From an uncultured Prevotella sp. (GTDB lineage Bacteria; Bacteroidota; Bacteroidia; Bacteroidales; Bacteroidaceae): DNA of 64,000 nt. Of the stretch, positions 1 through 64,000 are shown in pieces. Numbering within the stretch: the stretch's first letter is position 1; the number at the start of each line of letters is the position of its first letter. The stretch is from assembly GCA_905234145.1 (NCBI GenBank), contig CAJOGK010000025.1:1-64000 (forward strand). Direction: 5' to 3'. A model generated the notes under the pieces. The model saw nothing but the letters and a program-made list of their open reading frames with translations, did no database searches and had not been told where the DNA came from. Made by a program: the position numbers and the translations under genes.

Positions 1-1
1 C

Positions 2-373
2 TATTGCGAGGATTGTCTCAAAAAGAAAATTCTTAGCGGTTGGGATTGGGATTTCGACATATACGAATGTCTGATAGCCCTTTTACAGACACCAAAGGAG
101 GCCAGAAAACTCATCAAGCGCATAGAAAGTGACGAGTATCTGGCAAAGGACTACAATGCTGAGCATCGGATGAAACTCATTCTTCGGCTGACTGAGAAAG
201 CCGATGGCAAAGAGGCTGCCCAACGACTGATGATGAACAACCTTCACATAGAGGACTTCCGCCGCCAAGCCATCACAGAGGCTGTTGAGGCTAAGGATTT
301 TGCCAAAGCATACCATTTGGGAGAAGACCTCGCCATGTGGATTATGATGATCTGGCTTCCTTCCTGGATTTGA
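2..373 (+). CDS. Partial CDS, C-terminal part of a cytosolic protein (possibly SWIM zinc-finger-like); 3' end looks chimeric with the next gene
   Basis: Open frame from the window edge (YCEDCLKKKILSGWDWDFDIYECLIALL...AKAYHLGEDLA), ending in a non-natural tail MWIMMIWLPSWI that overlaps the next ORF. Confidence 0.4.
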   Translation, partial: YCEDCLKKKILSGWDWDFDIYECLIALLQTPKEARKLIKRIESDEYLAKDYNAEHRMKLILRLTEKADGKEAAQRLMMNNLHIEDFRRQAITEAVEAKDFAKAYHLGEDLAMWIMMIWLPSWI

Positions 374-1779
374 ATAAGATCGGCGTGCTGAGTTATGCCA
401 GCGATATCGATGCCTTAGTGCGTCGCCGTCTGCTGAAGTTCCGTGATGTAAAGGATGAGGATGACTTCGATATTCCCAACGTCGTGATTCGCAGTCTGAA
501 ACATAACGAGGTGTATCAGTTGCCTCAGCGCAAAGGGCTGGACTGTGCTGCGATGTTCGAACTGCTCGACCAGTGGTTTGAGGATCTGAATGATGATGCC
601 ATCTCGCCCCATGCCCTTTGTGAAGAACTGCAACAGCTATTTGAGGATAATCCGCAGGTGGGCTTTGTGAAGCATCTGAAGGAGTATTATCTGAGCGATG
701 AAGATGAGATGATGGTGGCCTTCTTTGCGCATCGGTTGGTGAACCGTGACGATGATGATATCCGCTTTAGCGATATCGAGGATTTGTATGACAGCAGAGC
801 AGACTTTAACAATGCGAAGGGAAAACTGAGAACTGGGGAGCACAAGCTGCAAAACAAGAAGCTGATTGAGCATAAGTGTGTAGATGGGTTGGCTGATGTG
901 ACCAAATACAAACTGACGGAAGTGGCCAAGCGCGAACTGTTGGCAGAGATGAAGATTAATGAGGCTGAGGAGAAACTGGCCAACATGTTGGATGCCAGCA
1001 AACTAACGGAGAAACAGTTGTTCTTCCCCAAGGATATTCAGCGACAGGTAGAGGAGTTGGGTAGTTTCTTGCTGCCAGAGAATTATCAGAAGATTCAGGA
1101 GCGCATGAAAGAAAAGGGATTCCGTTATGGTTTCGCCTGTTTGTTCTATGGTTCGCTAGGTACCGGTAAGACAGAGACGGTTTATCAGTTGGCTAAGAAG
1201 ACGGGCAGGAATATCATGGTAGTGGATGTACCCCAGCTAAAGAGCATGTGGGTAGGGCAGAGTGAGAAGAATGTGAAGGCACTCTTCGACCGCTATCGTG
1301 AACAGGTGAAAAAAGCCAAGTTGACACCTGTTTTATTATTTAATGAGGCTGATGCGATTATCGGCAGACGTAAGGATGGGGCTGTGAATGCGGTGGACAA
1401 GATGGAGAACTCGCTGCAGAACATCATCCTGCAGGAGATGGAACAACTCGATGGTATCATGATTGCCACCACGAATCTGCAACAGAACATGGATAAGGCG
1501 TTTGAGCGCCGATTCCTCTATAAGATCAAGTTCGACAAGCCTACAGAAGAGGCACGAGCCAACATCTGGCACTCGATGATTCCAGAACTCCGAGAGTTGG
1601 ATGTGCACACCCTGGCCTCGAAGTACGATTTCAGTGGTGGGCAGATTGAGAATATCGCCCGCCATTATGCCATCGACACCATCCTGCATGGTCAGAGCGA
1701 GGATGTGCTCCCCATGCTGATCCGTCACTGCGACAATGAGCGCCTCGACGAGAAAAACGTGAAAAGGATAGGATTCTGA
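337..1779 (+). CDS. AAA family ATPase, probably N-terminally truncated
   Basis: Walker A GSLGTGKTE, Walker B-like VLLFNEADAI, sensor ATTN, arginine-rich FERRFLYKI. Confidence 0.8.
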   Translation: MDYDDLASFLDLNKIGVLSYASDIDALVRRRLLKFRDVKDEDDFDIPNVVIRSLKHNEVYQLPQRKGLDCAAMFELLDQWFEDLNDDAISPHALCEELQQLFEDNPQVGFVKHLKEYYLSDEDEMMVAFFAHRLVNRDDDDIRFSDIEDLYDSRADFNNAKGKLRTGEHKLQNKKLIEHKCVDGLADVTKYKLTEVAKRELLAEMKINEAEEKLANMLDASKLTEKQLFFPKDIQRQVEELGSFLLPENYQKIQERMKEKGFRYGFACLFYGSLGTGKTETVYQLAKKTGRNIMVVDVPQLKSMWVGQSEKNVKALFDRYREQVKKAKLTPVLLFNEADAIIGRRKDGAVNAVDKMENSLQNIILQEMEQLDGIMIATTNLQQNMDKAFERRFLYKIKFDKPTEEARANIWHSMIPELRELDVHTLASKYDFSGGQIENIARHYAIDTILHGQSEDVLPMLIRHCDNERLDEKNVKRIGF

Positions 1780-1823
1780 ACTCATGAGTCATTCCATGAG
1801 GGAGGAAATTTTATGTGAAATGC

Positions 1824-1854
1824 TTGCGTAATTGGATTATTTTTATTATCTTTG
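1824..1854 (+). promoter_or_regulatory. Bacteroidetes-type promoter of the GH31 gene
   Basis: TTG ... 20 nt ... TATCTTTG (-33/-7) just upstream of the ORF. Confidence 0.6.
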
Positions 1855-1880
1855 CAAACACTAACAAAATGGAATTAATC

Positions 1881-4175
1881 ATGATGAAGAAACTGCTCTG
1901 TGCTGTGTGCGCTGTGGGGGGCTGGATGATGGCCGAGGCGCAAATTCAAACAAATGCTGGCATTCAGTATCTGCAGGCTATGCAGAAGGATATGTCGACG
2001 GACTTTTATGATCTCGCGAATACCTATTTTCTGGCTGATTCGCTGGTATGCTTCGATGCCCAGAAGGGTGAGGGCCTGGTGCAGTGGAAACGCTACCGAA
2101 TGTCGCCTAGACAGGCATTTAACCTGAATGGCTACTGGCCCGTAAGAATGCAGATGCTGGATTTTCCTGATGCTGCGTATGAGAACGACCCGGAACTGAA
2201 GATAAAAATAGAGTGGGTAAGTCCCAGAACGGCGAGGATCAGGATGCTGACAACGCCCGTAGAGCCAAAGACGTCGGATGCGGAGGATGTGATGTTTTGC
2301 GATGGATTTAAGGCAAAGAAAAGCTATATTGCCAACAAGTCGGAATATGGAAGCATTGAGATACAGCCGTACCCGTTTCGTATCATCATCAAGGACGCAA
2401 AGGGGAAGGTACTGACGCAGACGAGGCATAACATTGACAATGATTCGAGTCAGGTAAAGCTGTTGCCATTCTCGTTTATCAAGCGCGGCTCTGATAATTC
2501 GCGCAGTATCAACCCCGTATTCACACTGGCGCCAGGCGAAAGGATTTATGGTTGCGGAGAATCGTTTACGGCTTTAAATAAGGTGGGGCAGAAGGTACAC
2601 CTGAGTGTGACTGACCCACAGGGACCTGAGACCGACGGACAGTATAAACCCGTACCCTTCTTCTTCTCGAATCGTGGTTATGGCATCTTTATGCACACGT
2701 CGGCTCCCGTAACCTGTGATTTCGGAGCTAGCTATATAGGTGCCGATCGCCTGTTTATGGCCGACGAGCAGATGGATTTCTTCATCTTCTTTGGCGAACC
2801 GAAGGATATTCTCTACGAATATACGGAGATTACTGGAAAATCGCCGATGCTTCCCCTCTGGAGCTTTGGTACATGGATGAGCCGAATTACCTACTTCTCG
2901 CAGCAGGAAGGACTGGAGATAGCCCGACAACTGAGGGCGCACAAGATTCCCAGCGACGTGATTCACTTTGATACAGGGTGGTTTGGCGTAGACTGGCAGT
3001 GCGATTACGAGTTTGCCAAGGATCGCTTTGAAAACCCCGTGAAGATGCTGAAACAATTGGCCAACGACGGCTTCCACACCTGCCTGTGGCAATTGCCTTA
3101 CTTTACGCCAAAGAATCGTTTCTTCCAAGAGATTATCGATCGCAATCTGCACGTGAAGAACGCCACGGGAGGAATGCCCGTAGAAGATGCGATTCTCGAC
3201 TTCTCGAACCCTGAAACCGTGAGCTGGTATCAGCAGAAGATAGAGGGGCTGATGAAGCAGGGAGTAAGCACCATCAAGTGCGATTTTGGTGAGGCTGCAC
3301 CCTATAACGGCTTCTATCACAGCGGCAAGGGCGGTCTGTATGAGCACAACCTCTATCCCCTGCGCTATAACAAGGCTCTTTGGGAGCAGGTAGAGCGCTC
3401 GCATCCGGGTGAGGGTATCATCTGGGCACGCTCGGCCTGGGCTGGCAGTCAGCGTTACGCCCTGCACTGGGGTGGCGATGCAGCTACTACCAACACTGGA
3501 TTGTTGGGCGACTTAAGAGGTGGACTAAGCTTCGGATTGAGCGGCTTCTCGTTCTGGAGTCATGATATGGGTGGCTTCGTAACGGCTTCGCCAGAGGATA
3601 TCTATCGCCGCTGGTTGCCTTTCGGATTCCTTAGTTCTCATACTCGTGCGCATGGCGCGCCTCCTACCGAACCTTGGCTGATTTCGGAGAGTTTTACCGA
3701 TGCTTTCCGGGCGTGTGCTGAGATGAAGTACAAACTGATGCCTTATGTATATGCGCAGGCTAAGGACTGTACAGAGCGTGGCTTGCCAATGGTAAGGGCA
3801 CTGCTAGTGGAATTTCCGCACGATCCAGGTGCTTGGCTGGTAGAGGATGAATATATGTTTGGCTCACAGATGCTGGTGGCTCCGTTACTGGAGAGTGGCT
3901 CTGAGCGTATGGTATATCTGCCGAAGGGTAAGTGGATAGACTATCAGATCGGAGCGGTTTATGAGGGTGGCTATCAGACCATCAAGGCGGGCGAGATTCC
4001 AGCTGTGATTCTGGTGAAAGACGGGTCGCTGATACCACATGCACCCTTGGCACAAAGGACTGATCAAATAGACTGGAACAAGCTGGAACTGAAAGCCTAT
4101 AAAGCAGACGCAAAAACCTGCGAAGGACTGATATTTAAGCCCGGAGATAGCGAAATAAAGCGGATAAAGCAATAA
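1881..4175 (+). CDS. Glycoside hydrolase family 31 (alpha-glucosidase/alpha-xylosidase-like), secreted
   Basis: Signal peptide MMKKLLCAVCAVGGWMMAEAQ; GH31 motifs FGTWMSR, IKCDFGE, WARSAWAGSQRYALHWGGD. Confidence 0.9.
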   Translation: MMKKLLCAVCAVGGWMMAEAQIQTNAGIQYLQAMQKDMSTDFYDLANTYFLADSLVCFDAQKGEGLVQWKRYRMSPRQAFNLNGYWPVRMQMLDFPDAAYENDPELKIKIEWVSPRTARIRMLTTPVEPKTSDAEDVMFCDGFKAKKSYIANKSEYGSIEIQPYPFRIIIKDAKGKVLTQTRHNIDNDSSQVKLLPFSFIKRGSDNSRSINPVFTLAPGERIYGCGESFTALNKVGQKVHLSVTDPQGPETDGQYKPVPFFFSNRGYGIFMHTSAPVTCDFGASYIGADRLFMADEQMDFFIFFGEPKDILYEYTEITGKSPMLPLWSFGTWMSRITYFSQQEGLEIARQLRAHKIPSDVIHFDTGWFGVDWQCDYEFAKDRFENPVKMLKQLANDGFHTCLWQLPYFTPKNRFFQEIIDRNLHVKNATGGMPVEDAILDFSNPETVSWYQQKIEGLMKQGVSTIKCDFGEAAPYNGFYHSGKGGLYEHNLYPLRYNKALWEQVERSHPGEGIIWARSAWAGSQRYALHWGGDAATTNTGLLGDLRGGLSFGLSGFSFWSHDMGGFVTASPEDIYRRWLPFGFLSSHTRAHGAPPTEPWLISESFTDAFRACAEMKYKLMPYVYAQAKDCTERGLPMVRALLVEFPHDPGAWLVEDEYMFGSQMLVAPLLESGSERMVYLPKGKWIDYQIGAVYEGGYQTIKAGEIPAVILVKDGSLIPHAPLAQRTDQIDWNKLELKAYKADAKTCEGLIFKPGDSEIKRIKQ

Positions 4176-4270
4176 ATATGGTTAATTACTCTTAAAAATG
4201 GCGTGCAATTGTTACAACGTATCGATATTTTTTGTACTTTTGCACGCTTTTTCAGAGTAACAAGACAAAT

Positions 4271-5143
4271 ATGAGGCAATTAAAGATTCAAAAAAGTATT
4301 ACCAATCGATCGAGTGAAGCACTTGATAAGTACCTTGTAGAGATTGGTCGTCAGCCACTTGTCACTATTGATGAAGAGATTGAGTTGGCCCAGGCTATCC
4401 GTAAGGGTGGGCCTGAGGGCGAGAGAGCTAAGGAGCGACTGGTTACTGCAAACCTGCGCTTCGTAGTGTCTGTGGCCAAGCAATATCAGCATCAGGGACT
4501 GACACTGACCGACCTGATTGACGAAGGAAACATCGGACTGGTAAAAGCTGCTGAGAAATTTGACGAAACGCGTGGATTCAAATTTATCTCTTATGCCGTA
4601 TGGTGGATTCGCCAGAGCATTCTGCAGGCCATCGCAGAGCAGAGCCGTATCGTACGTCTGCCGCTGAACCAAAGTGGAGCACTGAGCAAGATTAATCAGG
4701 AGATAAACCGTTTTGAGCAGATTCATCAGCGCCGCCCCTCTGTGACAGAGTTGGCTGAATTGACGAATATCGAGGAGTCGAAGATTGAACAGACAGCAAA
4801 GGCAGATAGTCATCACATGAGTATCGACGCACCTTTTGGTGAGGATGATGATAACTCGATGGCCGACCTGCTGAGTTCGGGCGACGATTCGCGAACAGAC
4901 AAGCACGTGGATTACGAGTCGCTGACATCTGATTTGGATAATGTACTGCGCAACGTACTGAAAGACCGTGAGCTGAAGATTGTAAAGGAGTGCTTCGGTA
5001 TCGGTTGCCAGGAGCGTGGCTTAGAAGAGATTGGCGCTGAGATGGGACTGACCCGTGAGCGCGTTCGCCAGATTCGCGAAAAGAGTATTGCTAAGTTGCA
5101 CGATAGCGGCTATTCCCGCATCCTGATGAAGTACCTCGGTTAG
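4271..5143 (+). CDS. rpoD: RNA polymerase primary sigma factor (short Bacteroidetes RpoD)
   Basis: MRQLKIQKSITNRSSEALDKYLVEIGRQPL, region 2 DLIDEGNIGLVKAAEKFDETRGFKFISYAVWWIRQSI, region 4 HTH. Confidence 0.95.
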   Translation: MRQLKIQKSITNRSSEALDKYLVEIGRQPLVTIDEEIELAQAIRKGGPEGERAKERLVTANLRFVVSVAKQYQHQGLTLTDLIDEGNIGLVKAAEKFDETRGFKFISYAVWWIRQSILQAIAEQSRIVRLPLNQSGALSKINQEINRFEQIHQRRPSVTELAELTNIEESKIEQTAKADSHHMSIDAPFGEDDDNSMADLLSSGDDSRTDKHVDYESLTSDLDNVLRNVLKDRELKIVKECFGIGCQERGLEEIGAEMGLTRERVRQIREKSIAKLHDSGYSRILMKYLG

Positions 5144-5144
5144 A

Positions 5145-5178
5145 AAATTTATCCCCGCTATTTGGCGGGGATTTTTGT
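5145..5178. terminator. Intrinsic terminator between convergent rpoD and histidine kinase; overlaps the 3' end of the kinase CDS
   Basis: ATCCCCGC TATTTG GCGGGGAT followed by TTTTTGTT. Confidence 0.7.
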
Positions 5179-6927
5179 TATGGGTAAATCTACTATGAAG
5201 CGCGCACCGTTTGTGTAGCTCTTATCGAAGGCGACGGTACCGCCTAACTGCTCTGCCAACTTACGGCTGAGCGGCAAGCCAAGACCAATACCCTCCTTGA
5301 AATTGTCGAGCTTTACAAAGCGTTCGAAAATGTGCTCTGCTTCCTCGACAGGAATACCGCAACCTGTATCTTCAACGATGATACTGAGTATCTGATCGTC
5401 TCTGCTGGCGCTGAGGGTAATGGAGCCCTTTGTAGTGTACTTTGCCGCATTCTCAAGCAGACAGTTGATGATACGCGTAAACATATTGGCATTGGTGAGG
5501 ATGGTGAAATCGTCGGAAAGCGACGTCTGATAATTCAGTTTAACACCTTCTTGTACTACCGATTCATAGTCTTCCAGCTTTTCGCGCAGAGCCTTGTTTA
5601 CTTCAAGTTCATCATTGCGACTCATCATGTGGGTAGACTCGATAAGCGACAATCCGATAATCTCGTCGAGCAGAGTCGTAACATGATGGGCATTGGTCTG
5701 TATCATCCCGGCCATGTGCTGGCGTTCCTCTACGCTATCGGTTAGTTCCGGATCGGCAATCACCTGCGAGAATCCGCTGATAATATTAAGTGGCGTGCGG
5801 ATTTCGTGACTGATATTGCGGATGAAGGCTGCCTTCATGTTTTCCGACTCCATCGCACGGTTATAGGCCTTCTGGAGCTCTTTCAGGTGGCGGCGACGGG
5901 TTTGCACAATATAGACAAGTGCTATGATCAGCAAGCTAAGCAGCAAGATAATGGCAGAAAGACCAATCAACTTATATCGCGCTTCTTCCACCTTTGATTC
6001 GTAGAGACTGATCTCATCGCGGATGCCTTGCATACTGTTGATGATGATGACATTGTCGATAGAATCGCTCACGGCAGCAGATTTCTTCAATGCCTTATAG
6101 GCATCTTCCCATCTGCCTGAACGCTCGTAGAGCAAGGGGATGACATCAACACCTTCATCGCCAAGTTCCTTACGAGCCATCGCCACTGCCTTGTCGACTT
6201 CACCTGTGCAGGCCAGATAATATACCTCCATAGAGCGACCATGAACAGAAGAGTAACCCTTTGCCAAACCTTCCTTATACGCCTTGTAACCCTCAAGGAA
6301 GCGATCGAAGTCGCCACGGTTATAATAGCTCAGCGAATGGCGCGTTTCAATATCAAACAAGCGCTCCTGGGAGTATTTGGCGGCTATCTCTTTGGCGATT
6401 TCCAAAAGAGAATCAGCTTCTTCGGCACTATCATCAAGCGCCACATTTACGATATTCAAATAAATAGGGGGCATGCTCGAAATATAGCCATATTTCTTCA
6501 TGAGGTCGAGCACTTCGAACCAATTCTGCTTGGCCTCTTCACCATTGCCGCAATAGCGGTTGATGTGGCCTAGCAGGTTTTTAGCCATATACATTTCGGA
6601 TTCGAGATTCTTCTCGCGCAACTCTTTGGATATGGTGAGGGCGCATTTATAGGCCTCGTAGATGTGTTGCTGATTCATCAGGAATACCACCTCATTGCAG
6701 CGCTGGGTGTAATAGCCGTGCATATCGTTCTTCTTCAGCAAGAATGCCTGGAGGGCTTTCAGCGCAGGGTAGAAACGGGCACTGTCGCCATCATTGAAGG
6801 CGTGACTCATGCTGTCGCGCAAGGCTTGAAACTCCTTGCTCTTCAGATACAGTGGACTATATTCTCCTGCAGCATAGCAGAAGCAGATATAGAAAGTCAG
6901 GGGTAATAGAAGTATTACTCTTTTCAT
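5158..6927 (-). CDS. Sensor histidine kinase with N-terminal signal/TPR-like extracytoplasmic region
   Basis: AAFIRNISHEIRTPLNIISGFSQ H-box; EDTGCGIP, GIGLGLPLSRKLAEQLGG; TM IGLSAIILLLSLLIIALVYIV. Confidence 0.9.
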   Translation of the reverse strand: MKRVILLLPLTFYICFCYAAGEYSPLYLKSKEFQALRDSMSHAFNDGDSARFYPALKALQAFLLKKNDMHGYYTQRCNEVVFLMNQQHIYEAYKCALTISKELREKNLESEMYMAKNLLGHINRYCGNGEEAKQNWFEVLDLMKKYGYISSMPPIYLNIVNVALDDSAEEADSLLEIAKEIAAKYSQERLFDIETRHSLSYYNRGDFDRFLEGYKAYKEGLAKGYSSVHGRSMEVYYLACTGEVDKAVAMARKELGDEGVDVIPLLYERSGRWEDAYKALKKSAAVSDSIDNVIIINSMQGIRDEISLYESKVEEARYKLIGLSAIILLLSLLIIALVYIVQTRRRHLKELQKAYNRAMESENMKAAFIRNISHEIRTPLNIISGFSQVIADPELTDSVEERQHMAGMIQTNAHHVTTLLDEIIGLSLIESTHMMSRNDELEVNKALREKLEDYESVVQEGVKLNYQTSLSDDFTILTNANMFTRIINCLLENAAKYTTKGSITLSASRDDQILSIIVEDTGCGIPVEEAEHIFERFVKLDNFKEGIGLGLPLSRKLAEQLGGTVAFDKSYTNGARFIVDLPITKIPAK

Positions 6928-7045
6928 TAGATTGTATTGGATTGATTTCTTTTCTTTGCCTACAAAAGTAAATATTTTCCAGAATAAAAAGAAATTTTTA
7001 AGCAATTTTTTGTATTTCTAGGCGAAAAAATGTATTTTTGTCGGC

Positions 7046-7726
7046 GTGAAGATAGAACCGATAGCATATTTTGAGTCGCCTTTGAAGTCGAAATTCGGCA
7101 TTCCGAGGCAAAGTGGACTGGTATGTGAGTTGACGGGTCGTATCGTTTTCGAACCTGCTTACAGGCAGATGGATGCTGTTCGCGGTCTAGAAGATTTTGA
7201 TTATCTGTGGCTGATATGGGAATTTTCTAAGAACAGCGATGCGAAGAAAAGTCTGACTGTTCGTCCGCCACGATTGGGGGGCAATGTAAGAATGGGTGTG
7301 TTTGCCACGCGTTCGCCTTTCCGTCCGAATAACTTGGGACTGTCGTGTGTCAGAATAGAGCGGATAGAGCATGATGCGCACCTTGGACCAGTGATTCATG
7401 TGCTGGGAGCCGACTTGATGGATGGTACACCTATCTATGATATCAAACCCTATGTGGCCTATGCTGATGCCCACCCTGAGGCAAGGAGTGGATTTGTAGA
7501 CCAAACGGCATGGGAACCGCTGGAAGTGGTGATACCGGAAGATTTCTTGAAGTTGATACCTCAAGAGGCGCATGGTGCACTGAAAGCGACCTTGGCACAA
7601 GATCCTCGCCCTCGCTATCATGACGATGCAGAGCGTGTGTACGGGATGCCATTTATGAATTGGGACATCCGATTTAAAGTGGCAGATAAGGTATTAACGG
7701 TAGTGTCTGTTATTGCTGGAAAGTAA
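7046..7726 (+). CDS. trmO: tRNA (adenine(37)-N6)-methyltransferase TrmO/TsaA family
   Basis: GTG start; IAYFESPLKSKFGIPRQSGL, FATRSPFRPNNLGLSCVRIE, DLMDGTPIYDIKPYV. Confidence 0.9.
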   Translation: MKIEPIAYFESPLKSKFGIPRQSGLVCELTGRIVFEPAYRQMDAVRGLEDFDYLWLIWEFSKNSDAKKSLTVRPPRLGGNVRMGVFATRSPFRPNNLGLSCVRIERIEHDAHLGPVIHVLGADLMDGTPIYDIKPYVAYADAHPEARSGFVDQTAWEPLEVVIPEDFLKLIPQEAHGALKATLAQDPRPRYHDDAERVYGMPFMNWDIRFKVADKVLTVVSVIAGK

Positions 7727-8300
7727 CGCTAACGTGCTGATAGCCAAGGGCACGCATGATGTCGTGCATCTGTTGACTGGCATTGGCCTTGGCAGCTTGC
7801 AAATTCTCTTTCGTCATGCTGTGATGCAGCATCTGGCGATAGGCTTTTTGGTAAAGCGCATCGCGATCAGCTGGCTTCCAAGAGCCTCGTTCGTAAAATG
7901 ATTTTGTACGTGCCTCGTCGATAAACTCCTTATCAAGCAGCTCAATCTTAGGGAGGGTGAGAGTGATGGAATCACCACTCGTTTGAATCCAATTATCGCC
8001 AACATGATGCATGTTGACACCCAAACGAAGAGTACCGTAATAGATGCGAACCAGTTCATCGTCGGAGAAAATACCCTTTCTGATGGTATCTACGATTTCT
8101 TCTGTGCTCACTGAGAGAAACTCCCATTCACCAATGGCCTTCATGCTTTGAATCTGTGTGGGAGTAAGGTCGATTTTATCGCTAGTGCCAAAATCGATGT
8201 AACTGTTTTTCGTTTCGCCACGCAACCAGAAGAAACCAGCTATGAGTAGCACGACGATGGCTGCTCCTATACCTATTTTAATATATGTAAGTATCTTCAT
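7710..8300 (-). CDS. DUF4230 domain-containing membrane-anchored protein
   Basis: N-terminal TM helix; family resemblance; 17-bp convergent overlap with trmO. Confidence 0.75.
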   Translation of the reverse strand: MKILTYIKIGIGAAIVVLLIAGFFWLRGETKNSYIDFGTSDKIDLTPTQIQSMKAIGEWEFLSVSTEEIVDTIRKGIFSDDELVRIYYGTLRLGVNMHHVGDNWIQTSGDSITLTLPKIELLDKEFIDEARTKSFYERGSWKPADRDALYQKAYRQMLHHSMTKENLQAAKANASQQMHDIMRALGYQHVSVTFQQ

Positions 8301-8304
8301 AAGC

Positions 8305-8991
8305 TTAATCCTCGATCTTCAATAGTTTCTGAATGTCCTGGGGCCCATAGGTCTTGCGGAAGGCAATGATAATATTCTCTTCTTTATAGCCCATCTCTAC
8401 CAGCATGGGTACCAGAACCTTAGTGGCATTAGCCTGAGCAGACTCGATGATGCCCATCTTGGGAATGCCATCGATAATGGCTGCACGACCCTGTTGCTGA
8501 TAGTTGGAGAGCTCTTCGTCGGAGAAGTTGGAACGTGTAAGACCTACATATTGGCGAACGTTTTTCTGGTCGATCTTTGAACTCGTCATCGTTACTTGAG
8601 GGTCGGGTAGGAGAATGGTGATTTTGTCGCCATCGCGCTCGACATTCTCCTCGGAGAACTTGCTGAAATCGATATATGCCTTCAGTTTGGCATCGATGGG
8701 AATCGCAACCTTCCTATCGCCCATCGGCACTTTGATGTTAAACTCCTTCTGCAGCAGTGAGCCCTTAAGACGAAGGGCATCATCGTGGGTTACAATCTTG
8801 TGGACACGATACTCTGCGGTATAAAGCTTTGAGCATTTCTGAACCTGCATGATGAGCATGGGTAAAGAGTCGACAGCCTGATATGCGGGTGCTGGCTCTG
8901 CTTCGTCATCGCTCTGGAGATGCCAATCGCAGAAATAAAAGCCCAGAAAGATGGCGGCTACAACAATCAATAATCCTGCAGTTTTCTTCAT
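8305..8991 (-). CDS. DUF4230 domain-containing protein (adjacent paralogue)
   Basis: Signal/TM N-terminus; KITILLPDPQVT similar to SITLTLPKIELL of the neighbour. Confidence 0.75.
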   Translation of the reverse strand: MKKTAGLLIVVAAIFLGFYFCDWHLQSDDEAEPAPAYQAVDSLPMLIMQVQKCSKLYTAEYRVHKIVTHDDALRLKGSLLQKEFNIKVPMGDRKVAIPIDAKLKAYIDFSKFSEENVERDGDKITILLPDPQVTMTSSKIDQKNVRQYVGLTRSNFSDEELSNYQQQGRAAIIDGIPKMGIIESAQANATKVLVPMLVEMGYKEENIIIAFRKTYGPQDIQKLLKIED

Positions 8992-9089
8992 AACACAACT
9001 AATTTATCGGCAAAGTTAGCAAAAAAACGGCATTTCATTCACGATTCTCTTATTTTTTAACTATCTTTGCGACAAAAATAGCGAAGATT

Positions 9090-9647
9090 ATGAATAAAAC
9101 CCAAGCACTTGCCCTAGTATTAATGGGGTTACTGACTGTAAATTGCGGTCAGAAGAAGAAAAACGATGATATCATTGTGAAGAAGGTAGAAACCCCAAAG
9201 CCACAGGATCCTATCAGTATGCAGGATTATACCGATACAAAGGATATCGTTTGGTTGGGCAAGGACTATCAGGTAGAGGTAAGGCGCGAGCCCGATAACA
9301 CACTTCCGATGGTGAAGGATGAGGACGGACAGGAGTTTGTGGATAATCACATCGTGCTGCGCGTGATTCGCAGTGATGGCAGTGAATTTGTAAATCGTAC
9401 TTTTACAAAGGCTGCTTTCGAGTCGCATTTGGATGAAGACTATCGCAATACGGGTATTCTTGAGGGTCTGGTGTTTGATAAGGTAGAGGGCTCACAACTG
9501 ATTTTTGCGGCTAGTGTGTGTCATCCGCAAACGGATGAGTATGTGCCCTTTGTGGTGACGTTGAGTAAAATGGGTGATTTGGGTATTCGCTTAGATACGC
9601 AAATGGATACCAATGGCGAAACGGAACAAGAGCAAAAGGAGCAATAG
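9090..9647 (+). CDS. DUF4738-like lipoprotein
   Basis: Lipobox LLTVNCGQKKK; preceded by TATCTTTGCG promoter box. Confidence 0.7.
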   Translation: MNKTQALALVLMGLLTVNCGQKKKNDDIIVKKVETPKPQDPISMQDYTDTKDIVWLGKDYQVEVRREPDNTLPMVKDEDGQEFVDNHIVLRVIRSDGSEFVNRTFTKAAFESHLDEDYRNTGILEGLVFDKVEGSQLIFAASVCHPQTDEYVPFVVTLSKMGDLGIRLDTQMDTNGETEQEQKEQ

Positions 9648-9655
9648 CAGAATTC

Positions 9656-10378
9656 TTAGAAATCAAAGTTTTTCCAGCAATCGCTAAACTCCTGCATATT
9701 GTTAAAGATGAGGTTAGCGCCCGCAGCCAGTAATTCGTTATTGGCTAAGGGACCTGTGTTTACGGCGATGGTAAAAATCTGGGCTCTTGCACCAGCGCGT
9801 ACACCAAGCGGCGCATTTTCTACGACGATGGCCTCCCAAGGTTCTAAGTTGCCTGCTTTCTTTAAGCCCATTAGATAAGGGTCGGGATTAGGTTTGCCAC
9901 GTGTCACATCGTAGGCGGTAGTGATGTGGGCTTCGTCGACGTATGCACCAAAATCTTTCAGAATGCGATTGATAAGCGGGCGCTGACCACTGCCTGTTAC
10001 CACACCACAAGCAATATCGCAGGCTTTGATCTGTGACATGAGATCGAGGATGCCTGGCATGATGGGGGCTTCGGGCAATGAATGGAAAGTTTGCGACTTG
10101 ACATCGTACATGCGTTGTGCCTCAGCTTCATCAATCTCGCGATGCTGTTGTTGCAATACCATCTGGCGGATGGTGTCCACACCTCGGGCGCCCTCGGTGG
10201 CATAGGCATCATCAGCGGTCATGAACACACCAAACTTTGCCATCGACTCTTGCCAGGCAATCGCATGATTGGGCATGGAGTCGTAGAGCACACCGTCCAT
10301 GTCAAAGAGCACGGCTTTGGGGCGCAGTGCCTCAAAGCCGTGTTCTTCTAGGTATTTTTTTATCGCAAGTTTATACAT
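9656..10378 (-). CDS. HAD-superfamily hydrolase (beta-phosphoglucomutase-like)
   Basis: VLFDMDGVLYDSMPNHA, GVVTGSGQRPLI, GKPNPDPYLMGLKKAG, VVENAPLGVRAG. Confidence 0.9.
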   Translation of the reverse strand: MYKLAIKKYLEEHGFEALRPKAVLFDMDGVLYDSMPNHAIAWQESMAKFGVFMTADDAYATEGARGVDTIRQMVLQQQHREIDEAEAQRMYDVKSQTFHSLPEAPIMPGILDLMSQIKACDIACGVVTGSGQRPLINRILKDFGAYVDEAHITTAYDVTRGKPNPDPYLMGLKKAGNLEPWEAIVVENAPLGVRAGARAQIFTIAVNTGPLANNELLAAGANLIFNNMQEFSDCWKNFDF

Positions 10379-11730
10379 TATTCCTTTGCGAGTCTTTCCT
10401 GAATCGCTTTGCTCTCTGCCTCGTAGCCAGGCTTGTTGAGCAGGGCAAACATATTCTTCTTGTAAGCCTCTACGCCAGGCTGGTTGAAAGGATTTACACC
10501 CAGCAGATTGCCGCTGATGCCACAAGCAATCTCGAAGAAATAGATAAGCTGACCAAGATACTGCTCGTTTAGGCGAGGCATGGTGATACGGATATTGGGC
10601 ACGCCACCATCAACGTGAGCCAGACGTGTACCAAGCTCTGCCATCTTGTTAACCTCATCCACACGCTTGCCAGCGAGGAAGTTCAGACCATCGAGATTCT
10701 CCTCATCCTCTGGGAAGAGCAACTTCTTCTCAGGCTCCTCAATGCTGATTACGGTCTCGAAGATGGTACGCTCACCATCCTGAATCCACTGACCCATAGA
10801 GTGCAGATCGGTTGTGAAATCGACGCTTGCAGGGAAGATACCCTTCTTGTCCTTACCCTCGCTCTCACCATAAAGCTGCTTCCACCACTCACTCATGAAG
10901 TGAAGCTTAGGCTGGTAGTTCACCATGATCTCAATCTTCTTACCGCTCTGGTACAGACCATTACGGAGGGCAGCATACTGTGCAGCAGGATTCTCAGCGA
11001 AAGGAACATCCTTACCACAAGCCTTCTCCATCTCCTGAGCACCAGCTACAAGGGCCTTTATATCGAAACCTGCACAAGCGATAGGCAGCAAACCTACAGG
11101 GGTGAGTACTGAGAAACGTCCACCTACGTTATCGGGAATGATAAATGAGGTGTAACCCTCCTTATCAGCACAAGTGCGTGCTGCACCACGCTTCGCATCG
11201 GTAACAGCTACAATCACCTTCTTAGCCTCTTCCTTGCCACGCTGAGCCTCGCACTGCTTCTTCAGCAGACGGAAGGTAAGGGCGGTTTCGGTAGTGGTAC
11301 CACTCTTAGAAATGTTGATGACACCAAACTTCTTGTCTTTCAGGTAGGTAGTCATCTCGAAGAGATAATCTTCACCGATGTTGTTACCTGCAAAGAGGAT
11401 GGTAGGATTCTTCTTATCCTGTACCAGCCATGCAAAACTGTTGCTGAGGGCCTCGATAACGGCACGGGCGCCCAGATAAGAGCCTCCGATACCAGCAACG
11501 ACGATAGCCTCGCAATTCTCGCGAAGCACATTGGCACATGCCTGCAACTCATCGAGGAAAGCAGGTGTGATACTTGATGGCAGATGGAGCCATCCTAGGA
11601 AATCGTTACCAGGGCAAGTTCCCTCTTCAAGAGCCTTCTGAGCTTCTTTTACTTTGGGCTCGAAAGCCTCTACTGCGCCAGCCTGTAAAAAACAAGCAGC
11701 CTTTGTGATGTCAAGTTTAATGTTACTCAT
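10378..11730 (-). CDS. pgi: Glucose-6-phosphate isomerase
   Basis: [42 protein letters not shown]. Confidence 0.95.
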
Positions 11731-11767
11731 AAAAATTTGTTTTATAAATGTTTGTTAGTTTGTTAAT

Positions 11768-12763
11768 CTATCTAAAAGAATCTGTTAGTAGCTTTATCTC
11801 AATCTGTGGCGCAATGCGCTCATAGAGAATGTTGTATACAGCATCGAGTATGGGCATGTTTACGTGATAGTGACGATTAATCTCCTTCATACACTTGGTG
11901 CCAAAGTAGCCTTCTGCAATCATCTCCATCTCTATCTGGGCAGACTTTACGCTGTAACCTTTACCAATCATGGTTCCGAAGGTGCGGTTACGCGAGAAGT
12001 TACTATAACCAGTAACCAACAAGTCGCCTAAGTAAACACTATCGTATGCATTGCGCTCGATGGGGTAGACAGCTGTGAGGAAGCGGTTCATCTCTTGTAC
12101 GGCATTGGCCATCAGTACAGCCTGGAAGTTATCGCCATATTTCAGTCCGCTACAGATACCAGCAGCGATGGCGTACACATTCTTCAGTACTGATGAATAC
12201 TCGATACCCATCACGTCGCTCGCAGTCTTGGTCTTGATATATTCGCTGGAGAGCACATTACAGAAAGCCTGTGCCTTCTCGCGATCGCTACAGCCCACGG
12301 TGAGGTATGACAATCGCTCCAGTGCTACCTCCTCAGCATGTGAGGGGCCACCGATGCAAGCGATATTCTCGTAAGGCACATCGTAAACCTGATGGAAGTA
12401 TTCTGAGCATACGAGGTTCTCATCGGGTACGATGCCCTTGATAGCAGTCAAAATGAATTTGTCGCGTATGCGAGTCTTTAGTTTTTTAAGGTGACTTTTC
12501 AGATAGGGCGATGGTGTGACGAATACCAGCGTGTCGTATTGTTGGATGATACGATTGATGTCGTTATCGAAATAGATTTCGTTGACATCAAAATGTACAC
12601 TAGTAAGATAGGCAGGGTTATGGCCCAGACGACGGAAATCGTCGATTCTGTCGTCGCGACGCATGTACCAGCCAATGTGGTGGGTGTGACCTACCACAAT
12701 CTTGGCTATTGCTGTTGCCCAGCTTCCACCACCGATAATCGCTATCTTACCACAATCGTACAT
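11768..12763 (-). CDS. gpsA: NAD(P)H-dependent glycerol-3-phosphate dehydrogenase
   Basis: IAIIGGGSWATAIAKIV, GPSHAEEVA, KNVYAIAAGICSGLKYGDNFQAVL. Confidence 0.95.
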   Translation of the reverse strand: MYDCGKIAIIGGGSWATAIAKIVVGHTHHIGWYMRRDDRIDDFRRLGHNPAYLTSVHFDVNEIYFDNDINRIIQQYDTLVFVTPSPYLKSHLKKLKTRIRDKFILTAIKGIVPDENLVCSEYFHQVYDVPYENIACIGGPSHAEEVALERLSYLTVGCSDREKAQAFCNVLSSEYIKTKTASDVMGIEYSSVLKNVYAIAAGICSGLKYGDNFQAVLMANAVQEMNRFLTAVYPIERNAYDSVYLGDLLVTGYSNFSRNRTFGTMIGKGYSVKSAQIEMEMIAEGYFGTKCMKEINRHYHVNMPILDAVYNILYERIAPQIEIKLLTDSFR

Positions 12764-12783
12764 GGTTCATTGAACATTGACCA

Positions 12784-14571
12784 TTAGACTTGCGCCTTTT
12801 CGATCCAGGCAGCAACTTCGTCTACTGAAGGCTTCTGAAGTTCGAGTTTGTACTTCTTGAAAATCTCACCAATCTTCTGCTGGAGGCCTTGGGGTTTCTC
12901 GTCCTTGATGTTTGTAATCAGATTGAAACCAGCCTTGCGGAGTACAGGAACAATGTCCTCGGGTACACCAATCTCTGCCCACTCGGCTACTGACGACTGA
13001 GGAATCTTCTTCTCAGGCTTCATCTGTGGGAACAGCATCACCTCGCCAATAGCGAACTTACCAGTCATCAGCATGACCAGACGGTCGATACCGATTCCAA
13101 TACCGAATGTAGGAGGCATACCATACTGCAGTGCACGCAGGAAATCGTGATCGATAATCATAGCCTCGTCGTCGCCCTTATCAGCAAGCTTCATCTGTTC
13201 GATGAATCGCTCCTCCTGATCGATAGGATCGTTGAGCTCAGAGTATGCATTGGCCAGCTCCTTACCATTGACCATCAGCTCGAAACGCTCTGTGAGTCCG
13301 GGCTTAGAGCGGTGCATCTTGGTAAGTGGTGACATCTCAACAGGATAGTCGGTAATGAAGGTTGGCTGGATGAAGGTGCCCTCGCAGAACTCACCAAAGA
13401 GCTCGTCGATGAGTTTACCCTTACCCATGGTCTCATCTACGTCCATGCCCTTAGAGAGGCAGAACGCACGTATCTCGTCCTCGGTCTTGCCATCGCAATC
13501 GAAACCTGTCTTCTCCTTGATAGCATCGAGGATTGGTAGGCGACGGAATGGAGCCTTGAACGAGATGATGTTGCCATCGATCTCAACCTCGGGCTTGCCG
13601 TTAACGGCTGTACAGATCTCCTCGAGCATCTTCTCTGTGAAGGTCATACCCCACAGGAGATCCTTATAGCTGACATAGAGTTCCATGCAGGTGAACTCTG
13701 GGTTGTGGGTCTTGTCCATACCCTCGTTGCGGAAGTTCTTACCCATCTCGTAAACACCCTCGAAACCACCAACAATCAGGCGCTTTAGGTAGAGCTCGGT
13801 AGCGATACGCATGTACATATCCTGATTCAGGGCATTGAAGTGGGTGATGAATGGGCGGGCTGATGCACCACCTGCGATGGTCTGCAGGATAGGTGTGTCT
13901 ACCTCAGTATATCCAGCATTGTCGAGAATGCGGCGCATGGTGCGGATGATAGTTGCACGCTTCAGGAAGGTATCCTTAACACCAGCATTAACCACCAGGT
14001 CAACATAGCGCTGACGATAACGCAACTCAGGATCGTCGAAAGCATCGTACACCTTACCGTCGGCATCGGTCTTCACCACAGGCAGTGGCTTCAGACTCTT
14101 GCTCAGTAATGTCAGCTCCAGCACGTGGACGCTAATCTCACCAGTCTTCGTGCGGAATACGTAACCCTTCACGCCAATGAAGTCGCCCAGGTCGAGGAGT
14201 TTCTTAAATACTATATTATAAAGGTCCTTATTCTCGTCAGGACAGATAGCGTCGCGCTGCACATAAACCTGGATACGGCCCTTAGAGTCCTGCAGCTTGG
14301 CAAAGGCAGCCTTACCCATGATGCTCTTGCTCATGATTCGGCCTGCGATGCTTACCATGCGACTGTTTTCAGGTGTTGCCGTCTCGCGTACATCGTTACC
14401 TTCCTCGTCCTTGCCAATGACGGGCAGGTCCTCGAAATTCTCGATAATATCGGTGCTCCATGCGTTTACGGGATACTCTGCGGCTGGGTAGGGGTTAATG
14501 CCCATCTTGCGCAGTTCGTCGAGCGACTGTCGACGTAAGATTTCTTGTTCACTTAGTTCTAAAACGTTCAT
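12784..14571 (-). CDS. lysS: Lysyl-tRNA synthetase, class II
   Basis: Class II motifs; AKLQDSKGRIQVYVQRD, NFRNEGMDKTHNPEFTCMELY, GIGIGIDRLVMLMTG. Confidence 0.95.
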   Translation of the reverse strand: MNVLELSEQEILRRQSLDELRKMGINPYPAAEYPVNAWSTDIIENFEDLPVIGKDEEGNDVRETATPENSRMVSIAGRIMSKSIMGKAAFAKLQDSKGRIQVYVQRDAICPDENKDLYNIVFKKLLDLGDFIGVKGYVFRTKTGEISVHVLELTLLSKSLKPLPVVKTDADGKVYDAFDDPELRYRQRYVDLVVNAGVKDTFLKRATIIRTMRRILDNAGYTEVDTPILQTIAGGASARPFITHFNALNQDMYMRIATELYLKRLIVGGFEGVYEMGKNFRNEGMDKTHNPEFTCMELYVSYKDLLWGMTFTEKMLEEICTAVNGKPEVEIDGNIISFKAPFRRLPILDAIKEKTGFDCDGKTEDEIRAFCLSKGMDVDETMGKGKLIDELFGEFCEGTFIQPTFITDYPVEMSPLTKMHRSKPGLTERFELMVNGKELANAYSELNDPIDQEERFIEQMKLADKGDDEAMIIDHDFLRALQYGMPPTFGIGIGIDRLVMLMTGKFAIGEVMLFPQMKPEKKIPQSSVAEWAEIGVPEDIVPVLRKAGFNLITNIKDEKPQGLQQKIGEIFKKYKLELQKPSVDEVAAWIEKAQV

Positions 14572-14714
14572 CTTTTTCTAATCAATATTGACTTTTATGG
14601 CTGCAAAGTTACGAAATTCTTGCGAAAAATGCAAAGATAGGGTAAATAATTGCAAAAAAAAACATAAAGATTTGTTTGAAAATTTGCGACAACAAACGAA
14701 CTATTGACACATAT

Positions 14715-15689
14715 ATGGAACAACCTATTATAAAGAAAAGAGTCGTTGGTGTAGACATCAGTCTTGAGTATACCACCTATGCTATCGTAGACGTTAGAGG
14801 TGATATTGTGGCTCAGGAGCGTTTCTCTACCCAAGATTATCCTGATATTAATCAATTCATCGCTGTTTTGTGCGATCGTATTATTGATCTCGTGGAGCAG
14901 AATGGTGGTTATGAGAGCATCCGTTCTGTAGGTGTCAGTGCGCCCAGCAGCAATTTTGCTACAGGTTGCATGGAGAATTCTCCCAACATGCCTTGGAAGG
15001 GTATCATCCCCATAGCAGCGATGATGCGCGACCGCTTAGGTCTGGCTGTAGCCTTGGCGAATAATGCCACAGTGATTGCGCTTGGCGAGCACGCCTTTGG
15101 TTGTGCCCACGGCATGCGCGACTTTGTGGTAATTACCCTTGGATCGGGTATGGGTAGTTGTTTGTTCTCAAACGGTATGGTGCATAAGGGTTTGGACGGC
15201 TATGCTGGCGAGATAGGTCACACGTGTGTGGTGATTAATGGTCGTGAGTGTGGTTGTGGTAATAAAGGTTGTCTTGAATCTTATACAGCAGCAAAGGGTA
15301 TCGTGCTCACCGCTAAAGAAGTTCTGGCAGAAACAGATAAGCCATCGTTGATGCGCGATGCGGAAAAGCTCACCCCGAAAACCATTGCAGAGTTCTGCAA
15401 ACAAGGTGATGAACTCGCTATCGAAGTTTATCGTCGTACGGGTGAGATGCTGGGCATTGGCTTGGCGAATTATGCCTCGATTATCAATCCTGAGGCTTTT
15501 ATCCTTACGGGTGGTATCTCCAAGGCAGGGCAGTGGTTGCTTGAACCTGCAAAGGAAGCTTTCGAGCGCCATGTGTTCCATAATACCAGGGGAAAAGTAA
15601 AACTTCTGGTTTCCGACCTTGAGAGTCGCGACATTCTGGGTGCCAGCGTATTGGCATGGGAAGTAAGAGAATATTCATTATTTAAATAA
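14715..15689 (+). CDS. ROK family protein / glucokinase-like (copy 1)
   Basis: VVGVDISLEYTTYAIVD, GSGMGSCLF, CGCGNKGCLESYTAAKGI. Confidence 0.9.
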   Translation: MEQPIIKKRVVGVDISLEYTTYAIVDVRGDIVAQERFSTQDYPDINQFIAVLCDRIIDLVEQNGGYESIRSVGVSAPSSNFATGCMENSPNMPWKGIIPIAAMMRDRLGLAVALANNATVIALGEHAFGCAHGMRDFVVITLGSGMGSCLFSNGMVHKGLDGYAGEIGHTCVVINGRECGCGNKGCLESYTAAKGIVLTAKEVLAETDKPSLMRDAEKLTPKTIAEFCKQGDELAIEVYRRTGEMLGIGLANYASIINPEAFILTGGISKAGQWLLEPAKEAFERHVFHNTRGKVKLLVSDLESRDILGASVLAWEVREYSLFK

Positions 15690-15702
15690 CTAACTAGCAA
15701 AT

Positions 15703-16683
15703 ATGGAACAATATCCAATTAAAACAAAGGTTGTCGGAGTTGATATAAGTAACGAGCGAACAACGTATGCAATTGTAGATATACGTGGTAATATTCTGGC
15801 AGAGGATTCGTTGATAACATCCGATTATCCCGATGTGAATGCTTTCGTAACAGCATTGAGTGAACATATTGTGATGCTTGTTGAGGCTAATGGTGGCTAC
15901 GAAACCATTCGTTCTATTGGTGTAAGCTCGCCAAGTGCCAATTCTGTATCAGGTTGTGTGGAAAATGCAGCCAATCTCCCTTGGAAAGGTATTGTGCCAC
16001 TGGCAGCGATGCTTCGCGATCGCCTCGGCTTGGCTGTAGCCCTTTCCAACGATGCACATGTAACGGCCTTGGGTGAGTACACTTTTGGTAGTGCGCATGG
16101 TATGAATAATTTCATTATCATCAGTCTGGGTGTTGGTATAGGCAGTTGTTTCTTTTCTAGAGGCAGTGAGCACCAAGGCCATCTGGGCTTTGCTGGAGAG
16201 TTTGGTCACACTTGTGTCGTCATTGGTGGTCGCCAGTGTGGTTGTGGCCATCAAGGTTGTCTTGAGTCTTATGTAGGTGCAAATGGTATTGTTCGCACAG
16301 CTCAGGAACTTCTGGCAGAATCCGATGCGCCCTCATTGTTGCGGGGTTTAGACCGTATTTCGCCTCGTATCATCTCAGAGTGTTGCGACAAGGGCGATAA
16401 GATTGCCATTGAGGTATATCAGCGTACTGGTCACATGCTGGGATTGGGCTTGGCCAACTATGCTTCTGTTGTTGACCCCGAGGCCATTATCTTTACGGGT
16501 GGTATCTCGCATGCTGGTAATTGGTTGCTCGATCCTGTCTATGAATCATTTGAGGAGCATGTGTTTGGCAATCTGAAGGGTAAGGTGAAACTTCTCACCT
16601 CAAAACTCGATGACCGTGAGCGCGATGTGCTTGGTGCCAGTGCTTTGGCTTGGAGTGTACCCGAATACTCATTATTCAAGTAA
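15703..16683 (+). CDS. ROK family protein / glucokinase-like (copy 2)
   Basis: Strong similarity to copy 1; CGCGHQGCLESYVGANGI. Confidence 0.9.
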   Translation: MEQYPIKTKVVGVDISNERTTYAIVDIRGNILAEDSLITSDYPDVNAFVTALSEHIVMLVEANGGYETIRSIGVSSPSANSVSGCVENAANLPWKGIVPLAAMLRDRLGLAVALSNDAHVTALGEYTFGSAHGMNNFIIISLGVGIGSCFFSRGSEHQGHLGFAGEFGHTCVVIGGRQCGCGHQGCLESYVGANGIVRTAQELLAESDAPSLLRGLDRISPRIISECCDKGDKIAIEVYQRTGHMLGLGLANYASVVDPEAIIFTGGISHAGNWLLDPVYESFEEHVFGNLKGKVKLLTSKLDDRERDVLGASALAWSVPEYSLFK

Positions 16684-16686
16684 ACA

Positions 16687-17100
16687 ATGGATGTACGTAA
16701 AATAAAAGAGATTATCAACAGCAAACCTAACTTGAGTACCGCCCTCGGTATGGAGTTCATCTCCACGCCAGAGAACGATACTTGTATGGCCCGCATGAGG
16801 GTTGACGAGCGTAATCGTCAGCCTTTTGGCTTTCTCAGTGGGGGAGCTTCGTTGGCCTTGGCTGAGAATGTAGCGGGGGTGGGCTCTTCTGCCCTTTGTC
16901 CTGGCTGTGCTTGTGTAGGTATCGAGGTCAGCGGTAGTCATGTAAAAGCTGTTGGCGAGGGCGACACCGTTACAGCCTATGCGCAATTGCTGCATAAAGG
17001 TACTACGCTCCATGTTTGGAATGTCGATATCAAGGATTCCTCTGGTGAGCTTATCTCTAACGTACGTGTTACCAATTATGTGATAAAGCAAAAGAAATAA
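16687..17100 (+). CDS. PaaI/MenI-type hotdog thioesterase, likely DHNA-CoA thioesterase
   Basis: GFLSGGASLALAENVAGVGS; position at the head of the men genes. Confidence 0.8.
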   Translation: MDVRKIKEIINSKPNLSTALGMEFISTPENDTCMARMRVDERNRQPFGFLSGGASLALAENVAGVGSSALCPGCACVGIEVSGSHVKAVGEGDTVTAYAQLLHKGTTLHVWNVDIKDSSGELISNVRVTNYVIKQKK

Positions 17101-18167
17101 TGTCTGCATCATCCTTTGCCATCTATCGTTTGCCCCACACCGATGTGGCGACGTTTATCCAGCAGACGGAGGGTGCGCCTGCTGAACTCCACTCCTGCAC
17201 GGAACTTAACGGCAGGAGCGGTTTCGTTGTAGCCCCTTTCGAAGTGACTGATGAACAGCCTCTTCTGCTGATTCGTCCTGATGTGGTGCGCCAGATACCT
17301 GTAAGCGATGTAGCGTCGCTGCTATCCTTTGAGGCGCCAACTTTCAGTCCCCATGCCTCTAAAGCAACGAAATCCACTTATGCCATCGATTTCGCCAACT
17401 ATCATTCTCAACTCCAGTTGGGTACGTTTCGTAAGATTGTGCTGGCGCGCTGTGTCGATGAGTCGTCAGATGCGGCCATCAATCCTTTGACGCTTTTCCG
17501 TAGGGCATGCGATCTCTATCCCCGCATGTTTATCTCGCTCGTTTCAACTCCTCGAAGTGGCATTTGGCTTACTGCTACACCCGAGATATTACTTCAGGGC
17601 ATTAACCACCAGTGGCGGACCATCGCCCTTGCCGGTACCATGAAACTCGAAGGCGAAGGTCTTCTGGGCGAGGGTGAGAGTACGAGTTGGAGTATCAAGA
17701 ATATTAAGGAACAGCGCTACGTGAGTACCTATATTACGGAGTGTTTGGAACAATACACAAGTGATTTCCGTGAAGAAGGACCCACCACAGTCCGTGCAGC
17801 TGATTTGGTGCATCTGCGTAGCGATTTTACGTTTACTTTGCCCGATCATCAGCATATTGGCGATTTGTTGCAGACGCTTCATCCCACACCTGCTGTTTGT
17901 GGACTCCCCAAGCGCGACGCCTTCAAGTTTATTACTCACAATGAGCACACGCCCCGTCGCTATTATAGTGGTTTTATGGGTATGCTCAATCCCGATGGCG
18001 ATACCCATCTTTATGTTTCGCTGCGTTGTATGAATATCGAGGGCAACTATTATCACCTCTATGCTGGTGGTGGTTTGCTGAAGGATAGTGTGATGGAACA
18101 AGAGTGGCAAGAAACCGAGGCCAAACTTCAAACCATGCGAAGATGTTTAGCAATAAAGAAAATGTAA
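17100..18167 (+). CDS. menF: Isochorismate synthase
   Basis: Chorismate-binding motifs KIVLARC, LAGTMKLEGE, LHPTPAVCGLPK, YYSGFMG; TAATG junction with upstream gene. Confidence 0.9.
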   Translation: MSASSFAIYRLPHTDVATFIQQTEGAPAELHSCTELNGRSGFVVAPFEVTDEQPLLLIRPDVVRQIPVSDVASLLSFEAPTFSPHASKATKSTYAIDFANYHSQLQLGTFRKIVLARCVDESSDAAINPLTLFRRACDLYPRMFISLVSTPRSGIWLTATPEILLQGINHQWRTIALAGTMKLEGEGLLGEGESTSWSIKNIKEQRYVSTYITECLEQYTSDFREEGPTTVRAADLVHLRSDFTFTLPDHQHIGDLLQTLHPTPAVCGLPKRDAFKFITHNEHTPRRYYSGFMGMLNPDGDTHLYVSLRCMNIEGNYYHLYAGGGLLKDSVMEQEWQETEAKLQTMRRCLAIKKM

Positions 18168-19678
18168 ATATACTCACGGCTCTGCTGGTGGCCCATGGCA
18201 TTCGTCATGCTGTGGTGTGCCCTGGTAGTCGTAATTCCCCTATCGTGCATAATCTCCATGCCTGTGCCGATATCCAGTGTTATCCCGTTACCGATGAGCG
18301 CAGTGCAGCCTTTTATGCCTTGGGCATGTGTCAGGCTTTAAAGCAACCCGTCGTGGTGTGTGTTACTAGTGGTACTGCTTTGTTGAATGTTGCGCCTGCT
18401 GTTGCCGAGGCTTATTATCAGCATCTTACCCTGATTGTGATTTCTGCCGATCGTCCTCCTCAGTGGATTGATCAGCTCGATGGTCAGACGTTGCCTCAGC
18501 CCGATGCTTTGGGTCGCTTCGTGCTTAAGGCTGTATCGCTTCCAGAACCTCACGATGCTGATACACGTTGGTATTGCAATCGTTTAGTAAACGAAGTTCT
18601 GATGACCCGTCGTGGTCCTGTGCATATTAATGTGCCTATTACGGAGCCTCTTTTCGATTATAGTGTAGATCAGTTGCCCAATGAGCGCAAGATAGAATTC
18701 AAGCCTGCTGATATGTCACCAGCTACCCTGAGTCATATCTCTCGTATGTTCTTGCAGGCCAAGCGCCCCATGCTGGTTAGTGGTCAACCCATGAATCCGT
18801 TGATGGATGAAGCCGTCATACTCGTGGGCGATGACGAAGCCTATATCCCTGATTTCGTACTTTACATCGGAGGCTCTATTGTGAGCAAGCGCCTGAAGCG
18901 ATTCTTACGGAAGGCTAAGGAAACCTGGGTAGTTAATGAAACGGGCGAGGTGGCTGATACCTTTATGAATCTTACCCATGTTTTTCAGGGCGATACTGAA
19001 GCTGTGGCCGATCATATCCGTTTTATGCTGGTAATGGAGCCCCATCCCTTTGTGCAGCAGTGGGATGCTTTGCTCAGTCGTATTCGTCAGAAAGCGGAGG
19101 CGTATGAGCCTGCATATTCGCAGATGGCTGCTGTGAAATATTTCGAGAGCCGAGTGGGCGATGCCATCGTGCATTATGCCAACAGCACGGCCATTCGTCT
19201 GGCTAATAGTTTTGCCCATCATCCCGTATGGTGCAATCGTGGTGTGAATGGCATCGAGGGTTCACTTTCTACAGCAGCAGGCTTCTCTGTTGTGGCTGAT
19301 CGAAATGTATATTGCGTCATAGGCGACCTTAGTTTCTTCTACGATCAGAATGCGTTGTGGAATCAGAATCTCGATGGTCGTTTGCGTATCCTGCTTATCA
19401 ATAATGGTTGTGGCGGTATCTTCCACATGTTGCCCGGTTTGGAACAGAGCCCTGCGCGTGAGGCTTATGTTGCAGCCCAGCATCACGCCTCAGCTGAGGG
19501 TATTTGCCAGCAAAACGATGTCGTATATCTTTCTGCCAGCGATATGCCGCAACTCAAGGCAGGCATCGACACCTTATTTAATATAGATAGCAATCGCCCT
19601 GTTCTCCTTGAGGTGATGACCGATCCCTCTGTTGATGAGCAGGTATTAAAGGAATATTATAAATCACTAACGTTATGA
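18143..19678 (+). CDS. menD: SEPHCHC synthase
   Basis: [12 protein letters not shown], ThDP-binding [14 protein letters not shown]. Confidence 0.95.
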
Positions 19679-20526
19679 GAGAGTGGAAACAGATTCGCAA
19701 GTTCGAAGAGATTCTCTTCGAGGAATATAATGGCATTGCCAAGATCACCATCAACCGTCCGCATTATCGCAATGCCTTTACCCCCAAGACCACATGGGAG
19801 TTGAGCCAAGCCTTTAGCATGTGTCGCGAGATGCAGGATATCAGTGTGGTTTTGCTCACTGGTGCCATGAGTGAGGTGCCAGAGGGTCAAACACTGGCCG
19901 ATGTGAAGCATGCTTTCTGTTCTGGTGGCGATATGCATGTAAAGGGTCGTGGTGGTTATGTCGACGAAGAGGGTGTGCCTCGTCTCAGTGTGCTCGATGT
20001 GCAGATGCAAATTCGTCGTTTGCCAAAGCCTGTGATTGCGATGGTAAATGGTTATGCCATCGGTGGTGGTCATGTGCTCCACTTGGTGTGTGACCTTACG
20101 ATAGCTTCCGAGAATGCTATCTTTGGTCAGACGGGTCCTAAGGTAGGTAGTTTCGATGCTGGTTTCGGCTCTTCTTATCTGGCACGCATCGTGGGGCAGA
20201 AGAAGGCGCGCGAGATATGGTTCCTCTGTCGACAATATACCGCCCGTGAGGCAGAAGAAATGGGTATGGTCAATAAGGTGGTGCCCATCGAGCATTTGGA
20301 GGATGAGTGTGTAGAGTGGGCTAACATCATGATGGAGCGCTCGCCCTTGGCTTTGCGTATGATCAAGGCTGGTCTGAATGCAGAGCTCGATGGTCAGGCT
20401 GGTATCCAAGAGCTTGCAGGCGATTGCACCATGCTCTACTATTTCCTCGACGAGGCGCAAGAGGGTGGTAAAGCCTTCCTTGAAAAACGCAAACCCGATT
20501 TTAAAAAGTATCCCAAATTGCCATGA
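19675..20526 (+). CDS. menB: 1,4-dihydroxy-2-naphthoyl-CoA synthase
   Basis: Crotonase fold; [50 protein letters not shown]. Confidence 0.95.
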
Positions 20527-21557
20527 CTTACGAGATAGAAAAGCGAATGCTGCATTTTAAGCAGCCAGCGGGGACGTCGAGAGGTGTGTATACCACGAGG
20601 ACGATTTGGCTGGTTTGTCTGTCTGATGGTGATCGCGAGGGCATGGGCGAGTGTGCCCCATTGCCCGATTTGAGTTGCGACGCTATGGATGACGAGACGT
20701 ATGCCTCTATATTAAATAAGGTGTGCCAAGATTTCTGTCAGACGGGCGAGCTCGATGTCGATGCCTTGCGTAACTATCCATCGATGCTCTTCGGCTTAGA
20801 AACAGCTTTACTTGATGTAAGATGTAAGAAGGAAGACGGAAGAAGTATTCTTTTCGATACAGCCTTTAGTCGGGGTGAAGAAGGTATTCCTATCAACGGA
20901 CTCGTGTGGATGGGCAATCACGAAGAAATGCTCCAACGTATGGAACAAAAGTTGGAACAGGGCTTCCGTTGTGTAAAACTAAAGATAGGTGCTATCGATT
21001 TCGATCAGGAACTCGATTTGATTAAGCGTATTCGTTCTCGCTTCTCTTTCCATGAGGTAGAGTTACGCCTCGATGCCAATGGTGCTTTTCCCTTTAGCGA
21101 TGCCCTCTATAAACTGGAGTTGCTCTCGCAATATGCCATCCACAGCATTGAACAACCCATCCGTCAGGGACAGTGGGCTTTTATGGCAGAACTTTGTCGA
21201 GAGTCACCCCTCCCTATCGCGCTCGATGAAGAGCTTATTGGTGTGAACGATCCAGAGATGAAGCGCCACATGCTCAGTATCATCAAGCCTCGTTATATTA
21301 TTCTGAAGCCCTCGTTGCATGGAGGTATGGCAGGTTGTCGCGAGTGGATAGCTATCGCCAAGGAATTGGGTATTGGCTCTTGGATTACCTCTGCTCTTGA
21401 GAGTAATATCGGTCTCAATGCGATTGCTCAGTTCGCCTCTTCTGTTTATGGCGATGGTATCCGCATGCCGCAGGGCCTCGGCACTGGCCAGCTCTTTACC
21501 GATAACATCCCCATGCCCCTTGTCGTCATAAAAGACAGAATAAAGATTAAGACATAG
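20523..21557 (+). CDS. menC: o-succinylbenzoate synthase
   Basis: Enolase superfamily; [37 protein letters not shown]. Confidence 0.9.
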
Positions 21558-21644
21558 TAACAGATTAACAAAATATAATCTTATGTCTAAATTGTCTGTT
21601 AATAAAAATATGTTATTATGTTACTCTGTCTTTAACAAGTTATT

Positions 21645-22619
21645 ATGTCTATAGAAGAATTCCTAGAAGAGTGGAATAACGCTTCGCCTTACGTTCATGT
21701 GCAGACGAGTGGCTCTACAGGTGCTCCTAAACCGATGCTGGTTGAGAAGCAGCGCATGTTGGCTTCTGCTCGTATCACGTGCGATTTTCTGGGACTGAAA
21801 TCTGGCGATACGGCTTTGCTGTGTATGTCGCTCGATTATATTGCAGGCAAGATGATGGTGGTTCGTTCCTTGGAGCGAGGCCTCAAACTCATCATCGTTC
21901 CCCCCTCAGGACACCCACTAGCGGTAGCCAACTCTCCACTCTCCTTCGCCGCTATGGTTCCCCTCCAAGTCTACAACTCCCTCCAAGTGCCAGAGGAGCG
22001 CGAGCGACTGATGCAGATTCGTCATTTAATCATTGGTGGTGGAGCGATTGACGATGTAATGGCTCAGCAATTAAAATCCTTTCCGAATGCCGTATGGAGC
22101 ACCTATGGCATGACAGAGACCCTCTCTCATATCGCCTTGCGTCGCCTCAGTGGTCCCGAGGCCTCCGATTGGTACACGCCATTCCCCTCAGTAAGCATTA
22201 GTCTCTCTGATGAGGATTGTCTCGTCATCGATGCCCCAGCGGTGTGTTCGGAACGCCTTGTTACCAACGATATCGCTACCTTGGCACCTGATGGAGGCTT
22301 CCGCATTCTGGGGCGTAAAGACAATGTCATCTGTTCTGGTGGCATCAAGATTCAGCCCGAGGAGATTGAGCGAAAGTTGCGGTCGTCCCTGCGCGTACCT
22401 TATTTAATAACACACAGGCCAGATGATAAGTTTGGTCAGATTGTCGTTCTCTTAACAGAGGGTTCCGTCGATGAAGCACGCGAGGTGTGTGAGCGCCTTC
22501 TCCCTAAATACCACCAGCCTCGGGCTTATCAGCATGTAGACCAGATACCTCTTACGGAAACGGGTAAAATTGCTCGTAAACAAGCACAATTAATAGCAAG
22601 CAATATATGGGAAAAATAA
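21645..22619 (+). CDS. menE: o-succinylbenzoate-CoA ligase
   Basis: AMP-binding VQTSGSTGAPKPMLVEK, STYGMTETLSHIA, ILGRKDNVICSGGIKI. Confidence 0.9.
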   Translation: MSIEEFLEEWNNASPYVHVQTSGSTGAPKPMLVEKQRMLASARITCDFLGLKSGDTALLCMSLDYIAGKMMVVRSLERGLKLIIVPPSGHPLAVANSPLSFAAMVPLQVYNSLQVPEERERLMQIRHLIIGGGAIDDVMAQQLKSFPNAVWSTYGMTETLSHIALRRLSGPEASDWYTPFPSVSISLSDEDCLVIDAPAVCSERLVTNDIATLAPDGGFRILGRKDNVICSGGIKIQPEEIERKLRSSLRVPYLITHRPDDKFGQIVVLLTEGSVDEAREVCERLLPKYHQPRAYQHVDQIPLTETGKIARKQAQLIASNIWEK

Positions 22620-23518
22620 TCGTAGCAGGCATTGGCCCTGGCAGCAAAGAAGACATTACACCCGCTGTATTGGATGCAGTACGCGAGGCTGATGCCATCG
22701 TGGGATATAAGTATTATTTCCAGTTTATCGAGCCCTTTGTAAAAGAGGGTTGCTTGTGTATCGATACGGGCATGAAGAAAGAGCGTGAACGTGCTGAGCA
22801 GGCTTTCGAGTTGGCAGAACAGGGGAAAACCGTTGTAGTGATTTCTTCTGGCGATGCTGGTTTGTATGGCATGGTGCCACTCATTTTTGAGATGGCCCAA
22901 GATCGTTCTTCAAATGTCCATGTCGAAAGCTTGCCTGGTATCTCTGCCTTCCAGAAAGCAGCTTCATTATTAGGTGCGCCCATTGGCCATGATACCTGTA
23001 TCATCTCCCTTTCCGACCTGATGACGCCATGGGACATCATCGAGCGAAGAATCCGGGCTGCTGCGATGGGTGATTTCGTCACCGCTATCTATAATCCCAA
23101 GTCGCATGGCCGTTATTGGCAACTATACCGTTTACAGGAATTGTTCCTGATGGTGCGTGCTGCTGATACTCCTGTGGGCTATGTGCGCCAAGCAGGCAGA
23201 TCCGAGCAGGAGGTAAAGGTAACCACACTTGGTGCCTTCAACCCTGAGGATGTTGATATGTTTACCGTTATCCTGATTGGCAATTCGCAATCCTATCTCG
23301 CTGATGATAAGATGATTACCCCTCGTGGGTATTATCGTGAGCAAGTGGACGAGGGTGATAAGATTGGTCAGAACATCATGATTGAGTCGTTTCGTACCAT
23401 CTCTGGAGAGCTGAAAAAGGATTATCCCATCGATCATAAATGGGCACTTTACCACTGCCGATTTCGATATGGAGAATATTCTCTATACGGATACAGGTGC
23501 TGTAGAGGCATTATATAA
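22607..23518 (+). CDS. cobJ: Precorrin-3B C17-methyltransferase domain (CobJ/CbiH); likely first half of a CobJ-CbiC fusion broken by a frameshift
   Basis: VAGIGPGSKEDITPAV, VVISSGDAGLYGM, SLPGISAFQKAASLLGAPIGHDTCIISLSD; the C-terminus runs into a CbiC-type N-terminus before going out of frame. Confidence 0.85.
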   Translation: MGKIIVAGIGPGSKEDITPAVLDAVREADAIVGYKYYFQFIEPFVKEGCLCIDTGMKKERERAEQAFELAEQGKTVVVISSGDAGLYGMVPLIFEMAQDRSSNVHVESLPGISAFQKAASLLGAPIGHDTCIISLSDLMTPWDIIERRIRAAAMGDFVTAIYNPKSHGRYWQLYRLQELFLMVRAADTPVGYVRQAGRSEQEVKVTTLGAFNPEDVDMFTVILIGNSQSYLADDKMITPRGYYREQVDEGDKIGQNIMIESFRTISGELKKDYPIDHKWALYHCRFRYGEYSLYGYRCCRGII

Positions 23519-23990
23519 TAAGGTAAAAGATGGTACTTTGAAGACCATTATAACTGATGTAACGATGGTAACGAGTGGTATTCGTAAAGGCGCGCTCCAG
23601 CGATTGGGCATTGAGGCCAAGTGCTACCTCAGCGATCCGCGTGTGGCTGAAATGACAACTTCCGAGGGCATTACCCGCACCCAGGCTGGTATCCGACTTG
23701 CCGTAGAAGAGCATCCTGATGCCCTTTTCGCTTTCGGCAACGCACCTACAGCCCTCATGGAACTATGCGAACTGATACGTAAGGGCAAGGCTTGTCCTGC
23801 GGGTATCATTGCGGCCCCTGTGGGCTTTGTGCATGTCAGAGAATCTAAACACATGGTAAAGCCTTTCAAGTCGATTCCAAAGATTATCGTTGAGGGGAGG
23901 AAGGGGGGCTCAAATCTCGCTGCTACGCTCTGCAATGCTATCCTGACTTTCGACGATGCCGCTCAACTAAAACCCGGTCGTGATTTGTAG
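23469..23990 (+). CDS. cbiC: Precorrin-8X methylmutase domain (CbiC/CobH), out of frame with cobJ
   Basis: IITDVTMVTSGIRKG, FAFGNAPTALMEL, AAPVGFVHVRESK. Confidence 0.85.
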   Translation: MENILYTDTGAVEALYNKVKDGTLKTIITDVTMVTSGIRKGALQRLGIEAKCYLSDPRVAEMTTSEGITRTQAGIRLAVEEHPDALFAFGNAPTALMELCELIRKGKACPAGIIAAPVGFVHVRESKHMVKPFKSIPKIIVEGRKGGSNLAATLCNAILTFDDAAQLKPGRDL

Positions 23991-24021
23991 ATTTTTAGAC
24001 AGAAGAACAAAAGGACATACG

Positions 24022-25272
24022 ATGATACGATTTGTGATAATAGGGATTACAGATAATCCGCAACCTTGGTTTCCACCAGAGGTTTTGGAGGTTATCAAAC
24101 AGGGAAGAATCTTCTCTGGTGGTAAGCGCCATCATGAGATCGTAGCTTCCTTCTTACCGTCTGAAGCCCAATGGATAGATATAACTGTACCCCTTGATGC
24201 TGTCTTCGAAGAATTTAATGTTAAATGTTTAGTGTTTAATGTTAATTCCATCATCGTTTTCGCCAGTGGCGATCCTTTGTTCTATGGCTTTGCCAATACC
24301 GTACAGCGCAAGCTGCCCGAGGCAAAGATCATCGTTTACCCCTCGTTTAACTCCTTGCAACTCTTGGCTCATCGCTTGGTGATGCCTTATCACGATATGC
24401 GCATCGTTTCGCTTACAGGTCGTCCCTGGCCAGAGTTCGACAAGGCACTCATCGAGCGGACAGATAAGATAGGTGTGTTGACTGATCGCGAACATACCCC
24501 TGTTACCATCGCCAAGCGCATGCTCGATTACGGCTATACCGGTTATCAGATGCATGTAGGCGAGCATCTTGGCAATCCCTTGCTTACGCTCGAAGAAGCC
24601 TCCCAGCGCAATTTCTCCATGCCTAATTGCCTTATCCTTTCTAAGGAAAATAATTCTAAGGAATATAGGCGCTCGGCTTTGCCGCTTGGCTCGTCCAAGA
24701 ATATAGGAATTCCCGATGCTGATTTCGCTCTGCTCGATGGTCGCGAGAAGATGATAACCAAGATGCCTATCCGTTTGTTGACCCTTCAGGCCCTCGAACT
24801 CCCTCGGCATCGTGTCTTCTGGGATATTGGTTTCTGTACGGGCAGTGTTTCTGTTGAGGCCCGTTTGCTGTTCCCCCATCTGCAAGTCTGTTCGTTTGAG
24901 GTTCGTCCAGAGTGTGAAGCGTTGATACACGAGAATGCCCGTCGTTTTGGTGCCCCTGGTATCGATGTGCATATAGGTGATTTCCTGGAAACAGACATTT
25001 CGGGGCTCCCTCGTCCTGATGCAGTTTTTATCGGAGGTCATGGTGGTCATCTTAAGGAAATCATGACCAAGGTGCTCTCTGTCCTTGCGCCTGATGGCGT
25101 GATAGTTTTCAATAGCGTTTCTTCGCCCGTCGTGGCTCAGATCATCGATCGCCCCTCTAGTCGCCAGCTATGGGATGAGGCCTGCTTTGCCCTTGGCTTA
25201 AAGCAGACCCCACCCCTCAAAATCCAACTCAATGATTATAATCCTATTGAGATATTAAAGGCGACACAGTAA
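24022..25272 (+). CDS. cobL: Precorrin-6Y C5,15-methyltransferase, CbiE-CbiT fusion (CobL)
   Basis: N-terminal tetrapyrrole methylase (ASGDPLFYGFANTV), C-terminal SAM-MTase (FWDIGFCTGSVSVEAR). Confidence 0.9.
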   Translation: MIRFVIIGITDNPQPWFPPEVLEVIKQGRIFSGGKRHHEIVASFLPSEAQWIDITVPLDAVFEEFNVKCLVFNVNSIIVFASGDPLFYGFANTVQRKLPEAKIIVYPSFNSLQLLAHRLVMPYHDMRIVSLTGRPWPEFDKALIERTDKIGVLTDREHTPVTIAKRMLDYGYTGYQMHVGEHLGNPLLTLEEASQRNFSMPNCLILSKENNSKEYRRSALPLGSSKNIGIPDADFALLDGREKMITKMPIRLLTLQALELPRHRVFWDIGFCTGSVSVEARLLFPHLQVCSFEVRPECEALIHENARRFGAPGIDVHIGDFLETDISGLPRPDAVFIGGHGGHLKEIMTKVLSVLAPDGVIVFNSVSSPVVAQIIDRPSSRQLWDEACFALGLKQTPPLKIQLNDYNPIEILKATQ

Positions 25273-25300
25273 AGGCTTGCACATGTGCAAGCCTTTACTG
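25267..25300. terminator. 34-bp perfect palindrome between convergent genes; likely bidirectional terminator
   Basis: CAGTAAAGGCTTGCACATGTGCAAGCCTTTACTG, includes the cobL stop codon. Confidence 0.65.
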
Positions 25301-25309
25301 ACGTCATCT

Positions 25310-25807
25310 TTACTTTTTGCTGCTTGATGATTGGGTCTTGCCTAGGACCCTACCCGTTTTTTTACCGACAGCAATGCCATTATCGTTGGTAACTACACAA
25401 TAGTAGAAGGCGCTATCAAATTCTTCTACGGAAAGCCTGAGGCGAGATTTTGTCGCTCCTTCTATCATGGTGCCACCTTCATTTGACTCCGTACTATTTT
25501 TGTACCATTGATAACTAATGGTACCTCCATCAGTGGCAGAACATCTGGCACTCAGGACATAGCCATCTTGTACTGTAATGGTTCTTGACCTGAGACGAAT
25601 AGCCTTCGATGCAGCTTCGTCCAGTTCTGCCTGGGTATAATACTCTACATCTATCTTCACATCCTTTCCTACTGGCTTCGTGAAAATCCATGTGCCATTG
25701 CCCAACTTGGTGAGCTTGATTTCATCATCTTCAGCAAATACAGCGATTGATGGGAGTGCCAGCATGATAATGATGGCAAATATGCTTTTATTCCACTTTA
25801 TATTCAT
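25310..25807 (-). CDS. Secreted Ig-like domain protein, unknown function
   Basis: Signal peptide; Ig-like pattern VLSARCSATDGGTISYQWYKNS...AFYYCVVTNDNG. Confidence 0.7.
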   Translation of the reverse strand: MNIKWNKSIFAIIIMLALPSIAVFAEDDEIKLTKLGNGTWIFTKPVGKDVKIDVEYYTQAELDEAASKAIRLRSRTITVQDGYVLSARCSATDGGTISYQWYKNSTESNEGGTMIEGATKSRLRLSVEEFDSAFYYCVVTNDNGIAVGKKTGRVLGKTQSSSSKK

Positions 25808-25831
25808 GACCGATTCGTTTTAAATAAGTGA

Positions 25832-26686
25832 TTAAAATGCCATGATGGCTCTTACACAGAAAGCATACGTCTTGTTGCCACTTTGGAATTTTTTAGTGTT
25901 AAAATAATAGTACGATGCTGTATACTTATCTGTCTCTGTCGCAGTCCAATAAAAGTATGCAGGACCATTCTTGTTGTCTGACTTATAGTATATTTTCCGA
26001 ATGATATCATCTTTCAGAAGTTTCAGATCGTCGACTGATGGCAAGCGCCAAGTAGCTCCTGCGATGGGATAGGAAGCTGCCCATTGGTTAATAACCGTAG
26101 CAGCATCTTTCCAAGTATACCATTTTGTACTGACATCCTCAAGTGCGATGGCGAGTCCATGATTGTCATTCGAATTTTTTGATAAATCATAGATAATGGC
26201 AATAGGAATGGCTTGATCATTCTGCGCATCTGATATTTGAGCATAGACCTTACCGTTATTAGCGATTACCCACCCGACTTGAATGTCAGACTTATCCAGC
26301 GTAAATGTTTGTGTCGACTGTTTTGCTTCTACCACTGGAACGCTTTCAACTTTCTTTTCAACCTTTACCTCTTGAGGTGTGGCTTCAACTTTCTTTTCAG
26401 CCTTTACCTCTTGAGGTATGGCTTCAACTTTCTTTTCAACCATATCCTCTGGGGTTGCAACTCTAACTTTGATACTTTTGATTCTTTTGAGTTCAGTTTT
26501 TGGCGGAGCTATCACAACAATAGATGTGTCTGCTACTCCTGATACTTTTCCGTCTTTGACCGTCAGACCATTTACCTTCCATCCCTCAGGGATGCCTATT
26601 ACAGAATTCTGTGCGCGACCTTCCAGGTGGCAACAGAAGCATAATAACATCAGAAGGCTTGTTCTTAATAAAAAACTTTTTCTCAT
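25832..26686 (-). CDS. Secreted protein with DUF1566/FISUMP-like C-terminus and Lys/Glu/Val repeat linker
   Basis: Signal peptide; WYTWKDAATVINQW...GATWRLPSVDDLKLL...YWTATE...FCVRAI. Confidence 0.65.
   Translation of the reverse strand: MRKSFLLRTSLLMLLCFCCHLEGRAQNSVIGIPEGWKVNGLTVKDGKVSGVADTSIVVIAPPKTELKRIKSIKVRVATPEDMVEKKVEAIPQEVKAEKKVEATPQEVKVEKKVESVPVVEAKQSTQTFTLDKSDIQVGWVIANNGKVYAQISDAQNDQAIPIAIIYDLSKNSNDNHGLAIALEDVSTKWYTWKDAATVINQWAASYPIAGATWRLPSVDDLKLLKDDIIRKIYYKSDNKNGPAYFYWTATETDKYTASYYYFNTKKFQSGNKTYAFCVRAIMAF
26342..26445. repeat. 39-bp tandem repeats (about 2.5-3 copies) coding EKKVEAxPQEVKx
   Basis: CTTCAACTTTCTTTTCAxCC unit recurring every 39 bp. Confidence 0.75.
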
Positions 26687-26952
26687 TGTTTAGCTTGTCC
26701 TTAATTCCGCAGCGTTTAATTTGAAATGTTTTTTTTAGGTTCCTGAGCAACAAAATGCTCATGATTTTGCCATGTCAATAATTCCACCTAAATATGTGCT
26801 GCGAGACAAAATCTAGAGAAATCATAGAATGACATGGCAAAGTTACAAATAAAATCTGAAATAATTGCAACTTTTGGCGGAATTTTTCAAATAATGGAAC
26901 TTTTTGAACGTCTTGGTCTATGCAAACTCGTTGATTTGAGCTCGCATTTCAG

Positions 26953-27291
26953 CTATTTTTTTAAATTTTTCTTATATTCTGATGGCGTTACACCGTATTT
27001 CTGTTTAAATAGTTGTCGGAGATTAGGCGCTCTGAAACCAACAGCACCTGCTATCTCACCAATAGTCATCTCAGGATGGCTATTAAAGAGTTCGTTGGCC
27101 TTCTCTATGCGAATCGCATTGATATATTGAGGGAACGTCATGCCATTGGCATTTAGGTTCAGTAACGCATTCAAACGATGGCGACTGATACCGAAACGTT
27201 CCATGATATTCTCGCGCATGAGGTCTACTTCAGCATAGAGCCGTTCCTCGCGGATAGTCGTGTCGATAGTTTCAAAGAGATCCTTTTTCAT
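26953..27291 (-). CDS. Stand-alone AraC-family HTH domain protein (112 aa)
   Basis: RFGISRHRLNALLN...MTIGEIAGAVGFRAPNLRQLFKQKYGVTPSEYKK; aligns with the C-terminus of 28430..30178. Confidence 0.85.
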   Translation of the reverse strand: MKKDLFETIDTTIREERLYAEVDLMRENIMERFGISRHRLNALLNLNANGMTFPQYINAIRIEKANELFNSHPEMTIGEIAGAVGFRAPNLRQLFKQKYGVTPSEYKKNLKK

Positions 27292-27297
27292 TTTTGT

Positions 27298-28266
27298 CTA
27301 TTTTAGAAGTTGTTTTTCTGATTTGTCGATCCAATAATTATGTTGCTCTCCACGCATTTGGAAAGTCAGGGTAGCATGATCCTTCGTAACATCGAGTTCT
27401 ACAGGTGCACCCATAATTAATGGAATACAGGTGTTTCTACCAGCTGGGAAGCCACAGCAAACGGGTATTTCAGGATTTTGGATATGTTTTGATAACATTT
27501 CCTCTACGCTATCAAACTGAAGGTCATGCCTTATAGCGAAGAACTCACCAAGGATGATGCCCGTTACTCTTTCGAGGTCACCTTGCAAGCGGAGCATATA
27601 GAAAAGACGATCGATAGCATGAAGCGATTCTTCCACCTCTTCTATAAAGAGTATAATGTTATGTTCTTGAGAAATGTGATAACGTGTACCGGCAAGGGCT
27701 GAGAAACTGGAAAGATTACCTCCAACGAGATGGCCTGTGGCGCGACCTGGATGATTGTTCTTATTGCCAGGAATTTCGTATTTTGGGATAATACCAAAGA
27801 GAACATCTCGCAACTGGTTTGTATAGAGTTGCTGTCCGCCTGCTATCTGGAGTGCCATAGGTCCATGAATGCTCATCACGCCAGCTGCATTTTGTGCAGA
27901 CAATAGAATAGTGATATCACCATGTCCTATCAACCATTTTGGATGCTGGTTATACAATGCTAATGAAATACGAGTCAGAAGATGGATGGAACCATAGCCT
28001 CCACGTGAACAAATGATGGCTTTTATATCGTCGTTTTCAAGTGCCCATCGCAAATCAGCAGCCCTGTCTTTTACTGTTCCTGCATAGGCTTCAACATCTT
28101 GTTTATTTGTATTTTTACCAATTACAGGCACCAATCCCCAACTTTTGATAATTTCAGCGGTTTGTAATAGCACGTATTCATCTATCCAATAGGCTGGAGA
28201 GATGACGGCAACCTTGTCGCCTTTTTGCAGAAATTGAGGTTGTTTTATAACTTCTTCTTGATACAT
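27298..28266 (-). CDS. Peptidase S66 / LD-carboxypeptidase family
   Basis: LQKGDKVAVISPAYWI, IICSRGGYGSIHLL, LIGHGDITILLSA, GHLVGGNLSSFSALAGT. Confidence 0.9.
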   Translation of the reverse strand: MYQEEVIKQPQFLQKGDKVAVISPAYWIDEYVLLQTAEIIKSWGLVPVIGKNTNKQDVEAYAGTVKDRAADLRWALENDDIKAIICSRGGYGSIHLLTRISLALYNQHPKWLIGHGDITILLSAQNAAGVMSIHGPMALQIAGGQQLYTNQLRDVLFGIIPKYEIPGNKNNHPGRATGHLVGGNLSSFSALAGTRYHISQEHNIILFIEEVEESLHAIDRLFYMLRLQGDLERVTGIILGEFFAIRHDLQFDSVEEMLSKHIQNPEIPVCCGFPAGRNTCIPLIMGAPVELDVTKDHATLTFQMRGEQHNYWIDKSEKQLLK

Positions 28267-28297
28267 GTTTTATAACAATGTCAGTATTTGAAATGCA

Positions 28298-28335
28298 AAG
28301 GTACGTAAAAAAGGAGGAGAAATAAGCAAAAAGTA
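28298..28335 (-). promoter_or_regulatory. Promoter of the LD-carboxypeptidase/HTH operon
   Basis: Minus strand: CTTTTTGC ... TACCTTTGC. Confidence 0.55.
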
Positions 28336-28370
28336 TGCACGCATTTGGGACGTGTCCCAAATGCGTGCAT
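28335..28370. promoter_or_regulatory. 36-bp perfect palindrome, operator-like (or terminator of the upstream gene)
   Basis: ATGCACGCATTTGGGAC GT GTCCCAAATGCGTGCAT; one arm repeated at 30243. Confidence 0.5.
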
Positions 28371-28429
28371 TTTAGGTGGGGTAAAAAACCGAATCCGATG
28401 TATCTGAAATGGTCTTTTCTGCCCCTTTT

Positions 28430-30178
28430 TTACATGTTTTGACGGTATTCTTGTGGTGTCATACCATATTTCTGCTTGAATTGTTCACGAAGGTTGGCAG
28501 GGGTAAAACCTACAGCCTCTGCGATAGCCGAAATGGTCATATTCGGATTATCGTGGAGCAATTTTATTGCCTCCGTCAGACGGATGGTATTGATGTAGCG
28601 TGTAAACGACTGACCATTTGCAGACTGGTTAAGCAGGTCGTTGAGTGCATGACGACTGATACCAAAACGATTGCAGATGTCCTGACGCTGAAGGTTCAGG
28701 TTAGAATAAAGGTGCTCATTTCGGATCGCCTGGTCAATAGTGACAAATAGTTCTGCACTGTCAGGTGAAATCGTGTCGATACTTTCTTTGGGCTCGTTGG
28801 TATCGTCAGTATCTTCTGCTTCTTCGTCAGGCAGTTCTGGCTGCATGCCGTTGATGATGCGTACCAATACACGATTTTTTTCGCTGATGATTTTCTGTTG
28901 GCGGCGATAGTAGAAAGAGACAACAGATAAGATGATCATCAGGAGCACAATGGTACCAATAATGATATTCTTGATTTCATGGGTGCTCTCTGCCTGCTGG
29001 ATAATAAGTTCCTGCTCTTTGGCATGATAGCGTGCTGCATTTTCGTGCGCCTCGCTGGCAATCAGACTATCACTTAGCACCTTGCTTAACTGGGCATAGC
29101 GTTGCATCAGGTTTAGGGCCTCGACGGTATGTCCCTTTGCTTTTGCTGCAACAGCCTGATCGCGAAGCAGGATAGCGTAATGTTCGTTCAGGGTATCAGT
29201 GCCCATACGTCGTATCCATTCGCCGCTGGTGGCCATGGCTTCATCGTACATGCCTAATAACATCTGTGCAGGGATAATCATTTTGCGGGCACTGAACGTT
29301 TTTCCGTAATTGCTTTGGTCAAAAAGCGTCAAATATTCATGGGCTTTTTGGGTATCAGAGCCTGCATAAGCTATAGCTAAAAAACCATAGGCTTGTGCAC
29401 GACTGAAATCGATGTAGCGCTCACGGTCACTGGGATTGTCACTCCACGACAATCGATAGCTGTCTTCTGCATAGTCGCTGGCATGCTGCTCATAGTGATC
29501 TAGTCGAGCAAGGATACTTTGGGCTAATGGAATAACCTCAGCAGGCATGTTTTGTTCGTTAAGGACGTTGATCTTACGTTTAACAGCGATAATAAAGGCA
29601 TCCATACGATCGATGCTGCCAGGTTTGTCGAGTTGACGTATACAATCATCGAGTTTGGCAATACCTTCGTCGGTTTGTCCCAAATGTGTCATCATCAAAC
29701 CGATTTCTGCTTCAGTACGTAGCAGTTCCACCTCTTCGTTCTGTTCCCGACATAAGTCTGCCTTTTGAATAGACCAGTACAGATAGGCCTTATTGTCATA
29801 TTTGTATCGACTGATCGAAATGAGCATGTTAAGTATAGCCCCTTTATTGTTTGGGTCATTCTTAACAGAATCATGTTGTAGCAGTTCTTTGCAGAGGATA
29901 AGGGCTGAGTCAAGATGTTGTTCTGTAAGTGACTTGCTGTAGATATTGGCTCGGATATATTTTTCTTTATATTCGTCAATGTTTCCAAGCTTTACAGCCG
30001 AGTCGAGCAGGATAAATGCTCGCTCAGGGTTAGTGGCACAGGCCACTAATATAGAGTCTTCTTGATAGGGTGTATCACCCAAGTTTGCTATCTTTTTTAC
30101 TGGCCTGCTTTCATCGCAACCAGCAAAGATTATTATAGCAATAGCTAGTATTATAATAAGATGTATGGTCTGTTTCAT
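28430..30178 (-). CDS. Membrane-spanning transcriptional regulator: N-terminal lipobox/signal, TPR-like sensor, TM, AraC-type HTH
   Basis: IIFAGCDESRP; TM IKNIIIGTIVLLMIILSVVSFYYR; HTH RFGISRHALNDLLN...FKQKYGMTPQEYRQ. Confidence 0.85.
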   Translation of the reverse strand: MKQTIHLIIILAIAIIIFAGCDESRPVKKIANLGDTPYQEDSILVACATNPERAFILLDSAVKLGNIDEYKEKYIRANIYSKSLTEQHLDSALILCKELLQHDSVKNDPNNKGAILNMLISISRYKYDNKAYLYWSIQKADLCREQNEEVELLRTEAEIGLMMTHLGQTDEGIAKLDDCIRQLDKPGSIDRMDAFIIAVKRKINVLNEQNMPAEVIPLAQSILARLDHYEQHASDYAEDSYRLSWSDNPSDRERYIDFSRAQAYGFLAIAYAGSDTQKAHEYLTLFDQSNYGKTFSARKMIIPAQMLLGMYDEAMATSGEWIRRMGTDTLNEHYAILLRDQAVAAKAKGHTVEALNLMQRYAQLSKVLSDSLIASEAHENAARYHAKEQELIIQQAESTHEIKNIIIGTIVLLMIILSVVSFYYRRQQKIISEKNRVLVRIINGMQPELPDEEAEDTDDTNEPKESIDTISPDSAELFVTIDQAIRNEHLYSNLNLQRQDICNRFGISRHALNDLLNQSANGQSFTRYINTIRLTEAIKLLHDNPNMTISAIAEAVGFTPANLREQFKQKYGMTPQEYRQNM

Positions 30179-30240
30179 ATTATGACATGTTCATTTCAGC
30201 GCACAAAGGTAAGAAGAAAAATCAATATTCAAGAAAAAAA

Positions 30241-30258
30241 GTATGCACTCATTTGGGC
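30241..30258. promoter_or_regulatory. Operator-like half site upstream of the regulator gene
   Basis: GTATGCACTCATTTGGG, one mismatch from GTATGCACGCATTTGGG at 28333; TACCTTTG -7 box between it and the start codon. Confidence 0.45.
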
Positions 30259-30336
30259 TTCGTTAAATATTTTTTTGTAGATAATATTTGGTGGGGTAGA
30301 GGGTTTTTTGTAATTTTGTAGGCAAAAATTGGGAAA

Positions 30337-32106
30337 ATGAAGATAGCAATTATTCAAATCAGCGAGGCTGGAAGCGAAATCGCCTCTACCATCAGAAAAG
30401 AACTCGATGCCACGATGATTCAGCGCACAGAAGTTGGCAAGAAATGGAAGCAATACGATGCTTTTATCTTTATCGGTGCGATGGGTATCTGCGTAAGGAC
30501 GATTGCACCTTATATTAAAGATAAGCACGAAGATCCTGCTGTGGTGTGTATCGACAGTCTGGGACTGAATGCTATTTCCGTGTTGAGCGGTCATGTAGGA
30601 GGGGCCAACAATCTGACGCACGAGGTGGCCGCCTTGATAGGTGCGCGAGAGGTGATTACCACCCAAAGCGACAATGCCGGACTATGGGCGCTCGACACTT
30701 TTGAGGCCCGTTTTGATTGGCCAGTTGCCAGCGATGTGGAAGATATGAACGATTGCATCTTTGCCTTCGTTAATCGCGAACCAACGGCCTTGCTGTTGGA
30801 AGTGCGCGATGAAGGGACTGACTATCTGGAGGCTACAAAACCAGATCATGTAACCATCATTGATAGTATTAGCGAGGCTGATGCCAATAAATATAAGTTG
30901 CTGATTATTGTGTCGCCATTTAATCGCTCTGCACCAGAGGGTATGCTTGAGTTGCATTTTGTGCCCATGGTGGGAACGGTAGGTTTCGGATTGGCACACG
31001 AACCTGACGACTATGAGGAAATTTACGACCAGATAGATGAGGCGTTTGCCCTTCGAGGGGTTTTGCCTTGTGCCCATCGCTATTGTACCATCGATGTCAA
31101 GAAGGATGAACCTTTCGTGGATATGCTGGTGATGGAATACGAGGAAGAAGTGAAGTTCTTTACAGCAGAAGAGCTCTCAACAGTAGAGGTGCCTAACCCT
31201 AGCGAAACCGTTCAGAAGCATGTGGGTACGCCCAGTGTTTGTGAAGCTGCTGCTATCCTGGGTTCGAATAATGGTAAGTTGATTCTCTCTAAAATAAAAG
31301 GCAAGAATTGGACTGCTGCCCTTGCTATCGACTACAAGGGTCATATAGAAATCGTAGGGGCAGGCCCTGGTGCTCCTGATCTTGTATCTGTCCGAGGCCG
31401 TAAGATGCTCGAAAGGGCCGACCTTATTTTATATGCAGGCTCGCTGGTGCCAAAGGCTTTGACGGAGTGCCATAAGCCAGGAGCAGTCGTGCGTTCATCA
31501 GCTGACATGGCACTCGAAGAACAGTGTGAGCTGATGAAAAAGTTCTATGACCAAGGTAAATTCATTGTGCGCCTCCATACTGGCGATCCCTGTATCTTTG
31601 GTGCCATTCAGGAACAGATGGCTTTCTTCGATGCCAATCACATGGAATACCACATCACCCCAGGCATCTCCTCCTTCCTCGCTGCAGCAGCCGAGTTGCA
31701 GAGCCAGTTCACGATTCCTGAGCGCTGTCAGACGATTATCCTCACGCGTGGCGAAGGTCGGACCCCTATGCCAGAGAAAGAACAGCTCCACCTATTGGCG
31801 AAGAGCCAGAGCACGATGTGCATCTTCCTCTCTGCCGCCATCGTGGATGATGTACAGCGCGAACTGCTTCAGGAGTATCCAGAAGATACGCCCGTAGCTG
31901 CGTGCTATCACCTTACCTGGCCTGACCAGAAGATCTATCGAGGCAAATTAAAGGATTTGGCGAAGATTGTCCACGACAACAAGCTGACTCTCACCACGAT
32001 GCTCGTCGTGGGCGAGGCCATCGACAACCGCCAAGGCCTCTCCGAGCTCTACTCCAAGCACTTCACCCACCTGTTTAGAAAAGGTGACGACGAGCAACCG
32101 TCATAG
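30337..32106 (+). CDS. CbiG-CobM/CbiF fusion: cobalt-precorrin-5A hydrolase + precorrin-4 C11-methyltransferase
   Basis: CbiG: FIGAMGICVRTIAPYIKDKHEDPAVVCIDSLG...LSGHVGGAN; CobM: IVGAGPGAPDLVSVRGRKML, YAGSLVP, RLHTGDPCIFGA. Confidence 0.95.
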   Translation: MKIAIIQISEAGSEIASTIRKELDATMIQRTEVGKKWKQYDAFIFIGAMGICVRTIAPYIKDKHEDPAVVCIDSLGLNAISVLSGHVGGANNLTHEVAALIGAREVITTQSDNAGLWALDTFEARFDWPVASDVEDMNDCIFAFVNREPTALLLEVRDEGTDYLEATKPDHVTIIDSISEADANKYKLLIIVSPFNRSAPEGMLELHFVPMVGTVGFGLAHEPDDYEEIYDQIDEAFALRGVLPCAHRYCTIDVKKDEPFVDMLVMEYEEEVKFFTAEELSTVEVPNPSETVQKHVGTPSVCEAAAILGSNNGKLILSKIKGKNWTAALAIDYKGHIEIVGAGPGAPDLVSVRGRKMLERADLILYAGSLVPKALTECHKPGAVVRSSADMALEEQCELMKKFYDQGKFIVRLHTGDPCIFGAIQEQMAFFDANHMEYHITPGISSFLAAAAELQSQFTIPERCQTIILTRGEGRTPMPEKEQLHLLAKSQSTMCIFLSAAIVDDVQRELLQEYPEDTPVAACYHLTWPDQKIYRGKLKDLAKIVHDNKLTLTTMLVVGEAIDNRQGLSELYSKHFTHLFRKGDDEQPS

Positions 32107-32112
32107 CGATCG

Positions 32113-34227
32113 CTATTTCTCTATCAGCCAATACTCCATGTGATTGGTCTTGCGCTTGCTCTTGAAGTTGAACTGCACATCGTTAAGGGCATTGCCGATT
32201 TTCTGGAAGGGAGTATCAGGGTCGAAGCTCTGATAGCGGGCTGCTAGCAACTGACTGATCTCGCCCAGGCTCCACCACTTGGCCTGCTCTGTTTCCTTGG
32301 GCCTGCGGAACGTCTCGCCTATCATCTCCACCAGATCGTTCAGCTTCTGGAAAGGCTCATTTTCCTGAATGAGCGTCTGGATCTCATCATCGTTCAGCCA
32401 GAATCGCTCATGATTATTGAAGAGGTGCAGGGCTTGGGCGAAGAGCTGTTCATGATAGAGGTTATCCTCGAAATTGATATTCCCGTTCACACCCACACAG
32501 ACAAAACGACGCGAACCCGTGGGATCCACAAGTGGCTTCAGCTGGTTGGTCGTACCAATAAACGAGGTATAGCGACGATAGAACTTGATTGTCTTGCCGT
32601 ATGGCGGACGGAACTTGACATCGCTCGACGACAGCAGGTATTTCAGCACGATCTGCTGGGAATTCGTGGTCTTGTCGAACTCATCGATATTGATGAGCGC
32701 AAAGCTTGTCAGCGCGATGTTCAGGTCGAACTCATTCTTGAAGTTCAGCTTGTCATTATAGTAATCACGCAGTTCTGGAGGCAGGATAATCTTGCAGAAG
32801 CGCGTCTTTCCACAACCCTGACGGCCTATCAGAAGCGGTGTTAACGCATTGCCCGTCAACTGCTTATCGCTCTCGCGCCACTGAGCCACCATACCAATCA
32901 TCCAGAACTTCAGGTACTTCTCCCAATGAGGCTGCGAGGTTGGCACGCGGGCTGCCAGATCTGCGATGTAATCATGACCATCCCACTTAGGCAGCTTGTC
33001 GAGCCAGGTGTTCACCGGATCGTACTGCTCGATGCGCGTCGAGTCGATAAAACGGTTCACGTTCCTATCCCACGCTTTCAGTCCTAACTCGGTGGCTCTC
33101 AGCGTCATATCGTTGCGCACCTCCTCTGTCAGCGGTTTGAATCGCTGGTCGTCGCTGAACTTCTCGCGATACTCTGCCACACCCGTCAGGAGGTTCTTGC
33201 GCATATCAAAGTTCGAGTTGAGGAAAATCTCAGTCTTCATCGCCTGGATGGTATCTTCCGGTACGCTTTTCATGGGCTTTATCTTGTGCTTCTCGCGATA
33301 GTCTTTCTGTTCAGCCACGCTATAGACCGTCTGGAAAATCTTCTCTACCAGCAGCCTGTCGCGATTCAGCACAGGGTGTAGCAACGTCAGTCCCTGCGCA
33401 TGTGCCTTGGGAATGCCCTGATCCAGACACATCGAGGCAATCTGCATTAACAGCGTCGCCTCCTTGTTCTCATCGGGCAGGTCGAAATAGTGGCCCATCA
33501 CCGTCTCAACGATGAAAGTCCAGTTCAGATGATAGGTACGTGTAACTGTGCGACCAGGCATCAGATGATCCTCCTCGCGACTGATCACCACAGGCTGAGG
33601 CTGGTCGTGACTGTCTGTATCGGCATAGAAGGAACGGGCCTCAGCACGGTAAACCGCCTCAGGGTCAGCACTCATATACACCGTGCGGTCTAATCGAGGC
33701 TCCAGAAACTGGATGTCGAAGCCAAACTGATTCTGATAAGCCCTTCGCGCTGTGTTGTAAATATTGAGATGGAACTGTCGGATGTCCTTCTGCTCTGTTG
33801 GCAGTCCGCCTCCGAACAGCTCGCCTCGACACACAATCTTGACACTCCTACCAGAGCCTCCGAGGAAGCAAAGCATCGTCTCAGGCAGTTTCTTGGCTGC
33901 CTCCCTGATTTCCACAGCCTTCTCGTAGGTGGGCAGATCGTTCACCTCAAGCACGACGAGACCATTATACGTCATCATCTGCCATTGTCCCTTGCGATTC
34001 ATATAGTCGGCAGCGAAGCAGATTCTTGGCAGACGGATACCACCTTCCCACTGCGTAGAGATCTGCCCGTCTGCCAGTCGATGCGGATTCATCAGATGAT
34101 ACACCTCTCTGGTCCTCGTAACAGTCTTCTTTATCATCCCCTCCTGGATGGCAGCCGCCAATTTAGCCAGTTCTACACGGTTAATAACCTCTTTTGTTCC
34201 AGATTTTTTGAGCAATGTGACGTTCAT
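32113..34227 (-). CDS. VirE N-terminal (BT4734-like) / VapE primase-helicase / DUF3874 protein
   Basis: VapE Walker A LLIGRQGCGKTRFCK, Walker B ALINIDEFDK, FIGTTNQ; N-terminal MNVTLLKKSGTKEVINRVELAKL. Confidence 0.85.
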   Translation of the reverse strand: MNVTLLKKSGTKEVINRVELAKLAAAIQEGMIKKTVTRTREVYHLMNPHRLADGQISTQWEGGIRLPRICFAADYMNRKGQWQMMTYNGLVVLEVNDLPTYEKAVEIREAAKKLPETMLCFLGGSGRSVKIVCRGELFGGGLPTEQKDIRQFHLNIYNTARRAYQNQFGFDIQFLEPRLDRTVYMSADPEAVYRAEARSFYADTDSHDQPQPVVISREEDHLMPGRTVTRTYHLNWTFIVETVMGHYFDLPDENKEATLLMQIASMCLDQGIPKAHAQGLTLLHPVLNRDRLLVEKIFQTVYSVAEQKDYREKHKIKPMKSVPEDTIQAMKTEIFLNSNFDMRKNLLTGVAEYREKFSDDQRFKPLTEEVRNDMTLRATELGLKAWDRNVNRFIDSTRIEQYDPVNTWLDKLPKWDGHDYIADLAARVPTSQPHWEKYLKFWMIGMVAQWRESDKQLTGNALTPLLIGRQGCGKTRFCKIILPPELRDYYNDKLNFKNEFDLNIALTSFALINIDEFDKTTNSQQIVLKYLLSSSDVKFRPPYGKTIKFYRRYTSFIGTTNQLKPLVDPTGSRRFVCVGVNGNINFEDNLYHEQLFAQALHLFNNHERFWLNDDEIQTLIQENEPFQKLNDLVEMIGETFRRPKETEQAKWWSLGEISQLLAARYQSFDPDTPFQKIGNALNDVQFNFKSKRKTNHMEYWLIEK

Positions 34228-34293
34228 ATCGTTATTTTTTCGTTTATTTCATTTATGACGCTGCAAAATTAAAATAATTATTTCATTAAATAG

Positions 34294-34400
34294 CCTACAT
34301 TCCTACATAAAAATACTTAAATCTATTATAAATACTATGTTTTCTTAAATTTTTAGCCTACATTAAGCCTACATGAATCCTACATGATGTCTACATGTTT
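34294..34400. repeat. Left iteron-like array: CCTACAT motifs; last four tandem with 11-bp period
   Basis: CCTACAT at 34294, 34302, 34357, 34368, 34379; TCTACAT at 34390. Confidence 0.85.
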
Positions 34401-34512
34401 TCAGTCAGATTCAGTCCGTTTTCTGCCAGATGAACCACCTGTTAACCTCTCATAGCCTACCTGGAAGAATCAGATTAACGTACTTTCAAATGTTTTTATT
34501 AATACTTCTTGC

Positions 34513-34595
34513 TGAATTCTCTAGAGAATTCACAGCTTATAGCCGTTCTAGCACTTGCTAAGTGCCTGGCAAACCATTCAATTCTCTAGAGAATT
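34513..34595. repeat. Pair of AATTCTCTAGAGAATT palindromes flanking hairpin GCACTT-GCT-AAGTGC
   Basis: TGAATTCTCTAGAGAATTCA 34513-34532; GCACTTGCTAAGTGC 34551-34565; AATTCTCTAGAGAATT 34580-34595. Confidence 0.85.
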
Positions 34596-34700
34596 CATAA
34601 GTTATCACGTACTAAAAACCTTTTGAACTGTGTATTCGAATACATTTACCCTGCCTATCAACCCCTAAAAGCCACTAATCATGCTCAAAAATCCACTTTT

Positions 34701-34796
34701 CATGTATATTTCATGTAGGCTTTATGTAGGATTCATGTATACTTGAATATTGGATAATCAGTTTAATATCAATATATTATAAACAAATCATGTAGG
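34701..34796. repeat. Right iteron-like array, opposite orientation: four 11-bp repeats CATGTAnnnTT plus one further ATGTAGG
   Basis: CATGTATATTT CATGTAGGCTT TATGTAGGATT CATGTATACTT; ATGTAGG at 34790. Confidence 0.85.
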
Positions 34797-35387
34797 TATG
34801 TATGCAGTTTTATAATATTCATTTCAAATAAGATGTTTCAAGGAGTAATTTTCAGTTTGCGACATACCTCCTTACGACATTCAAGAATTTATCATTCGGA
34901 TACTGCTTGAAATAAAATTCCAGTCAGTTTTCTTGTTTAATTCATTTTTTATTTTGAAATTTTGGATAAAATCGAAAACCTTTTGTAAATAAAGGCAGTT
35001 CGGAGAATTGAGAAAAATCTGGGTTACGAACTGGCAACGCTACTCATTTCCTCATTCTGCTGTGATTTGCTTGTCAAAGCGCTCGACCTTTGGTCGCTTC
35101 GCTCCGCGAAGAACTCCCGACGCTGAGCCACCAGCCTGTTTCCGCTCGAGCTCCGCTCGCTTGCTACCAGCGGGACGCAAGAATGGCTCATTGTCGGGGG
35201 CAAAGTCTCGTAGCCATGTACAGGAGCAGGTTTATGACATGACCACAGAAAAAAGAAATGCGAACCTTTTCGCTTCGCAATGCCTTTTTCAGTCGGAATC
35301 GGCAGAATTAGGTTCGCATTTTTGGTTAGTTCGCATAAATGATGTATCTTTGCAAACGGAATACGGAATAAAAAACGATATGTAACT

Positions 35388-36113
35388 ATGAATCAGAAGG
35401 GCATTTTGAGATTCCTGAGGCAGGTGATGGCCAATAACAACCGTGAGTGGTTCCTGGAACATAAGAAGGACTATGAGGCTGTAAGGGCTGAGTTCGAACG
35501 TGGCGTGCAACAGGCTATCGAGCGCATCATGACATTCGATCAGGAGATAGCTCACGTACAGGTAAAGGACTGCACCTATCGCTTCTATCGCGACACACGG
35601 TTCTCGGCTGATAAGTCGCCTTACAAAAATCATTTGGGTGCCTATATCAACGCCAAGGGCAAGAAGGCACTTCGTGGAGGTTATTACTTGCATCTGGAGC
35701 CTGACCACTGTCTGTTGGCCGTAGGCAACTATTGGCTTCCTACCAACATCCTCACCTCATGTCGCAATGAAATCATGGGCAACGCTGCTGAGTGGCTGCG
35801 CTGTGTAGAGAACGATGAGTTCCAGAAATACTTCGGCAGCGATGTGGCCAGCAGCACGAAGGAACCTACGAACGTTGACAGCTGGGACCAGCTGCAGGGC
35901 TTCGGACTGTCAAAACTCAAGACCTGTCCTGCTGGTTTCCCTAAGGACTCTGAGTACGTCAAATATTTGCGTCTGAAGGACTATGGTTGTTGGCATGCTG
36001 TCTCTGACACCTTCTTCGAGGGTGACGGATGGCTCGACGAGATGGAGCGCATGTTCCGAGCTGCCAAGCCCATGATGGACTTCATGAACTCTGTCATTGA
36101 CGATTATGAATAA
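35388..36113 (+). CDS. DUF2461 domain-containing protein
   Basis: LRFLRQVMANNNREWFLEHKKDYEAVRAEFE, YRFYRDTRFSADKSPYKNHLGAYI, GGYYLHLEPDHC. Confidence 0.9.
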   Translation: MNQKGILRFLRQVMANNNREWFLEHKKDYEAVRAEFERGVQQAIERIMTFDQEIAHVQVKDCTYRFYRDTRFSADKSPYKNHLGAYINAKGKKALRGGYYLHLEPDHCLLAVGNYWLPTNILTSCRNEIMGNAAEWLRCVENDEFQKYFGSDVASSTKEPTNVDSWDQLQGFGLSKLKTCPAGFPKDSEYVKYLRLKDYGCWHAVSDTFFEGDGWLDEMERMFRAAKPMMDFMNSVIDDYE

Positions 36114-36161
36114 TCATCTCATAAAAAAAGATAAAGCTTCGCTTATTTACATTATTATTTG

Positions 36162-36169
36162 TATATTTG
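36162..36169 (+). promoter_or_regulatory. -7 box of the defence-like operon
   Basis: TATATTTG upstream of 36200. Confidence 0.5.
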
Positions 36170-36199
36170 CAGCAGAAAAAGCAAAGATAATAGACAAAT

Positions 36200-37414
36200 A
36201 TGAGTGACTTAAAAATATCTGTTAAGGATTTCAGGGCAATCCATAGTGCCAGCATTGACCTCAATGGCATTACCGTTATCGCTGGTGTGAACGGAAGTGG
36301 CAAGAGTACTCTGTCAAGATTGCTATATACGATATTTAATAAAGTGAAAACATTAGACGATGTCTATTGGAGTGTTTTCTATTCTGAAACATTTGCAATA
36401 AGAGAGGTCTGTCAACAAATATACGATACATTGAAGCCCTCCGATTTAAACTTATTGTTTGGGACAACTGTTGAAGAGGTTCGAAATGAAATTCAGAAAG
36501 CCATATCGTTGTTAACAGATTCATTTAGCCAAGATGAGAAAATCAAAAGACTTCTCAGCATCATTAAGTATAACTTAGGAATAGAGATAAAAAACAAGGA
36601 AGATCTTAATCTCATAATGGATGTTTTCAATAAAACTGCTGCCAGATATGAAGAAAGGAAGAAAAACCGTTCATTTAAGGAATTAGGAAACGAGATAGCA
36701 TCAGAACTACAAGAAGATAACATCATTAATAAAGTATCACTTTCTGAGTATGGCTATACATTCTTTGGTCCTGGCGTAGAGAGTGTTCCCTTGTTGCATA
36801 GTGTCAAGTTCTGCACATATATTGATACACCCAAGAAACTGGAGGTTCCTTTCTCTTATAGCGAATGGGATTACATTAATAGCCAAAAGGATGCAGCATA
36901 TAATCAAGAGATAAGTAAATATCTATCGGATAACATTTTAAAGGGTGACGCATCATATTCAGATCAATGGAAAACTTTGATTTACCAGCGTAATGATGGC
37001 CAGACGTTCGATCTTTCACAAAGTGCCACAGGTGTGCAGGCTTTCGCCTTTCTCCAGTTGCTATTGAAGAAGGGACTTATCAATGATCGTTCACTCATTA
37101 TTATTGACGAACCTGAAGCCCATTTGCATCCCCAGTGGATAGTGGAATATGCCAAAGTATTAGTGGAACTCAACAAGAAGACCAAAGCCAGATTCTTTAT
37201 TGCAACGCACAGTACAGACATGGTTAGTGCCCTCCGCTATATCTCTGAGAAAGAAGAAACGCTTGATCATCTTTCATACTATCGGGCTGTTCCTGCAGAT
37301 GCAGATGCCTATACCTACGACTATCAGAATATGGGTACTGATATTGAACCAATATTCGAGTCTTTCAACAAGTCGTATGAACTGATAGAGAAATACGGAA
37401 CAGACAATGGCTGA
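36200..37414 (+). CDS. ABC/OLD-like AAA ATPase, defence-associated
   Basis: Walker A GVNGSGKSTLSRLL, LSQSATGVQAF signature-like, Walker B LIIIDEPEAHLHPQW, FFIATHSTDMV. Confidence 0.85.
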   Translation: MSDLKISVKDFRAIHSASIDLNGITVIAGVNGSGKSTLSRLLYTIFNKVKTLDDVYWSVFYSETFAIREVCQQIYDTLKPSDLNLLFGTTVEEVRNEIQKAISLLTDSFSQDEKIKRLLSIIKYNLGIEIKNKEDLNLIMDVFNKTAARYEERKKNRSFKELGNEIASELQEDNIINKVSLSEYGYTFFGPGVESVPLLHSVKFCTYIDTPKKLEVPFSYSEWDYINSQKDAAYNQEISKYLSDNILKGDASYSDQWKTLIYQRNDGQTFDLSQSATGVQAFAFLQLLLKKGLINDRSLIIIDEPEAHLHPQWIVEYAKVLVELNKKTKARFFIATHSTDMVSALRYISEKEETLDHLSYYRAVPADADAYTYDYQNMGTDIEPIFESFNKSYELIEKYGTDNG

Positions 37415-37882
37415 ATATACTATAACAGATCCGAAAGGTATTTGCTGTTGTCAGACATTCAAGGTATGCATACCCTTCTAAAGAAAGAAGGGTGTATAGA
37501 TAGTGAAAACAAATTCACGGATGAACAGAAAGCAATAGCCCTTGATGAAGTTCAAACGCGGATAGCTCAACAAAACAAAACGGACAAACAGGCATCTGCT
37601 GACGTATTGTTATGTATTACTGGTAACAAGTATCTGTTGGCAGATGCAAAGTTCAACAGCACCAGCGTCAAGAACATTTCACCTACAGAGTTGAAATCAA
37701 AGCTGAACAGTTCAAAATCCCTTGTTCTCTCCGATGATTACTCTTATGCTAATGCATTCTACGTGTTGTTCAAACAAAGTGTACTGACCCCAACCCAATA
37801 CAACCGCCTAAAACGTCAGTTTGCAGGAAAGCCTCAGTTTCGCTTCATGAATGCAATAGACTTTTGGAAGTTATTTGATTAG
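37407..37882 (+). CDS. Small partner of the ATPase, putative PD-(D/E)XK-like nuclease; apparent frameshift near 37436
   Basis: ATG overlaps the ATPase stop (ATGGCTGA); downstream frame LLLSDIQGMHTLLKKEG...ALDEVQTR...LLADAKFN. Confidence 0.55.
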
Positions 37883-37895
37883 ATAATACTGCGAT

Positions 37896-38549
37896 ATGAA
37901 TAACAAAGAACCTGGTTACGTTTACATACTGACTAATCCCAGCTTTCGCGAGGATTGGGTAAAGATCGGTAAGAGTTCACGTCCTGTGGATGTGAGAAGC
38001 AAGGAATTGGATAATACTGCTGTTCCCTTACCCTTCGAAATATTTGCCACGATGAAGACTACGAAATACAACGAGGTAGAGAAACTGGTACATAAGACCA
38101 TTGATCGCCTCACAGACTTGCGCATCCGTCAAAACCGCGAGTTCTTCAATGTAGCCCCACAAATGGCTCTTGACATCTTCCGCGATATTGCTATGACGAT
38201 AGACGATGCCGAAGTGACACTCTACGAAGATAACAAGCCCATCGTGGAAAGTGAACACAAGGAACCGCAGAAACGAGAGGTAAAACGCCCTCGTTTTAAG
38301 TTCTCTATGTGTGGTATCAAGATTGGCGAGCAAGTTACCTTCGATCCAACAGGTCTTGTTGTAAAGGTTGCTTCCGATGACAGCATCGAGTACGAGGGAC
38401 GCATCTATAAACTCTCCCCCTTCGTTGGCACCTTCATGCCAGAAGAGCAGCGCAACAACTCTGGTGCCTATCAAGGAGCCAAGTATTTCTCATATAACGG
38501 CAAAGTGCTAGATGAGATTAGGAAAGAGAAAGAAACTATACAAGAATAG
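37896..38549 (+). CDS. GIY-YIG nuclease family protein (T5orf172/MUG113-like)
   Basis: GYVYILTNPSFREDWVKIGKSSRPVDVRSKELDNTAVPLPFEI. Confidence 0.8.
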   Translation: MNNKEPGYVYILTNPSFREDWVKIGKSSRPVDVRSKELDNTAVPLPFEIFATMKTTKYNEVEKLVHKTIDRLTDLRIRQNREFFNVAPQMALDIFRDIAMTIDDAEVTLYEDNKPIVESEHKEPQKREVKRPRFKFSMCGIKIGEQVTFDPTGLVVKVASDDSIEYEGRIYKLSPFVGTFMPEEQRNNSGAYQGAKYFSYNGKVLDEIRKEKETIQE

Positions 38550-38553
38550 AAAT

Positions 38554-39971
38554 ATGGATTATATTGGCGAGAAAGAGCTGAATAACAAACTTGATGACTT
38601 TAAAAACCAGACAGAATGATTTTGTCTGCTAAGTTTGGCGATGGTAAATCATTCTTTCTTCAGAAGATAAGAGAAGATAAAGAAAGATTTGCAGAATATG
38701 AATTTATCACGATATATCCGGTAAATTATGTTGTTGCACAGAACGATGACATTTTCGAATATATAAAAAGAGATATTCTGATTCAATTAGTGAAATTGAA
38801 GTTGATTGAGAAAATTGATTTAGAAAAACTACTATCTTCTGTTTTTTCTTATGACAGTTTCAAAGAAGTGTTGTTTTTCCTGATTTCAAGTATTCCTCAA
38901 TACGGTCCAATCATCAAGAAATTACTGGATAAAGCAATAAGCATATCGGAGAAATACAACGACGAGAAGAATACATACAAAAAATATTTTGATTCATTCA
39001 AAGTTCAAAGGGGTGGACTCTATGAAGATGATGCATATACCCAAATGATTAAGGAGGCTATAAGCTTATTGAAAGTTGGCTATATTAATGAAAAGGGAGA
39101 ACTGACTCAAAAGAAACCTGTTTTAATCATCGAAGATTTAGACCGTCTTGACCCAGCACATCTTTTTAGAATATTAAATGTTATCAGTGCCCATATTGAT
39201 GATGTAATTAAACCAGACAAGATAGGGAATAAGTTTGGCTTTAGCAATATTGTCATAGTTATGGACTATGATACGACTAAACATATATTTGAACATTTCT
39301 ATGGAAAAGACGCCTCGTATAATGGCTATATGAGCAAGTTCATTACCGAGGAGCCTTTTAGGTATAGTATAACAGAATTAGCTTTGCCTAAATTGAAAGA
39401 GAAAATAATAAAAGAAGTGGGGATAAATAAAGATTTATTTAAAGCATTTAAAATACTTAATATGAAGTTGTCTGATCTGTCAATGAGAGACATTGTAAGG
39501 CTTTACGACTTCGACACCTCCACACGAATTGTTTTTCCTGTATTAAATTGTCCTAATGACGTCAAATTATCAATGCAATTACCTATATTTAAACTTCTCG
39601 TTTACATGACAGAATTGGGCATGTCTTTGGGGGATTTAGATGAAGAACTATCATTAAAAAAGGATTATAATTCCGTTGATTACTTGACATTAATATATCC
39701 TTTATATCTTATAGGAAATCATGAGCCCTTTTCAAAATTTGATACAGGCAGAAGAATTGTTAACGTAATTCTTCAAAAAGAAGAAGGTATTACGAAAACA
39801 ATTATTATTGGAGATAATAATCGTCCAATCACTGACGCTCCATCGATATCTAATGTAAACAAGCAATATGGTTTTGTGTGTTCTATATTAACTTATTACA
39901 TAGATTTGGCAGGTTTTAATCGTAGCAAGAGTTACACAATTCCTGGCTATTTACCAACTTTTAATTTGTAA
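38554..39971 (+). CDS. KAP-like P-loop NTPase; first 21 codons separated from the Walker A frame by an apparent frameshift
   Basis: MDYIGEKELNNKLDDFKNQTE* then ILSAKFGDGKSFFL (Walker A); PVLIIEDLDRLDP (Walker B). Confidence 0.7.
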
Positions 39972-39974
39972 AAT

Positions 39975-41900
39975 ATGCCGACACTGAATTGGATAGGAAA
40001 AGACAAGGTGGTGAATCACCATTTGGATGTGCCGTTTTATACGCTGGAACACAAATATGGGTTTCGGGCGGAGGATGAAGCGGATACATCTGAAACGCAT
40101 AGCGGCAATATGATTATTCATGGGGATAATCTTGTTGCGCTGAAAGCGTTGCTACCAGAATATGAAGGACGGGTAAACTGTATCTATATTGATCCGCCTT
40201 ACAATACTGGTGAAGAGAAGTGGGTATATAATGACAATGTGAACGACCCGCATATCAAGAAATGGCTGGGCGAAGTGGTTGGCAAAGAAGGGGAAGACCT
40301 TAGTCGTCATGATAAGTGGCTATGCATGATGTATCCACGCTTAGCCTTGCTTCAAAGGCTGCTTCATCCGCAGGGAGCTATTTTCATTTCTATTGATGAC
40401 AATGAATATACTAATTTAAAAGCAATTTGTGATGAGATATTCGGAAAGAATTGTTTTGTTGCTAAGGTTACATGGCAAAATAATTATTCAATAAGGAATG
40501 ATGCCCTTGGCATTCCCTATGATACGGATAATATATTGATATACAGTAAAGAGCCTAATTGGTCTCCGTTTAAATTGGAGAGAACTGATGAGATGAATGC
40601 TAGATATGTAAACTACGATAATGATGTAGTTTCATACAAAGTTACTCCTATTCATGCTCCAGGGGCTAATACTCACAAAAGCATGGTTTATGCAATACAA
40701 CATCCATTAACAGGAGCCTTAATGTACCCTCCCAAGGGAAGACATTGGAAAGACGGACAAGATAACCTAATTAAAGAACTTGAGAATTGGGTGCCATATA
40801 AAAAGGAAATTATTGACGACAAAGTGATTCGGCAAGACATCTGTGGGAGTGATGTTGAAGATGATGTGTTTGCATTAATGCTTAAAGAGCCATTAGAGTT
40901 ATCCGCAGAATTATTTATTAAACGATATGCAAATAAGCCTTGGCCCAAATATTTCTTTTTGGCAAATGGCGAAGGAAGCATCCAGTCTAAAACATATCTC
41001 GACATTACCAAAGGAAAGGTCGTGTCAACACTATGGAAATATGAAGATGTTGGAACAAATGTTGAAGCAACAGCTGAATTGAAAGAAATATTTGACAATG
41101 CAAAGAAGTTTGACACTCCCAAGCCAACCCGTTTAATAGAACGAATTTTGGAAATAGCAACTAACGACAATAGTATCATTCTTGATTGTTTCGCAGGAAG
41201 CGGGACTACAGCGCATGCCGTTTTACTTGCGAATAAAAAGAAGCATAGCCATCGAAAGTTTATTTTGGTTGAACTGATGGACTATGCAGACACAACAACT
41301 GCTTATCGCGTAAAGAAAGCCATCACTGGCTATAAGGCCACAATGAAGCATGAAGAAGAAATCTACAACAAGAAACTGACGGTTAAGAATCTGACAAAGG
41401 CTGAAACATTTTTGAAAGAAGCAGAAGCCGTAATAGAAAAAGAGCAAGAGAACTATGCCGAAATCAGCAAGCCCAAATTGCAAGACAACTGTATCAAGGT
41501 AATTGCTTCAAGAGTTTCTGATGGTTTTGTAAAAGGTTTAGGCGGCTGTTTCGATTATTACGAATTGGGTAAGCCTCTCTTTAAAGAAGACAACAACCTA
41601 AATGAAGAAGTTGGAGAAGATAAGATTCGTAACTATATTTACTATACAGAGACAAAACAACCTCTAACAAGGATGCGTGAGAATGGTTCGTATTTGCTGG
41701 ATACCTTGAACGGAACTAGTTACTATTTCTATTACGAAAAGGACAGATTGACCAATCTGAGTTTGGAAGATCTAAGCATCGTTACAGAAAAAGCCGAACA
41801 ATATATCATCTATGCAGACACCTGCACTATAGATGAGCAGACAAGGGCAAATCTAAAAATCATATTTAAAAAGATTCCAAGAGACATAAGAAGATTCTAA
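39975..41900 (+). CDS. Type III restriction-modification DNA methyltransferase (Mod), beta-class
   Basis: IHGDNLVALKALLPEY, YIDPPYNTG, later DCFAGSGTTAHAVL. Confidence 0.95.
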   Translation: MPTLNWIGKDKVVNHHLDVPFYTLEHKYGFRAEDEADTSETHSGNMIIHGDNLVALKALLPEYEGRVNCIYIDPPYNTGEEKWVYNDNVNDPHIKKWLGEVVGKEGEDLSRHDKWLCMMYPRLALLQRLLHPQGAIFISIDDNEYTNLKAICDEIFGKNCFVAKVTWQNNYSIRNDALGIPYDTDNILIYSKEPNWSPFKLERTDEMNARYVNYDNDVVSYKVTPIHAPGANTHKSMVYAIQHPLTGALMYPPKGRHWKDGQDNLIKELENWVPYKKEIIDDKVIRQDICGSDVEDDVFALMLKEPLELSAELFIKRYANKPWPKYFFLANGEGSIQSKTYLDITKGKVVSTLWKYEDVGTNVEATAELKEIFDNAKKFDTPKPTRLIERILEIATNDNSIILDCFAGSGTTAHAVLLANKKKHSHRKFILVELMDYADTTTAYRVKKAITGYKATMKHEEEIYNKKLTVKNLTKAETFLKEAEAVIEKEQENYAEISKPKLQDNCIKVIASRVSDGFVKGLGGCFDYYELGKPLFKEDNNLNEEVGEDKIRNYIYYTETKQPLTRMRENGSYLLDTLNGTSYYFYYEKDRLTNLSLEDLSIVTEKAEQYIIYADTCTIDEQTRANLKIIFKKIPRDIRRF

Positions 41901-41903
41901 ATT

Positions 41904-44480
41904 ATGGAACTAAAGGACTATCAAAAGGAAGTATTAGACGAACTGAATTCATATTTCGGTTATCTGGAAAAATACCAAGACTTGAGAAAATCATATCAAG
42001 AGTTTTGGGAAGATAGGGGCATTTCGTTGTCATCACCAGAGAACAAGATTATCCGTCCGTATGACAACAGTATCAAGAATGTGCCAAATGTAACTATCAA
42101 AGTGCCAACGGCAGGTGGAAAGACATTCATTGCCTGCAATGCACTAAGAACTATCTTTGACAATATGCCAGAGGAATTAACCAAAGTTGTGACTTGGTTT
42201 GTACCTTCAGATACGATATTAAAGCAAACCTATCAGAACTTGTCCAATCCAAGCCACCCTTATCGGCAGAAAATTGATAGCCTCTTTAATAGTCGTGTGA
42301 ATGTCGTCAGTAAGGAGTCTGCACTGATGGGCAAAGGAATGTCGATGAATGATTTACGCGAGAATCTAACAATTCTTGTGCTCAGTGTTGATTCATTTGC
42401 CACGAATACAGGCAATGATCGTAAATCGTATCGTGAGAATGAGAATCTATCTGAGATCATCAAGCAATACTACCAATCCATCAGCAAGGTGAAAGGTGCA
42501 GACGAGTATTCATTAATGAACTTAATCTACCATTTGCGTCCTGTTGCCATCATTGACGAAAGCCACAACTTCGAAAGTAATCTGCGTCTGGATATGCTGA
42601 ACAGTTTACACCCTAGGTTTATTCTTGATTTGACAGCCACGCCAAGAGACAAGAGTAATGTGATTAGCTTCGTAAACGCTGCAAGATTGAAAAAGGCTAA
42701 CATGGTAAAATTGCCTGTTATCGTCTATAATCTTAATTCTGCAACAGAAGTGCTATTTTCTGCAGTTAAGTTGCAGGAGAATCTGGAGAAGAAAGCCGTT
42801 GAGGAGGAGAAGAAAGGGGGCAAATACATCCGTCCCATTGTTTTGCTACAAGCTCAGCCAAAATCGAAGGACGATAGCATCACATTTGAGCAAATTAAAA
42901 AGAAACTTCTGAGTTGGAATATTCCAGAGAATCAAATCAAGATAAAGACGGCTAATGTTGACGAAATAAAGAATATCAATTTGATGGACAGAGACTGCCC
43001 TGTTCGTTTCATCATTACAGTCAATGCCTTGAAAGAAGGTTGGGATTGTCCTTTCGCATACATATTGGCATCGTTGGCTAATAAGACTTCACGGATAGAT
43101 GTAGAACAGATACTTGGCCGTATTTTACGCCAACCTTACACCAAACAGCATCAAACAAGACTACTGAATCTATCTTACGTATTAACATCATCTTCCTATT
43201 TTTTGGAAACTGTAGATAACATAGTTGATGGATTGAATAAAGCCGGATTTGGGAAACGAGATTACAGGGTTGCTTCTGAGAAGCAAATGGCAGCAGCTAT
43301 TGCACGGCCAAAAGAACCTTCGCTGTTTGATGAGCAAACAGATGACTTGATATTAGAAAATGAAACTGTTTCGTTCGATGATCCAGTTAATCAGTCAACT
43401 ATTTCTGATGCGGTAAAGGATATTGAGGAGAATGCTGAGGCTGAAGGTGAGAAGTACGAAGCTGCCATCAACGAAAACAATGATACATCAAACATACCCG
43501 ATTTGAATACATCAACAATAAATGAATGTTTCGCATCTGCGAAAGAATTGGTTCTTCCTCAATTCGTGATGCCCGTAAAATACGATAATACTTTCTTCCA
43601 AGAAGACAAAGAGGTTCTTGTTACAAAAGAAGCATTAAGTGAAGGCTTTGAATTGGACAAACAAAGCAGGGATATAAGTTTTGTATGGACAGACATTAAA
43701 GGAGTTCAGATTGATGTTGATGGTAGTGACTCAACACCAAAACATAAGGAATTGAGTGCTGATGAAATCAATTACTTCAATCAACAGATTTCAAGTCTTG
43801 CACCAGAACATCAAAAAACTCAGATTGCAAAATATATTGCTAAACAGATAAGGTATGATTATATAGCAGATAATCAGATTACCGACTACCTGTTGTCTAT
43901 CTTCAAAAACTATTCAGACATTCATATTTCTGACATTATTGCCCATAAAGAAATGGCAGTAGAGATTGTCAAGGATAGAATAGAAGAATTCCTGTTTGAA
44001 TACCGCAAAGAGAGATTCAATCAGAGAAGGAAAATGCAAAGAATAAAGTGTGTGCCAAAGTATGTATTTCCTACATCTATGCCAGTTGTAAAAGAGTCAC
44101 ATATGGCAAAAGGACTGTATGAGCGTGAAGACGGAAAGATAAATACTTTCGAATATACCGTCATCAATAAAGTTGCTAATCTTCCCAATGTGGAATGGTG
44201 GCACAGAAACCCTACGGGTAAAAACGGCTTCTGTATCAATGGCTATATCAACCATTATCCTGACTTCATTGTGAAAATGAACAATGGCACGATCGTTATT
44301 ATTGAAACAAAAGGTGATGACAGGGATAACTCTGATAGTAAGAATAAATTGGATTTAGGTCTGAAATGGGAAGCTGATGCAGGAACAGGTTATAAATACT
44401 TTATGGTGTTTGAGCATAATAGGATTGATGATGCTGTAGATGTTCAAGAATTGTTGGAGATATTAAAAGGAATGTGTTAA
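41904..44480 (+). CDS. Type III restriction endonuclease (Res), DEAD/DEAH helicase + nuclease
   Basis: VPTAGGKTFIA, IIDESHNF, LTATPRDKS, VEQILGRILRQPY, C-terminal PDFIVKMNNGTIVIIETKG. Confidence 0.95.
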   Translation: MELKDYQKEVLDELNSYFGYLEKYQDLRKSYQEFWEDRGISLSSPENKIIRPYDNSIKNVPNVTIKVPTAGGKTFIACNALRTIFDNMPEELTKVVTWFVPSDTILKQTYQNLSNPSHPYRQKIDSLFNSRVNVVSKESALMGKGMSMNDLRENLTILVLSVDSFATNTGNDRKSYRENENLSEIIKQYYQSISKVKGADEYSLMNLIYHLRPVAIIDESHNFESNLRLDMLNSLHPRFILDLTATPRDKSNVISFVNAARLKKANMVKLPVIVYNLNSATEVLFSAVKLQENLEKKAVEEEKKGGKYIRPIVLLQAQPKSKDDSITFEQIKKKLLSWNIPENQIKIKTANVDEIKNINLMDRDCPVRFIITVNALKEGWDCPFAYILASLANKTSRIDVEQILGRILRQPYTKQHQTRLLNLSYVLTSSSYFLETVDNIVDGLNKAGFGKRDYRVASEKQMAAAIARPKEPSLFDEQTDDLILENETVSFDDPVNQSTISDAVKDIEENAEAEGEKYEAAINENNDTSNIPDLNTSTINECFASAKELVLPQFVMPVKYDNTFFQEDKEVLVTKEALSEGFELDKQSRDISFVWTDIKGVQIDVDGSDSTPKHKELSADEINYFNQQISSLAPEHQKTQIAKYIAKQIRYDYIADNQITDYLLSIFKNYSDIHISDIIAHKEMAVEIVKDRIEEFLFEYRKERFNQRRKMQRIKCVPKYVFPTSMPVVKESHMAKGLYEREDGKINTFEYTVINKVANLPNVEWWHRNPTGKNGFCINGYINHYPDFIVKMNNGTIVIIETKGDDRDNSDSKNKLDLGLKWEADAGTGYKYFMVFEHNRIDDAVDVQELLEILKGMC

Positions 44481-44500
44481 AGAATTAGAAAAATAGGGCA

Positions 44501-45301
44501 ATGGAGAGAATTGTATTTGTTGAAGGCAATATAATCGCCTATAGTGGTAATCACCTAGCAAAAGGATTAGTATGTTTAGCGACAGACAAATACAAAGAGA
44601 AGGCTGTTGAAGTAATCAATGGTGATCTTGAATTGTACGAACACAATCGGATAATTCCTTTCTATACTTATGCCGCCAGAGGCGGGGTAACATCTCTTGG
44701 CCATAATTTAGGAGTTGTGCATAGTCCTAGTAATGTATTAAACCTCTATAAAGAAGAGATAGAAAAGATTAAAAGATTATTAAACCTTGTAGTTCCTGAA
44801 GATCTTCGTCCAACTCATAATAGACATCTATTTATTGGAGTAATCGGAACATTAGAATTGTTTTTGTCTGAAATGATTTCTTGTTTAGTGCTGGGTGAAG
44901 AACAGTTTTATCATAATTTTATTGAAAATACTAGTTACAAGATTTCTCTGAAAGATATAGAAGAAGGAGGACAGATGTTGGACAAAGCGATTTATAAAGT
45001 TATACACAATATTAATGCTCATAAATTAAAGGAAATAAAGGATGTCTTCAAGAATGTTTTTGATGTAAATATTCCAAATACCACTGAACTTGGAAGGTAT
45101 ATAGAGAAAAGGCATGACTTAGTTCACAGAAATGGCAATAGAGTCGACGATAGAACTTTGAGATATGTGGATATTACAGATAGAATATTGCAGGACCTTA
45201 TTCTTGTGGTAGATACTTTTGTCGATCATTTAATGGATGCCCTAGTATTACCAATAGAAAAGTGGAATGAAGGTTTTGAAAATACGGGGACTGGTCATTG
45301 A
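44501..45301 (+). CDS. Hypothetical HEPN-like protein following type III R-M
   Basis: C-terminal helical region with HEPN-type Rx4H motif: EKRHDLVHRNG. Confidence 0.55.
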   Translation: MERIVFVEGNIIAYSGNHLAKGLVCLATDKYKEKAVEVINGDLELYEHNRIIPFYTYAARGGVTSLGHNLGVVHSPSNVLNLYKEEIEKIKRLLNLVVPEDLRPTHNRHLFIGVIGTLELFLSEMISCLVLGEEQFYHNFIENTSYKISLKDIEEGGQMLDKAIYKVIHNINAHKLKEIKDVFKNVFDVNIPNTTELGRYIEKRHDLVHRNGNRVDDRTLRYVDITDRILQDLILVVDTFVDHLMDALVLPIEKWNEGFENTGTGH

Positions 45302-45355
45302 TTCGTTATAAATAAGGTGTAGTCCGAATAAAGGGATTACTTATGCAAACGAAAT

Positions 45356-45625
45356 ATGAATATGAAAGAAAAAGAAGTAAAGAAAGATTTGGCAACGACC
45401 TCTAAAGGCATTTTGCAGAACAATGATTCTGAATATGTGAGACTTGTCTCACATATTTCAGGATTGTGGGAGAATGCAAAAGAAAAGGCAGTTTTTGCCG
45501 TTAACACAGAATTGCTTAAAGCAAGCTGGGGCCTAGCGTTATTTCTTCTGCCAAAGCCACAGACTATCTGCTGCCTGCTAATGATAACGATGAAGAATAA
45601 CAGGAATGTAATATATGATAGTTAA
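45356..45625 (+). pseudogene. Truncated DUF1016 (YhcG-like PDDEXK) N-terminus joined to an out-of-frame tail
   Basis: YVRLVSHISGLWENAKEKAVFAVNTELLKASW then unrelated residues; another frame ends ...AKATDYLLPANDNDEE*. Confidence 0.55.
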
Positions 45626-45986
45626 TGATATTTCGTTATGGGGGGCAGCGCTTGTGGCTATTATAGTAGTTATAGCGATGATTGCATTGGGCTTCGTTGA
45701 CAGGAAGATGCTGCGTCGTATGCTGGTTGTATTCGGAGCGACGATGGCGCAGATGGTTGTCGTGGGTGCCGTTGTGTTGTTGGCCTTCAAGACGTTTGCC
45801 TGGTGGGCCTATCTGCTCTGGTATTTCCTGGTACTGTTTTTGTCGATCTGCAGGGTGCTGTATCCTATCCAGTTTATGTGGAAAAGGATGCTACTGCCCA
45901 TAAGTGCTGCGGTGCTGGCGGGCAGCATCGATGATTCGCAAAGGGGCACAGAAACAAGGTGCTCGATAATTATAAAAACTCCATAA
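45615..45986 (+). pseudogene. N-terminal remnant of a membrane protein, possibly FetB/UPF0014-type permease
   Basis: TM segments; SICRVLYPIQFMWKRMLLPISAAVLAGSI, then a non-homologous tail. Confidence 0.4.
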
Positions 45987-45988
45987 AT

Positions 45989-46785
45989 ATGAAGAAACCA
46001 CAGTGGCTTGAGAAAGAGAAACTCTATAGCATCATGTTCGAGTCGGAGCGTCCTGCCGGGCGTATCTTCGACCTCACGCTGATGACGGCTATCTCGCTGA
46101 GTATCATCATCTCGTTTATCGAGACAATACCCTCATTAGCGCATACTTTTAAGTTTATACTGGAGATACTGGAATATCTGCTGACCTTCTTCTTTACGGT
46201 CGAGTATATTGCCCGTGTCTACTGCTCGCCCAAGCCTCGCGAGTATGTGCTGAGTTTCTTTGGCGTCATCCGCCTTACCTCTCCTATTTCCTGCCTCACG
46301 CACGATACATGATTCTGTTGCGTTCGTTCCGCTTTATCCGTATCTTCCGAATCTTCAAGTTGTTCAGCTTCATCAACGAGGGATACATGCTGATGCACTC
46401 GCTTCAGAAGAGTCTTACCAAGATTTCTGTCTATTTCTTGTTTGTGCTGATACTGGATATCTGTCTGGGTACACTGATGTTTATGGTGGAGAACGGTCAG
46501 CCTAATACACAATTCACGGATTTGGCTACATCGGTCTATTGGGCCATTGTCACGATGACTACCGTCGGCTATGGCGACATTACGCCTGTTACCCCCATAG
46601 GACGCTTGCTGTCTGCTTTCGTCATGCTGCTGGGTTATACCATCATTGCCGTTCCCACAGGTATTGTAACGGCCAACATTATTGACGAGACGAAAGAAAA
46701 GCCGAAGGACGGGCATTGTCCGCGTTGTGATGGTATGGTACGCGATGAAGACCACTATTGTTCACATTGCGGAGAAAAGCTGTAG
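45989..46785 (+). pseudogene. Voltage-gated-like potassium channel with C-terminal zinc ribbon, reading frame broken near 46275-46290
   Basis: ORF1 FFGVIRLTS..., ORF2 ...LPHARYMILLRSFRFIRIFRIFKL; filter TMTTVGYGDITP; C-terminal CPRCDGMVRDEDHYCSHCG. Confidence 0.75.
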
Positions 46786-46791
46786 AAAAGT

Positions 46792-48507
46792 ATGATTCTG
46801 GTATTCGGAGGTACAACAGAGGGGCGCAAGGCTGTGGAAGTGCTGGAAGAGGGTGGTAATGCCTATTATTACAGCACGAAGACAGGAGAGCAGGACATCA
46901 CCCTGCATCATGGGCAACGGATAGACGGGGCGCTCGATGCTGAGGCGATGCTGACGTTCTGTCGTGAACATGACATCCGTCTCATTGTAGATGCTGCCCA
47001 TCCCTTTGCATACCAACTCCACCAGACCATCGCTCAGGTTTCTGAATCACAGAATATCCCCACCATCCGTTATGAACGTATCTATCCTGAGCGAGATGCT
47101 GAGATAACCTGGATCGACGACTACAGTCAGATACCTCATGACATTCACTCTCTGCTGGCAACGACTGGTGTGCAGAGTATCGCCAAACTGAAGCCGTTGG
47201 AGGCTGAGGGCATCAGAATCTATTATCGTATCCTCCGAAGGGAGTCGTCGATAGCTTTAGCCTTGAAGCAGGGAGCCAGTCCAGAACAACTCTGCTATTA
47301 TGAGGATCCTCAGGATATTCCCGTCGAAGCTGAGACCATCCTGTTGAAAGAGAGTGGCCTATCTGGAGGTTTTTCAGAGAAGGTTGAGGCTGCCAAAGCA
47401 AAAGGAATGAGGATTATCGCCCTGAAAAGGCCACAGACGCCTCAGATATTTACCATCGTCAATGGCCCTTATGGCCTGCGACGGGCTGTTGAGAAGCTGC
47501 TGCCAGAGTTCTATCCCCTGCATAGTGGACTGACGACTGGCACTTGTGCGACAGCTGCGGCTGTAGCTGCAGTGTCGGCCTCGCAAAATCCCTCTGTGGT
47601 ACCTGTAATCCTGCCAAACGGAGAGACCATCCATGTGCCTGTTGGCTATGGCGAGGGATATGCCTATTGTATCAAGGAGGCTGGCGATGATCCTGATGTG
47701 ACGAATGGTATTGAGATCCGTGCGAGTGTGAAGCCTTCTGAAACTTTTGAGATTCTTGGTGGCGAAGGCGTGGGAAGGTTTACGCTTCCTGGTTTTGACT
47801 ATCCTCCTGGCGAAGCAGCCATTAATAAGGCACCACGAGAGATGATCCGCCAGAATCTGGAACGATTTGGTATGCCTTTACAGGTGACGATTTCCGTTCC
47901 GCAGGGTGCAGAGATTGCTCGCAGAACCTTTAACCCTCGTCTGGGTATCGAAGGGGGAATCTCGATTATTGGTGTCTCTGGTATCGTGAAACCTTTCTCA
48001 GAAGAAGCCTTTATCGACAGTATCCGCAAGTGTATGAATGTGGCTAAGGCCAGTGGTACGAATCGTGTGGTGATTAACAGTGGTGGCAAGAGTGAGCGCT
48101 TTGTGAAAGCCCTCTATCCAGACTTGCCTCGACAGGCTTTTGTGGAATATGGTAACTATATCGGAGAGACACTGAAAATCGCTCACGAACTGAATTTCGA
48201 AAGTGTGACCCTTGGCGTGATGCTTGGAAAAGCGGTGAAATTAGCAGCAGGTCATCTCGATACCCATAGTCGTAAGACTACGATGGATTTGGATTTCATC
48301 CAGCAAATGCTTCAAGAATCGGGTATAAAAATCGATATCAGCGATATTACCTTGGCGCGAGAACTTTGGGAGCGGATTTCTTCTGATAAACTAAAAGACT
48401 TTGCGCATACTGTGATACGTCATTGCGCTACTTATTGTAACCCTCTTTTACCAAAAGCATCACTTACGATTCTGTTGATTGATGACAATGGCGTCATCTA
48501 CGGATAA
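46792..48507 (+). CDS. CbiJ-CbiD fusion: cobalt-precorrin-6A reductase + cobalt-precorrin-5B C1-methyltransferase
   Basis: ILVFGGTTEGRKAVEVL, DAAHPFA; then LHSGLTTGTCATAAAVAA, GGISIIGVSGIVKPFSEEAF. Confidence 0.95.
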   Translation: MILVFGGTTEGRKAVEVLEEGGNAYYYSTKTGEQDITLHHGQRIDGALDAEAMLTFCREHDIRLIVDAAHPFAYQLHQTIAQVSESQNIPTIRYERIYPERDAEITWIDDYSQIPHDIHSLLATTGVQSIAKLKPLEAEGIRIYYRILRRESSIALALKQGASPEQLCYYEDPQDIPVEAETILLKESGLSGGFSEKVEAAKAKGMRIIALKRPQTPQIFTIVNGPYGLRRAVEKLLPEFYPLHSGLTTGTCATAAAVAAVSASQNPSVVPVILPNGETIHVPVGYGEGYAYCIKEAGDDPDVTNGIEIRASVKPSETFEILGGEGVGRFTLPGFDYPPGEAAINKAPREMIRQNLERFGMPLQVTISVPQGAEIARRTFNPRLGIEGGISIIGVSGIVKPFSEEAFIDSIRKCMNVAKASGTNRVVINSGGKSERFVKALYPDLPRQAFVEYGNYIGETLKIAHELNFESVTLGVMLGKAVKLAAGHLDTHSRKTTMDLDFIQQMLQESGIKIDISDITLARELWERISSDKLKDFAHTVIRHCATYCNPLLPKASLTILLIDDNGVIYG

Positions 48508-48510
48508 AAT

Positions 48511-49536
48511 CTATTCTTCTACTTCACTCTTTCTTTTGCCAAAAAGTACAGCTGCAATCACAGGTGCACCAACGAGGGCTGTCACACTATTAACGGGCAA
48601 GGCGCCCTCGAAGCCTGGCATACGGGCAATGAAATTACAAAATAGTGCCAAAGCTGCACCACAGAGCGCTGTGGCTGGCATGAGTATACGATGGTCGGAC
48701 GTACGGAAAATAGCACGTGTCAGATGAGGTACAGCGAGGCCGATAAACATGATTGGACCGCAATAAGCTGTAACAATCGCCACAAGGATGCCTGAAGAGA
48801 TAATCACCAGCATACGACTACGACGGATGTTCAAGCCAAGATTAGCTGCATAGCGATCGCCAAGCAGCATCAGGTTCATATCCTTCACCAACAAACAGGC
48901 TAAAGGCAAAAGGATGCACATCAGTACGATGAAGAGCACCATTTCATCACCTGAAACGCGAGAGAATGATCCCAACCCCCAAACCACGAAGGCCTTGACA
49001 TCTTCTTCTGGCGACAAGAACTTCAGTACACCAATAATGGCATTAGCCAGATAACCTATCATGACACCTATGATTAATAAGGTGACATTGCCCTTTACCT
49101 TTTGTGATATCCAAAGGATGAGCGACAATACGGCTAAGGCACCGGCGATGGCAGCAACACTTATGGCGGCATCGCCCAGATAACCCAGACGTGATAAGGC
49201 CACGCCTCCGATTCGTCCTGAAAGCAACACCACAAAAGCCACACCTAGGGCAGAACCATTGCTGATACCCAAGACAGAGGGACCTGCCAAGGGATTCCGA
49301 AATACCGTTTGCATCTGTAGACCACTTACTGCCAAGCCTGCTCCAGCAACAATCGCAGTCAGGGCTTGTGGTAATCGACTACTGAAGATAATGTTCGTCC
49401 AGATTTCATTCGACTCAGTACCTGTAAGAATACGATACACTTCCATCATGGGTATCCTGACAGAGCCAATGAACAAATTGACCACCAAGAGAATGGCGAT
49501 TGTCGCTATGAGGACGATGAACTTTGAAACTCTCAT
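48511..49536 (-). CDS. btuC: FecCD/BtuC-type ABC transporter permease
   Basis: LPQALTAIVAGAGLAVSGLQMQTVFRNPLAGPSVLGISNGSALG, GPIMFIGLAVPHLTR. Confidence 0.9.
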   Translation of the reverse strand: MRVSKFIVLIATIAILLVVNLFIGSVRIPMMEVYRILTGTESNEIWTNIIFSSRLPQALTAIVAGAGLAVSGLQMQTVFRNPLAGPSVLGISNGSALGVAFVVLLSGRIGGVALSRLGYLGDAAISVAAIAGALAVLSLILWISQKVKGNVTLLIIGVMIGYLANAIIGVLKFLSPEEDVKAFVVWGLGSFSRVSGDEMVLFIVLMCILLPLACLLVKDMNLMLLGDRYAANLGLNIRRSRMLVIISSGILVAIVTAYCGPIMFIGLAVPHLTRAIFRTSDHRILMPATALCGAALALFCNFIARMPGFEGALPVNSVTALVGAPVIAAVLFGKRKSEVEE

Positions 49537-49546
49537 ATTTTTTTCT

Positions 49547-49617
49547 ACAACGGATTACACGGATTTCACGGATTGTCACATGCAACAAAAATCCGTATAA
49601 TCCGTAAAATCCGTTGT
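49547..49617. repeat. Imperfect 28-bp inverted repeat built of 9-bp ACGGATTnn units, between btuF and btuC
   Basis: ACAACGGATTACACGGATTTCACGGATT ... AATCCGTATAATCCGTAAAATCCGTTGT. Confidence 0.85.
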
Positions 49618-50730
49618 TTATTTTAATAATTTATAGTAAGTAGGCTGGTAGTCTGGTTCTACGAGTTCAGGATGGAAGATGGCTACGAAATCCTTTAGCA
49701 ATACATCTGGTTGTACAGGCGAAATTTCGTAATAGGCCTGTTGCTTCATATTGCAGTAGATGACCTTCTTCTCTTTATAAGCTTTGAAGAGTTCATTGCG
49801 AGGCTCTGAGGCTTTAAGTGCTTCATAGCTAAAATCGCCTGGGAAGCTGTTCAGAATGCGCCAGTAATCTGCCTTTGCTGCCAGGGCATACATCTTTTCG
49901 AATTCCAAATCTTCACCAGCAGTCTCTTCGTCTTGAATTACGTATTCAGCACCAGCATCCCTGAATATCTGAGCCAGATAGTTCTTGCCTCCTACAGCAT
50001 GCCAATTGCCATAGTGCATCTCGCCAGAAAAAACGGTGGGTCTTGAAGCTACTGCAGCTGCAGCTTCTTTCAGATCGCAATATCGCTTTTCGATTCCTGT
50101 AAATACCTCGTTCGCCTCACGCTCCTTACCAATGAGCATGCCCACAAACTTTATCCACTCAGCCTGACCTAAAGGGTTGAGTTCCTGATATCCCAAGTGT
50201 GGCACGAGCATGATGCCTGTTTCCTTGATGGCATCATAGCCACCTCGTTTTGAGGGTGAAATGAAGATTAAGTCAGGATTAGCAGCCAGCACCATCTCTG
50301 TATCGAAATTACCCTCCATGCCAATCTTTACGATGCGTCCGTCTTTCACTCTTTCAAGAATATCCTTGTTGAAGAGATTCTTCGTGCCCGTTAGTCCTTT
50401 TACGACATCGTGGGCATTCAAAATGGTGAAGTTGGATAGTTGCAGCGAGGTCATACAGATGGTACGCTTGATAGGTACAAGAATCCTGGTATATCCGCTG
50501 GGTACTTCTGCATCTTCTGCATGTACCAAGGCAAAATGATCATTTTTGCCAACATCGACAAGACGGATATTGGAAGAGTCGCGTACACTGAAGCCTGTGG
50601 CATATTTAACCTCAATGGAAACGATGGAATCATTCGACTCCGCATCGCTATTTCCTTGCATCTTAGCGTTCTTACCAGAACAAGCGCAGAGCATCGTGGC
50701 AATCACCAACAAGAGGATATTTTTCTTCAT
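49618..50730 (-). CDS. btuF: ABC transporter substrate-binding lipoprotein, BtuF-like
   Basis: Lipobox MLCACSGK; AANPDLIFISPSKRGGYDAI. Confidence 0.85.
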   Translation of the reverse strand: MKKNILLLVIATMLCACSGKNAKMQGNSDAESNDSIVSIEVKYATGFSVRDSSNIRLVDVGKNDHFALVHAEDAEVPSGYTRILVPIKRTICMTSLQLSNFTILNAHDVVKGLTGTKNLFNKDILERVKDGRIVKIGMEGNFDTEMVLAANPDLIFISPSKRGGYDAIKETGIMLVPHLGYQELNPLGQAEWIKFVGMLIGKEREANEVFTGIEKRYCDLKEAAAAVASRPTVFSGEMHYGNWHAVGGKNYLAQIFRDAGAEYVIQDEETAGEDLEFEKMYALAAKADYWRILNSFPGDFSYEALKASEPRNELFKAYKEKKVIYCNMKQQAYYEISPVQPDVLLKDFVAIFHPELVEPDYQPTYYKLLK

Positions 50731-50763
50731 TTTTATATCGATTTTTTGTTTCTGACTGCAAAA

Positions 50764-51705
50764 TTACAAAATATATCTGATAATGACAAGAATAACCATT
50801 AATACTTCTGCAGTTCGATTCACTCGCACTGCTTTTTTCATGTCTTTTGTCGTAAGTGCTCGTTCGTTTTCGCCAATAAATGGTTTGTCGAAGAGTTTGC
50901 CAAAATAGTAATGCGGGCCTCCAAACCTGCAATCTAAGATACCAGCAAGGGCTGCTTCAGGATAACCGCTATTGGGCGAAGCATGATTTCTGCCATTCTT
51001 CCAGACGAAAGTGAAAAGTCGAGAGTGGAAAGTGGAAAGAACTTGTGGTAAAATCATCAGCAAGGCTGTTATTCGAGCAGGGATATAATTGGCAATGTCA
51101 TCGATATGTGCAGCCCAGCAACCAAAGGCTTTGTAGCGATCCGTCTTGTAGCCTATCATCGAGTCGAGGGTATTCACCATTTTATATGCCAACATGCCAG
51201 GAACGCCTAAAATCGCCAACCAAAAGAGTGGGGCTATCACACCATCACTCAGGTTCTCTGCCAATGTTTCGAGAGCAGCTGTTCTTACCTCTTGCGCAGA
51301 AAGTTCTGAGGTGTCGCGCCCAACGATCCGAGCCACCTGCTTACGACCCTCATCCAAAGAGCGATCTAAGGCAAGGAAGACTTCTCGCACTTCTCGAATC
51401 AGCGTGGTTCCTGCCAGGCAATAGAAAATAGCGATGGCATCGAAAAGAAGTAAGAGGGGAGTAGGAAGAGGTAAGAGAAGACGACGCAAAATCCAAGTAA
51501 GGATGAAAACGAGGGCAATGAGCAAAAGAGCAACCAAAGCGCCTTTCGTTTTGCGATGATTGCCATGATTCAGTTTGTGCTCGCAAGCAGCAATCGTCTT
51601 ACCAAACCATACGATAGGATGAGGCAACCAAATGGGGTCGCCAAACAGCAAATCGAGCAACCAACCTGCCAGCAAGGGTAATATGGCGAATATCCAACTA
51701 TCCAT
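50764..51705 (-). CDS. cbiB: Adenosylcobinamide-phosphate synthase
   Basis: LLAGWLLDLLFGDPIWLPHPIVWFGK, AETLAENLSDGVIAPLFW, YKMVNTLDSMIGYK. Confidence 0.95.
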   Translation of the reverse strand: MDSWIFAILPLLAGWLLDLLFGDPIWLPHPIVWFGKTIAACEHKLNHGNHRKTKGALVALLLIALVFILTWILRRLLLPLPTPLLLLFDAIAIFYCLAGTTLIREVREVFLALDRSLDEGRKQVARIVGRDTSELSAQEVRTAALETLAENLSDGVIAPLFWLAILGVPGMLAYKMVNTLDSMIGYKTDRYKAFGCWAAHIDDIANYIPARITALLMILPQVLSTFHSRLFTFVWKNGRNHASPNSGYPEAALAGILDCRFGGPHYYFGKLFDKPFIGENERALTTKDMKKAVRVNRTAEVLMVILVIIRYIL

Positions 51706-52693
51706 TTTTCAATCTTGTGAAAGTGTAAATTGCTGCAACCAATTCATCATTACTGTCAGGATCTTGTGCCGCAATACGGAAATGACAATCCTTGAGACCT
51801 GCGAAGTTAGAGGCATCGCGAATCAGAAACTGATGCTTCTCAAGTAGATATGCTTTCAGTTCTGCTGCTGAGGCCTGCTGGATAGAACAAAGCATGAAAT
51901 TGGTCTCTGAGGGATAGACATGAATGCCAAAAATGCCTCGCAACCTCCTGGCAAGAATCCTGGCTTCTGCTAATAAGTCTTCCATCATATAGCGCTCATA
52001 AGGGTGCTTGTTGGCAAGGAGCCACTTGCCTGCTTCGATAGCCAGAGCGTTTATAGCCCAAGGGCGATAATTGGTTCGCAGGCGTTGGATAACGGAAGCA
52101 GGAGCAGTGATGAATCCTAAGCGCAAGCCAGGGATGGCAAAACGTTTTGTCATGGAGTGGATTTGTATCACATTCTGCATATCGATGGCCTCGCGTGGTG
52201 AAAGGATCCCTCTCCAAAGATAGTCTTCATAAGACTGGTCGATGATAAGCCAATGATGTCGACGAGACAGAATCTGGAGCTTTTCCAAAGGGTACACCTC
52301 GCCCGTAGGATTATTGGGATTGCAAAGCCAACGAATGGCTCCTCCTTTAGGTGCTTCTTCGTAGCCATACATCAGACAAGCATCAGCATACTCGCTGAAT
52401 GTAGGACGCTTCACAGCAAAGGTGCGTTCGTCTCGTAGCGTTTGTGCTATCAGATAAATCGCATCCGTAGCTCCACTCGTAACGAGTACTTCGTCTGGAT
52501 GGATATCATACTCTTTGGCCAAAGCTACTTCTAAAGCATGGGCAGAAGGCTCAGGATAATGATTAATCACCTCCATGCGAGTGGCTAAGAACTCGCACAA
52601 TCCGCTGGTATCGATCAGTGGCGAGATATTGCTACTGAAGTTACAGCGTATAGGGCCGTATTTGTAGATATCGTCACCGTGTCCTTCAATCAT
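51698..52693 (-). CDS. cobD: Threonine-phosphate decarboxylase-like PLP enzyme
   Basis: GHGDDIYKYG, FSSNISPL, CNPNNPTGEVY, IDQSYEDYL, SMTKRFAIPGLRLGF. Confidence 0.9.
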   Translation of the reverse strand: MIEGHGDDIYKYGPIRCNFSSNISPLIDTSGLCEFLATRMEVINHYPEPSAHALEVALAKEYDIHPDEVLVTSGATDAIYLIAQTLRDERTFAVKRPTFSEYADACLMYGYEEAPKGGAIRWLCNPNNPTGEVYPLEKLQILSRRHHWLIIDQSYEDYLWRGILSPREAIDMQNVIQIHSMTKRFAIPGLRLGFITAPASVIQRLRTNYRPWAINALAIEAGKWLLANKHPYERYMMEDLLAEARILARRLRGIFGIHVYPSETNFMLCSIQQASAAELKAYLLEKHQFLIRDASNFAGLKDCHFRIAAQDPDSNDELVAAIYTFTRLKNG

Positions 52694-54122
52694 CGTTCGT
52701 CAGAATTTGATAGATGCGATCCATATCCACATGTTGGCGCACATGGGTGGCCAGTTTATCGTATTGTTCCTCTTTAAAGGCAACTAAGTCGAGCGATTGG
52801 TGCGTCTCGCCTTTATGCCCCAGCAGATGATTAATCACAGGGGCATTGTCCAGGAAACCATGAATGTAGGTGCCAATGCAATGATCTGTCTGCAAGATCG
52901 CTTCGTTCGTATCACTCACACCCTGATGAATCTCGTAGCCCTGACACGTCTGACCATCAAAGCGGAAAGTAACCTGACGTGTGGTCTTCTCTGTGGTCAT
53001 CGTGGTATGGATAGGCAAAATGCCAAGTCCAGGCAGACTCGTAATGCTCCCTTCGATACCATCAGGATCATCCACCGTTTGTCCCAACATCTGATATCCA
53101 CCACAAATGCCAATAACCATTTTTCCCTCTCGATGGGCACGCTGTATCGCTTGGGCACAACCATTCCGTCGTAGTTCCATCAGGTCGTCGAGCGTGGCTT
53201 TCGTTCCAGGCAAAATGATGATATCCGCATGCTGAATATCAGAGGTATTATTGGTATAGAAGAGGTTTACACGAGGGTCGCGCTCTAGGGTATCGAAATC
53301 GGTATAGTTGCTGATATGTCGCAAAAGCACCACGGCTACATTCACCTTTCCCTCTGCCAATTGTCGACGCTTCTGTTCCAATGCTACGCTATCTTCCTCA
53401 TCGATGTAGATGTCTTTATAATAGGGTATGATGCCAAGTACGGGCACCCCGCAAATCTCTTCCAACATGCGTTTGCCCTCATCAAAGAGGCGCATATCAC
53501 CACGGAATTTATTGATGATGATACCTTTGATGCGTTTTCTGTCTTCTGGCGATTGCAAGGCGATGCTGCCATAGACAGAGGCAAATACGCCTCCACGATC
53601 GATATCACCCACCAAAATCACGTCTGCTTTCGCATGTCTGGCCATAGGCAGATTTACTAAATCTGTATCCCTGAGATTAATTTCTGAAATACTTCCTGCC
53701 CCTTCCATTACGATGGGGTTATAGCGTGATTCCAAGCGATCGAAAGCATCACAAACCTCTTTTCTGAAATCAATATCGCTGGAGCCACGTCGCCAATAAT
53801 CGTAGGCATTCTTATTGCCTATGGGCTTACCATTCAGCACCACTTGCGAGGTATGATCGCTCTGAGGTTTCAAGAGTAGCGGATTCATGTCTGTATGACA
53901 AGGAATGCTTGCTGCTTCTGCCTGAACTGCTTGGGCTCGCCCTATCTCCAGGCCCTCTGGCGTAGCATAGCTGTTCAGGGCCATGTTCTGCGCCTTGAAT
54001 GGTGCAGGCTGATAGCCATCTTGCTTGAAAATACGACAGAAGGCAGCAGCAACAATGCTCTTGCCTACATCGCTGCCAGTACCAGCGAACATGATGGGAT
54101 GGAGGGATTTACGATTTTCCAA
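52686..54122 (-). CDS. cobQ: Cobyric acid synthase
   Basis: IMFAGTGSDVGKSIVAAAFCRIF, FKAQNMALNSY, DIDRGGVFASVYG, GICGGYQMLG. Confidence 0.95.
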   Translation of the reverse strand: MENRKSLHPIMFAGTGSDVGKSIVAAAFCRIFKQDGYQPAPFKAQNMALNSYATPEGLEIGRAQAVQAEAASIPCHTDMNPLLLKPQSDHTSQVVLNGKPIGNKNAYDYWRRGSSDIDFRKEVCDAFDRLESRYNPIVMEGAGSISEINLRDTDLVNLPMARHAKADVILVGDIDRGGVFASVYGSIALQSPEDRKRIKGIIINKFRGDMRLFDEGKRMLEEICGVPVLGIIPYYKDIYIDEEDSVALEQKRRQLAEGKVNVAVVLLRHISNYTDFDTLERDPRVNLFYTNNTSDIQHADIIILPGTKATLDDLMELRRNGCAQAIQRAHREGKMVIGICGGYQMLGQTVDDPDGIEGSITSLPGLGILPIHTTMTTEKTTRQVTFRFDGQTCQGYEIHQGVSDTNEAILQTDHCIGTYIHGFLDNAPVINHLLGHKGETHQSLDLVAFKEEQYDKLATHVRQHVDMDRIYQILTNDD

Positions 54123-54137
54123 TTGACGATTTACGAT

Positions 54138-55397
54138 TTAAATGTTATACAGATGGGTATAGGATGCCAAGACGTTCTTGTATCTGAACACGGGGGTGGC
54201 TACAGGCTCGCCCTTGGCATTATAAACTTGCGTTACTGATGCTGGCACTTCATCCATAAACTGGGTATAGTGGAATTCATGCCCTCGATACTTTTTGCCA
54301 TCGAGCTCAAATTGGCGATAGCCTAACGAGAGCTTCCTGTCAGCCTTGCGAGCAGAAATCGAGTAGGGGAGCACGTCGCACATAGGGTACTCGCCATCGT
54401 CAGTAACAATTCGTTTGCAGAGATACATCATCCCCCCACATTCTGCTACGATTTTTCCTCCACTTTCTGCAAAGTCCTTGATGGCTTTTCTGCAAGTCTC
54501 GTTTTTCACGAGCGCCTCCAAATGTTTCTCTGGATAGCCCCCTGGCAGATAGAGCAAATCGATGCCGTTAAAATCGGGCACCTCTTTTTCTGGGTCGAAG
54601 AAACGCACAGACTTAAAGGCATCAATGGCTTCCTGATAGACAAAGCTAAAGCTCTCTGTATTGCGGGCTAGGAGCGCAGATTGTTCCCACGTTGGGAATA
54701 AATTATTCCCACGTTGGGAATAAAACATTCCCACGTTGGGAATAAAATTGGGGGTTAAAGCCCGCCAATCGACATGTTTCTCTAAAAGAGTGATCAGCTT
54801 CTGAGTCTCAGGCTGTTCAGAGAAGTCGAGACCCAGATAGCGAGAGCTTTGTTCGAGTGAAGTATCTTTAGGCAGATAGCCCAAACATGGGATGTTCAAG
54901 TCCTCGCACACTTGTTTCAGCATCTCGAAATGGCGTGCTGATCCCACCTTATTAAATATAATACCCCCAAAACGGAGGTCTTTCCTGAAGTTTACGAACC
55001 CAGAAATCAATGCAGCCATCGAGTAAGCAGCTGATTTCGCATCCACTACCAAAACGATAGGGATGTCCAATATGCGGGCAATCTCCGATGACGAACCTTT
55101 ATCTCGATCGTAACCATCGAAAAGTCCCATCATGCCTTCTACGATGGCAATATCAGCATCCTCGCCATAATGACTGAATAGCGCCTTGATATGCTCAGGT
55201 GTCGCCATGAAAGTATCTAGGTTTACAGAGGGTCGCCCACAAACAGCAGCATGGAATTTGGTGTCGATATAATCAGGCCCGCACTTGAATGGTTGCACCT
55301 TCATGTCTTTCGATGCAAAAAGTGCCATCAAGCCTCTGGCAATCGTTGTTTTGCCAGAGCCGCTAGTAGGAGCTGCAATCATAAAAGCTGCTTTCAT
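54138..55397 (-). CDS. cbiA: Cobyrinate a,c-diamide synthase
   Basis: FMIAAPTSGSGKTTIARGLM, FKCGPDYIDTKFH, VEGMMGLFDG, YLPGGYPEKH, AECGGMMYLC. Confidence 0.95.
   Translation of the reverse strand: MKAAFMIAAPTSGSGKTTIARGLMALFASKDMKVQPFKCGPDYIDTKFHAAVCGRPSVNLDTFMATPEHIKALFSHYGEDADIAIVEGMMGLFDGYDRDKGSSSEIARILDIPIVLVVDAKSAAYSMAALISGFVNFRKDLRFGGIIFNKVGSARHFEMLKQVCEDLNIPCLGYLPKDTSLEQSSRYLGLDFSEQPETQKLITLLEKHVDWRALTPNFIPNVGMFYSQRGNNLFPTWEQSALLARNTESFSFVYQEAIDAFKSVRFFDPEKEVPDFNGIDLLYLPGGYPEKHLEALVKNETCRKAIKDFAESGGKIVAECGGMMYLCKRIVTDDGEYPMCDVLPYSISARKADRKLSLGYRQFELDGKKYRGHEFHYTQFMDEVPASVTQVYNAKGEPVATPVFRYKNVLASYTHLYNI
54684..54742. repeat. Three copies of palindrome TTCCCACGTTGGGAA with exact 22-bp period, inside cbiA
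   Basis: Copies at 54684-54698, 54706-54720, 54728-54742; encode FIPNVGMFYSQRGNNLFPTWEQ. Confidence 0.95.
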
Positions 55398-55499
55398 ACC
55401 TGCAAAGATACACACTTTCTGTATTATTTTGCACATAATCTGCATTTTTTTCACTTTAATCTCTTCACTTTTCATTTTTTTATGTATCTTTGCCACCGA

Positions 55500-55668
55500 T
55501 TTATGGCAATCTGGTGGCTGTAGCCGCCTGATGTAAGGGAATCCAGTGAGAGTCTGGAACTGTTCCTGCAGCTGTAATCCCCATTGATGGGTTTGCTTGT
55601 ATAACGCCACTGACTTGAGGTCGGGAAGGTAAAGCAGACTGGGGAAAGTCAGAATACCTGCCAATCTA
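55500..55668 (+). ncRNA. Cobalamin riboswitch upstream of the TonB receptor
   Basis: AAGGGAATCCAGTGAGAGTCTGGAACTGTTCCTGCAGCTGTAATCC ... GCCACTGACTTGAGG ... GGGGAAAGTCAGAATACCTGCC; TATCTTTG -7 box at 55485. Confidence 0.9.
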
Positions 55669-55718
55669 CAAAATGATACCTTCGCTCAGGAGATAGCGAT
55701 GTGGAAAAAGGAAGAATT

Positions 55719-57840
55719 ATGAAAATAAGGCAAAGTCTGGCTATTAGCCTTTGGCTGTTGGCTGCAAGTATATCTGCACAGACAGATATCTGGCGCCAGG
55801 ATAGTCTGCAAGAGGTTGTGGTAACGGGTACTGGTACCCAGCATCTTTTGAAGAACGCCCCTGTACAAACAGAGGTGATTACGAGTCGTATGCTGAAGGA
55901 TTATGGTGGTCGCAGTCTGGAAGATATCCTTGCAGGATTGACGGCCTCGTTTGCTTTCAGCGAAGACGATATGGGCTCGCAGATGCAGCTGAATGGCTTG
56001 GGCAATGACTATATCCTGATACTGGTGAATGGCAAGCGCATTCATGGCGATGTAGGTGGACAGAATGACTTGGGACTTATCGATCCCCAGAACATCGAGA
56101 AGATAGAAATCGTAAAAGGTGCTTCGAGTGCGCTCTATGGCTCGGATGCGATTGCTGGCGTTGTGAATATCATTACGAAAAAGCACAACGAGGGCCTTTT
56201 GGTAGAGAACACCACACGAGGTGGTAGCTATGGCGATCTTCGCCAGCATAATGGCTTGGGTATCGCTATCGGCAAACTGAAAAGCTATACCAACTTCCAT
56301 TTGCAGCATTCCGATGGTTGGCAGAATACAGCTACAGAAGATCCTCGCCAAACAGAGTTCTTGATAGAAGACTCTCGTAACATGACGGTTAATCGCCATA
56401 CCAATTGGCAGGTTTCTGAGCGCCTTACCTTCGAGCCCATGAAGAATATGGAGTTTTATGCTGAGGGTAGTACGTATTGGAAGCGTATCTATCGTCCCTG
56501 TGGCAAATATGCAGCAGTAGATGTGAAGACCTACGACATGGAATATCGTAACCAGAGTCTTGCTGCTGGTGGTATCTGGAAGTTGAATAAGACAGACCAA
56601 TTGACACTCGATGTAAACTGGGATCGTCATGCCTACTATTATTATTACACAGCTACGACCCTTACCGATGGTTACGACCCTTATGGTAATTTTACACCTT
56701 ATTATCCTTATTTTGCGAGTTGCAGAGCGATCAGCGTCGAATTATGGCTCATCTGAAGGGAATCTTCTCGTTGCCTTATGGTAATCGTCTGAGTGGAGGT
56801 TTAGAGTGGCGCTATGATTATCTCGAAGCTCCTATGCGAGTAGACGGAGGTGTAGCGAGAGATAATACAGAAGCTGCCTATGTTCAGGATGAATTCAGCT
56901 ATGTGTTCAATCCGAAGCTTTCTGCGAATATCACAGCAGGTTTGCGCCTGAATCACAACGTGCAGTTTGGCGTTCGTCTCACACCAAAGATTTCAGGTAT
57001 GCTCTCTATAGGCGATGGTATTCGTTTGCGTGCCACTTGGAGTCAGGGCTTCAAGACCCCTACACCCAAGGAGCAGTTCTATCGCTACGTGAAGTATATG
57101 AACGCCACCTATTTATATTTAGGTAATGAGAATCTATCGCCTCAGACTTCCAATTACTACGCTGTGAGTGGCGAGTATAATTGGAAAGGTCTGAACCTGA
57201 CGATAACGGGCTATCTGAACAATGTGGATAACATGATTACCCTTGTGACGATTCCTAATTCTCAGGCGCCAGCTGCATATATTGCGAAGTATGATCCCAG
57301 AAGAATCTGGAATCAGCCAAAACCAAAGGTGTAGACTTCAGCTTGCGCTATCGTATCAATCGTGACTGGTTAGTTGGGGCCTCCTATAGTTATCTCGATA
57401 CGGATGCCAAGAAATACGATACCACCCATGATCGACTCGTGGATGTGGTCATCGATGGCATGGCTCATCATAAAGGTAGTTGGTTTGCTACTTGGAATCA
57501 TGAGTTCTCATCGAAGTACAATATGGGCTTAGGTCTCTATGGTCGTATGTCGAGCAAACGTTATTATCAGATTAATGGCGATGGTAAGGGCTATCAGATT
57601 TGGCGATTTACTACCAACCATGAGTTCCCCGTCAGCAAGAAATGGCTCTTCCGAGTAGAAGGTGGTGTCGACAATATTTTCAATTATGTAGATCGTACTT
57701 ATCATGGTCTGCATCTGGGAACCACGAATCCGGGGCGTACCATTTATGGTTCGCTCACCGTTCGTTTCTCACATGGCAAGAAATTGAGATTTACTAACAA
57801 TAAGTTTAATTCTAAAACAACTAACAATGAAGAAGATTAA
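55719..57840 (+). pseudogene. BtuB-like TonB-dependent receptor, three consecutive frames separated by two apparent 1-nt indels
   Basis: SLQEVVVTGTGTQHLLKNAPVQTEVIT plug; VKGASSALYGSDAIAGVVNIITKK; frames rejoin at ~56715 and ~57315. Confidence 0.8.
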
Positions 57841-58996
57841 GTATTTAGTAATGGCATTTGCTGCCATTTGTTTCACTGCTGGTCTTACCTCTTGCGAAAA
57901 AGAGAAGGAAGTAGAGAAGATCGTAGAAGTACCCGTTGAGGTTGTAAAGACCGATACGATTAAGGTTCCCGTAGAGGTGCCTCAGGACAATAACTGGTCG
58001 AGGTATCAGAAGGAAGTTACTAACCACGTGAAGGACAACAAGAAGAATGACAAGGTGATTCTGCTTGTGGCCTTCGGTTCTACCTGGCAGCAGGCTTTCG
58101 ATACTTTCGATGGTACGATTGAGGCTTATCAGAAAGATTTTGCAGGCTATGACGTATTCCTGAGCTACTCATCTGCTATCTGTATCAACCGTGCAGCTGC
58201 TGGTGAGAACACCGATCCTCGTTACTACTATGCACCTCCTTTCTGGCTCAATGCCTTTGCTGATAAGACAGTGCAGTACGATGAGATCGTAGTTCAGTCA
58301 TTGCAGGTGATCCCAGGTGAGGAGTACACCCGTGTCATCAACTACATCAAGGACTTTGCTAACAATGCCAATGGTGACCTCGACGATGAGTATCTCTCGA
58401 GAGTTGTTCTGAAACTTGGTGTCCCCCTGTTGCAGGATGCTGAAGCCGACGTGAACCTTGTGGCTACAGAGCTTAATACGCTCTATGCTGATAAGGCTAA
58501 AAAAGGTGTGGTTGCCTTCATGGGTCATGGTAACCCCGATGCGTACGATACCTATAAGGCTAACATTCGTTATACCGAACTTGAGCAGGCTTTGCAGAAG
58601 TTCAGCAAGAACTACTTTGTAGGTACTGTCGACATGATGGGTAACTTCAAGACCAATGTCTATGATAGAATGCAGCAGAGTGGTATCAAGAGTGGCAAGG
58701 TATTCTGCCATCCGCTGATGTCTATTGACGGTGATCATGGTCACAATGATATGGCTGGTGACGATGATGACAACTGGCAAGATGGTATAGGCTTCACTCC
58801 CAACGAGGATGGTGAGGTAGAGGACACTTCATGGAAGAAGTTCTTCTGGCATCTGGGCTATGAGTGCAACGACGATACAATGATCAATCTCGGTTTGCTC
58901 GAACTCCCCACTATCCGTCAGGTATGGATGAACCACACTCAGGATGCTATCAACGGTGAGCCTTTGGACTTCTACCACTCTAAGAATCCAGAATAA
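57827..58996 (+). CDS. Lipoprotein with CbiK-type (sirohydrochlorin cobaltochelatase / IhtB-like) chelatase domain
   Basis: Lipobox GLTSCEKEK; VILLVAFGSTWQQAFDTFDG, SYSSAICIN, VVQSLQVIPGEEY, VAFMGHGNPDAYDTY. Confidence 0.85.
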   Translation: MKKIKYLVMAFAAICFTAGLTSCEKEKEVEKIVEVPVEVVKTDTIKVPVEVPQDNNWSRYQKEVTNHVKDNKKNDKVILLVAFGSTWQQAFDTFDGTIEAYQKDFAGYDVFLSYSSAICINRAAAGENTDPRYYYAPPFWLNAFADKTVQYDEIVVQSLQVIPGEEYTRVINYIKDFANNANGDLDDEYLSRVVLKLGVPLLQDAEADVNLVATELNTLYADKAKKGVVAFMGHGNPDAYDTYKANIRYTELEQALQKFSKNYFVGTVDMMGNFKTNVYDRMQQSGIKSGKVFCHPLMSIDGDHGHNDMAGDDDDNWQDGIGFTPNEDGEVEDTSWKKFFWHLGYECNDDTMINLGLLELPTIRQVWMNHTQDAINGEPLDFYHSKNPE

Positions 58997-59039
58997 AAAA
59001 GCTATAAAAAGCCTTACGTTAATTATTATTTAGGTTGAA

Positions 59040-59073
59040 AACAGGAGATTTGTCGTGAGACAAGTCTCCTGTT
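59040..59073 (+). terminator. Intrinsic terminator after the CbiK-like gene
   Basis: AACAGGAGATTTGTC GTGA GACAAGTCTCCTGTT followed by an AT-rich tract. Confidence 0.65.
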
Positions 59074-59119
59074 ATTAATTTCATTATTTTTAGGTATTGC
59101 AGCATTGAAGAAAACCGAC

Positions 59120-59127
59120 TACCTTTG
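59120..59127 (+). promoter_or_regulatory. -7 promoter box of the porin/imelysin operon
   Basis: TACCTTTG(C) upstream of 59162. Confidence 0.5.
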
Positions 59128-59161
59128 CACTCGATTTTGAATATGATTAGGTAGTATTAAA

Positions 59162-60466
59162 ATGATGAAGAAAATTCTATGTTTGCTCTTGTTGAGCACA
59201 ATGTTAGTTTCTGCCCAAGCAGAGGACGATTTTGAGAAATACCGTATTGGAGGTTATGGCGAGATGCTAGCTACCTTTAAAGATTATGGATTAAACCGTT
59301 TCTATGGTGGCAGTAAAGGTAACACCAAGAAGAACCATAATGAAATTAGCATCCCTCGCTTCGTAATTTCTGGTGATTACAAAATCAATCCTAAGTGGAT
59401 ACTTAGTGCCGAAATAGAGTTTGAATCGGGTGGAACTGGTATCACCTACGAGATTGAGGCTCAGTCAGGTAGTGAAAATGGCGAATACGAAACGGAAGTA
59501 GAGAAGGGTGGAGAAGTGGCCCTTGAACAGTTCCATCTTACCCGTCTGATTACCCCAGCCTTTAATGTGCGTTTCGGACATATGATAATGCCTGTAGGTT
59601 TGACAAACATGCATCATGAACCTCTTAATTTCTTTACTGCAGCCCGTCCAGAAGGCTCTACAACAATCATGGCCTCTACATGGCACGAAACGGGTCTAGC
59701 TGTTTTTGGTAAATTTGGTTCAGGTGCTGCTACCTTCGATTATCAGGCCATGATTACCAGTGGTCTTAACCCCAATGGTTTCGATGCCTACAATTGGGTA
59801 AAGAAAGCCAAGCAAGGTTTTTTGGAAGTTGATAATTTTTCAGCCCCTGCTTATACAGCCCGTCTAGACTGGAAAGGTGTTAAGGGCCTTCGTGTAGGTG
59901 CTTCTATTTTCTATAATCCAAAGGCTCAGAAAAATGCCGATAAATTGATTACCTATTCAGAATATGATGATATAAACGTACTGCTTTATTCTTTCGATGC
60001 ACAGTATGTGAATAAATACATCACCGCTCGTGCCAACTATCTCTCTGGAAATATAACAGAAACAGTAGGTATCACTGCAGCCAATCGTCGTTACTCTAGC
60101 AAGTCGCCCTATAGTCGTATGGGGCCAGTAGCCAAGCGTGGTGTCGACTGGAGTGCCGAGGTGGGTGTAAATATCGCATCCTTCTTCCCAAGCATCAAGA
60201 AATTCCCTGTAATCTATCCCTTCGTACATTACAATTATTATAACCCTCAGGAAAAGTGCGAAGATGGTCTGATAGCTGATAACCGTTGTCAGGTTAGCTT
60301 GTGGAGCGTAGGTTTGAACTGGAGAATCCTCCCTAACCTCGTGGCAAAAGCCGATTACACCACGCGTCAGATTGGAACGAGTAAGATTTTTGGTTCTAGC
60401 CAGTATAATAGCGAAAACGAATTCCGTATTGCCCTAGCTTATCAGCTTTGGTTTAGCAAGAAATAA
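59162..60466 (+). CDS. Outer-membrane porin-like protein
   Basis: Signal peptide; ISGDYKINPKWILSAEIEFE, RFGHMIMPVGLTN; C-terminal FRIALAYQLWF. Confidence 0.75.
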   Translation: MMKKILCLLLLSTMLVSAQAEDDFEKYRIGGYGEMLATFKDYGLNRFYGGSKGNTKKNHNEISIPRFVISGDYKINPKWILSAEIEFESGGTGITYEIEAQSGSENGEYETEVEKGGEVALEQFHLTRLITPAFNVRFGHMIMPVGLTNMHHEPLNFFTAARPEGSTTIMASTWHETGLAVFGKFGSGAATFDYQAMITSGLNPNGFDAYNWVKKAKQGFLEVDNFSAPAYTARLDWKGVKGLRVGASIFYNPKAQKNADKLITYSEYDDINVLLYSFDAQYVNKYITARANYLSGNITETVGITAANRRYSSKSPYSRMGPVAKRGVDWSAEVGVNIASFFPSIKKFPVIYPFVHYNYYNPQEKCEDGLIADNRCQVSLWSVGLNWRILPNLVAKADYTTRQIGTSKIFGSSQYNSENEFRIALAYQLWFSKK

Positions 60467-60491
60467 TAATAACTTATAAATAATAGTAACA

Positions 60492-61640
60492 ATGAAAAAG
60501 ATGATTAAGAATGTAATGCTTTTTATGGCTGCTTGCACACTTACTTTTAGTATGACCGCTTGCAGCAGTGACAAGAACGATGACAACACTACCGAGATTG
60601 ACATCACCGATCCAAACAATCTCGACTACAGCTCTGCTTATGCTGAGCAGTGGGCCAATTACATGGTAACTGTTTCTGGTCTGTTGGCTGATGATGCCGA
60701 TGAGTTGTACAATGCTTGGAAAAATGGCTATGCTGATATTTTTAAGAATCACAACAGCGAGGAGTACAAGTCGGCCATCGATTGTGTAGAGCAAATCTTA
60801 GATGGTTGCATCGATATCGCCTCAGAGGTTGGTTCTGCCAAAATTGGCGACCCCTATAACCTCTATATGAGTGGTAAGACCACCGAGGCCCTCTATGCTG
60901 TAGAGTCTTGGTATAGCTGGCATTCTCGTGACGACTATCGTAATAACATCTACTCTATCCGCAATGCCTACTATGGCTCTCGCGATGGTAAGGTAAATGA
61001 GAATTCGCTTTCTGCACTTCTTGTTACTAAGAATCCTGAACTCGATGCAAAGGCCAAGCAGAAAATCCAGGCTGCTGCTGATGCTATCTACGCTATTCCT
61101 CAGCCTTTCCGTAACAATATAAACTCTAAGGAGGCTTCTGCTGCTATGTCTGCATGTGCTGATTTGGAAGACTTCATCGCCAATGAGTTGAAGCCTTATT
61201 TTACAACAAATATCAACGACGATGCCACACTCGACCCCATTATCAAGCAGTATGTTGATAAGGTAGTACTTCCTACTTACGAGCAGTTGGCTATTCTGAA
61301 CGATACTCTTGATGGTGCTGTTAAGCAGTTTAAGCAGAACCCCTCTAATGCTAATTTTACCGCTTGTGCTAATGCATGGCTTGCAGCCCGTGAGCCATGG
61401 GAGCAGAGCGAGGCATTCCTCTTTGGCCCTGTTGATGAGCTTGGTCTCGACCCCAATATGGACTCATGGCCTCTCGATCAGGCACAGATTGCACAGATTC
61501 TGAAGTCGCAGGCTTTCAATAACCTGAACTGGAAAGAGGGCGAGAGTGATGATAAGGTAGAGAAGGCGCAGAGCTTGCGTGGATTCCACACACTGGAGTT
61601 CCTTATCTTCAAGGATGGCAAGGCTCGCACCGTCAATTAA
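60492..61640 (+). CDS. Imelysin/M75 family lipoprotein
   Basis: Lipobox SMTACSSD; AWLAAREPWEQSEAFLFGPVDELGLDPNMDSWPLD; RGFHTLEFLIF (GxHxxE-like). Confidence 0.85.
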   Translation: MKKMIKNVMLFMAACTLTFSMTACSSDKNDDNTTEIDITDPNNLDYSSAYAEQWANYMVTVSGLLADDADELYNAWKNGYADIFKNHNSEEYKSAIDCVEQILDGCIDIASEVGSAKIGDPYNLYMSGKTTEALYAVESWYSWHSRDDYRNNIYSIRNAYYGSRDGKVNENSLSALLVTKNPELDAKAKQKIQAAADAIYAIPQPFRNNINSKEASAAMSACADLEDFIANELKPYFTTNINDDATLDPIIKQYVDKVVLPTYEQLAILNDTLDGAVKQFKQNPSNANFTACANAWLAAREPWEQSEAFLFGPVDELGLDPNMDSWPLDQAQIAQILKSQAFNNLNWKEGESDDKVEKAQSLRGFHTLEFLIFKDGKARTVN

Positions 61641-61653
61641 GGTGTAAAATGAA

Positions 61654-63108
61654 ATGAACAAATACTTTAAGTTAATACTCCTATTTGCAGGACTCTTTGT
61701 ATGGTCGTCCTGCGAAGACAGAGACCGACTTGATGTCGACGATATTGAGGTTCCAGCAGGCTATGCATTGTCTGCCGGAACTTCAACTGGCTTTTACAAT
61801 TCCTCGGTGGCCTATGACCAGGGAGCCAGTTGGTTGTCAGGAACGTATGATGTACGATTCAATAAAGGCGACCGTTTATACGACAATGTAAAGAATTCGA
61901 ACGAGAATGGTCATGGTGGAGGTCTGGGGCCTGTATATGCAGGTTACAGTTGTGGTAGTTGCCACCGTAATGCAGGTCGCACAGAACCTACTTATTGGAC
62001 TAGCTTCAAGCAGGGTAGCAACGATGGTTCTGGTCCTTATGGCTTTACCTCGTCACTCATTTATATCACCCGAAAGAATGGAACGTTCTTCCCTAATTAC
62101 GGACGTGTCATCCATGATCAGGCTATCTATGGCGTTCGCCCTGAAGGTAAGCTGAAAGTTAAAATCGATTCGATGACTTACAGTTTCCCCGATGGTGAGA
62201 AATATACACTTTGTGTACCTAGATGGACAGTTACAGAGTGGTATACAGACAGTGTGAAGCCTGAAGACCTCTTCTGTACCGTTCGTGTACCTTTGCGTCA
62301 CGTAGGTATGGGACAGATGATGGCGCTCGATCCTAACGAGATTGAGGCATTGGCACGCAAGAGTAACTATCCGGAATGGGGTATCAGTGGACGCTGTAAC
62401 TATATTAATGAGCGTGGCAAACTTCGACTCGGACTTTCTGGCAATAAAGCCCACCATGCCGACCTTACAGTAGAACTGGGCTTCTCCTCAGATATGGGTA
62501 TGACCAATAGCCGTTATCCAGAAGAAATCTGTGAAGGTCAGATTCAGATGGAGGAAGGCTCGATGATGGGTCTTTCCTATGATATGCTCGATGTCTCGAC
62601 AGAAGATATGGAGTGTGTCGACCTCTATATGCAGGGACTGGCTGTACCAGCCCGTCGTAACGTGAATGATCCAGATGTCATCGAAGGTGAAAAACGCTTC
62701 TATGAAGCAGGATGCCATCTCTGCCATGTGGTAACACTCCATACCAAGACGCGTGGCTCAGAACTACTTGCAGGTACCGAACTCCCCTGGCTTGGTGGTC
62801 AGACGATACATCCTTATTCCGACTACTTGCTCCACGATATGGGCTCAGAGATAATGGGTGTAGGTCTTAACGATAATTTCTGTAGTGGTCTTGCCCGTGG
62901 TAATGAGTGGCGTACCACACCGCTTTGGGGCATAGGCTTGCAGAAGAAAGTGAACGGCCATACCTATTTCCTTCACGACGGACGTGCCCGCAACTTTGTA
63001 GAGGCCATTATGTGGCATGGCGGCGAGGGGGAAGCCTCGAAAAACAAGTTTAAGAACATGAGTAAGAAAGAGCGCGACCAGCTCATTCAGTTCCTTTGGT
63101 CACTTTGA
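61654..63108 (+). CDS. Di-haem oxidoreductase (DUF1111 / thiol oxidoreductase-like) lipoprotein
   Basis: Two CxxCH motifs (CGSCHRNAG; CHLCHVV); TTPLWGIGLQKKVNGHTYFLHDGRARNFVEAIMWHGGE. Confidence 0.85.
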   Translation: MNKYFKLILLFAGLFVWSSCEDRDRLDVDDIEVPAGYALSAGTSTGFYNSSVAYDQGASWLSGTYDVRFNKGDRLYDNVKNSNENGHGGGLGPVYAGYSCGSCHRNAGRTEPTYWTSFKQGSNDGSGPYGFTSSLIYITRKNGTFFPNYGRVIHDQAIYGVRPEGKLKVKIDSMTYSFPDGEKYTLCVPRWTVTEWYTDSVKPEDLFCTVRVPLRHVGMGQMMALDPNEIEALARKSNYPEWGISGRCNYINERGKLRLGLSGNKAHHADLTVELGFSSDMGMTNSRYPEEICEGQIQMEEGSMMGLSYDMLDVSTEDMECVDLYMQGLAVPARRNVNDPDVIEGEKRFYEAGCHLCHVVTLHTKTRGSELLAGTELPWLGGQTIHPYSDYLLHDMGSEIMGVGLNDNFCSGLARGNEWRTTPLWGIGLQKKVNGHTYFLHDGRARNFVEAIMWHGGEGEASKNKFKNMSKKERDQLIQFLWSL

Positions 63109-63141
63109 TAGATAATAGATTATAGTTGATAGTTTATAGTT

Positions 63142-64000
63142 ATGATTACTAAGAAGATATTTGCCATTGTGATGGCATCAAGTATTTCGGCATCCGTTTT
63201 CGCACAGACGGAACTCAACATGGAAAACGGTGTGATTCCTATTGCCGACGATCGTGGCTTTACGCTCCAGAGCAACGATGGCAATTTCGTGTTTAAGCCC
63301 TACCTGTATTTGCAGGCTACAGGCAATTACAAATATTACGACGATGAAGGTCTCGATAAAGCCTATAATCAGGATAATGTAGCAAACTCCGGTTTTGCCA
63401 TGCCTTATGCCATTATCGGTTTTACAGGTAAGGCCTTTGGCAAGATCGATTATAATGTCAGCATTAATGCTGCTGCCTCTGGTGGAAATGTTCTCCAGCA
63501 GGCCTGGATAGACTATGCCGTAAGTCCTGCACTCCGTTTCCGTGTAGGTAAGTTTAAGACACCATTCACCCATGCCTATCTTACCACTCTTGGCGAAACG
63601 CTTTTCTCTTCGTTGCCTACCTCGCTTACTGCAACGGCTATTCTGCCTTACGCACTCAATGCCGTAACCCCTGGTATTGGCACAGGTTTCGACATTGGAG
63701 TAGAGATGCATGGCTTCATTGCCAATAAGTTTGGTTATGAGGTCGGTTTGTGGAATGGTACTGGTTCTGGTCAGAATGGTGCTACCAAAACCATTAGCGA
63801 CGATCTTCATATTCCTTCTTTACTCTATGCTGGTCGTCTTACCTTCCAGCCTTATGGCGCTATGCCACTTACCCAAGGTAACCCCAAACTCCTGCATGAA
63901 AAGAAAATGCTCGTTGGTGTCAGTGCCAACTACAATGTAGAATCAGAGAATGAGTCGACCAACGACTTCCGTGCTGGTGTAGAGTTCGCCATGCTGATGA
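63142..64000 (+). CDS. Outer-membrane porin (phosphate-selective porin O/P-like), truncated by window end
   Basis: ATG at 63142, signal peptide MITKKIFAIVMASSISASVFAQ; FRVGKFKTPFTHAYLTT; open to the window end. Confidence 0.75.
   Translation, partial: MITKKIFAIVMASSISASVFAQTELNMENGVIPIADDRGFTLQSNDGNFVFKPYLYLQATGNYKYYDDEGLDKAYNQDNVANSGFAMPYAIIGFTGKAFGKIDYNVSINAAASGGNVLQQAWIDYAVSPALRFRVGKFKTPFTHAYLTTLGETLFSSLPTSLTATAILPYALNAVTPGIGTGFDIGVEMHGFIANKFGYEVGLWNGTGSGQNGATKTISDDLHIPSLLYAGRLTFQPYGAMPLTQGNPKLLHEKKMLVGVSANYNVESENESTNDFRAGVEFAMLM

Follow-up and report, generated by a model that had tools for sequence, protein, structure and literature searches.

In iteron plasmids, tandem phased iterons adjoin the initiator gene and are accompanied by AT-rich DNA. 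The initiators of SaPIs act at an origin with two iteron sets, an organisation that has been described as peculiar to PICIs (PMC6092414), and the iterons are recognised by the C-terminal domain of the SaPI Rep protein (PMC7581432). The SCCmec element, which has ccr recombinases, carries only three 5-nt direct iterons at its putative origin, downstream of the Cch2/CCPol-MP gene (PMC7581432). Proteins with a BT4734-like domain are listed among the archaeo-eukaryotic primases (AEP), outside any clade (PMC5862659). VapE genes of the BT4734-like type are multi-copy in Bacteroidales genomes; little literature was found on this family and no paper was found for BF3469.

Here we describe a block of repeats beside a BT4734-like vapE gene in a 64-kb stretch of DNA (the window) from a rumen Prevotella. 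The gene and the block together look like a stand-alone, partly mobile replication module. With moderate confidence, we favour the reading that the block serves the adjacent VapE as its cognate site for binding and helicase loading, and most likely as its replication origin. This reading draws on the architecture of the block, its conservation, the covariation of its iterons with VapE, purifying selection on vapE, and dispersed copies of the block that have no vapE.

The block lies upstream (5') of vapE and is mirror-symmetric: two inverted iteron arrays with an 11-bp period surround a pair of palindromes 65 bp apart, and each array is separated by an AT-rich spacer from a double iteron at the outer edge (Table 1). 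In a repeat search the arrays came out as a pair of inverted repeats, 33 and 31 nt long and 85-87% complementary, and palindromes 1 and 2 as an 18-nt perfect repeat, in register and with starts 65 bp apart. The two CCTACAT sites of the vapE-side double iteron start at 34294 and 34302. The window contains 18 copies of CCTACAT where 6.4 are expected, and eight of them fall inside 503 bp. Nucleotide homology to the closest orthologue (L044) ends at 34820, just past the block. On the strict inverted-array score that is defined below, the window locus scores 8, and 162 dinucleotide shuffles of such regions score at most 4. No Rfam family matched the block and a reading as an RNA element was dropped.

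The motifs, arrays, palindromes and hairpin named by the first-pass annotation were all found where it had placed them, and the exact 11-bp period of both arrays was verified. Its description of the region was incomplete at the edges: the arrays and palindromes are as reported, but the outer layer of double iterons had been missed, and an ATGTAGG taken as a lone site is half of the vapE-distal double iteron. The palindrome TGTATTCGAATACA, which had also been singled out, is present in its place but is absent from the closest orthologue; it is probably incidental and was dropped as a component of the block.

Table 1. Features of the window locus, with related features of other loci. Positions are those of the window unless a locus is named.
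Feature	Position	Strand	Remarks
vapE, 704 aa	32113..34227	-	PF08800 4e-40, PF05272 3e-33
VapE residues 631-704, candidate iteron-binding domain	32116..32337	-	strongest correlate of iteron sequence
VapE residues 1-64	34036..34227	-	divergence tracks iteron sequence
Entire symmetric block, putative origin / loading site of VapE	34291..34806	.	516 bp
Outer double iteron, vapE side, CCTACATTCCTACAT	34294..34308	+	8-bp spacing; also in L002 and solo copies
AT-rich spacer, vapE side	34309..34356	.	12% G+C
Left array, four 11-bp iterons, (C/T)CTACAT core	34357..34400	+	exact 11-bp steps
Palindrome 1, TGAATTCTCTAGAGAATTCA	34513..34532	.	motif reading and repeat search
Central hairpin GCACTTGCTAAGTGC	34551..34565	.	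sequence varies among loci (not conserved)
Palindrome 2, AATTCTCTAGAGAATT	34580..34595	.	motif reading and repeat search
Palindrome TGTATTCGAATACA	34631..34644		absent from closest orthologue L044
Right array, four inverted 11-bp iterons	34701..34744	-	exact 11-bp steps
AT-rich spacer, vapE-distal	34745..34789	.	about 17% G+C, measured on 34745-34786
Outer double iteron, vapE-distal, ATGTAGG + ATGTATG	34790..34804	-	8-bp spacing
HU-HIG gene	L139:260-733; L002:332-829		divergent from vapE
Iteron of L003 block			CCTACT
Iteron of L139 block			TCCGACAT

The layout is conserved. Homologous loci with 65-94% identity (80 in number) were taken from a scan of GTDB genomes, giving a scored total of 81, and each upstream region was scored for two inverted, non-overlapping arrays that each hold at least two 7-mers spaced by 11 bp. 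As the first-pass annotation had predicted for the arrays beside homologous vapE genes, two iteron sets flanking a centre, the arrangement of PICI-type origins, were found in the form of inverted arrays at 78 of the 81 loci (score of at least 5, median 8), while none of 162 dinucleotide shuffles exceeded 4 and control periods of 9, 10, 12 and 13 scored at most 5. In all 75 loci tested for it, both arrays point inward and have a common consensus. Of the 78 loci, 55 have the palindrome pair, with a distance of 65 bp in 51 and 66 bp in 4, and its centre is offset from the array midpoint by 4.5 +/- 27 bp. Nucleotide homology to the window mostly covers the vapE ORF and little more (the exceptions are the orthologous L044, and L047), and the loci therefore lie at different chromosomal places; the window's own genome (G000) carries further vapE paralogues. 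Relatives also occur in isolates, namely Xylanibacter ruminicola Ga6B6 (L056), Prevotella ruminicola KHT3 (L115) and Prevotella sp. ne3005 (L071). More distant Bacteroidales VapE genes (31-35% identical), from plasmid records of Bacteroides and Parabacteroides and from faecal viral contigs, also have repeated palindromes and short repeats upstream, seen by eye and of other sequence.

The combination of PF08800 with a helicase domain places VapE in the BT4734-like AEP primase-helicase family. The protein consists of a BT4734-like primase domain (residues 65-193), a VapE/SF3-type helicase domain (409-624) and a DUF3874-like C-terminus, and it is matched by PHROG models of phage DNA primase and helicase families. 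The single solved structure found with a VapE profile was 7pds, PriRep1 (E 4e-12, residues 401-657), and the entry for this structure of PriRep1 with dsDNA also gave the top Foldseek matches; the whole VapE model has a pLDDT of 69, with a helicase core too weak to interpret. The dN/dS of vapE is 0.03-0.08 against relatives with a dS of about 0.7-2.0, which indicates that the protein is kept functional. Primase activity is uncertain, because motif I, read by eye, is LVVLEVN (VLEVN) with invariant E94 and N96 instead of hhhDhD/E, and K130 stands near a possible place of a motif II histidine (window 33820-33970, residues 87-136); the primase may be altered or inactive. Two further matches of this part of the protein were seen, a weak one of residues 1-207 to the PADLOC model of reverse-transcriptase-associated VirE-PriCT2 (DRT; E 2e-9) and one of residues 65-191 to a CRISPR-associated PrimPol model (E 9e-34).

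Iteron sequences differ among loci and can be sorted into about ten core classes (CTACAT, CTACAC, GACAT, TCTACT, CCTACT, TACAC and singletons). When pairwise iteron similarity was regressed on six VapE segments, residues 1-64 (beta 0.39) and 631-704 (beta 0.55) were each matched in 0 of 300 permutations, which ignore shared descent, and the remaining segments received no weight. At a core identity of 75-80%, the identity of the C-terminus is 0.69 within an iteron class and 0.54 between classes, a contrast that fades at higher core identity, where the compared classes differ little. In L061 the iteron is changed at a core identity of 0.89, and C-terminus identity is 0.66. Residues 631-704 are modelled by AlphaFold as three helices with a beta wing (beta hairpin), and short winged-helix proteins were among the weak Foldseek matches of VapE (E about 1). 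We regard the covariation as strong but not conclusive evidence for a link between VapE and the iterons, since the permutations leave shared descent uncorrected. The first-pass annotation had proposed that VapE or an associated factor binds the repeats, and covariation of the iterons with the terminal domains of VapE is what such binding would be expected to leave.

A role of the block as an operator is possible because the block must contain the vapE promoter or adjoin it. In about 28-35 of the 81 loci a gene for a DNA-binding HU-HIG protein (PF18291) is divergent from vapE and lies beyond the block, so that the arrays and palindromes could autoregulate vapE and this gene by binding that starts no replication, and binding alone would explain the covariation of the iterons. 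We nevertheless consider it unlikely that the block is an operator and nothing else. Some complete blocks have neither vapE nor a divergent gene pair beside them and lie, for example, between convergent genes; the symmetry, the double-iteron ends and the paired palindromes are more than an operator needs; and VapE is a helicase, not a repressor.

The likeness to PICI/SaPI replication modules that the first-pass annotation had pointed out holds for both the architecture and the protein. VapE and the PriRep1 type of initiator (PDB 7pds) have a homologous Rep helicase, by profile and by fold. Both systems combine a primase and a helicase in one protein, have two iteron sets around a centre, use locus-specific iterons and have the C-terminal domain as the candidate for specificity. 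They differ in that the PICI/SaPI ori is immediately 3' of rep, whereas in the scored homologues the block precedes vapE on its 5' side, with an exception in one genome (G024) where the block is split around vapE. The AT-rich melting region of PICI/SaPI origins is located between the iteron sets, whereas here the AT-rich tracts (12-17% G+C) are outside the arrays, between them and the double iterons, and the centre has 38% G+C. Paired conserved palindromes and outer double iterons in the block, the lack of an integrase, xis, terS or phage link, and the dispersal of vapE-less copies in the genome also set it apart. The protein and the two-array layout are PICI-like. What departs from that pattern is where the block lies, its outer double iterons and palindrome pair, the absence of satellite genes, and the dispersal of copies that have no vapE.

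With Cch2/CCPol-MP of SCCmec the module shares a self-loading helicase, a C-terminal dsDNA-binding domain, an adjoining repeat region and a chromosomal element as its setting (PMC7581432), but the block comes without recombinases and its arrays are long, inverted and upstream. Compared with iteron plasmids, the block is chromosomal, there are two inverted arrays and the initiator is a primase-helicase. MITEs and REP-RAYT systems are similar in having short non-coding dispersed units with the same ends as a gene-bearing copy; their partner protein, however, is a transposase or HUH nuclease and not a primase-helicase, and here the ends are iterons and a target duplication was not seen.

The genes that recur near the vapE loci are the HU-HIG gene upstream and, on the downstream side, conserved housekeeping genes that include dnaK and folD (named from sequence). 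In several species vapE is located just past the 3' end of dnaK (L055, L062, L066, L069, L075, L076, L105), and this site is therefore probably old and vertically inherited. Beside the block in the window, positions 36200-45301 hold a compact defence-like island with genes for an AAA ATPase (PtuA/AriA-like), a KAP-type P-loop ATPase, type III methylase and restriction subunits, a weak HEPN protein and a GIY-YIG protein that matches PADLOC PDC-S57 (E 9e-74).

The term satellite, used by the first-pass annotation, did not hold. No integrase, transposase, capsid or phage family recurs around the 81 vapE loci; the proteins that were scanned near the window copy included no integrase, recombinase, phage, capsid or terminase protein; and the element is absent from the viral contigs (searched by protein and palindrome pair), phage DNA and plasmid DNA that were searched. 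VapE proteins in plasmid and phage collections are only distant, below 60% identity. A phage satellite or an anti-phage island would agree with an initiator related to SaPI PriRep1 and with a neighbouring island of type III R-M, GIY-YIG and AAA ATPase genes, but in view of these searches we hold either to be very improbable, and a satellite or prophage reading was rejected.

Repeats away from vapE, which the first-pass annotation had counted as evidence against its proposal, do exist in the genome, but as whole blocks and not as loose repeats. In the window's genome, 16 copies of the palindrome AATTCTCTAGAGAATT form eight pairs, each with a distance of exactly 65 bp, and five of the pairs (on contigs C16, C19, C34, C69 and C71) belong to full blocks with no adjacent vapE, here called solos. 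Over about 600 bp, four of the five can be aligned with the block of the C36 vapE; they have their ends in common, their flanks are unrelated, and no target-site duplication was seen by eye in this five-copy alignment. Solo copies are roughly 75-87% identical. For an empty-site comparison of a solo in this genome, the relatives, 84% identical at best, are too distant. Other genomes also contain solos: five in G031 carry the iteron of that genome's own vapE, those of G007 have an iteron in common with the C47 vapE, and those of G018 have no matching vapE among the assembled ones. In the scan of solo blocks for iteron patterns, the control with reversed patterns was uninformative since TACAT is the same read backwards. 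Unpaired copies of AATTCTCTAGAGAATT (29 in number) were seen on C1 of G037 (L141, L142), in another dispersed repeat that begins with CTGACAAAAAACGGGC.

The complete genome G024 contains a 740-bp element in 15 well-matched copies, or 18 when mismatches are allowed. At one place a vapE gene sits inside the element: what precedes the gene matches the left end of the 740-bp unit, and what follows it matches the right end. Dispersed copies (L165-L168) share both ends with the gene-bearing copy (L164), as MITEs do. In the sister genome G125, which is 89% identical at one common site, there are about four copies. At the site of L235 the element is absent from G125 and both flanking genes are kept, but the rest of the intergenic stretch is also different. 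At the site of L234 a single flank was recovered in G125, the other flank being a different repeat. A solo block is adjoined by a separate repeat of ~170 bp (L234, about 2100-2270) that is present some 20 times in G125. G024 also holds four near-identical VapE proteins (L159-L162; 698 aa). They belong to a larger repeated unit, distinct from the 740-bp element, whose copies span several kb and are 88-97% identical.

These solos could be relics, i.e. vapE loci that have lost the gene by deletion and are kept as passive or host-used sequence, with nothing moving. Their sequences are not fresh, a remnant of the HU gene persists alongside the C69 solo, and the vapE copies on C36 and C124 (L009, L011, L152) are split in two or more frames in the assembly; the C36 block may lack a working VapE partner, unless the frameshift is an error of the assembly. 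Loss alone is nonetheless an improbable explanation. No vapE remnant was found beside 31 solo loci at E<=1, several solos have common ends, and G024 has 15-18 copies against about four in its sister. The comparison of these two genomes favours spread rather than decay, although the junction is not clean.

A reading compatible with an origin is that the blocks are non-autonomous and MITE-like, served by VapE in trans (replicative copy-out) and inserted by a host or other route. The solos of the window's genome, the iteron match in G031, the many copies in G024 with ends that match both sides of the vapE element, and the orthologous site without the element in G125 all speak for it. It has to be set against the lack of a target-site duplication, the intergenic stretch that differs as a whole at the compared site, the absence of a transposase or integrase, the many vapE loci that are fixed at one site across species (e.g. 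beside dnaK), and the G018 solos. We take this as a real possibility, though one that falls short of being probable. The dispersed vapE-less copies, uneven between G024 and its sister, suggest MITE-like spread of an origin that would be served in trans by the primase-helicase.

If the block is the origin and loading site of VapE, as we favour, the protein would read the 11-bp iterons via its C-terminal winged helix and possibly also via its N-terminal 64 residues. Each inverted array would seat a VapE oligomer on one helical face, and the two oligomers would face each other head to head. Melting would take place in the AT-rich spacers or at the centre of the block, and the VapE helicase would unwind the DNA together with its own primase domain. 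The palindrome pair stays constant while the iterons vary, and may be bound by an unvarying factor, either a host protein or an invariant surface of VapE. In this way vapE and the block would act as a stand-alone chromosomal replication module with no integrase. Several observations count against this reading: no extrachromosomal copy was found in the viral, phage and plasmid collections searched, the block is 5' and not 3' of the gene, its centre is not AT-rich, and the primase motif and the VapE model are weak points. A more far-reaching proposal, which we make tentatively and hold to be less likely than not but to have a real chance, is a new kind of mobile element, in which an origin would spread among Bacteroidales chromosomes with a primase-helicase as its only driving force. 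It would include autonomous copies with vapE and origin-only copies, each family being insulated by an iteron code of its own, and would need no transposase or integrase.

The BT4734-like family thus gains a testable job defined by a protein, a DNA site, a predicted recognition domain and a natural specificity code of about ten iteron classes. If the assignment is right, a PICI-type origin organisation would also exist independently of satellites, in a chromosomal module that stands alone. Whether a primase-helicase can move DNA by itself is a question posed by the dispersed blocks that have no vapE.
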